From: Steroidobacteraceae bacterium
GTDB lineage: Bacteria; Pseudomonadota; Gammaproteobacteria; Steroidobacterales; Steroidobacteraceae
Length of the DNA stretch: 34,487 nucleotides
Direction: 5' to 3'
Assembly: GCA_019683695.1 (NCBI GenBank)
Contig: JADGHX010000002.1
Span: 71,846-106,332 of the forward strand
Shown here: positions 1 to 34,487 of the stretch, piece after piece
Layout of the letters: each line of letters opens with the position of its first letter
Position numbering within the stretch: position 1 is the stretch's first letter
Notes under the pieces: generated by a model
The model's input: the letters and a program-made list of their open reading frames with translations, nothing else
What the model was told of the DNA's origin: nothing
Databases searched by the model: none
Position numbers and translations under genes: made by a program

Positions 1-691
1 TGTGCTCCGCGATGCGCTCGATGGAGCGCTCGTTGCGCAGCCGATAGCGAATGAGATCCGCGATCGTGCCGATCTTCAGGTTGTGCCGACGCGCGAACTC
101 CTCGATCTGTTCCCGGCGCGCCATGGACCCGTCATCATTCATGACCTCGCAGAGCAGCCCCGCCGGGCGCAGGCCCGCAAGCTTGCACAGGTCCACCGAC
201 GCTTCCGTGTGGCCGGCGCGCACGAGCACGCCGCCCTTGTGAGGCCGCAGCGGAAAGATGTGGCCCGGCCGCGCGAAATCCGACGGCACCGAGGCCGGGT
301 CCGCCAGCGCGCGAATCGTGGCCGAGCGGTCGTGCGAGGAGACGCCCGTGGTCGTGCCGTAGCGATAGTCCACCGAGACGGTGAAGGCTGTGCGATACGC
401 CTCGTCGTTGTTCGGCACCATCTGCGGCAGCTCGAGCCGCTCGAGGTCCGCATCTTCCATCGAGACGCAGAGAATGCCGCTCGAGTGGCGGATCATGAAG
501 GCGACGGCCTCCGGCGTGGCGTGCTCGGCGGCCATGATGAAGTCGCCTTCGTTCTCGCGATCCTCGTCGTCGAGAATGATCACCATGCGCCCGGCGCGCA
601 GCTCCGCGACGATCTCGTCGATGCTGCTGAATCCGGCCGGCCGTGAGTCGCTATCGGGCATCCGGGGCGGCAGAGAGTAAACGTTCGACAT
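1..691 (-). CDS. ribB: 3,4-dihydroxy-2-butanone 4-phosphate synthase, RibB or RibBA, partial (3' end outside window)
   Basis: The enzyme converts ribulose 5-phosphate to formate and dihydroxybutanone phosphate, the four-carbon precursor of riboflavin. The frame is open from ATG at 691 to the left edge, about 230 codons. It shows the RibB core: DDEDRENEGDF near residues 41-51 (acidic metal and substrate-binding loop), the segment RHSSGILC, the substrate loop TTTGVSSHDRSATIRAL, and the histidine-containing GHTEASVDLCKLAG. The residues at the edge are where many proteobacterial proteins continue into a GTP cyclohydrolase II-like domain, so it may be a RibBA; this cannot be decided here. ATG 691 has an AGG about ten bases upstream and overlaps the end of ribE by 41 bp. 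An ATG at 661 would reduce that to 11 bp but has no visible ribosome site. It is last in the nrdR-ribD-ribE-ribB string. No FMN riboswitch space precedes it. Confidence 0.93.
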   Translation of the reverse strand, partial: MSNVYSLPPRMPDSDSRPAGFSSIDEIVAELRAGRMVIILDDEDRENEGDFIMAAEHATPEAVAFMIRHSSGILCVSMEDADLERLELPQMVPNNDEAYRTAFTVSVDYRYGTTTGVSSHDRSATIRALADPASVPSDFARPGHIFPLRPHKGGVLVRAGHTEASVDLCKLAGLRPAGLLCEVMNDDGSMARREQIEEFARRHNLKIGTIADLIRYRLRNERSIERIAEH

Positions 692-1268
692 AACGGGCTA
701 CCTGGTCGATTTCGAGATTCACGCGGGCGCCGGCTTCGAGGCGCCCGAGCGTGGTCACGGCCTGGGTGTGCGGAATGAGGTTCACGCCGAAGGTCGTGCC
801 CTGAACCTCGTTCACGGTGAGGCTCACGCCGTCCACCGTCACGGAGCCTTTGCGCGCAATGTATCGCGAAAGCGGCTCGGGTGCAGAGAAAGTCACGCGC
901 AGCGAGTCGCCGTCCCGCGATACCGCGGTGACCTGCGCAATGCCGTCCACGTGCCCGGAAACGAGATGCCCTCCGAGCGGGTCCCCGGCGCGCAGCGCCG
1001 GTTCGAGATTCACCGGCGAGCCGGGCTGAAGCGCACCAAGCGTGGTGAGCGACAGCGTCTCGTGGGACACATCCGCACTGAATGTGTTGCCCGAGAGCGC
1101 GGTGGCCGTGAGGCATACGCCCTGAACGCAGATGCTGTCGCCCACCGCCACTTTCGAGAGGTCCAGCCGCTGAGTGGCGATGGTGAGCCGCGCGTCCACG
1201 CCACGCGTTTCGCGTGACACGACCCGGCCGAGGTCCTGAACGATTCCGGTAAACACGTTTTGCCTCAC
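651..1268 (-). CDS. ribE: riboflavin synthase alpha chain
   Basis: Riboflavin synthase dismutates two 6,7-dimethyl-8-ribityllumazine molecules to riboflavin plus a pyrimidine, the last step of riboflavin synthesis. The protein has two tandem lumazine-binding barrels. The N-terminal one has the FTGIVQ start, the segment GVCLTAT, and GGHLVSGHVDG near residue 100. The second has KGSVTVDGVSLTVNEV and ends in the family's IPHTQ...TTLG and VNLEID segments. At 205 residues it is of normal length. The GTG at 1268 overlaps the ribD stop as GTGA. The family usually begins at the MFTGIV position, which here is a GTG at 1256, so the start could lie four codons downstream. Translational coupling to ribD is likely with either start. 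Confidence 0.95.
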   Translation of the reverse strand: MRQNVFTGIVQDLGRVVSRETRGVDARLTIATQRLDLSKVAVGDSICVQGVCLTATALSGNTFSADVSHETLSLTTLGALQPGSPVNLEPALRAGDPLGGHLVSGHVDGIAQVTAVSRDGDSLRVTFSAPEPLSRYIARKGSVTVDGVSLTVNEVQGTTFGVNLIPHTQAVTTLGRLEAGARVNLEIDQVARYVERLLSAAPDAR

Positions 1269-2401
1269 ACGGGGCGCAGCCGCAGTCGCAGATCGTTGCC
1301 GACCGCATGCTGCTCGATGATCCTGAATTGCCTTGCCTGCTGTAAATCCTCGAGAAGAGGCAGAGACAGCAGAGGCCGCGCGGCCGGGCCGAGCAGGCGC
1401 GGAGCAATATAGATGAGCAGCTCGTCCGCAAGCCCCTGCTGCACGAACGTGCCGCTCAGCGTGGGCCCGGCCTCCACGAGAAGCTCGTTCACCTCGAGCT
1501 CGCCGAGGCGCTCGAGAATGCGGTCCAACGCGAGCCGCGCGCCAGCCGCCGCCCCACCTTCATTGCGCTCACCGGCGCACGGTTCGACCCTGGCGCCGTT
1601 CGCACCCCACGTGGACACAGACCTTCCGGCAAGCGCCGACGCTTCCGCAAACACGAGGCTGGGTGCACTCCCATCGAGAACCCGCGCGGCCGGGGGAGTG
1701 CGTAGCTTGCTATCCACCACAACGCGCAGAGGCTGCTTCCTGGCCCCCGGCAACCGCACGTTGAGCTGCGGATCGTCCGCGAGCACGGTGCCGACGCCTG
1801 TGAGCACGGCGGAGCTGCGCGCGCGCCAGTGCTGCACATCCTCCCGGGCCTCGCTGCCGGTGATCCACTTGCTGGCGCCGTTTGCCAGGGCCGTGCGCCC
1901 ATCCAGACTCATGCCCAGCTTCACGCGTACGAAGGGGCGGCCGGTGCGCATGCGCTTGAGATAGCCGACATTCAGCTCCTCGGCTTCGGCGGCCATGAGC
2001 CCCGTCACCACGGTGATGCCCGCGCGCTCGAGCACGGCGAGCCCGCGACCTGCCACGAGCGGATTCGGGTCCGGAATGGCAACGATGACGCGCGCCACCT
2101 GCGCGGCGACCAGGGCATCCACGCAAGGGGGCGTGCGGCCGTAATGACTGCAGGGCTCCAGCGTCACGTACACGGTGGACCCCACGGCAGCGTTCTCGCC
2201 CACCGACGCGGCGAGCGCGCGCAGCGCCACCACTTCCGCGTGCGGCCCGCCTGTGCGCTCGTGCCACCCTTCGGCAAGGATCTGCTCACCCCGCGCAATG
2301 ACGCAGCCGACACGAGGGTTCGGATGCGCGGTTTCCATTCCGCGCGCCGCGAGCTCGAGCGCGCGCGCCATCGCGCGCCGGTCGAAATGCGTGAAGCTCA
2401 C
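1265..2401 (-). CDS. ribD: bifunctional diaminohydroxyphosphoribosylaminopyrimidine deaminase / 5-amino-6-(5-phosphoribosylamino)uracil reductase
   Basis: RibD carries out the second and third steps of the riboflavin pathway from GTP: deamination of the pyrimidine, then NADPH-dependent reduction of the ribosyl side chain. The N-terminal cytidine-deaminase-like domain (about residues 1-145) shows the zinc and catalytic motif HAE near residue 53 and [11 protein letters not shown] near residue 82. The C-terminal reductase domain starts around residue 155 with [13 protein letters not shown] and includes the nucleotide-binding segment after EARED and [13 protein letters not shown] near residue 320. 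Its length of 378 residues is normal. It starts with GTG at 2401 overlapping the nrdR stop as GTGA, and its own stop overlaps the next start the same way, so nrdR, ribD and ribE are probably translated as a coupled series. Confidence 0.96.
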
Positions 2402-2949
2402 GGCGCCTTGTCCTTGCCCGCGTCGCCCGTCTCCGGCAGCAGCGGCAGCTGCTCGCGTTCGGCGGCTTCGCGCTCGCGTGTGGGCTTGCGACGGCGCGGA
2501 TGCTGCCGGAGCTTTTCGATTTCCTCGCGGAAGGCGTCGATATCCTGGAAATGCCGGTAGACCGAGGCGAACCGGACGAACGCCACTTCGTCCAGATTGC
2601 GCAGCTCGTCCATCACGTATTCACCGATGAGGCGTGCCTGCACCTCACGCTCCCCGAGCGCGCGAATGCGATGAAAGATGCGCCCGAGCGCCTCGTCGAT
2701 CGCCTCCCGACTCACCGGGCGCTTCTCGAGCGCCTTCTCCATCCCTGAGCGCACCTTGTTCTCGTCGAAGGGCTGGCGGCTGCGATCCGCCTTGATCACC
2801 ACCGGCATGACGAGCTCCGCCGTCTCGAAGGTGGTGAAGCGCTCGCCACAGCTCAGGCACTCGCGGCGACGACGCACCTGCCGGCCTTCGCTCGCCAGCC
2901 GCGAATCGGACACCTTCGTGTCGACGTGGCCGCAAAAGGGACAGTACAT
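2398..2949 (-). CDS. nrdR: transcriptional repressor NrdR
   Basis: NrdR represses ribonucleotide reductase genes by binding paired NrdR boxes; its ATP-cone senses ATP and dATP. The N-terminus has the zinc ribbon with CPFC at residues 3-6 and CLSC near residues 31-34, followed by GERFTTFE. The ATP-cone (about 49-139) contains [19 protein letters not shown]. The E/R-rich stretch with [14 protein letters not shown] closes the conserved part. At 183 residues it is about 30 longer than the usual 150; the extra tail is a charged Arg/Glu-rich segment. It lies between glyA and ribD, the common gammaproteobacterial arrangement. The start is ATG 2949, giving the canonical MYCPFCG N-terminus. Confidence 0.97.
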
Positions 2950-3020
2950 CGCAGCGCTTCCGGCTCAATGGAAAGGAGTGCGTGGCTCGGCACCCTTCCC
3001 GGACAGGGCCCTCCGGTTGC

Positions 3021-3049
3021 GGGCCGGCACGGCGGGAGGCCGCCGGCCC
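3021..3049 (-). other. GC-rich inverted repeat between glyA and nrdR
   Basis: Arms GGGCCGGC (3021-3028) and GCCGGCCC (3042-3049) form an 8-bp perfect stem with a 13-base loop in the 111-bp gap between glyA and nrdR. No T-run follows on the minus strand, so it is a weak candidate for an intrinsic terminator. It could equally be a transcript-stability or attenuation element. Confidence 0.3.
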
Positions 3050-3060
3050 GTGGCCGGCAA

Positions 3061-4317
3061 TTATGCCCCGTACACCGGGAAGCGGCGGCACAGATCCAGC
3101 ACTTGCTCGCGAACGCGCCCGACCACCGCCTCGGCGCCTTCGGCATCGAGCACATCGGCCACGAGATCCGCCACGTGCTCGATCTCGCCTTCCTTGAACC
3201 CGCGGGTGGTGGAAGCCGGCGTGCCGATGCGCAGCCCGCTCGTGATGGTGGGCGGACGAGGATCGTTCGGCACCGCGTTCTTGTTCACCGTGATGTTCGC
3301 GCGACCGAGCGCCGCGTCGGCGTCTTTCCCGGTGATGTTCCGGCCGACCAGGCTCAGCAGGAACAGGTGATTGTCCGTGCCGCCGGAGACGATGGTGTAG
3401 CCGCGCGCGGCGAGCCGCGCGGACATGGCGCGCGCATTCGCGAGCACCTGCTTCTGGTACTCCTTGAATTCCGGCTGCAACGCTTCCTGAAACGCAACGG
3501 CCTTGGCCGCGATCACGTGCATGAGCGGCCCGCCCTGCGTGCCGGGGAACACCGTGGAGCTGAGCTTCTTCGTGATCTCGTCGTTGGCCCGCGCGAGGAT
3601 CAGGCCGCCGCGCGGACCGCGCAGCGTCTTGTGCGTGGTGGTGGTGACCACGTCCGCGTGCGGAATCGGGTCCGGATACAGGCCGGCGGCGACGAGGCCG
3701 GCGACGTGCGCCATGTCCACGAAGAAGTACGCCCCCACCTCCTTCGCGATCTGCGCGAAGCGTGCCCAGTCGATGGCGCGCGAATACGCGGAAAAGCCCG
3801 CCACGATCATGCGCGGCTGGTGCTTTTGCGCCAGCTCGCGCACGTGGTCGTAGTCGATCTCGCCATTGTCGGCGCGAATGCCGTATTGCACGGCATTGAA
3901 CAGCTTGCCCGAGAAATTCACCTTCGCGCCGTGGGTGAGGTGCCCGCCGTGATCCAGGCTCATGCCGAGAATGGTCTCGCCGGGCTTCACGAGCGCGAGG
4001 TACACGGCCGCGTTCGCCTGCGAGCCCGAATGCGGCTGGACGTTCACGTAGTCCGCACCGAACAGCGCCTTCGCGCGGTCGATGGCGAGCTGCTCGGCCA
4101 CATCCACGAATTCGCAGCCGCCGTAGTAGCGCTTGCCCGGATACCCTTCCGCGTACTTGTTCGTGAGCACGGAACCCTGCGCCTCGAGCACGCGGGGGCT
4201 CGTGTAGTTCTCCGACGCGATCAGCTCGATGTGCTCTTCCTGCCGCCGCCGCTCGCCCTCGATGGCCCGCGCGAGCTCGGGATCGAAAGAGGCAATATCC
4301 ATCGTACGTCTGAACAT
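3061..4317 (-). CDS. glyA: serine hydroxymethyltransferase
   Basis: GlyA is a PLP enzyme that interconverts serine and glycine while charging tetrahydrofolate with a one-carbon unit, in the cytosol. The 418 residues match the family throughout. Features include the substrate loop [17 protein letters not shown], the segment [14 protein letters not shown], the QPHSGSQAN stretch, the [13 protein letters not shown] segment that contacts the cofactor, and the PLP-lysine motif [11 protein letters not shown] around residue 230. GTQGGPLMH and the C-terminal [10 protein letters not shown]-type segment follow. ATG 4317 gives [15 protein letters not shown], aligned with the E. coli start MLKREMNIADYDAEL, and an AGG lies about ten bases upstream. 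The frame stays open upstream to 4635, but that part is antisense shadow over the next gene. The downstream neighbour nrdR is 111 bp away. Confidence 0.97.
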
Positions 4318-4356
4318 GCTGGAGACCTGCAAAGCCTGGGGGCAAAAGGGGCGCGA

Positions 4357-4362
4357 ATTGTA
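4357..4362 (-). promoter_or_regulatory. possible sigma70 -10 box for glyA
   Basis: TACAAT, one base from the TATAAT consensus, lies 40 bp before the glyA start, downstream of the terminator-like hairpin at 4391-4424. No good -35 hexamer is seen 16-18 bases further upstream, so this is a weak call based on the -10 sequence and its position. Confidence 0.35.
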
Positions 4363-4390
4363 CCTGCCGCGGCCGGGAGACGTGCGCTGG

Positions 4391-4424
4391 AAAACCCGCC
4401 TGAGACGAGGCTGTCTCAGCAGGG
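4391..4424 (-). terminator. Rho-independent-type hairpin between the deacetylase gene and glyA
   Basis: On the minus strand CCC, a 2-base bulge, CTGAGAC, a six-base loop (AGCCTC), GTCTCAG, a 2-base bulge and GGG are followed by TTTT. The 7-bp central stem is perfect and the outer 3 bp extend it. It sits about 65 bp after the deacetylase stop codon and 74 bp before glyA, so it most likely ends the deacetylase transcript. The short T-run makes it a modest terminator. An attenuator in a glyA leader is the alternative. Confidence 0.55.
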
Positions 4425-4487
4425 TGCCCGTGCGAGCCGCCGGGCCCGCAAAACCCGGGCTCGCCACGCAGGGAGGACGGGAAACGC

Positions 4488-5435
4488 TCAGCCCTGAAGC
4501 AGCCCCTCGACCACCGCCACCCAGGCTTTGGCGAGATTCGTGCGGTTGTACCCCCCGCCGCCCATGCCCAGCACGCGGCCGTGCCCGAGCCGGTCCGCCA
4601 GCGCGCCGAGCTCGCGCGCCGCGCGCCCGTGGCATGCCGGGGAGAAGCGCATGTGGGTGATCGGGTCGCCCTCGACGCTATCCGCGCCGCACTGGAACAG
4701 GATGAATTCGGGCTCGTACCGGGCCAGATGCTCGATGACGCGCGGCCACGCCTCATCGAACACGCTCTCATCCGCACCGGGCGGCACCGGGATATTGAGC
4801 TTCGTGCCCTCCGCCGCGCCCTTTCCCGTTTCCTGCGCACGGCCGGTGCCGGGATAGAGATACCGGCCATCCTCGTGGATGTCCGCAAAAATCAGCTCCG
4901 GGTCGCTCTCGAAGGCGTAGAACACGCCGTCGCCGTGATGCGCGTCGATATCCACGTAGGCGATACGCTTCAGGCCGTGCCGTTTTCGAAGCAGCTCGGC
5001 CGCGACCCCGCAGTCGTTGAACACGCAGAACCCGGCGGCGCGGCCCCGCGCCGCGTGATGCAGGCCCGCAATCGGCACGAAGGCGCGTCGCGCCCGGCCG
5101 TCCATGATGGCCTCGGCCGCGGTCAGCGTGGCGCCGACCACGCAGGCCGCCGCCTCATACACACCCCGGAAAACCGGGGTATCCCCGCTGTCCAGAAATC
5201 CGTGGCCGGTGGCGGAGCGCTCACGCACGAACGCAACGTAAGCGGGAGTATGAAAAAGGAGGAGCTCGTCTTCGGTCGCGTTCCGCGGCTCGAGCAGCGC
5301 CGTGCGATTCTGCAGGCCGTGAGCCTCGAATTCCCGCATGAACGCGCCATGCCGGTCGGGCCCGAACGGATGCCCATCCCCGAAGCCGTAGCGGGCAAGC
5401 TGCTCGCCGGCGACCACTGCCACGCCCTGAGCCAT
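4488..5435 (-). CDS. histone deacetylase / AcuC / AphA family zinc deacetylase
   Basis: This belongs to the arginase-fold zinc deacetylase family (class II HDAC-like, AcuC, acetylpolyamine amidohydrolase), which removes acetyl groups from lysines or small amines. Visible signatures are the tandem histidines in GLHHAARG, the segment [12 protein letters not shown], the zinc-site [13 protein letters not shown], the second metal-site aspartate in [12 protein letters not shown], and the glycine loop GMGGGGYN near the C-terminus. From ATG 5435 it is 315 residues, normal for the family. The frame extends upstream to 5618, but the added residues look non-family. A GTG at 5453 is another possible start. 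A GGAG lies about 13 bases before ATG 5435. It is divergent from ettA and precedes glyA after a terminator-like hairpin. The natural substrate cannot be told from sequence. Confidence 0.9.
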
Positions 5436-5644
5436 GGTGTTCGTCAGCTCCACACCGTTGCGTTCGTGGGGCCGGACCAACCCGCCGGGGACATTGCCGT
5501 GCAAGCGAGAGCTGCGCGCACCGCGCACCAGGCGCCCGGGCGAAGCCTGTCGCGACGAGAGAGCCAGTGAAGGGATGGCGGCACAGGCGGATATTACCCG
5601 GACGCGTCCGCGGCACAATGGCCTCGCAACCCGGCGCGATTCAT

Positions 5645-5651
5645 GGATAAT
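5645..5651 (+). promoter_or_regulatory. possible -10 element for ettA
   Basis: GGATAAT in the 278-bp divergent intergenic region, about 63 bp before the ettA ATG, resembles a sigma70 -10 box. No convincing -35 box is found at the right distance. The rest of this gap shows no other clear element. Confidence 0.25.
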
Positions 5652-5713
5652 CCCGCGCTCTTGCGGCCGGCGCCGGCCGCCTCCCCTTCACCCGACGGTT
5701 CGCTCGAGATCGA

Positions 5714-7387
5714 ATGGCCCAATACATCTACACGATGAACCGGGTATCCAAGGTGGTACCCCCCAAGCGCACCATCCTGCGCGACATCAGCCTGTCCTTC
5801 TTCCCCGGCGCCAAGATCGGCGTGCTGGGCCTGAACGGCGCGGGCAAGTCCACGCTCCTGCGCATCATGGCTGGCGTCGACCAGCAGTTCGATGGTGAAG
5901 CGCGGCCGCAGACGGGGATCCGCGTGGGCTACCTGCCCCAGGAGCCGGAGCTCGATCCCGAGAAGGACGTTCGCACCGTCGTGATGGAAGGCGTGGGGGA
6001 CACCTACAAGCTCCTGCAGCGCTTCAACGAGGTGAGCGAGAAATTCAGCGAGCCGCTGTCGGACGACGAGATGAATGCGCTGCTCGAAGAGCAGGCGAAG
6101 CTCCAGGACGCCATCGACGCCGCCGGGGGCTGGGAGCTCGAACGCAAGCTCGAGATCGCGGCCGACGCCCTGCGCCTGCCGCCCTGGGAATCGAAGATCG
6201 CCACCCTCTCCGGCGGCGAGAAGCGCCGCGTCGCGCTGTGCCGGTTGCTGCTGTCCGCGCCGGACATGCTGCTGCTCGATGAGCCCACGAACCATCTCGA
6301 CGCCGAATCCATCGCCTGGCTCGAGCGGTATCTCGAGGAGTACCCGAGCACCGTCATCGCGGTGACTCACGACCGGTACTTCCTCGACAACGTGGCCGAG
6401 TGGATCCTCGAGCTGGACCGCGGTCACGGCATTCCCTGGCAGGGCAATTACTCCTCGTGGCTCGAGCAGAAGGAAAAGCGGCTCGCGCTGGAGGAAAAGG
6501 AACGCGAGGCGCTGCGCAAGACCCTGGAGCGCGAGCTGGAATGGGTGCGCCAGAATCCGAAGGCACGCCAGGCGAAGAGCAAGGCCCGTCTGCAACGCTA
6601 CGAGGAGCTCGCGTCCCGGGAATTCCAGGAGCGCAACGAGACCAACGAGATCTACATCCCACCCGGCGACCGCCTCGGCGATCTGGTCATCGAAGTGGAG
6701 AATCTGCGCAAGGCCTACGGCGAGCGGCTGCTCATCGACAATCTCTCCTTCAGCCTTCCGCGCGGCGGCATCGTGGGCATCATCGGCCCGAACGGCGCGG
6801 GCAAGACGACGCTGTTTCGCATGCTCACCGGCGCGGAAAAGCCGGACGCGGGCGAGATCCGCGTCGGCCCGACCGTGAAGCTGGCCTACGTGGACCAGTC
6901 GCGCCATGCGCTGGATGACAAGAAGACCGTCTGGGAGGAAGTGTCCGGCGGCCTCGACCTCATCAAGGTGGGCAACTACGAGACGCCCTCCCGCAGCTAC
7001 CTCGGGCGCTTCAACTTCAAGGGCGCGCAGCAGCAGCAGCTCATCGGGGAGTTGTCTGGTGGTGAGCGCAACCGCGTGCACCTGGCGAAGGTGCTGAAGT
7101 CCGGCGGCAATGTGTTGCTGCTCGACGAGCCCACGAACGATCTGGACGTGGAAACCCTGCGCGCCCTGGAAGAGGCGCTGCTCACGTTCCCCGGCTGCGC
7201 CGTCGTCATCTCGCACGACCGGTGGTTCCTCGACCGCATCGCCACGCACATCCTCGCGTTCGAAGGCGACTCGCAGGTCGTCTGGTTCGAGGGCAACTAT
7301 CAGGAATACGTCGAGGACTACAAGCGCCGCAAGGGTGAGGACGCTGCCCAACCTCACCGCATCAAGTACAAGCCGCTCACGCGCTGA
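5714..7387 (+). CDS. ettA: energy-dependent translational throttle protein EttA (ABC-F ATPase)
   Basis: EttA is a soluble ABC-F protein that binds the ribosomal E site and gates the first elongation step according to the ATP/ADP ratio. The 557 residues align end to end with E. coli EttA (555). There are two ATP-binding cassettes: Walker A GLNGAGKS at residues 39-46 and GPNGAGKT at about 358-365, signatures LSGGEKRR and LSGGERNR, and Walker B segments [11 protein letters not shown] and [11 protein letters not shown]. The P-site tRNA interaction motif between cassettes (about 243-321) has the expected KELEWVRQ-like stretch (here RELEWVRQ) and [10 protein letters not shown]. There is no membrane segment. 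The start is ATG 5714 giving MAQYIYTM. A strong hairpin follows the stop. Confidence 0.98.
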
Positions 7388-7394
7388 AGGCGCA

Positions 7395-7423
7395 CGTGGA
7401 GCGCGCGTCTGGCGCGCTCCACG
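7395..7423 (+). terminator. 12-bp perfect hairpin downstream of ettA
   Basis: Arms CGTGGAGCGCGC (7395-7406) and GCGCGCTCCACG (7412-7423) with a five-base loop start eight bases after the ettA stop. The stem is long enough to end transcription, but the following bases (ATTGACC) contain no T-run. It is a terminator-like or mRNA 3'-end protecting structure rather than a textbook terminator. Confidence 0.55.
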
Positions 7424-7520
7424 ATTGACCCGCCAGACGGGCGAGCGGCGGCCCATTCAGATCGCGCTCTTTCGCCCGGCCCGACACAACACGCTTCACT
7501 TCAGGTGCTGCTCAGCCGCG

Positions 7521-7604
7521 GAGGCCGAAGGCCACATCGAGGTCACCTACAACGGCGACGAGCTGGAAGCCGGCCTCAATGTGAACGACCTCGCTGCGCG
7601 CTGA
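7521..7604 (+). pseudogene. remnant resembling the C-terminal part of DNA polymerase III beta clamp (dnaN)
   Basis: The plus-strand frame ending at the TGA 7602-7604 reads EAEGHIEVTYNGDELEAGLN followed by VNDLAAR. This resembles the DnaN domain III stretch of the type EEAEEEIEVxYxGxxLEIGFNVxYLLD, with the EAE, IEV, Y, G, LE, G and NV positions kept in order. Only about 24 codons are recognisable; the sequences before and after do not continue the match, and the frame stops just after NV. No start codon or ribosome site is visible. I read it as a degraded fragment left by duplication or rearrangement. Chance similarity of a short peptide is the alternative. Confidence 0.5.
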
Positions 7605-7777
7605 AAAGCGCGTGGGGCGGGAGCCGGCCGTTGCCATCGTGCCGCTCGTCACGATTCGCGGCGGACGACCCGTGAACCCCGTAGGGTTCGCCCGCCTTCG
7701 CGGTCCGCAGCCGGCCCCTGCCCTCCGCACGAGTGGGCCTGGAGGCGCGCGGCCCTGCCTGTTCGCAAAACTGCGAC

Positions 7778-7804
7778 TCAAGTCCGCCGGGCTGCGGCCG
7801 TTAC
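7778..7804 (+). promoter_or_regulatory. sigma28 (FliA) promoter for fliS
   Basis: TCAAGTCC (7778-7785), an 11-base spacer, and GCCGTTAC (7797-7804) match the flagellar sigma28 consensus (TMAAGTTT-N11-GCCGATAA) in both sequence and spacing. It ends 36 bp before the fliS ATG. FliA is encoded in the same window at 28115. Confidence 0.8.
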
Positions 7805-7840
7805 CTTGGCCAGGAGCATCTGTCCGGAGTCGAACGGGCT

Positions 7841-8260
7841 ATGACGGCCTATATGCGTCCATCCACTCTCGCCGCCTATCAGAGCGTCGCCGCCCATGGC
7901 GGGGTGGCGACCGACGATCCGCATCGCCTCATCGTGATGCTGATGGATGGCGCGCTCGAGCGCATCGCGCGAGCCCGCGGCTGCATCCAGAACGGTGCGC
8001 TGGCGGACAAGAATCAGCTCATCAGCTCCGCCTGTGCGATCGTCGACGAGCTGCGCTGCAGCCTCGACCTCAAGCAGGGAGGGCCGCTCGCGGCCAATCT
8101 GGACGACCTTTACGACTACATGTGCCGCCAGCTCGTGAAGGCAAACCTGAACAACCGGGTCGAGACGCTGGACGAAGTGTCTCACCTGCTGGGCGAGATC
8201 CGCTCCGCGTGGATTGCGCTGCCCGCCGAGGCCCGCGCACTGCGTCCCAGTCCGCGTTGA
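7841..8260 (+). CDS. fliS: flagellar export chaperone FliS
   Basis: FliS binds the C-terminus of flagellin in the cytoplasm, prevents premature polymerisation and delivers it to the export gate. The 139-residue product has the family's start MTAYMRPSTLAAYQSV, the segment DDPHRLIVMLMDGALERI, and the helical stretch with DELRCSLDLKQGGPLAANL and DLYDYMCRQLVKAN. The start at ATG 7841 gives this N-terminus and has a GGAG about 11 bases upstream; the frame's extension back to 7733 would run through the sigma28 promoter and is rejected. It is normally encoded after fliC and fliD, which are missing here; instead it stands alone behind its own sigma28 promoter and 186 bp before a PilZ-like gene. Confidence 0.95.
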   Translation: MTAYMRPSTLAAYQSVAAHGGVATDDPHRLIVMLMDGALERIARARGCIQNGALADKNQLISSACAIVDELRCSLDLKQGGPLAANLDDLYDYMCRQLVKANLNNRVETLDEVSHLLGEIRSAWIALPAEARALRPSPR

Positions 8261-8446
8261 CGGGGCGTGCAGGCGGCACGGCCGGCGTGGAGAATCGGGG
8301 CGGGGAAGGCTCTTTCGGGAAAATCGCTTCAACCCACTGCACCAGCACAGCCGGCACCAGGTGCGCCTCGAGCCGGCGGCAATGAGGGGGCTCTGACCGG
8401 GACACTCGCTGCGGGCGAGCGTCTCGAACGAAGCAGGAATGTCGCC

Positions 8447-9025
8447 ATGTACGATGGATCCGATACCGTCATTCTGTTCGAGGAGCTGGCGTATCAGGAC
8501 ATTCTGCCGGTGGCCTGGCGAGCGCTGCCCGATGAGATCGATCCCGATCTCGCCGCGAGCTACCTCGCCTCGAATGTGCGCGTCCTGCAGGCCGCCACCG
8601 CGCTCCAGGAATACGGCTCGCTCGAGAAGCTCGACGAGAACGCGCCCTACGCCGCGGACTTCATGCGCATCGAGCTCAAGATCAACCTGCTGCTGGACGT
8701 CGTCGGCCGGCTGCTCGCCGCGAATCAGCCCCGCCCGCCGGCCGTGGCCATCCGCTTCAACGCGCTCGGCGCCACCTTCCAGGCGCCCTCGCCGCCCCCG
8801 CGCCCGGGTGCGCAGGGCGCCGTGGAGATCTATCTCCGCGAGTGCGTCGTCGAGCCGCTGCGCCTCATCGGCCGCGTGGCGAATGTCTCCTCCACCGGCG
8901 AGTTGAAAGTGCGCTTCCTGCCGCCGGGCGAGGCCGTGTCGGACCTGCTGGAGAAGCTCGCCTTCCGACGACATCGCCGCCAAGTGGCCGGCAGCCGCAA
9001 CGCGCCGCGTCCGCGCCGCGGCTGA
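8447..9025 (+). CDS. PilZ-like domain protein of the flagellar cluster, putative cyclic di-GMP related
   Basis: The product has 192 residues with no signal peptide or membrane segment. The N-terminal third is acidic and helical (ELAYQDILPVAWRALPDEI). The middle has ADFMRIELKINLLLDVVGRLL, and the last third is strand-rich: AVEIYLRECVVEPLRLIGRV, then STGELKVRFLPPGEAVSDLL. This layout resembles the atypical PilZ proteins found beside fliS and fleQ in xanthomonad-type flagellar clusters. I do not see the standard RxxxR...D/NxSxxG ligand motif: NVSSTGELK is close to its second half, but the arginine half is unclear. Cyclic di-GMP binding is therefore not shown by the sequence. ATG 8447 has AGGAA eight bases upstream. 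The tail is basic (RRHRRQ). Confidence 0.65.
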   Translation: MYDGSDTVILFEELAYQDILPVAWRALPDEIDPDLAASYLASNVRVLQAATALQEYGSLEKLDENAPYAADFMRIELKINLLLDVVGRLLAANQPRPPAVAIRFNALGATFQAPSPPPRPGAQGAVEIYLRECVVEPLRLIGRVANVSSTGELKVRFLPPGEAVSDLLEKLAFRRHRRQVAGSRNAPRPRRG

Positions 9026-9330
9026 AGTGCGCGCTGCGAACCGCAGTCGACACTGCCTCCGCGTTTGCCTCACGCTCATCGCGGATGTGATCGCCGCGAT
9101 CCGCGCTGTGCACGCCGCAGTCTCGCGTTCGGTACGCACAAAGCGCAGTTGTGAACGCAGTCACGTGTCTCCAGTCGCATACAGGTGCTGCGTCACGTTC
9201 TTGCCCCCCGTGCAAAATTGACAATAGCGGCCAAGGTCGAGCGGGGAAGCAAGGAGCCGCGCTCCTGACGTAAAGGGGTTCGCGCCATCGCATCCGGAAA
9301 ACCGCGAGGCGCGTATTAAGTGGAGAGTCG
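9026..9330. other. 305-bp intergenic region before the fleQ-like gene
   Basis: No gene is supported. A TTGACA at 9218-9223 has no matching -10 box, and a small inverted repeat AGGAGC-CGC-GCTCCT lies at 9252-9266. A GGAGAG ribosome site precedes the ATG at 9331. No sigma54 or sigma28 promoter of good quality was found, so the promoter of the fleQ-like gene is not identified. Confidence 0.6.
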
Positions 9331-10578
9331 ATGCAATCACAAGAACAAGTCGCCGTTTCGCGCATGAGCGTGACAGGACACCCCAGAACGATTCCATTGC
9401 GCCTGGTTGAAACATCTGAGCAACCCCGGGTACGGCTGCCGACCGGCACGTCCCCGGCGATCCGGGAAGTGATTTCGCTGATCCGGCAGGTTGCCAACCA
9501 CGACTCCACGGTATTGATCCTCGGTGAATCCGGCACCGGCAAGGAAGTGGCGGCCCGCGCCATCCACGATCTTTCACCGCGCCGGAACCGGCCGTTCGTG
9601 GCCGTGAACTGCGGCGCCATCCCGGCCGATCTGCTCGAAAGCGAGCTGTTCGGTCACGAGAAAGGCGCGTTCACCGGCGCCATCTCGGCGCGCAAGGGCC
9701 GCTTCGAGATCGCCGAAGGCGGCACGCTCTTCCTCGACGAGATCGGGGACATGAGCCCCACCATGCAGGTGAAGCTGCTGCGCGTGCTGCAGGAACGCGT
9801 GTTCGAGCGCGTGGGCAACCACGTGCCGATACGCTGTAACGTGCGCATCATTGCGGCCACACACCGCAATCTCGAAGAGTCCATCGCGCGCGGCACGTTT
9901 CGCGAGGATCTCTTCCACCGTCTGAACGTATTCCCGATCGAGATGCCGGCGCTGCGCTCGCGGCTCGAGGACCTGCCGCTGCTGGTGCGCGACTTCGTCG
10001 CGCAGAACGTCGCGGAAGGCCGCGGCCACGTGCAACTCTCGCTGCGCGCGCTTGCGGCGCTCGCGATGTGCCCGTGGCCGGGAAATGTGCGCGAGCTCGC
10101 AAATCTCATCGAGCGGCTCTCCATCGTGGCGGCCGGACGCACCGCCGACATCGCGGACCTGCCGCCGAAATACCGTCCCGCCGACTGGTCGGCGCAATGG
10201 GTGGCACCGCCGTACGCGAGCGAAATCGCGGCACTCGATGCCACCGTGGCCGAGCGCATTCTGCTCGACGGCGATCCCCTGCCGGAAGGCACGCACCTGC
10301 TGCCGATGGAAGAGGACGCCGAGGAGAGCCTCGAAGGCCGCGCGCAGCCGGACATCGAGATCATTCGCGCGGACTCGCTCGACGTATTGCCCGAAGAGGG
10401 GCTCGATCTGCGCGCTCACCTGCTCGAGATCGAGCGCAAGCTCGTTGCCCAGGCACTCGAGCGTTCCTCCGGAGTGGTCGCACACGCGGCGCGTCTGCTC
10501 GGTCTGCGTCGCACGACGCTGGTCGAGAAACTTCGCAAGCTCGGCATGCTGAGCGGCGAGCTCGCGACGGAAGATTGA
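9331..10578 (+). CDS. fleQ: sigma54-dependent flagellar master activator, FleQ/FlrA-like, without the N-terminal receiver-like domain
   Basis: Enhancer-binding AAA+ proteins of this type remodel RNA polymerase-sigma54 at early flagellar promoters. The 415 residues contain Walker A GESGTGKE (65-72), the sigma54-contact loop GAFTGA (about 112-117), Walker B LFLDEIGD (about 132-139), the arginine region [13 protein letters not shown], and [10 protein letters not shown] Fis-type DNA-binding domain closes the protein, with [20 protein letters not shown] near residues 377-396, very close to FleQ. Canonical FleQ/FlrA has about 120-140 further residues at the N-terminus; here only about 45 precede the AAA+ core. 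Where FleQ has LFRSLVGTS this protein reads [12 protein letters not shown] 9331 has GGAGAG at optimal spacing, and the 305-bp gap upstream is too short and non-homologous to hold the missing domain. Confidence 0.88.
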
Positions 10579-10581
10579 CGG

Positions 10582-10607
10582 TGGAGCGGCGGGAAGTTGC
10601 CGCTCCA
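10582..10607 (+). terminator. terminator-like hairpin after the fleQ-like gene
   Basis: TGGAGCGGC (10582-10590) and GCCGCTCCA (10599-10607) form a perfect 9-bp stem with an eight-base loop, four bases after the fleQ-like stop. There is no T-run. Its left arm resembles the start of the hairpin after ettA. It separates fleQ from the sigma54 promoter of the next gene. Confidence 0.45.
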
Positions 10608-10643
10608 TGTGATCCCGCTCTCACTTCAGCGCCCTTTTCGACT

Positions 10644-10659
10644 CGGCACGCCTCTTGCA
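10644..10659 (+). promoter_or_regulatory. sigma54 promoter before the flrC-like gene
   Basis: CGGCACGCCTCTTGCA has the invariant GG (-24) and GC (-12) separated by ten bases and matches the consensus TGGCACGNNNNTTGCW at all but the first position. It lies 41 bp before the ATG at 10701. The fleQ-like activator immediately upstream is its likely driver. The transcript probably continues into fliE. Confidence 0.8.
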
Positions 10660-10700
10660 CTTTCAGTACTCGATGCACCTCAAGTGCATGCGAGGGCTGA

Positions 10701-11744
<1,044 letters not shown>

Positions 11745-11754
11745 GAGCCGTGAC

Positions 11755-12090
11755 ATGAGCCAGATGGATATCGATCGCGTCCTCGCCACGATTCGCTCCT
11801 TCTCCTCGCAAGGTGCGGCCGGCATCCAGAAACCGGCGTCGCCCGCGGCGCCTGCTGCCTCCGGCGTTTCCGAGTTCGGGAGACTGCTGAAGCAGGGGCT
11901 CGACGCAGTGAATCGCACTCAGCAGAGCGCGGAGAGTCTTGCCGCCGCCTTTGAGCGCGGCACGCCAGGCGTCGAGCTGCCGCAGGTGATGCTCGAGATG
12001 CAGAAGGCCAACGTCTCCTTTCGCGCGGTCACCGAGGTGCGCAATCGCCTGGTGAGCGCGTATCAGGAAATCATGAACATGCCGATCTGA
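11755..12090 (+). CDS. fliE: flagellar hook-basal body adaptor FliE
   Basis: FliE links the MS-ring to the proximal rod and is exported by the flagellar apparatus. The 111-residue product has a variable Ala/Pro-rich N-terminal third and the conserved C-terminal region: SEFGRLLKQGLDAVNRTQQS, then VELPQVMLEMQKANVSFRAV and EVRNRLVSAYQEIMNMPI at the very end. The length is normal. It is 10 bp downstream of the flrC-like gene, with GGAG in the gap acting as ribosome site, so it most likely shares the sigma54 transcript starting near 10670. Confidence 0.97.
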   Translation: MSQMDIDRVLATIRSFSSQGAAGIQKPASPAAPAASGVSEFGRLLKQGLDAVNRTQQSAESLAAAFERGTPGVELPQVMLEMQKANVSFRAVTEVRNRLVSAYQEIMNMPI

Positions 12091-12143
12091 CCGGCATGCC
12101 CGCAATGCTGAAGGACAACACGTGATCGCTTCCCGGAGCCCTC

Positions 12144-13826
12144 ATGAGCGCTGAAGCCGCAAGCCTGCCAGCCGGCCCGCGCGTTCCGCAGGCTTTGAAG
12201 CCCTTGCTGCTGCTCGTCGGCGTGGCGGCGGCCGTTGCCGCTGGCGTGATGGTCGTGCTGTGGTCGAGGACACCGAGCTACAGCCTGTTGCATGCGAATC
12301 TCAGTGCGAAGGATCAGGCCGAAGTCGCCGCGGCCCTCGAGCAGGCGGGGATTCCCTATCGCCTCGAAGGCACGAGCGGCATGTCCGTTCCCACGGACAA
12401 GCTCAACGAAGCGCGCCTGAAGCTCGCCGGACAGGGGCTGCCCGAAGATTCCGGCGGTTTCGCGAACATCGCGAAGGATCCCGGGTTCGGTGTCAGCCAG
12501 TTCATGGAAGGTGCGCGTTACCAGCACGCGCTCGAAGCGGAGCTCGCCCGCACCATCGCCAGCTTGCGCCCCGTGGAAGGCGCTCGTGTGCATCTGGCCG
12601 TGCCGCGCGAATCCGCATTCGTGCGCGATCGGCAGCCGGCGAGCGCATCGGTATTCGTGCAGTTGAAGCCCGGCCGCCGTCTCGAGCAGGAACAGATCCG
12701 CGCGATCGTCAATCTCGTGGCCTCGAGCATTCCCGAGCTCGAGGCGAGCCGCGTCACCGTGGTCGACCAGCAGGGCCATTTGCTCTCCGCGCCGCAGGCG
12801 GATACCGAGCTGGCCGTGCGCGAGCGCCAGCTCGAGCTGACGCGCCGGCTCGAAGAAGAATACGCGCAGCGCATCGAGGCGCTGCTCACACCGTTGGTCG
12901 GGGCCGGGCGCGTACGCGCGCAGGTCGTCGCACAGGTCGATACATCCATCAAGGAGGAAGCACGTGAACAATACGCGCCGGACAGCCAGGTGGTGCGCAG
13001 CGAGCAGATCTCCGAGACGACCAGCCGCGACGCTTCGCGCCCGCAAGGTGTGCCGGGCTCGCTCTCGAACCAGCCGCCCACACCGGGCACGGCGTTGCCG
13101 CCCAATGCTGCGGCTAAAGCTCCTGCGACGGGTGCAGCGGCCGGTGCCGGCACTGCCGCGGCACAGGGTGCCGCGGCTGACGGCACGGGGTCCCCGCCTC
13201 CCGACAACGTCTCGCGGCAGAGCACCCGCAACTACGAGATCGATCGGACCCTGGCGTACACGAAGACGCCTTCCGGCCGCCTGCAGCGACTCACAGTTGC
13301 TGTGCTCGTCGACAACCTGCGTACCACCGGCCCGGATGGCAAGGTCATCAGCAAGCCGCTCACACCGGAGCAGCTCGAGCACATCACCCAGCTCGTGAAG
13401 GATGCCGTCGGTTTCAACGCGGAACGGGGCGACAGCGTGAACGTCGTCAACTCCCCCTTCCGCGAGGAAGCCGTACCGCCGCCGCCGGATGAGCTGGAAA
13501 AGATACCGCTGTGGGAACAGCCGTTCGTGCGCGACATCGCGAAGCTCGTCGCGGGGATGATCGTGTTGCTGGTTCTGGTGCTCTCCGTGCTCCGTCCCTT
13601 GGTGCGCGCGCTCCTGAACCACACCGGCGTGCTCGCGCCACGGCCGGTGCTTGAACCCGAGACGGTGGCGGCCGGCGGAGCGGCACGCGTTGTGAACGGA
13701 GCCGTGCAGACCTCACCTCCGCTTGCCTACGAGCAGCAGCTCGCGCAGGCACGCACGCTGGTGAGTCAGGACCCGAAGCGGGTTGCACAAGTGGTGAGAA
13801 CCTGGGTAGCGCAGGATGAAGAATAA
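12144..13826 (+). CDS. fliF: flagellar MS-ring protein FliF
   Basis: FliF forms the inner-membrane MS-ring that holds the export gate and the C-ring. The 560-residue protein has a first membrane segment at about residues 22-44 (LLLLVGVAAAVAAGVMVVLW). The ring-building motifs follow: YSLLHANLSAKDQAEV, FGVSQFMEGARYQHALEAEL, ARVHLAVPRESAFVRDRQPA and the ring-forming repeat domain up to about residue 280. A low-complexity Ala/Pro/Gly linker lies near 300-355. The second membrane segment is near 470-490 (AKLVAGMIVLLVLVLSVLRP), followed by the cytoplasmic tail ending PKRVAQVVRTWVAQDEE, which is the FliG-binding end. Its stop overlaps fliG by 11 bp. Confidence 0.97.
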   Translation: MSAEAASLPAGPRVPQALKPLLLLVGVAAAVAAGVMVVLWSRTPSYSLLHANLSAKDQAEVAAALEQAGIPYRLEGTSGMSVPTDKLNEARLKLAGQGLPEDSGGFANIAKDPGFGVSQFMEGARYQHALEAELARTIASLRPVEGARVHLAVPRESAFVRDRQPASASVFVQLKPGRRLEQEQIRAIVNLVASSIPELEASRVTVVDQQGHLLSAPQADTELAVRERQLELTRRLEEEYAQRIEALLTPLVGAGRVRAQVVAQVDTSIKEEAREQYAPDSQVVRSEQISETTSRDASRPQGVPGSLSNQPPTPGTALPPNAAAKAPATGAAAGAGTAAAQGAAADGTGSPPPDNVSRQSTRNYEIDRTLAYTKTPSGRLQRLTVAVLVDNLRTTGPDGKVISKPLTPEQLEHITQLVKDAVGFNAERGDSVNVVNSPFREEAVPPPPDELEKIPLWEQPFVRDIAKLVAGMIVLLVLVLSVLRPLVRALLNHTGVLAPRPVLEPETVAAGGAARVVNGAVQTSPPLAYEQQLAQARTLVSQDPKRVAQVVRTWVAQDEE

Positions 13827-14829
13827 GAGCGAAAACAGTGGCCGCTCCGGCACCGAGCGGGCTGCCATCCTTCTCCTCACGCTCGGCGAGCAGGAAGCGG
13901 CGCAGGTGCTGAAGCACATGGGCGCGCGCGAAGTGCAGAAGGTAGGCGCGGCCATGACTCAGCTGCTGAACGTGTCGCGCGAGGAAGTGACCGAGGTGCT
14001 CTCGAGCTTCACCACGGTGGTGGAGAACCAGACCTCCGTGGGCGTGGGCGTGGACGAGTTCCTGCGCAAGGTGCTCGTCGACGCGCTCGGCGAGGACAAG
14101 GCCGCAAGCGTCATCGATCGCATCAACATCGGACCCTCGAGCAAGGGCCTCGAAGCGCTCAAGTGGATGGACCCGCGTGCGGTCGCGGAGCTCATTCGTC
14201 ACGAGCACCCGCAGATCATCGCCATCGTGCTGGCCTATCTCGACCCCGATCAGGCCGCCGAGATCCTCGCGCTGCTGCCGCCCGGGCTGCACGCGGACGT
14301 GGTCATGCGCATCGCGACCCTCGATGGCGTGCAGCCGAGCGCGCTCTCGGAGCTGGACGACATCATGGAGAAGCAGTTCGCCGGCAAGTCCACGGGCAAG
14401 ACCTCCTCGCTCGGCGGCCCCAAGGCCGCGGCGGACATCGTCAATTTTCTCGATCCGAGCGACGAGAGCGCCATCATGGAGCAGATCAACAAGGCCGACG
14501 AGGCGCTCGGCGCGAAGATCCAGGACCTCGTGTTCGTCTTCGAGAACCTGCTGGACATCGACGATCGCGGCATGCAGGAGCTGCTGCGCAACGTCCAGAG
14601 CGACCGCCTGCTCGTGGCCCTGAAGGGCGCGGACGACGAGCTCAAGGCGAAGGTCTTCAAGAACATGTCCCAGCGCGCCGCCGAGATGCTGAAGGACGAC
14701 CTCGAGGCGCGCGGTCCGGTGAAGCTCTCCGAAGTGGAAGCCGCACAGAAGGAGATTCTCGCCACGGCGCGCAAGCTGGCCGAATCCGGCGTCATCGCAC
14801 TCGGCGGCAAGGGCGAGCAGTATGTCTGA
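13816..14829 (+). CDS. fliG: flagellar motor switch protein FliG
   Basis: FliG is the C-ring protein that contacts the stator and generates torque. At 337 residues it has the normal three domains. The N-domain starts with SGTERAAILLLTLGEQEAAQ and binds FliF. The middle domain includes the EHPQ motif (LIRHEHPQIIAIVL near residues 128-141) that contacts FliM. The C-domain has the torque helix with DRGMQELLRNVQSDRLLVAL and the charged residues KGADDELKAKVFKNMSQRAA. ATG 13816 lies inside the end of fliF (11-bp overlap), and its end overlaps fliH by 8 bp, suggesting translational coupling. Confidence 0.98.
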   Translation: MKNKSENSGRSGTERAAILLLTLGEQEAAQVLKHMGAREVQKVGAAMTQLLNVSREEVTEVLSSFTTVVENQTSVGVGVDEFLRKVLVDALGEDKAASVIDRINIGPSSKGLEALKWMDPRAVAELIRHEHPQIIAIVLAYLDPDQAAEILALLPPGLHADVVMRIATLDGVQPSALSELDDIMEKQFAGKSTGKTSSLGGPKAAADIVNFLDPSDESAIMEQINKADEALGAKIQDLVFVFENLLDIDDRGMQELLRNVQSDRLLVALKGADDELKAKVFKNMSQRAAEMLKDDLEARGPVKLSEVEAAQKEILATARKLAESGVIALGGKGEQYV

Positions 14830-15475
14830 GAAGGCCGGCATGGCGGCGACGATTCAGCGGTGGGCGCTGCCGCAGGTGGATGGGCCCATCGTCGGGCGCC
14901 GCATGACCGAAGCGGAGCTGCGCGCCGCGGAGCGCGAGAACCACGCACGCGGTTACGAGGAAGGTTACGAGGAAGGGCTGGCCGCCGCGCGAGCGGAGGT
15001 GAATACACGGCTCGCGCAGCTCGACGCCCGCATCAAACGGCTGGACAGCATTCTCAATCTGCTGGCGCGGCCTCTCGAGCAGCTCGACAGTGACGTTGAA
15101 AAGCAGCTCACGCTTCTTGCGCTCACAGTTGGCAAGCAGCTCGTGAGGCGCGAGCTGAGAACCGACCCCGCACAAGTGATTGGCGTCATCCGCGAAACGG
15201 TTGGGCGTCTGCCCGCGGCTGCGCGGGACATTCGCGTGCATCTGCATCCGGAGGATGCGGCGGTCGTTCGCGAGCATCTGGCCACGCCCTCGAGCGACCG
15301 GGCGTGGAGTATCGTGGAAGACCCCGCACTCACACGCGGTGGATGCGTGGTGCGCACCGATACCTCACAGATCGACGCGCGACTGGAAAGCCGGGTCAAT
15401 GCACTCGTCGCAGCAGCCTTCGGTGACGAGCGCGCCGCGTCCCGAACCAACGATGCTTCCGGGGGCAGCACCTGA
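14822..15475 (+). CDS. fliH: flagellar assembly protein FliH
   Basis: FliH forms the peripheral stalk-like regulator of the export ATPase FliI and tethers it to the C-ring. The 217 residues include the basic/aromatic N-terminal stretch [12 protein letters not shown], the glycine-repeat-type helix [18 protein letters not shown] typical of FliH, a coiled-coil part, and the C-terminal domain (from about residue 95) with [18 protein letters not shown] and VRVHLHPED-like sequence (here [11 protein letters not shown]), then [19 protein letters not shown]. It overlaps fliG by 8 bp and fliI by one base (TGATG). Confidence 0.95.
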
Positions 15476-16866
15476 TGGCCGCCACCGCCACGGACAGCAA
15501 CCGGAGCGCGCTCTGGCGAGAGCGGCTCGCACGCAATGTGCAGCGAATCGAACGCGTGCCGCCGCCGGCCGTTGAAGGCTATCTCACCCGCATGATCGGG
15601 CTCACGCTCGAAGCGGTGGGCTGCCAGGCCGCCGTGGGCGACTACTGCGACGTCGTCACCAGTTCCGGAACGCGCGTCGAAACAGAAGTGGTGGGCTTTG
15701 CCGGCGACCGCCTGTACCTCATGCCGACGGGCGACGTGCACGGGCTCGAGCCGAACGCGCGAGTGATCCCGCGCCAGAGAGCCGGCACGGTGCGAGTCGG
15801 GCCCGAGCTGCTCGGCCGGATCATCGATGGCAGTGCGCAGCCCCTCGATGGGCTCGGCCCCCTGCTGTGCGAAGACACGGTGCGACTGACCGGCTCGCTG
15901 ATCAACCCGCTCGCACGCCAACCGATTTCCGAGCCGCTCGATGTGGGCATCCGCTCGATCAACTCGCTCTTCACGGTGGGCCGCGGCCAGCGCATCGGCC
16001 TGTTTGCGGGAAGCGGTGTGGGCAAGAGCGTCCTGCTCGGCATGATGGCGCGTTACACGAGCGCCGACATCATCGTCGTCGGGCTCATCGGCGAGCGCGG
16101 ACGCGAAGTGAAGGAGTTCGTCGAGCGCATCCTCGGCCCGCAGGATCGCAAGCGCGCCGTCGTGGTCGCCTCGCCGGCGGACAATCCGCCCCTGATGCGA
16201 CTGCACGGCGCGTGGCTGGCCTCCGCGATTGCCGAGTATTACCGGGACCGCGGCAAGAACGTTCTGCTGCTGATGGATTCGCTCACGCGCTTTGCACAGG
16301 CCCAGCGCGAGATCGGGCTCGCCATCGGCGAAGCGCCAGCGACCAAGGGATATCCGCCTTCCGTGTTCGCGCGGCTGCCACAGCTCGTCGAGCGCGCGGG
16401 CAACGGCGTGAAAGGTGGCGGCTCCATCACCGCGTTCTACACCGTGCTCACCGAAGGCGACGACAACAACGACCCGATCGCGGACTCGGCGCGCGCCATT
16501 CTCGATGGCCACATCGTGCTCTCACGGCGCATCGCGGAGAGCGGACAGTACCCCGCCATCGATGTGGAAGCTTCAGTGAGCCGCGCGATGCACGAGATCG
16601 TGCCACGCGAACAGCTGGAGCTTGCGCGCCGATTCCGGCAGACGCTATCCACGTACGAGCATCACCGGGACCTCATCGCCATCGGCGCCTATCAGCGGGG
16701 CAGCGACCCGCGCGTGGACGCAGCACTCGCGCTGTGGCCGCGAATGCAGAAGTTTCTCCAGCAGGACATCAAGGAGCGCGTCACGTATTCGGAAAGTGTC
16801 TCCGCGCTCCGTGCCGTTCTCGAACAGGGCGCGCCCGCCGCGCCTGAAACAGTGAAGACGCCGTGA
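15475..16866 (+). CDS. fliI: flagellum-specific ATPase FliI
   Basis: FliI is the hexameric cytoplasmic ATPase that readies substrates for the flagellar type III export gate. The 463 residues have the ATP synthase-beta-like fold: N-terminal barrel, Walker A AGSGVGKS near residues 177-184, the segment [13 protein letters not shown], Walker [21 protein letters not shown], and [16 protein letters not shown]. The C-terminal part contains VDVEASVSR-like sequence ([11 protein letters not shown]) and [13 protein letters not shown]. Its ATG overlaps the fliH stop by one base and its stop overlaps fliJ as GTGA. Confidence 0.98.
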
Positions 16867-17318
16867 AACGATCCAAACGCATGCAGACCGTGGAGCGCGT
16901 TGTCTCCGAAGTGGAGCGCAAGCGCGCCGAATCCCTCGCCGCCTGCGAGCGCCGCGTGGCCGAATGCGAGTCGCGCCTTGCAGAGCTCGAGGGCTACATG
17001 AAGAGCTACGCCGAACAGTTCCAGGCTCGCGCCGGCAATGGTATCGGGGCCGCGGGCCTGCGCGATTTCCAGACATTCATGGCACGGCTCGGCGAAGCCG
17101 TGAAACAACAGACGCAGATCGTTCTGCAGGCCCGGGCCGATCGCGATGCCGAGCTCAGGACGTGGCAGCACGCCGCGCAGCGCGCCGAAGCGGTCGGCGG
17201 ACTCGTGAAGCGATGGCAGAGCGAAGAGCAGCGCCAGCACGAGAAGCGCGAGCAGCTCGAATCCGACGAGCGCTCCCAACGCCCCTCGCCCCATCCGCTG
17301 TCCCTGCGTGGCACCTGA
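16863..17318 (+). CDS. fliJ: flagellar export protein FliJ
   Basis: FliJ is a small coiled-coil protein that sits in the centre of the FliI ring and connects it to FlhA. The 151-residue product is almost entirely helical and charged, with [19 protein letters not shown] at the start, the alternating [19 protein letters not shown] coiled coil, and [20 protein letters not shown] near the end. The start is a GTG at 16863 overlapping the fliI stop; a good alternative ATG lies six codons in. Sequence conservation in this family is low, so position after fliI is part of the evidence. Confidence 0.9.
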
Positions 17319-17324
17319 AGGCGA

Positions 17325-18311
17325 ATGACTATGGCATCCATTTCGAGCTCCGCAGCTCCCGCAAGCGCCGGCGCCGTCGGAGCTTCCGGCTCCACCGGCG
17401 CGGCCGGAGCGCCAGCGGGTAGCACCGCAGAAAGCAGCAGCAGCTTCACGCAGCTCATCAGCGGAATGATCACCGCCAGTGAGCCTTCGGCGGCAGCATC
17501 CGCTCTGCAGGATCTTTCGGCCGTGACGCTCGAAACCATCGAGGGTCTCGAGGGCATGGACGTCGACTCGGACGACCTCGACGAGGACGAGGATGCGGCG
17601 CTCGCGATCGCCTCGCTCCTTCCCGGCCTTTCGCTGCTCGCACCGCTCACTCACGCGGCGGGCAGTGGTGCGCAGGGCGACGGAGCGACCACGGCGCTGG
17701 CAACGGCCATCGCCGCAAACATCGGTTCGGATTCATCTCAGGCCGCAATCGAGGCACTGCTCGCGGAAGCCGGCGGCGCTGCCGCCGACGCAGCAGACCC
17801 TGCAGCGGCCGATGGAGCGGACAACTCCGCCGCCGCCCCTGCGATGCACGGCCTGCTTCCGACCCATGGGCCGGGATCGCCGGATGCCGTTCCGGATGGC
17901 CTGATGCGATCCCCCGTCGGCACGCCCGCCTGGCATGACGAGCTCGGGGCACAACTCACCTGGATGGCTGCGAACGGCCGTGAAGCCGCATCACTGCGCC
18001 TCTCGCCCGAACATCTGGGTCCGCTGGAGATCCGCATCTCGGTTCAGGACGGCGCGGCGTCCGTGTGGTTCGGCGCTTCCAACCCGGACACGCGCAGCGC
18101 GCTCGAACAGTCCCTGCCCCGCCTGCGCGAGCTGTTTGCCGCCCAGGGAATCGTGCTCGCCGACGCCGGCGTCTCACGCGAAGGGCCACGTCATGCGTTC
18201 AAGCCCACCCCCACCGCATTCGGCTCGCGTGGTTCTTCTGACGCTTCCTCCGATTCGAGTGTGACGGCCGTCACCCTCTCCCGCGTGGGGCTGATCGACA
18301 CCTACGTCTGA
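17325..18311 (+). CDS. fliK: flagellar hook-length control protein FliK
   Basis: FliK is secreted during hook assembly, measures hook length and triggers the FlhB specificity switch. The 328-residue protein has a long Ala/Ser/Gly-rich, low-complexity N-terminal part, as expected for a secreted ruler. The conserved C-terminal domain begins at about residue 205: ELGAQLTWMAANGREAASLR, then LSPEHLGPLEIRISVQDGAA and SALEQSLPRLRELFAAQGI. That domain is diagnostic. It ends with a Ser-rich tail. It starts six bases after fliJ and is the last gene before the sigma54 promoter of the fliL operon. Confidence 0.93.
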   Translation: MTMASISSSAAPASAGAVGASGSTGAAGAPAGSTAESSSSFTQLISGMITASEPSAAASALQDLSAVTLETIEGLEGMDVDSDDLDEDEDAALAIASLLPGLSLLAPLTHAAGSGAQGDGATTALATAIAANIGSDSSQAAIEALLAEAGGAAADAADPAAADGADNSAAAPAMHGLLPTHGPGSPDAVPDGLMRSPVGTPAWHDELGAQLTWMAANGREAASLRLSPEHLGPLEIRISVQDGAASVWFGASNPDTRSALEQSLPRLRELFAAQGIVLADAGVSREGPRHAFKPTPTAFGSRGSSDASSDSSVTAVTLSRVGLIDTYV

Positions 18312-18436
18312 TCGTTCACACCGCGCGTGCCGTGCGCGCTGCGCGTGTGATTCCGCGCACATCTGAGCGCTCTCGCGCGCTCGCTCACGCGTGGTGTGTG
18401 AGGCGCATCACGCGCCAACTTTCCGTCGCGAATCTG

Positions 18437-18453
18437 TGGCATGCGCGTTGCAA
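18437..18453 (+). promoter_or_regulatory. sigma54 promoter for the fliL operon
   Basis: TGGCATGCGCGTTGCAA carries GG and GC separated by exactly ten bases and differs from TGGCACGNNNNTTGCW mainly at one base in the -24 box. It lies 48 bp before the FliL start at 18501. It also settles that start: the upstream ATG at 18441 falls inside this promoter. Confidence 0.78.
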
Positions 18454-18500
18454 CTGCCGGTGCGGTTACACGCGCGTTTTCAATTTCAAGGTTTTCGACG

Positions 18501-19016
18501 ATGCCCGAGATTCCCGTTCTGGAGGCCGCACCCGGACAGGTTGCCGCTTCGCCACGCAAGACAGCGCTGTGGGTGATGGCCACATCCCTGCTGCTGGTTC
18601 TCGTGCTGGGGGCGGGTGCCGTGGGGGCGTGGTACATGATTACCACCGCCGCCGAGAAGAATGCAGCCGCTCCCGCAGAGGAAAAGCCCGTACGTCCGCC
18701 GCTCTACGTGGCGCTCGATCCGCCGTTCGTCGTCAATTTCGAGGCCGACCAGCTCGTGCGCTTCCTGCAGGTGACCGTGCAGGTGATGTCGCGCGATCCG
18801 AACACGGTGGACGTGATCAAGGCCAACGATCCGGTCGTGCGCAACGATCTGCTGCTGCTCCTCGCGAACCAGAAGTACGAGACCCTCGCGACGCGCGAGG
18901 GCAAGGAGAAGCTGCGCCAGCAGTCGCTCGACGTGGTGCGCAAGGTCGTGAAGAACGCCGGCGGCAAGCCGGAGCTGGTTGAAGCCGTCTATTTCACGAG
19001 CTTCGTGATGCAGTAG
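18501..19016 (+). CDS. fliL: flagellar basal body-associated protein FliL
   Basis: FliL is a single-pass inner-membrane protein around the stator units that supports torque and rotor-stator engagement. From ATG 18501 it has 171 residues: a short cytoplasmic N-terminus, one membrane segment at about 24-46 (LWVMATSLLLVLVLGAGAVG), a linker, and a periplasmic stomatin-like domain with PPLYVALDPPFVVNFEADQL, RFLQVTVQVMSRD and the C-terminal VEAVYFTSFVMQ. The frame can be extended to an ATG at 18441, but that codon lies in the sigma54 promoter, and AAGG precedes 18501 at proper spacing. It leads the fliLMNOPQR-flhB block. Confidence 0.95.
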   Translation: MPEIPVLEAAPGQVAASPRKTALWVMATSLLLVLVLGAGAVGAWYMITTAAEKNAAAPAEEKPVRPPLYVALDPPFVVNFEADQLVRFLQVTVQVMSRDPNTVDVIKANDPVVRNDLLLLLANQKYETLATREGKEKLRQQSLDVVRKVVKNAGGKPELVEAVYFTSFVMQ

Positions 19017-19033
19017 CTGCGGAGCGCATTTCC

Positions 19034-20044
19034 GTGAACGACCAGCAGAAGATCCTCAACCAGGACGAAATCGATGCCCTGATTCACGGCATGGATCAGG
19101 GCACCGTGAACACCGATCCGGTGCCGGTCGAAGGCGAGGTCCGCCCGTACGACTTCCAGAACCAGATGCGCATCGTGCGCGGGCGCATGCCGACGCTCGA
19201 GATGATCAACGAGCGCTTCGCACGCCTGTTCCGCACGAACCTGTACAGCCTGCTGCGCCGGTCCCCGGAAGTGGCGGTGAATCCGGTCGAGATGAAGAAG
19301 TTCAGCGAGTACGTGCACACGCTGCACGTGCCCACGAGCCTCAACCTCGTGCGCATTCACCCGCTGCGCGGCACGGCGCTCATCCTGCTCGAGCCGCGCC
19401 TCGTGTTCGCCATCGTGGACAACTTCTTCGGCGGCAACGGCCGGCACGCGAAGATCGAAGGCCGTGACTTCACGGCGACCGAGAGCCGCATCATTCACAT
19501 CGTGCTGAAGACCGCCTTTCAGGATCTGCGCGAGGCCTGGTCGCACGTCGCCTCGATCGAGGTCGAATACATCCAGTCCGAGCTCAATCCGGCGTTCGCC
19601 AACATCGTGAGCCCCTCCGAAGTGGTGGTGGTGACGAGCTTCCACGTGGAGCTCGAAGGCGGTGGCGGCGACGTTCACGTGACGATGCCCTACTCCATGA
19701 TCGAGCCGCTGCGCGAGCAGCTCGACTCGGGCGTGACGAGCGACCGCATGGAGCACGATGAGCGCTGGGCCCAGAGCCTGAAGGAAGAGATCGACGATGC
19801 GGAGGTGGAGCTCACCACCGTGCTCGGCCGATCGCAGATCACGCTCGGGGAGCTGCTGAATCTCAAGCCCGGAGACATCGTGCCCTGCGACTTCAACGGC
19901 AAGGTCACGGTGCTCGCCGAGCGTGTACCCGTCTTCCGCGGCAGCTTCGGCGTTTCCCGCGGCCAGCAGGCCGTGAAGGTGGAAGAACGCGTGCGCCGGC
20001 CGCGCGGCCTGACATTGGACAACGCGATTCTCAAGAAAGCCTGA
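19034..20044 (+). CDS. fliM: flagellar motor switch protein FliM
   Basis: FliM is the C-ring protein that receives phosphorylated CheY. The 336 residues begin with the CheY-binding peptide ILNQDEIDALIHGM, followed by the CheC/CheX-like middle domain with RPYDFQNQMRIVRGRMPTLE, NERFARLFRTNL and GTALILLEPRLVFAIVDNFF. The C-terminal SpoA domain (about 255-325) contains TTVLGRSQITLGELLNLKPG. The start is a GTG at 19034 with GGAG nine bases upstream. It is nine bases from fliN. Confidence 0.98.
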   Translation: MNDQQKILNQDEIDALIHGMDQGTVNTDPVPVEGEVRPYDFQNQMRIVRGRMPTLEMINERFARLFRTNLYSLLRRSPEVAVNPVEMKKFSEYVHTLHVPTSLNLVRIHPLRGTALILLEPRLVFAIVDNFFGGNGRHAKIEGRDFTATESRIIHIVLKTAFQDLREAWSHVASIEVEYIQSELNPAFANIVSPSEVVVVTSFHVELEGGGGDVHVTMPYSMIEPLREQLDSGVTSDRMEHDERWAQSLKEEIDDAEVELTTVLGRSQITLGELLNLKPGDIVPCDFNGKVTVLAERVPVFRGSFGVSRGQQAVKVEERVRRPRGLTLDNAILKKA

Positions 20045-20053
20045 GGACCTCAC

Positions 20054-20389
20054 ATGAGCGCTCAAGCAGCCGCACAGGCGGCTCAATTCGACACCCTGAA
20101 GGACGACGCCACCGCCGAAGGCGGCAAGGACGTCAACCTCGAGGTGATCCTCGACGTGCCGGTGACGCTGTCCATGGAAGTGGGGCGTACCCGCATTCCG
20201 ATCCGCAATCTCCTGCAGCTGAATCAAGGTTCCGTGGTGGAGCTCGACCGCGCTGCCGGTGAGCCGCTCGACGTGTTCGTGAACGGCACGCTCGTCGCGC
20301 ACGGCGAAGTGGTGGTCGTGAACGAAAAGTTCGGCATTCGTCTCACCGACGTGATCAGCCCGGCCGAGCGCATTCGCAAGCTGAAGTAA
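20054..20389 (+). CDS. fliN: flagellar motor switch protein FliN
   Basis: FliN is the SpoA-domain protein at the base of the C-ring and a docking site for FliH. The 111-residue product has a short Ala-rich N-terminus and the full domain: [40 protein letters not shown], then [20 protein letters not shown] and [10 protein letters not shown] at the C-terminus. Its length is normal for the short gammaproteobacterial form. The stop TAA is directly followed by the fliO ATG. Confidence 0.98.
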
Positions 20390-20842
20390 ATGCGCCGTCA
20401 GTTGTTCATCTTCGTGGCCCTGCTTGCAGGGGCTGGCGCGAGCGCCCAGACCGAACGGCCGTTCGCGGCACCCGCCGCTGTGGAGCAGGCTGTGCCACCG
20501 GGCATCGGCAGCCTCGGACAGGTGACGCTGTCCCTCGGCCTGGTGCTTGCCGCCATCTTCGCCGCGGCCTGGGTGCTGCGCCGGATGCGCAACTTCGGTC
20601 GCCCCGCTGCCGGCGCACTCGACGTGCTCGCGGATATGCCTCTCGGGCAGAAGGAGCGCGCCGTGCTCATTCGTGTGGGCACGACACAGATTCTGCTCGG
20701 TGTGGCGCCGGGCCGCGTCTCGACGCTGCACGTGCTGACCGAGCCTGTGCAGATCACGCCGCCCGCGTCGGCGGACGCTGCGGGCGCCGCAGACCAACCG
20801 ACATTCAAGTCTCTGCTGCTGAAGAGTCTCGGAAAGCGATGA
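20390..20842 (+). CDS. fliO: flagellar biosynthetic protein FliO
   Basis: FliO is an inner-membrane helper that stabilises FliP during export-gate assembly. The 150 residues begin with a signal-peptide-like stretch ([18 protein letters not shown]), then a membrane segment near 44-62 ([20 protein letters not shown]), and a cytoplasmic part with [20 protein letters not shown] and [20 protein letters not shown], typical of FliO. It directly follows fliN with no intergenic base and overlaps fliP as ATGA. Confidence 0.92.
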
Positions 20843-21645
20843 GCGCCACGTTGAACATTCAGCGTGTTTTGCGGCTGGCGATTGTGCTCGCAGTAGCCAT
20901 CGCCGCCGCGTTGCTCGTTCCTGAGAGCGCATTCGCGCAGAGTGCGCCAGCGCCGGTTTCACTTCCCGCCCTGACAGCAGTCACCGTTCAGAGCACACCC
21001 GGCGGCGGTCAGACGTACTCGCTGACCCTGCAGGTGCTGCTGCTGATGACGGCGCTCACCCTGCTGCCGGCGATCCTGCTCATGATGACCTCGTTCACGC
21101 GCATCGTGATCGTGCTGGGCATCCTGCGGCAGGCGCTCGGTGCGGGGCAGACGCCACCCAATCAGGTGCTCATCGGCCTGTCCCTGTTCCTCACGATGTT
21201 CGTGATGGCTCCCGTCATCGACCGCGTGAACACCGAGGCCGTGCAGCCGTATCTCGCCGGCAGCCTGGATTCCGTGACGGCGATGCAGAAGGCGGTCGTT
21301 CCGCTCAAGAAATTCATGCTGGATCAGACCCGCGAGAGCGACATCGCAACGTTCGTGCGGATCTCCGGCGGCCAGGGCTACGCGACGCCGCAGGATGTGC
21401 CGATGAGCGTGCTCGTGCCGGCGTTCGTCACGAGCGAGCTCAAGACGGCGTTCCTCATCGGGTTCCTGATTTTCATCCCGTTCGTGATCATCGACCTGGT
21501 GGTCGCCAGCGTGCTCATGTCCATGGGCATGATGATGCTGTCGCCGGTGCTGATCTCGCTGCCGTTCAAACTGATGCTGTTCGTTCTGGTCGATGGCTGG
21601 TCGCTCGTCATGGGCACGCTGGCATCGAGCTTCTACACCACCTGA
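20839..21645 (+). CDS. fliP: flagellar type III export gate protein FliP
   Basis: FliP forms the pentameric core of the FliPQR export gate in the membrane. The 268 residues have a cleavable signal peptide (about 1-34, ending ESAFAQ), then [55 protein letters not shown] and the conserved periplasmic loop region with [14 protein letters not shown]. The C-terminal membrane segments include [34 protein letters not shown] and [16 protein letters not shown]. Its length is normal. It overlaps fliO by 4 bp. Confidence 0.98.
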
Positions 21646-21655
21646 AGGCACTCCC

Positions 21656-21925
21656 TTGACGCCCGAAACCGTAATGACCGTTGGCCAGCGCGCCCTCGAG
21701 ATCACGCTGCTCCTCGCGGCGCCGCTGCTGCTCGTGGCGCTGGTCACGGGCCTCGTCGTCGGCGCATTCCAGGCCGCGACGCAGATCAACGAGATGACGC
21801 TCTCGTTCATCCCGAAACTGCTGGCGATGGCGGCAACGCTGGTCATCGCCGGCCCCTGGATGCTGAAGGTGATCGTCAGCTACACGCGCGAGCTGATCCG
21901 CAGCATCCCCATGCTCATCAGCTGA
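21656..21925 (+). CDS. fliQ: flagellar type III export gate protein FliQ
   Basis: FliQ is a two-helix membrane protein of the export gate. Starting at TTG 21656 gives MTPETVMTVGQRALEITLL, which aligns from the first residue with E. coli FliQ (MTPESVMMMG) and gives 89 residues, the family's usual length. AAGG lies seven bases upstream. The next in-frame ATG, six codons in, would clip the N-terminus, and upstream extension to 21593 would run through fliP. The body shows APLLLVALVTGLVVGAFQAA, TQINEMTLSFIPKLLAM and IAGPWMLKVIVSYTREL. Confidence 0.95.
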   Translation: MTPETVMTVGQRALEITLLLAAPLLLVALVTGLVVGAFQAATQINEMTLSFIPKLLAMAATLVIAGPWMLKVIVSYTRELIRSIPMLIS

Positions 21926-21953
21926 CCTGCGCGCACGCACCCTGGGATACACC

Positions 21954-22733
21954 GTGATCACCCTGACCACAGGCCAGCTCGAAGCGTGGATCGGCCAGCT
22001 CTTCTGGCCCTTCGTGCGCATCGGTGCGTGCTTCATGGTGGCACCGGCGTTCGGCGCGCTGTTCGTGCCCGCGCGTGTGCGGCTGGTGCTCGCCGGCGCG
22101 GTGGCGTTCCTGGTTGCACCCCTTGTTTCCTCGCCCGCCGTCGCGCCGTTCTCCTGGGCCGGCGTCATCATCACGATTCAGCAGATCATCATCGGCGTGG
22201 CGCTGGGCTTCGCGCTGCAGGTGCTGTTCGATGCGGTCACGATGGGCGGGCAGCTCCTGGCGAACAGCATGGGCCTGTCGTTCGCGTTCAACGTGGACCC
22301 GATGCGCGGCACCGGCACCGCGGCGCTGGGGCAGCTTTACGCGCTGCTCGTGATGCTCACGTTTCTCGCGCTCGACGGGCATCTTGCGATCATCGAAGCG
22401 CTCGTGAACGGATTCCGCACGCTGCCCATCGGCGAAACCGGCCTCGGAAGCGCGCAGCTGTGGACGCTCGTGAGCTGGGGCACCACGATCTTCTCGGGCG
22501 CGCTGGCGGTGGCGCTGCCGGGTCTCACGGCGCTGCTCATCGTGAACATCGCGTTCGGTGTCATGAGCCGCGCGGCGCCCACGCTCAATCTCTTCGCCGT
22601 CGGCTTCCCGATCTCGCTCGTCTTCGGGCTCGTGATCGCGCTCGTCGGTCTGCCTTCGCTGCAGACGAGCTTCGTGCGTCTGCTCGAGCAGGGCTTCCTG
22701 CTCGTGGCGTCACTGCTTTCCGGAGGGCCGTGA
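21954..22733 (+). CDS. fliR: flagellar type III export gate protein FliR
   Basis: FliR completes the FliPQR gate and contacts FlhB. The 259-residue protein is almost wholly hydrophobic with about six membrane segments. It has the N-terminal LFWPFVRIGACFMVAPAFGA and VPARVRLVLAGAVAFLVAP, the segment TIQQIIIGVALGFALQVLFD, the conserved MGLSFAFNVDP, and the later AVALPGLTALLIVNIAFGVM and PTLNLFAVGFPISLVFGL. The start is a GTG at 21954, 28 bases after fliQ. It ends three bases before flhB. Confidence 0.97.
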   Translation: MITLTTGQLEAWIGQLFWPFVRIGACFMVAPAFGALFVPARVRLVLAGAVAFLVAPLVSSPAVAPFSWAGVIITIQQIIIGVALGFALQVLFDAVTMGGQLLANSMGLSFAFNVDPMRGTGTAALGQLYALLVMLTFLALDGHLAIIEALVNGFRTLPIGETGLGSAQLWTLVSWGTTIFSGALAVALPGLTALLIVNIAFGVMSRAAPTLNLFAVGFPISLVFGLVIALVGLPSLQTSFVRLLEQGFLLVASLLSGGP

Positions 22734-22736
22734 GCC

Positions 22737-23858
22737 ATGGCCGGGCCAGACGCTGAACGCACAGAACGACCGACACCGAAGCGCCTCGAGGAGGCGCGCA
22801 AGAAGGGTCAGGTCCCGCGCTCACCGGAGCTGAACGCCGCCGCCGTTGTGCTGATCGCGGGCGCGGGGCTGTACCTGCTCGGTGGCGTACTGGGTTCGAG
22901 CCTCTTCGAGATGATGCGCACGCATCTCGCCCTGCCGCGCGAGCAAGCGCTCGATGAGACGCGGCTGATCCCGATGCTCAGCGCTTCGGCATGGCACGTT
23001 CTGGCGGGCTGTGCGCCGATTCTCGGGCTCACGCTCGTCGCGGCGCTGCTCGCGCCGCTGTCGATCGGCGGCTGGAATCTCACCTTCGACGTGCTCGCAC
23101 CGGATTTCACGCGTCTCAATCCCGTTTCGGGCTTCGGACGCATGTTCTCGACACGCGGCCTGGTCGAGCTCGCGAAGGCGTTCGCGAAGTTCGCGCTGCT
23201 CGCGCTCGTGGCCGCACTGTTCCTGTGGTCGCAAAGCGGTGAGCTTCTGGGCCTCGGCAGCGAGCCCACCGCAGCAGCGATCGGGCACGCCATTCGTCTC
23301 AGCGGGCAGGCCCTGCTGACATTGGCGGGCGCGCTCGCGCTGATCGCCGCGATCGACGTTCCCTGGCAGCTCTTCCAGCACACGCAGCAGCTGCGGATGA
23401 CTCGCGAGGAAATCCGCGAGGAAATGAAGGAGTCGGAGGGCAACCCGGAGATCAAGGGACGCATTCGCCAGGCGCAGCAGGCCGTGGCTCAGCGTCGCAT
23501 GATGCAGAAGGTGCCGCAGGCCGACGTGGTGGTCACGAACCCCACGCACTACGCCGTCGCCCTGAAGTACGACGAGAAGCGCATGCGTGCGCCGATCGTC
23601 GTTGCGAAGGGCGCCGACGCGATTGCCGCACGCATTCGCGAGGTGGCCACCGAGCACAACGTGCCGATCGTCGAGGCTCCGCCGCTCGCTCGCGCGCTGT
23701 TCCGCGTGGATCTCGATGCGGAAGTGCCCGCCGCCCTGTACGTGGCCGTCGCTCAGGTGCTCACGTACGTGTATCAGCTCCGCGCCGCGCGCCGCGACGG
23801 AACGCCGCCGCCGGTGCCGCCCACCATCGATCCGTCCGTCGAGCAGACGAAGCACTAA
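22737..23858 (+). CDS. flhB: flagellar export switch protein FlhB
   Basis: FlhB controls the order of flagellar export through autocleavage of its cytoplasmic domain. The 373 residues start with the typical ERTERPTPKRLEEARKKGQV and PRSPELNAA, followed by four membrane segments (about 29-52, 85-110, 140-165, 180-210). The cytoplasmic linker with LRMTREEIREEMKESEGNPE leads to the cleavage motif NPTH at residues 268-271 (VVVTNPTHYAVALKYD). The tail is Pro-rich. FlhB acts with FliK, which is encoded in the same window. Confidence 0.98.
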   Translation: MAGPDAERTERPTPKRLEEARKKGQVPRSPELNAAAVVLIAGAGLYLLGGVLGSSLFEMMRTHLALPREQALDETRLIPMLSASAWHVLAGCAPILGLTLVAALLAPLSIGGWNLTFDVLAPDFTRLNPVSGFGRMFSTRGLVELAKAFAKFALLALVAALFLWSQSGELLGLGSEPTAAAIGHAIRLSGQALLTLAGALALIAAIDVPWQLFQHTQQLRMTREEIREEMKESEGNPEIKGRIRQAQQAVAQRRMMQKVPQADVVVTNPTHYAVALKYDEKRMRAPIVVAKGADAIAARIREVATEHNVPIVEAPPLARALFRVDLDAEVPAALYVAVAQVLTYVYQLRAARRDGTPPPVPPTIDPSVEQTKH

Positions 23859-23861
23859 CCC

Positions 23862-25952
23862 ATGGCCATTGCCACGACAGCCCCTCTTTCCTTCAAAACG
23901 CTGCTGAAGTCCGGCCTCGGCGTGCCGCTCGGCGTGCTGGGCGTGCTTTCGATGGTGGTGCTGCCGCTGCCGCCGATCGCTCTCGATGCGCTGTTCACCT
24001 TCAACATCGCGCTCTCCATCGTGATCGTGATGTCGGTGTTCTATGTGTCGCGGCCGGTGGACTTCGGCGTTTTCCCCACGATCCTGCTCCTCGCCACCCT
24101 GCTGAGACTCGCGCTGAACGTGGCGTCTACTCGCGTGGTGCTGCTGCACGGGCACACCGGATCGCACGCCGCGGGCCAGGTGATCGAGTCCTTCGGCGAG
24201 TTCGTCATCGGCGGCAACTTCGCCGTGGGCGTCGTGGTGTTCATCATCCTCACGATCATCAACTTCGTGGTGGTAACCAAGGGCTCCGGACGCATCTCCG
24301 AGGTGAGCGCGCGCTTCACCCTCGACGCCATGCCGGGCAAGCAGATGGCCATCGATGCGGACCTGAACGCCGGGCTCATCACACAGGACGAGGCACGCGC
24401 GCGTCGCGCCGAGGTGCGCGCCGAAGCGGACTTCTACGGCTCGATGGACGGTGCCAGCAAGTTTGTCCGCGGCGACGCCATCGCGGGCATCCTGATTCTG
24501 TTCATCAACATCGTCGGCGGACTCGTGATCGGCGTGATGGTGCACGACATGCCCTTCTCCGCGGCGAGCCGCACGTACACCCTGCTCACCATCGGCGATG
24601 GCCTGGTGACGCAGATTCCCGCCCTGCTGCTGTCGACGGCCGTGGCCATCATCGTGACCCGCATGTCCGGCTCGCAGGACATGAGCGGCGAAATGGGCCG
24701 GCAGCTCTTCCGTCAGCCGAAGGCGCTCGCCGTGGCCGCCGGGCTGCTCGGTGTGATGGGCGTGGTCCCGGGCATGCCGAACCTCGCGTTCCTCACGATG
24801 GCCGGCATTGCGGGCTACGCCGCGTGGCTGATCCGCAAACGGACGAGCCAGCCTGCAAAAACCGAGGTACAGGTCGCCGAGGCGGCGCCGCCTCCCCCGC
24901 CTGAAGCGCGCGAGCTGTCGTGGGATGACGTGCAGCCCGTGGACCTGCTCGGCCTCGAGGTCGGCTACCGGCTCGTGCCGCTCGTGAACAAGAACCAGAA
25001 CGGTGACCTGCTGGCGCGCATTCGGGGCGTGCGCCGCAAGCTCTCGCAGGAGCTGGGCTTCCTCGTTCCGGCGGTTCACATTCGCGACAACCTCGAATTG
25101 AGCCCGAATGGCTACCGCATCAATCTCGGCGGAGTCCCGGTCGGCGAAGGCATTGTCTATCCCGAGCGCGAGATGGCCCTGAATCCGGGGCGCGTTTTCG
25201 GGCAATTGAAAGGTATCGCCACGCGCGATCCCGCGTTCGGCATGGAAGCCGTGTGGATCGAGCCCTCCACTCGCGAGCATGCCCAGACGCTCGGCTACAC
25301 CGTCGTGGACGCCAGCACGGTCGTCGCCACGCATCTCAGTCACATCGTGCAGCTCCATGCGCACGAATTGCTGGGCCATGAAGAGGTGCAGCACCTGCTG
25401 AACCAGCTGGCCAAGACGGCTCCGAAGCTCGTTGAGGATCTCGTGCCGCGCGTGATGCCGCTGTCCGGCGTGGTGCGGGTGCTGCAAGGGCTGCTCATGG
25501 AGCGTGTGCCCATCCGGAACATCCGCACCATCATCGAGACGCTCGCGGAGCACGCGCCGCGCACGCAGGATCCGGCCGTTCTCCAGAACCACGTGCGCGT
25601 CGCGCTCGGCCGGCAGATCGTGCAGGACATCGCCGGCATCTCGGGCGAGCTGCCCGTCATCACACTCGATCCGGAGCTCGAGCGACTGCTGCAGAACTCA
25701 CTGGCCGGCACGAACACGGGCCAGAGCCCGGGTCTCGAGCCCGGTCTCGCCGAGCGGCTGCAGGCGCGTCTCGCCGAGTCCGCGCAGCGCCAGGAGCAAA
25801 GCGGCGAGCCGGCGGTACTGCTCGTGGCGCCGGCGCTGCGCCACGCCCTCGCGCGCTTCATTCGCGCGAGCGTTCCGGGCATGCACGTGCTGGCGTGGAA
25901 CGAAATTCCCGATAACCGGAAAGTCCGTCTCGTGACGGCCGTGGGGCGTTGA
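23862..25952 (+). CDS. flhA: flagellar type III export gate protein FlhA
   Basis: FlhA forms the nonameric export ring whose cytoplasmic domain docks chaperone-substrate complexes. The 696 residues have about eight membrane segments in the first half, for example VPLGVLGVLSMVVLPLPPIA and LLLATLLRLALNVASTRVVL. The conserved cytoplasmic loop after the fourth segment has GSGRISEVSARFTLDAMPGK and QMAIDADLNAGLI. A linker at about 330-350 precedes the cytoplasmic part, which contains LVPAVHIRDNLELSPNGYRI, GLLMERVPIRNIRTIIETLA and VRLVTAVGR at the end. It is three bases from flhB. Confidence 0.98.
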   Translation: MAIATTAPLSFKTLLKSGLGVPLGVLGVLSMVVLPLPPIALDALFTFNIALSIVIVMSVFYVSRPVDFGVFPTILLLATLLRLALNVASTRVVLLHGHTGSHAAGQVIESFGEFVIGGNFAVGVVVFIILTIINFVVVTKGSGRISEVSARFTLDAMPGKQMAIDADLNAGLITQDEARARRAEVRAEADFYGSMDGASKFVRGDAIAGILILFINIVGGLVIGVMVHDMPFSAASRTYTLLTIGDGLVTQIPALLLSTAVAIIVTRMSGSQDMSGEMGRQLFRQPKALAVAAGLLGVMGVVPGMPNLAFLTMAGIAGYAAWLIRKRTSQPAKTEVQVAEAAPPPPPEARELSWDDVQPVDLLGLEVGYRLVPLVNKNQNGDLLARIRGVRRKLSQELGFLVPAVHIRDNLELSPNGYRINLGGVPVGEGIVYPEREMALNPGRVFGQLKGIATRDPAFGMEAVWIEPSTREHAQTLGYTVVDASTVVATHLSHIVQLHAHELLGHEEVQHLLNQLAKTAPKLVEDLVPRVMPLSGVVRVLQGLLMERVPIRNIRTIIETLAEHAPRTQDPAVLQNHVRVALGRQIVQDIAGISGELPVITLDPELERLLQNSLAGTNTGQSPGLEPGLAERLQARLAESAQRQEQSGEPAVLLVAPALRHALARFIRASVPGMHVLAWNEIPDNRKVRLVTAVGR

Positions 25953-25981
25953 GGCGCCTCGCGCGATTACGGAGCTGATCG

Positions 25982-27250
25982 ATGAAGATCTCCAAATACA
26001 CGGCGAGGGACATGCGGCAGGCGCTGCGCCTGGTGCGTGAGCAGCTCGGACCCGATGCGGTCATCGTCTCCACGAAACGCCTGAAGGGCGGCGGCGTGGA
26101 AGTCACGGCCGCAATGGATTTCGATGTCGGACAACTCGAGGCCCAGGCCACCGCGGCCCCTGTGCGCGCGGAGGCCCGGGAACGCGCCGAGTCTGCTTCC
26201 GCCGCATCAGCCGACGAGGCGTACGCGGCAGCCGTGGAATCCTTCGCGGACTCCTATGCCCGGGTGCAAGCGGCCGCGCGCGCCGCGGCGTCCGACGATG
26301 CAGAGCTCGACGAGGATTCGGAGAAGGACGCGATGCGCAGCGAGCTGCGCAACTTGCGCCGCATTCTGGAGACGCAGCTCGCACACCTCGCCTGGAACGA
26401 CCTCACGCGTCGCGCACCCACGCACACCGAGATTCTTCGGGAGCTGACCGAAGTCGGGCTCACGCAGGACTTCGCGGCGCAGATCGTCGCCCAGCTCCCT
26501 TCAGGGGCGGACCTCACGCTCGCCCGCCGGCTCTCGATGTCCCTCATTGCCCAGCGCTTGCCCGTCACCGGTGACCGCTGGCTCGACACCGGCGGTCGTG
26601 TGGCGCTCATTGGCTCCACCGGCGTGGGCAAGACCACTTCGCTCGCGAAGCTCGCCGTGCGCTGGGTGCTTCGCCACGGAACCCGAAGCCTGGCACTGAT
26701 CTGCGCAGATGCGGTTCGCATTGGCGCGCACGACCAGATTCACGCGCTCGGGCAGATGCTCGACGTGCCCGTGTACACCGTCGAGAACTACGCGGAGCTT
26801 CCGAAGCTGCTCGAGACGCTGGCGCAACGTCGGTTCGTGCTCATCGACACGCCTGGCTCGAGCCAGCGCGACACGCAGCTCGCGGGGCGCCTTGCGCAAC
26901 TCGCCGGCGCGGGCTCCAACATCGAGACAGCACTCGTGCTGTCCGCCTGCACGCAGGCCGGCGCCATCGAGGAGACGGTGAAGCGCTTCGCGCCGGCCAA
27001 ACCCGCCAGCTGCCTCATCACGAAGGTGGACGAGGCCGCAAGCCTTGGCGGCGTGCTCTCCGTGCTCACGCGCGCGGACCTGCCCATTTCCTACGTGAGC
27101 GAGGGACAGCGGGTGCCCGAGGACCTGCGCCCCGCCCGCGCTCTCGAACTGGTTTCCAGTGCCGTGAAGCTCGCGAAGACGAGCGGCGCGGCCGCAGATG
27201 AAGACTTGCTGAGACGACGATATGGAGACATTGCGCATGCCCTCGCCTGA
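25982..27250 (+). CDS. flhF: flagellar biosynthesis GTPase FlhF
   Basis: FlhF is an SRP-type GTPase that marks the cell pole for flagellum assembly. The N-terminus has the family's MKISKYTARDMRQALRLVRE and LGPDAVIVSTK, then an acidic variable B-domain (about 45-120). The NG domain has Walker A GSTGVGKT at residues 211-218, VRIGAHDQIHALGQMLDVPV, the DTPG motif (VLIDTPGSSQRD) and the TKVD guanine motif followed by EAASLGGVL. At 422 residues it is of normal size. Its 3' end overlaps the reading frame of flhG in the longest form of that gene. Confidence 0.97.
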   Translation: MKISKYTARDMRQALRLVREQLGPDAVIVSTKRLKGGGVEVTAAMDFDVGQLEAQATAAPVRAEARERAESASAASADEAYAAAVESFADSYARVQAAARAAASDDAELDEDSEKDAMRSELRNLRRILETQLAHLAWNDLTRRAPTHTEILRELTEVGLTQDFAAQIVAQLPSGADLTLARRLSMSLIAQRLPVTGDRWLDTGGRVALIGSTGVGKTTSLAKLAVRWVLRHGTRSLALICADAVRIGAHDQIHALGQMLDVPVYTVENYAELPKLLETLAQRRFVLIDTPGSSQRDTQLAGRLAQLAGAGSNIETALVLSACTQAGAIEETVKRFAPAKPASCLITKVDEAASLGGVLSVLTRADLPISYVSEGQRVPEDLRPARALELVSSAVKLAKTSGAAADEDLLRRRYGDIAHALA

Positions 27251-28118
27251 GACAAACATGATCCGAAACGCCAGGCTCTCGGGGCTCTCGCAGCCGGTGC
27301 GCGTCATCGCGGTGACGGGCGGCAAGGGGGGCGTGGGAAAAACCAGTGTCGCGGTGAATCTCGCCGCCGGCCTTGCCGCGGCCGGCCGCCGCGCGGTGCT
27401 GCTCGATGGCGACCTCGGGCTTGCGAATGTGGACGTGCTGCTGGGGCTCGCGCCGCGCTACACGCTGGCGCACGTGCTTTCCGGCGAGCGCACGCTGGAT
27501 GAGATTCTCGTCACCGCCAAACAGGGGTTCCAGATCGTGCCCGCCGCCTCCGGCGCAGCGGATCTCGCGGCACTGTCGAGCGCAGGACACCTCGGGCTGG
27601 TGCAGGCGTTCAGCGGACTCGCCACGCGGCTCGATGTGCTGATCATCGATACGGCCGCTGGCATCGCCCCGGGTGTGCTCCAGTTCTCACAAGCCGCGCA
27701 GCACGTGCTGGTCGTGGTGACGGACGAGCCCACCTCACTCACGGATGCCTATGCGCTCATCAAGGTGCTGAGCCGCGACCACGGTGTGAGCCGTTTTCGA
27801 GTCGTCGCAAATATGTCACGTCTGTCCGGACAGGGCGAGACGATCTTTCGCAAGCTGGAGCGCGTCACGTCGCGTTTCCTCGATGTGGTGCTCGAGTACA
27901 TGGGCGAGATCCCGGACGATGAGTACATGCGTCGCGCCATCCGTGCCCAACGGCCGGTCGTGGACGCCTACCCCTCGAGCCCGTCGGGGCGCGCACTCAA
28001 GAAACTCGCGGCCAGCGCCGATACATGGCCTGTACCGTCCGGTCCGCGGGGCAATCTCGAATTCTTCGTGGAGCGGTTGGTCCGACGCCCGGCGGCGCGC
28101 CTGGAGGTGGTGACGTGA
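27237..28118 (+). CDS. flhG: flagellar number regulator FlhG (FleN), MinD-type ATPase
   Basis: FlhG/FleN is a MinD-like ATPase that restrains flagellar number, opposing FlhF and damping FleQ. The product has the deviant Walker A KGGVGKT at residues 30-36, the segment LLDGDLGLANVDVLLGL, DTAAGIAPGVL as Walker B region, VVTDEPTSLTDAYALIKVLS, and the C-terminal RGNLEFFVERLVRRPAAR. The chosen ATG 27237 has GGAG nine bases upstream; an ATG at 27222 would add five residues and has a weaker site. It overlaps the flhF 3' end slightly and the fliA start by 4 bp. Since FleQ here is short, its FlhG contact surface on the AAA+ part is still expected. Confidence 0.95.
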   Translation: MPSPETNMIRNARLSGLSQPVRVIAVTGGKGGVGKTSVAVNLAAGLAAAGRRAVLLDGDLGLANVDVLLGLAPRYTLAHVLSGERTLDEILVTAKQGFQIVPAASGAADLAALSSAGHLGLVQAFSGLATRLDVLIIDTAAGIAPGVLQFSQAAQHVLVVVTDEPTSLTDAYALIKVLSRDHGVSRFRVVANMSRLSGQGETIFRKLERVTSRFLDVVLEYMGEIPDDEYMRRAIRAQRPVVDAYPSSPSGRALKKLAASADTWPVPSGPRGNLEFFVERLVRRPAARLEVVT

Positions 28119-28843
28119 ACGCAGTGAATGCGTACACGACGTCCGCCAAGCGCACCGACACCGACGCGCTCGTGACGCGTCACGCGGAGTTGGTGAAGCG
28201 GATTGCCTACCATCTCGCGGGACGCCTGCCGCCCTCGGTGGACGTGGCGGACCTGATGCAGGCCGGAATGCTCGGCCTCATCGAGGCTGCCGCGAACTAC
28301 GCGGCGAATCGGGGCGCGAGCTTCGAGACGTATGCGGGTATCCGCATTCGCGGGGCGATGATCGATGCGCTTCGCAAGCTCGACTGGGCGCCGCGGTCCG
28401 TGCATCGCAAGGCGCGCGCCGTCGCGGCGGCGATGCGCGAGATCGAGCGCGAGACCGGCCGTGACGCCCGCGACAGCGAGATTGCCGAGCGGCTCGGTAT
28501 CGAGCTGTCGGAGTATCACGCCATCGTGCAGGACGCGGCGAGCTGCCGGCTCACGAGCCTGGACGACGTGGCGGCGACGGCGACGACGCCGGATGAGTCG
28601 GCGGACCCGTTCCGCGAGGTGGCGGAAGAACGGTTTCGCGCAGCACTGGCGCGCGCGATCGAGCTGTTGCCCGAGCGCGAGCGGCTGGTGATGTCGCTGT
28701 ATTACAGCGACGGGCTGAATCTCAAGGAGATCGGCGCGGTATTGAAGGTGACGGAGTCGCGCGTGTGCCAGCTGCACGGGCAGGCGCTCGTCCGGTTGAA
28801 AGCGCGTCTGACCGAGTGGCGCGAAGATGCGGCTGAGGAGTGA
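28115..28843 (+). CDS. fliA: flagellar RNA polymerase sigma factor FliA (sigma28)
   Basis: FliA directs transcription of late flagellar and chemotaxis genes. From the GTG at 28115 it has 242 residues, close to the E. coli 239. It shows region 2 (LVKRIAYHLAGRLPPSVDVA, DLMQAGMLGLIEAAANY, FETYAGIRIRGAMIDALRKL), region 3 (ARDSEIAERLGIELSEYHA), and region 4 with LPERERLVMSLYYSDGLNL, KEIGAVLKVTESRVCQLHGQ. The start overlaps the flhG stop as GTGA and GGAGG lies seven bases upstream. Extension of the frame to 28025 would run into flhG and is not supported. Three candidate target promoters are present in this window. Confidence 0.97.
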   Translation: MNAVNAYTTSAKRTDTDALVTRHAELVKRIAYHLAGRLPPSVDVADLMQAGMLGLIEAAANYAANRGASFETYAGIRIRGAMIDALRKLDWAPRSVHRKARAVAAAMREIERETGRDARDSEIAERLGIELSEYHAIVQDAASCRLTSLDDVAATATTPDESADPFREVAEERFRAALARAIELLPERERLVMSLYYSDGLNLKEIGAVLKVTESRVCQLHGQALVRLKARLTEWREDAAEE

Positions 28844-28846
28844 ATT

Positions 28847-29239
28847 GTGAACAAAGACCTGAAGTTTCTGGTCGTGGACGACTATTCGACCATGCGCCGG
28901 ATCATCAAGAACCTGCTGCACGATCTGGGGTACGCGAACGTCACCGAGGCCGACGACGGCAAGACCGCGCTGCCGCTGCTGCAGAACGGCAACTTCGATT
29001 TCCTCATCACGGACTGGAACATGCCCGGCATGGCCGGGCTCGATCTGCTCAAGGCCGTGCGCGCGAACGAGAAGCTGAAGAAGCTCCCCGTGCTCATGCT
29101 GACCGCGGAAGCCAAGCGCGAGCAGATCGTCGAGGCCGCGCAGGCCGGCGTAAGCGGCTACGTGATCAAGCCCTTCACCGCGCAGACGCTGAAGGAAAAG
29201 ATCGACAAGATCCTGGGGAGCATGGCGGTACCCGCCTGA
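28847..29239 (+). CDS. cheY: chemotaxis response regulator CheY
   Basis: CheY carries the chemotaxis signal from CheA to FliM. The 130-residue single receiver domain has every expected residue: acidic pair D11-D12 ([12 protein letters not shown]), phosphorylation site D56 in ITDWNMPGM, switch residues T86 and Y105, and K108 in VIKPF. The start is a GTG at 28847, three bases after fliA. The gene order fliA-cheY-cheZ is standard in polar flagellates. This is the classical CheY; the second receiver gene at 32547 differs in its switch residue. Confidence 0.97.
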
Positions 29240-29248
29240 TGGCCCATC

Positions 29249-29905
29249 ATGAGCGACACCGCTGCCTTGCGTGAGACACCCGCGCGCGAGCCCGACCTGC
29301 TCGCGCAACTGGCCGACCTCACGTGCAACCTGCGCAACGCCCTCGACCGCTTCCGCCTCGACTCGCGGCTCACGGCGCTCGCGGAGAAGGAGATTCCCGA
29401 CGCGCGTCATCGCCTGAACCACGTGCTGAAGCTGACGGAAGCGGCGGCCCATCGCACGCTCGATCTCGTTGAGCAGTCCGGCCCGCCCGCCGAGCGCACG
29501 GCGCGCGAAGCCGCGGCGCTCGCCGGAGCGTGGGCGCGCTTTCGCGCGGGAACGATCTCGGTGGCGGAGTACTGCGATCTCATCAATCGCATCGATCACT
29601 TCCTCACCGCCGCGCGCACCGATTCCGAGACCGTGCGCGCGAATCTCGCGGAGGTGCTGCTCGCGCAGGACTACCAGGACCTCACCGGCCAGATCATCCG
29701 CGGCGTGATGAACCTGGTGTCCGAAGTCGAGGTGGTGCTGGTCGATCTGGCCCGGCTGACGGGGACCGATCCGAACGCCGTCCAGGCGCAGCCGACGGAC
29801 TCGAGCCGCGGCCACGGGCCCGCCGTGCCGGGCGTCGATCATGGCGCCGCGATCGTGAACGGGCAGGCGGACATCGACGCGCTGCTCTCCGATCTGGGTA
29901 TGTAG
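29249..29905 (+). CDS. cheZ: protein phosphatase CheZ
   Basis: CheZ dephosphorylates CheY-P. The 218 residues form a long helical hairpin with the active motif LLAQDYQDLTGQII, where D144 and Q148 make the DxxxQ signature (catalytic glutamine). The C-terminal peptide QADIDALLSDLGM is the CheY-docking helix, separated by a Pro/Gly/Ser-rich linker. The N-terminal region (LAQLADLTCNLRNALDRFRL) is typical. Start is ATG 29249, nine bases after cheY. The gene is followed by 34 bp and then motC; cheA, which often comes next, is not here. Confidence 0.95.
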   Translation: MSDTAALRETPAREPDLLAQLADLTCNLRNALDRFRLDSRLTALAEKEIPDARHRLNHVLKLTEAAAHRTLDLVEQSGPPAERTAREAAALAGAWARFRAGTISVAEYCDLINRIDHFLTAARTDSETVRANLAEVLLAQDYQDLTGQIIRGVMNLVSEVEVVLVDLARLTGTDPNAVQAQPTDSSRGHGPAVPGVDHGAAIVNGQADIDALLSDLGM

Positions 29906-29939
29906 AGACGTTCCGTTTCACGAATCCGAGGGCCTGCTT

Positions 29940-30680
29940 ACGGACATTCTCAGCATCACCGGATTGGTTCTGGGCCTTGCGGCCGTGGTGGTCGGTGCCG
30001 TGCTGAAGGGCGCCGGCGTGCACGCGCTCGTGTCCGCTGCGGCCTTCATGATCGTGGTCGTCGGAACCGTCGCCGCCATCTGTGTGCAGACGCCGCTCGG
30101 TGTGATGCGCCATGCCCTGCGCATCTTCCCGTGGGTGATGCGGCCTCCGCCGCTCGATGGGCAGCAGCTCATCAAGAAGATGGTCGAGTGGAGCAACATC
30201 GCGCGCAAGCAGGGCCTGCTCGGGCTCGAGCCGGTGCTGAATCGCGAGCCCGATCCGTTCGTGCGCAAGGCACTGCAGCTCGTCGTGGACGGAAGCGAGC
30301 CCGAGAGCATTCGCGCGGTGATGGAAGTGGAGCTGAACACCCGCGAGGAAGCGGATACCCGCGCCGCGAAGGTGTTCGAGGGCATGGGCGTGTACTCGCC
30401 CACGCTCGGCATCATCGGCGCAGTGCTCGGCCTCATGGCGGTGATGCAGAACCTTGCGGACCCGAGCAAGCTCGGTCAGGGCATCGCCGCCGCGTTCACC
30501 GCCACCGTATATGGCATCGGGCTGGCCAACCTGTTCTTCCTGCCCGTGGCCGCGAAGCTGAAAGGCGCCATCGCGTCCCAGAGCCAGGTGCGCGAGATGG
30601 TCATCGAAGGCATGCTCTCGATCGCACAAGGCGAGAACCCACGCAGCATCGAATCGAAGCTCCAGGGCTATCTGCATTGA
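29940..30680 (+). CDS. motC: flagellar stator protein MotC (MotA family), probable ACG start
   Basis: MotC is the ion-channel stator subunit that works with MotD. The frame has no ATG, GTG or TTG upstream of TTG 29964, yet translation from ACG 29940 gives the canonical start (M)DILSITGLVLGL, matching MotC-type MDVLSIIGLIL, and 246 residues, close to the usual length. A GAGGG lies at 29928-29932, seven bases before the ACG. From TTG 29964 the first membrane segment would lose about eight residues and have no ribosome site. The rest is normal: membrane segments near 5-24 and 30-50, cytoplasmic loop with KALQLVVDGSEPESIRAVME, and the pore segments VYSPTLGIIGAVLGLMAVMQ and ATVYGIGLANLFFLPVA. An ATG mutated or misread to ACG is the alternative. 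Confidence 0.93.
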   Translation, partial: TDILSITGLVLGLAAVVVGAVLKGAGVHALVSAAAFMIVVVGTVAAICVQTPLGVMRHALRIFPWVMRPPPLDGQQLIKKMVEWSNIARKQGLLGLEPVLNREPDPFVRKALQLVVDGSEPESIRAVMEVELNTREEADTRAAKVFEGMGVYSPTLGIIGAVLGLMAVMQNLADPSKLGQGIAAAFTATVYGIGLANLFFLPVAAKLKGAIASQSQVREMVIEGMLSIAQGENPRSIESKLQGYLH

Positions 30681-30691
30681 GAGCGTGACCG

Positions 30692-31786
30692 ATGGCCCGA
30701 AGGCGCAAGCGCGAGGAGCACATGAATCACGAGGCCTGGGCCATTCCCTATGGCGATCTCGTGACGCTGCTGCTCGCATTCTTCGTCGTGATGTACGCGA
30801 TCTCCTCGGTGAACGAAGGCAAGTACCGCGTGCTCTCCGACTCGCTGTTCGCCGCGTTCCGCGGCACGCCGCGCACGATGGAGCCGATTCAGGTGGGCGA
30901 GAAGCAGGTGGGCTCCGGCGCAGACGTGAAGACCACCCTGGTGGAGCAGGCCATGATCGAGGGCCAGCCGCGCTCGCTGCTCGCCCCCGTGCCGGTGAAA
31001 ACGGGTTTGCCCACCCGGCCCGCGCGCGCGCATGAAGCCCACACGGACCTCACCCCGCTGCAGCAGCGGCGTGCGCTGGCATTGCAGCGCGTGGCGGACG
31101 AGGTGGAGCGCGCGATGGACGATCTCGTCAAGGCGAAGATGGTCGTCGTCCGGCGCAGCGACTTCTGGATCGAGGTGGAGATCCAGACGGACATCCTGTT
31201 CCCCAGCGCGAGCGCGCAACTCTCGCCCAGCGCCGTGAGCGTGATCGAGCGCCTCGGCGCAGCACTGGCGCCCTACCCCAACCCGATCCGCGTCGAAGGA
31301 CACACGGACAACCGGCCGATCCGCACGGTTGCGTTCTTCTCGAACTGGGAGCTCTCCGCCGCTCGCGCCGGCAGCGTCGTGCGCGTGCTGGAAAGCAAGG
31401 GGCTGGCGCCGGAGCGCCTCGCCGTGATCGGCTACGGCGAGCACCGGCCGGTGAAGACGAACGACACGCCCGAAGGGCGCAACGCGAATCGCCGCGTGGT
31501 CGTCGTGATTCTCTCAACGGATCTCGATCAGATTGCGCGGCCGAAGCGGGACCGGGACAACGCCAATCCCGACGCGGCACCCGACAAGGCGAAGGCGGGC
31601 GCCGCTGGCGGCGAAGCGCTTCCTGGCGAGTCTGCAGCGGCCGCGCCCGAAACGGTGATCCACGAAGCCGCAAGCGACGAGCCGGCGGGTGCCCGATCCG
31701 AGGCACGCGAGGCTGCCGGACCCGAAACGAGTGAACCCCAGGAGGCCGCGGCTCGTACGCTTGCCGACGCCTTCCCGCCGAACTGA
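30692..31786 (+). CDS. motD: flagellar stator protein MotD (MotB family)
   Basis: MotD is the peptidoglycan-anchored stator subunit. The 364 residues have a basic N-terminus (ARRRKREEH), the membrane segment with the ion-carrying aspartate D22 (IPYGDLVTLLLAFFVVMYA), a periplasmic linker, and an OmpA-type peptidoglycan-binding domain at about residues 160-270: ILFPSASAQLSPSAVSVIER, VEGHTDNRPIRTVAFFSNWE, LSAARAGSVVRVLESKG and GRNANRRVVVVIL. An Ala/Glu/Pro-rich, probably disordered tail of about 85 residues follows the domain, longer than in the usual MotD. ATG 30692 is 11 bases after motC. Confidence 0.95.
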   Translation: MARRRKREEHMNHEAWAIPYGDLVTLLLAFFVVMYAISSVNEGKYRVLSDSLFAAFRGTPRTMEPIQVGEKQVGSGADVKTTLVEQAMIEGQPRSLLAPVPVKTGLPTRPARAHEAHTDLTPLQQRRALALQRVADEVERAMDDLVKAKMVVVRRSDFWIEVEIQTDILFPSASAQLSPSAVSVIERLGAALAPYPNPIRVEGHTDNRPIRTVAFFSNWELSAARAGSVVRVLESKGLAPERLAVIGYGEHRPVKTNDTPEGRNANRRVVVVILSTDLDQIARPKRDRDNANPDAAPDKAKAGAAGGEALPGESAAAAPETVIHEAASDEPAGARSEAREAAGPETSEPQEAAARTLADAFPPN

Positions 31787-31864
31787 ACAACGCACCGGCT
31801 CGCGCAAACGTACCACGCAGCGGACGCGGCGACGTGCCACAGCGCGCGATCGGCGCAAGGCGCC

Positions 31865-31891
31865 TCAAGTTTCCGCATACAGGTCCGTTCC
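31865..31891 (+). promoter_or_regulatory. sigma28 promoter for the small-protein/response-regulator module
   Basis: TCAAGTTT (31865-31872), an exact -35 match, an 11-base spacer, and TCCGTTCC (31884-31891), which keeps the CCG core of GCCGATAA, lie in the 216-bp gap after motD. It is 111 bp before the first gene of the module. Its spacing is the same as in the fliS promoter. The -10 box is the weaker half. Confidence 0.55.
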
Positions 31892-32002
31892 TGCTTTCTG
31901 AAGACGGGTCACACGACCTTGCGGTGATCCGCGATACGGTGAGCGAAACTGTGCGGCAGATGGCGCCGGAGCGTTTCGTTCAGCATCAGCATAGATACAG
32001 CC

Positions 32003-32374
32003 ATGAGTCATCCGCAGATCGTCAACGACGCCGGTGCGCCCCCGACCCTGATCTCCAACACGATGGCCGCCGAGTTGCTGGGCGTGGCCATGCGGGATAC
32101 CGAGCGCCCGGTGATGGAAATGGCGGGTGCGCTCGCGCGCATCTGCACCACCCTTTCGCGTGCATCAGGCGCACCCGGTTCCGCGCTCGCCTGCAGCGGC
32201 AATTGCGGCGAGATGATTCGCGACGACATCGCGATCTGCATCCAGAGCCTGCAGTTCCACGATCGGCTTATCCAGCAGCTCACCGCCGTGCGCAAGCTGA
32301 TGGGAGCGGACGCCGTTCCGGGGGAGCTGTGCAGCGGCTTCATGCCGCCCGAAGGGAGCATCGAACTGTTTTGA
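32003..32374 (+). CDS. small HDxxxQ-motif protein A, putative response-regulator phosphatase or modulator
   Basis: I do not recognise a named family. The 123 residues lack a signal peptide or membrane segment and look helical. The conserved parts are VAMRDTERPVMEMAGALARI near 28-47 and [20 protein letters not shown] near 76-95, with H86, D87 and Q91 forming HDxxxQ. The C-terminal tail is EGSIELF. Both blocks recur in the gene at 32999. The second block resembles CheZ (DYQDLTGQ), whose catalytic DxxxQ it keeps, and the HDxxxQ of HisKA_3 kinases; no ATPase domain is present. The gene follows a sigma28 promoter and precedes a CheY-like regulator, so a role on a chemotaxis receiver is inferred. 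No strong ribosome site precedes ATG 32003. Confidence 0.75.
   Translation: MSHPQIVNDAGAPPTLISNTMAAELLGVAMRDTERPVMEMAGALARICTTLSRASGAPGSALACSGNCGEMIRDDIAICIQSLQFHDRLIQQLTAVRKLMGADAVPGELCSGFMPPEGSIELF
32234..32292 (+). repeat. 59-bp direct repeat, copy 1 (in protein A gene)
   Basis: The segment encoding the HDxxxQ block is matched by 33194-33252 in the protein B gene at 53 of 59 bases by my count, in the same frame, while flanking sequences diverge. Three of the six differences leave the amino acid unchanged or conservatively changed. It marks common origin of the two genes and strong constraint on this block. Confidence 0.8.
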
Positions 32375-32465
32375 CGATGGGCTCGCGCCGCGCCGCCAGG
32401 CGCACGTTGCGCCACACGGGCATGGTGCTCCCGAGAGGCGCGTCACCCTGTTGCGGCCGGACCCT

Positions 32466-32492
32466 TCAGCCGCGGCGCGGGTGTGCCGATAT
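32466..32492 (+). promoter_or_regulatory. sigma28 promoter for the response-regulator gene
   Basis: TCAGCCGC (32466-32473), an 11-base spacer, and GCCGATAT (32485-32492), one base from the -10 consensus, lie in the 172-bp gap after the first small gene and 54 bp before the regulator ATG. The -35 half matches only at TCA. The rest of this gap shows nothing clear. Confidence 0.5.
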
Positions 32493-32546
32493 CCATACGT
32501 TGCTGCGCGCCAGAGTGCTTGCTGCAGAAGAACCGGAGAACGAACG

Positions 32547-32909
32547 ATGCCACGTATTCTCGCCGTAGATGACTCACCTTCGATGCGACAGATGGTGAGC
32601 ACGACGCTGACCAGCGCCGGCTACGACGTCGAACAGGCGGCAGATGGAGTCGAGGCGCTCGAGCTTGCGGGCAAGCAGCGGTTCGATCTCGTGATCACCG
32701 ACGTGAACATGCCGAACATGGACGGCATCACGCTCGTTCGCGAGCTGCGCGGCAAGCCGGACTACAAATTCGTGCCGCTCCTCATTCTCACGACGGAAGC
32801 CACTGCCGAGCGCAAGCAGCAGGGGAAGAATGCCGGCGCCACCGGCTGGCTCGTGAAGCCCTTCAACCCGGACCGGCTGCTCGCGACCATCGCCAAGGTG
32901 CTCGTGTAA
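32547..32909 (+). CDS. CheY-like single-domain response regulator
   Basis: The 120-residue product is one receiver domain: acidic pair D8-D9 (LAVDDSPSMRQMV), phosphorylation site D52 in ITDVNMPNMDG, T82 and K104 in LVKPF. At the CheY Tyr-106 position it has W101 (TGWLVKP) rather than tyrosine. It belongs to the chemotaxis-type receivers of the ILAVDDSxSMRQMV kind, distinct from the cheY at 28847. ATG 32547 has GGAG eight bases upstream; the frame extends to 32451 but that part overlaps the sigma28 promoter region. It lies between the two small HDxxxQ genes. No output domain is present, so it should act by protein contact. Confidence 0.93.
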   Translation: MPRILAVDDSPSMRQMVSTTLTSAGYDVEQAADGVEALELAGKQRFDLVITDVNMPNMDGITLVRELRGKPDYKFVPLLILTTEATAERKQQGKNAGATGWLVKPFNPDRLLATIAKVLV

Positions 32910-32998
32910 GCGCGTCGGATTTTCACGTCGAGCCGCACATCGTGGCCATGCTGCAGAGCGCCGAGGAGTCGACCAAGGCGCACGAGCTGGAGGTTTCC

Positions 32999-33463
32999 AT
33001 GGAAGCCGCCGCCGTGCTGCTGAGCCTTGCCATGCGCGACACCGAGCCGCCCGTGGCCGAGCTCTGCGAGGCCTTGTCGAGAATCGGCGGTCAGCTCGCG
33101 GCCTGGCGCACGCGCGCCGCGGCCGGGCAGGGCCCCGCGGGCCTCAACGGCCATGCGGATGCCGTACGCGCGCAACTCGAGAGCGACGTGGCGGTGTGCA
33201 TCCAGAGCATGCAGTTCCACGACCGGCTCATCCAGCAGCTCTCCGCCGTGCGGGGCCTGCTCGCCAGCGTGATCGAGCGCAGCCCGCTCGATGTGACGGG
33301 CTTCGGTGCGCATCGCTGGGAGGAGATGCTCCGCACCTTGCGCGAACGACTGAGCGAGGAGTCCCAGCAGCACCTGTTCAACTTGCTCCTGCGCACCGGC
33401 GTCGTGGATGAGCAGGGGCGGCAGATCCAGCAGGCGGAAGGGGGCAGTGTTGAGCTTTTCTGA
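32999..33463 (+). CDS. small HDxxxQ-motif protein B, paralogue of protein A
   Basis: From ATG 32999, which has GGAGG five bases upstream, the product has 154 residues. A GTG at 32942 or ATG at 32948 would add about 17-19 residues but lacks a good ribosome site. It repeats protein [21 protein letters not shown] near 10-29 and [20 protein letters not shown] near 64-83, with H74, D75 and Q79, and ends SVELF. Between these it carries an extra region, [20 protein letters not shown], absent from A. No signal peptide or membrane segment is seen. It follows the response regulator by 89 bp and overlaps cheB by 17 bp. A phosphatase or modulator role is inferred from the CheZ-like DxxxQ and the neighbours, and is not shown. 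Confidence 0.8.
33194..33252 (+). repeat. 59-bp direct repeat, copy 2 (in protein B gene)
   Basis: This is the partner of 32234-32292, lying 960 bp downstream in the same orientation, around the response-regulator gene. The identical spacing to the motif in both genes fits a gene duplication rather than a mobile element. Confidence 0.8.
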
Positions 33464-34487
33464 GGCACGGTCTGCGCGCACGCGGGTTCTCATCGTCGAT
33501 GACTCGGCGCTCGTGCGGCAGATCCTCACGGAGATGCTGTCGGCGGACCCGGAGATCGAAGTGGTGGGTTCCGCGAGCGATGCGCACGTCGCGCGCGAGA
33601 AGATCAAGTCGCTCAATCCGAACGTCATCACGCTCGACGTCGAGATGCCGAAGATGGACGGCATCACCTTCCTGCGCAACCTCATGCGCCTGCGGCCCAT
33701 GCCGGTGGTGATGGTCTCCTCCCTCACCGAGCGCGGCGCGGATGTAACGCTCGATGCGCTCGCGCTCGGCGCCGTGGACTATATGCCGAAGCCGAAGATC
33801 GATCTCGCAGCCACGCTCCGCGACTACGGCACCGAGCTCACTGAAAAGGTGAAGGCGGCGGCGCGCGCTCGCGTGCGTGCGCTCGACCCCGACCGACCCG
33901 GCGTGCTTGCTGCGAAGCGCCGCGCAGAGGGCTTCTCAAGGCACCTGCAGACCACCGATCGCATCATCGCCATGGGCGCGTCCACGGGCGGCACGGAAGC
34001 CCTTCGCGAAGTGCTCACCAATTTGCCTCCCGATGCGCCGGGCGTGGTGATCGCTCAGCACATGCCGCAGTCCTTCAACGTCGCGTTCATCAAACGCATG
34101 GACACGCTCTGTGCGATGACCGTGTGTGAAGCGAGAGACGGCCAGCACATTCTCCCCGGCCACGTGTACATCTCACCGGGCGACCGGCATCTCGTCGTGG
34201 CCCGTGACGGCGCACGTTACGTGTGCCGCATCGATGACAGCTCGCCGGTGAACCGCCACAAACCCTCGGTCGATGTGCTCTTCCGCTCGGTGGCGCAGAA
34301 CGTGGGCCGCAACGCCATCGGCGTGCTCCTCACCGGCATGGGCAAGGACGGCGCGCGCGGCCTGAAGGAAATGCGCGAATCCGGCAGCCCGACGATTGCC
34401 CAGGACGAAGCCACCAGCGTCGTCTGGGGCATGCCCGGCGAAGCCGTCGCCCTCGGCGCCGCCCAACGCGTCCTCCCCCTCCAGGAC
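33447..34487 (+). CDS. cheB: chemotaxis protein-glutamate methylesterase/glutamine deamidase CheB, partial (3' end outside window)
   Basis: CheB removes methyl groups from chemoreceptors (and deamidates glutamines) when phosphorylated by CheA. The 347 residues present contain a receiver domain with [17 protein letters not shown] and phosphorylation site D64 ([11 protein letters not shown]), a linker, and the methylesterase domain with the catalytic triad Ser179 ([11 protein letters not shown]), His205 (IAQHMP) and Asp301 ([10 protein letters not shown]). The sequence reaches [18 protein letters not shown], so only a few C-terminal residues are missing. The start is GTG 33447 (TTG 33450 is adjacent), preceded by a G-rich ribosome site and overlapping the protein B gene by 17 bp. 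cheA is not in the window. Confidence 0.96.

Follow-up and report, generated by a model that had tools for sequence, protein, structure and literature searches.

Proteins A and B, two small proteins encoded on either side of a cheY gene in a Steroidobacteraceae bacterium, belong to a real, conserved and unannotated protein family whose best known counterpart is CheT. Based on sequence comparisons and structure modeling, we believe that both proteins are probably CheT/CheZ-like helpers that speed the loss of phosphate from a receiver of the CheY type, the most likely substrate being the receiver whose gene lies between theirs.

Gene Layout of the Locus

The window (the whole stretch of DNA analyzed) is 34,487 nucleotides long and contains the following features:

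28847..29239, + strand: first CheY, adjoining cheZ (PF00072, E 3.1e-31)
29249..29905, + strand: ordinary CheZ (PF04344, E 3.9e-54; catalytic pair D144/Q148)
29964..31786, + strand: MotA-/MotB-type stator genes, between cheZ and A (PF01618, PF13677, PF00691)
32003..32374, + strand: protein A, an ORF of 123 aa; predicted stand-alone F[H/Y]DxxxQ helical protein, homolog of B and conserved in relatives
32255..32275, + strand: motif FHDRLIQ of A (F85-D87-Q91), candidate catalytic pair, from the sequence
32357..32371, + strand: C-terminal tail SIELF of A, from the sequence
32547..32909, + strand: second CheY-type receiver, single-domain, 120 aa (PF00072, E 5.5e-31); proposed substrate
32942..33463, + strand: protein B, of the same family as A; 173 aa from GTG, 171 aa from the ATG at 32948
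33215..33235, + strand: motif FHDRLIQ of B, D94/Q98 (GTG numbering) or D92/Q96 (ATG numbering), from the sequence
33446..33460, + strand: C-terminal tail SVELF of B, from the sequence
33447..34487, + strand: cheB (PF01339, E 6.7e-64; PF00072, E 2.8e-22)

The ORFs confirmed the layout given in a preliminary description of this DNA, in which A and B flank a single-domain response regulator and lead into cheB, and in which the cell has a normal CheZ; the latter was the single match to PF04344 in the host genome. The receiver between A and B, which is not the CheY adjoining cheZ, is intact in sequence, with D8, D9, D52, T82/T83 and K104 all present. The start of cheB was set at GTG 33447 (a longer ORF begins at 33408), and the gene is cut by the contig end, which is also the window end.

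A and B are homologous far above chance (47.8% identity over 92 aa, E 5.9e-22), B having the fuller C-terminal region, and the shared block and SIELF/SVELF endings that had been described for them were borne out by the sequence. The glutamines previously assigned to the two proteins, Q91 and Q79, were correct for A, where Q91 pairs with D87; Q79 does not fit B, whose pair is D94/Q98.

A Conserved Family without Annotation

Scans of A and B against Pfam and NCBIfam returned no meaningful family match. At E-values up to 10, Pfam gave two unrelated weak families for A and none for B, and neither protein had a Pfam match to PF04344, PF00015, HisKA_3 or CheC/CheX/FliY. Pfam/NCBIfam scans of a 65-member alignment of the family gave no plausible family among the 25 shown, phmmer of B against PDB sequences gave no match at E-values up to 10, tblastn against plasmids found nothing with either B or one relative as the query, and a search for related loci from B alone produced 60 stretches that matched a pattern, none of which was confirmed. 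Within the host genome A and B were the only family members, two extra matches to B (E 0.08 and 0.2) being ORFs that looked unrelated. A protein search found family matches in 7 of 40 genomes, host included; a profile built from eight members had matches in 53 of a class-wide sample of 274 genomes, and one built from 65 members in 87 of 398 phylum-sampled genomes, the last count taking stand-alone and receptor architectures together.

The aspartate and glutamine of the motif were kept in all 65 aligned stand-alone relatives, with varying residues between them. This conservation arises partly by selection, as the search pattern that supplied 29 of the 65 rows itself included both residues, and the profile searches also favor the D/Q motif. 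Across all fetched loci there were 123 distinct profile-matched stretches, three of which did not cover the motif; D and Q were kept in 119 of the other 120, the exception (the second half of L164) retaining D with K in place of Q. The first pattern had missed the motif in 5 of 12 loci, in all five of which the profile alignment showed D and Q to be kept, as QFQD..xQ in three and as QNIDRV.Q in L161 and L163. The C-terminal residue was F in 64 of the 65 relatives, and [IV][ED]LF was present in 56; in the one exception to the terminal F (L052), GVIDLF is followed by further residues.

The residue before the aspartate was H in 38 of the 65 relatives and Y in 27, and because of this replacement the family signature is F[H/Y]DxxxQ, not HDxxxQ as had been proposed. 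The same position bears on the possibility that A and B are HisKA_3-like, with the H acting as a phospho-acceptor or as part of a kinase-phosphatase motif. There is a local HDxxxQ resemblance, and HisKA_3 did match one of the 65 members (E 0.011). However, neither A nor B was matched, and the H, besides being Y in these relatives, is replaced by Q or E in all 26 aligned receptors that carry the module (see below). The HisKA_3 reading was rejected as the H is not conserved, and we consider it highly improbable. Of the two parallels that had been drawn at the outset, the one with HisKA_3 is therefore not supported, whereas the one with CheZ holds up through the receptors discussed below.

Other proteins with parts of this signature were also observed. 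Several related Y-type members begin PDLDWSQ. Two proteins of ~580 aa from other genomes of the phylum (L164:628-2361 and L169:919-2664) have an F.D..xQ module, a YTMDxER segment and a FELF/IELF tail; that of L164 contains a second, degenerate copy of the module (D kept, Q to K) and matched no Pfam family up to E 0.01. In genomes of family f212, proteins of ~1100-1500 aa have Q-N-[IV]-D-R-V-x-Q where they match the DxxxQ portion of the profile (G324, G327, G438, G442, G458, G478 and similar; loci L161-L172).

Gene Neighborhoods of the Relatives

Gene context was counted at 54 loci, two of which were left out as the contig end was too near. The next gene was cheR in 34 of the 52 testable loci, and in 24 a cheY lay upstream at a distance of no more than 1.5 kb; among the long-flank family loci, none yielded a CheZ ORF. 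Among the remaining 18, some have che genes adjacent (e.g., L008, L014, L038, L045, and L093 with cheD and cheA), and in others, such as L084, L086 and L088-L091, where the family ORFs are 190-290 aa long, no nearby che gene was recognized by the small reference set.

The host window is unusual in having two family copies around one cheY. The host genome also has a second che cluster (G000:C167, L218:6850-16117) with the order cheA-cheW-MCP-cheY-cheR-cheD-cheB, in which the MCP ends WQEF and CheD carries GGDIELFT. In this cluster cheR directly follows cheY, without the A/B-family gene that many relatives have before cheR. Because no family member lies between these two genes, a relocation and duplication of the family gene is plausible, and the A/B pair would be the product of the duplication.

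The upstream CheYs of the 24 loci were closer by blastp to the second CheY of the host than to the first, which argues against A and B acting on CheB or on the flagellar CheY beside cheZ and not on the CheY between them. Such a target would suit the abutment of B on cheB and the position of the pair in the flagellar cluster behind the stator genes, but the flagellar CheY already has CheZ adjacent to it, and we regard either target as rather improbable.

Predicted Fold

The AlphaFold2 model of B, built with 65 sequences (mean pLDDT 80, pTM 0.58), has helices at residues 2-58 and 63-111 followed by short helices, in keeping with the original suggestion that A and B are stand-alone helical proteins. 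Foldseek of this model against the PDB found nothing below E 1e-3. The structural matches to it included E. coli CheZ (1kmi; Z 9.7, rmsd 2.2 Å over 112 residues), a match that ties with many unrelated helical hairpins. When the superposition on 1kmi was read ungapped after the turn, D92/Q96 of B lay opposite CheZ residues 136/140, one heptad off the catalytic pair, which we take to be D143/Q147. These results are consistent with B being a long helical hairpin, a fold that is compatible with CheZ and not diagnostic of it. The preliminary description had named loss of D or Q in homologs, a fold unlike a helical hairpin or bundle, and a known unrelated family as signs against its proposal; in the material examined the pair was kept, a hairpin was predicted, and no unrelated family was assigned.

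A Receptor-Borne Form of the Module

The A/B-family profile also matched proteins of ~400 aa with an MCP signaling domain (PF00015 in all 13 that were scanned). The C-terminus of these short receptors contains LQFQDRVSQ or LQFEDIxTQ, one of the two forms being followed by YTxxEQR, and a tail such as DITFF or DIELF. Alignment of 26 receptors showed D and Q kept in all 26, each of which ends in F. Comparison of the small family with the receptor C-termini gave E 1.9e-14, tail included (8.7e-14 with 13 receptors). The C-half of the family matched the receptors at E 8.5e-16 and the N-helices alone at E 1.5e-4 (score 22.2, against 12.0 for the best of 50 column shuffles), whereas the receptor middle gave a score of only 13.5. 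Both long helices of the family thus match receptor parts that flank the signaling domain, and an AlphaFold2 model of one receptor (pLDDT 77, pTM 0.40) has helix breaks at 132-141 and 319, on either side of the signaling hairpin. In the 138-column local alignment that gave E 1.9e-14, the start of the small family falls on the hairpin of the receptor itself and not on the N-terminal helix, so a nested hairpin is read from the N-helix match and from the helix breaks of the receptor model, whose pTM is only 0.40. The economical reading of these alignments and models would be a single hairpin family whose members may or may not bear an MCP tip, the module being common to A/B and the receptors.

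The matches around the signaling domain would also be expected if A and B were tip-less relatives of receptors that serve as adaptors, binding CheR, CheB or CheD through their base and tail without catalysis. The location of the family gene before cheR in many loci, the occurrence of the tail in CheD, and the binding of S. meliloti CheT to CheR, as given in the available text of PMC12654446, all agree with an adaptor. However, D and Q are strictly conserved around residues that vary, a pattern that points to catalysis, and the C-terminus of P. aeruginosa McpA, with Val at the second position, is described as binding none of four CheR homologs (Ortega et al., available text of PMC7184735). We consider a purely adaptor function unlikely, and favor the helper function in dephosphorylation.

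A profile of the receptor C-terminus had matches in 86 of 274 class genomes, a count that includes small-family members and two CheZ genes. Twelve of 15 regions chosen for a nearby module match hold a module receptor together with cheY and cheA. In L186 and L187 the order is cheR-cheD-cheB-receptor with module-STAS-receiver/SpoIIE phosphatase, which matches the stage-1 F7 order outlined in the accessible part of PMC7184735. That order includes an mcpA-like receptor, and stage 1 or 2 F7 genomes are described there as having cheZ only in the F6 system; the same source reports high conservation of the C-terminus of McpA-like receptors and terms the role of this C-terminus "important yet unclear". 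VCA1088 and VC1394 are 24H receptors with a transmembrane region, encoded with F7 and F9 systems, according to the accessible part of PMC7534058. Judged by gene context and tail, the module receptors appear to resemble these McpA-like/24H receptors.

Relationship to CheZ

The outcome of the profile check against PF04344 that had been suggested was divided. Direct comparison of the small family with CheZ was not significant (E 0.21, out of register), whereas the receptor form, its pair in register, matched CheZ at E 5.5e-4 and 4.7e-4. When only the C-terminal part of 13 receptors was used, the value was 7.9e-5, against 0.012 for the best of 60 shuffles. These hhalign E-values are pairwise and not database-calibrated, and the probabilities are modest (about 30% for receptor-CheZ and 84% for CheT-family). 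With an HMM made from receptors only, D and Q landed on the CheZ pair in 30 of 30 CheZs, only the top few scores being significant, and a class-wide search with this HMM gave matches inside two CheZ genes (G115:C85 and G142:C180). Conversely, with E-values up to 0.1 admitted, PF04344 recognized 2 of 13 receptors (best 6.6e-4), and PF04344 and the family model matched the same ORFs of 403 and 422 aa (G071:C227 and G154:C111), below the PF04344 cut-off. Together, these comparisons support homology of A and B to CheZ via the receptor-borne form.

Relationship to CheT

CheT of S. meliloti has a DXXXQ motif and a predicted CheZ-like structure, and dephosphorylates one of two CheYs (CheY1-P); it has homologs in related Alphaproteobacteria, e.g., Atu0522 of Agrobacterium fabrum, and these are stated to lack significant homology with the chemotaxis proteins known from the paradigm model (available text of PMC12654446). 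We assembled a CheT-position set of five proteins encoded after cheD in genomes from other classes of the same phylum; in two cases the gene lies between cheD and fliF (PF01514). The ORFs were picked by position, a D...Q also being required for three of the five (L195-L197); an ORF with DxxxQ that follows cheB in L188 was seen and left out of the set. All five proteins have DxxxQ and end in or near an acidic-hydrophobic-F tail. Aligned with the A/B family by hhalign, they gave E 6.9e-6 and a score of 38.7 with DxxxQ in register, compared with 18.8 for the best of 60 column shuffles and 20.5 for the reversed control. The comparison of the CheT-position proteins with CheZ was not significant (0.073, against 0.024 for the best shuffle). 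When one of these proteins was used as the query, only 4 of the 121 genomes from its order gave a match, and the reach of a single sequence is therefore short. By this comparison, made with CheT-position proteins, A and B are best described as gammaproteobacterial CheT-like proteins.

The C-Terminal Tail and CheD

The ELF tail had been proposed as a peptide for docking to CheY, an idea weakened by the tails of CheD. In the first locus set, 36 of 36 full-length CheD-type ORFs (LGSC motif) carry [VI][ED]LF at the C-terminus or a few residues before it (a script placed 13 exactly at the end, and the others were identified by eye); the four of these that were scanned, from L034, L074, L077 and L093, were all PF03975. 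In the non-gammaproteobacterial loci L186-L190 and L195-L197, the endings of eight CheDs are IDLFD, IELFD, VELFG, SIEFF (two), VDLF, LELF and VELF. In the clusters chosen for a nearby module match, where the receptor tail is [ILVT]TFF, ELF was present in only one of 12 CheDs (L213) and SITFF in one (L214), with neither in the other 10; the receptor tail SISFF of L214 agrees with its CheD tail, SITFFDD. W[EQTR]EF, which resembles the usual CheR/CheB pentapeptide, is the ending of many other receptors encoded in these operons. Since CheD bears the same tail in many loci, the tail is not phosphatase-specific, and its distribution suggests a tag for docking to some shared partner. A tail of the same type, SGSVDLF, was also seen at the end of a GGDEF protein (PF00990) near a che cluster (L012:7733-8767, − strand).

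Discussion

It is established that in CheZ an Asp and a Gln inserted into the phosphorylated receiver speed hydrolysis. We propose that A and B would act in this way. In each, two long antiparallel helices would form a hairpin, followed by a short C-terminal region that is also helical and by a flexible tail. The second long helix would bring the Asp and Gln, separated by one helical turn, into the active site of the receiver in its phosphorylated state, where the Gln would position the attacking water as in CheZ; specifically, Q91/D87 of A and Q98/D94 of B would insert into the receiver encoded between them and speed its hydrolysis. The [I/V]ELF tail may tether A and B to a partner shared with CheD, and the family could represent the free form of a module that is also part of short chemoreceptors. 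That the cell already has a CheZ counts against the helper reading. The presence of this CheZ, together with the discrimination of S. meliloti CheT between two CheYs described in the available text of PMC12654446, suggests by analogy that the two CheYs of the host are under separate control.

We speculate further, as a possibility held only tentatively, that the short chemoreceptors of clusters without their own cheZ, those of the McpA-like/24H type, are receptor-phosphatase fusions, in which the MCP hairpin is set into the tip of a CheT/CheZ-like hairpin. The state of the receptor could then directly gate CheY dephosphorylation, with A, B and CheT being the device without the tip, and the [IV]ELF/ITFF tail would be a docking code often shared by CheD. 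In a literature search that covered few subscription journals, none of the matches listed dealt with a chemoreceptor-borne CheY phosphatase or with wider CheT homologs. If this speculation is correct, a CheT/CheZ-like pair in small proteins and receptors would answer how CheYs without their own CheZ are switched off; the C-terminus of McpA-like receptors would gain a role through the same testable answer, and CheT would be placed in a wider family.

Among known systems, the CheY phosphatases CheC/CheX/FliY have the role proposed here for A and B, which have no Pfam match to them. The McpA-like/24H receptors (P. aeruginosa CttP/PA0180, V. cholerae VCA1088 and VC1394) resemble the short receptors of this study in gene context and in a conserved non-pentapeptide C-terminus, as far as these are described in the accessible parts of PMC7184735 and PMC7534058; A and B differ in having no MCP signaling hairpin. 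CheZ (PF04344) shares with the A/B family a DxxxQ pair and a terminal F, and the long helical hairpin predicted for the latter is compatible with CheZ. However, A and B are not matched by PF04344, their pair comes into register with that of CheZ only via the receptor form, and they lack the DDLLSSLGF tail (the consensus of 26 CheZs ends VDDLLSSLGF). CheT, like A and B, is a small protein of a che cluster with DXXXQ. CheT-position genes follow cheD, whereas A and B flank cheY in a gammaproteobacterium and many of their relatives precede cheR. The original view of A and B as a candidate new module therefore holds in that their family is unannotated, but "new" needs qualifying, as CheT is a published precedent in the Alphaproteobacteria (PMC12654446, available text).
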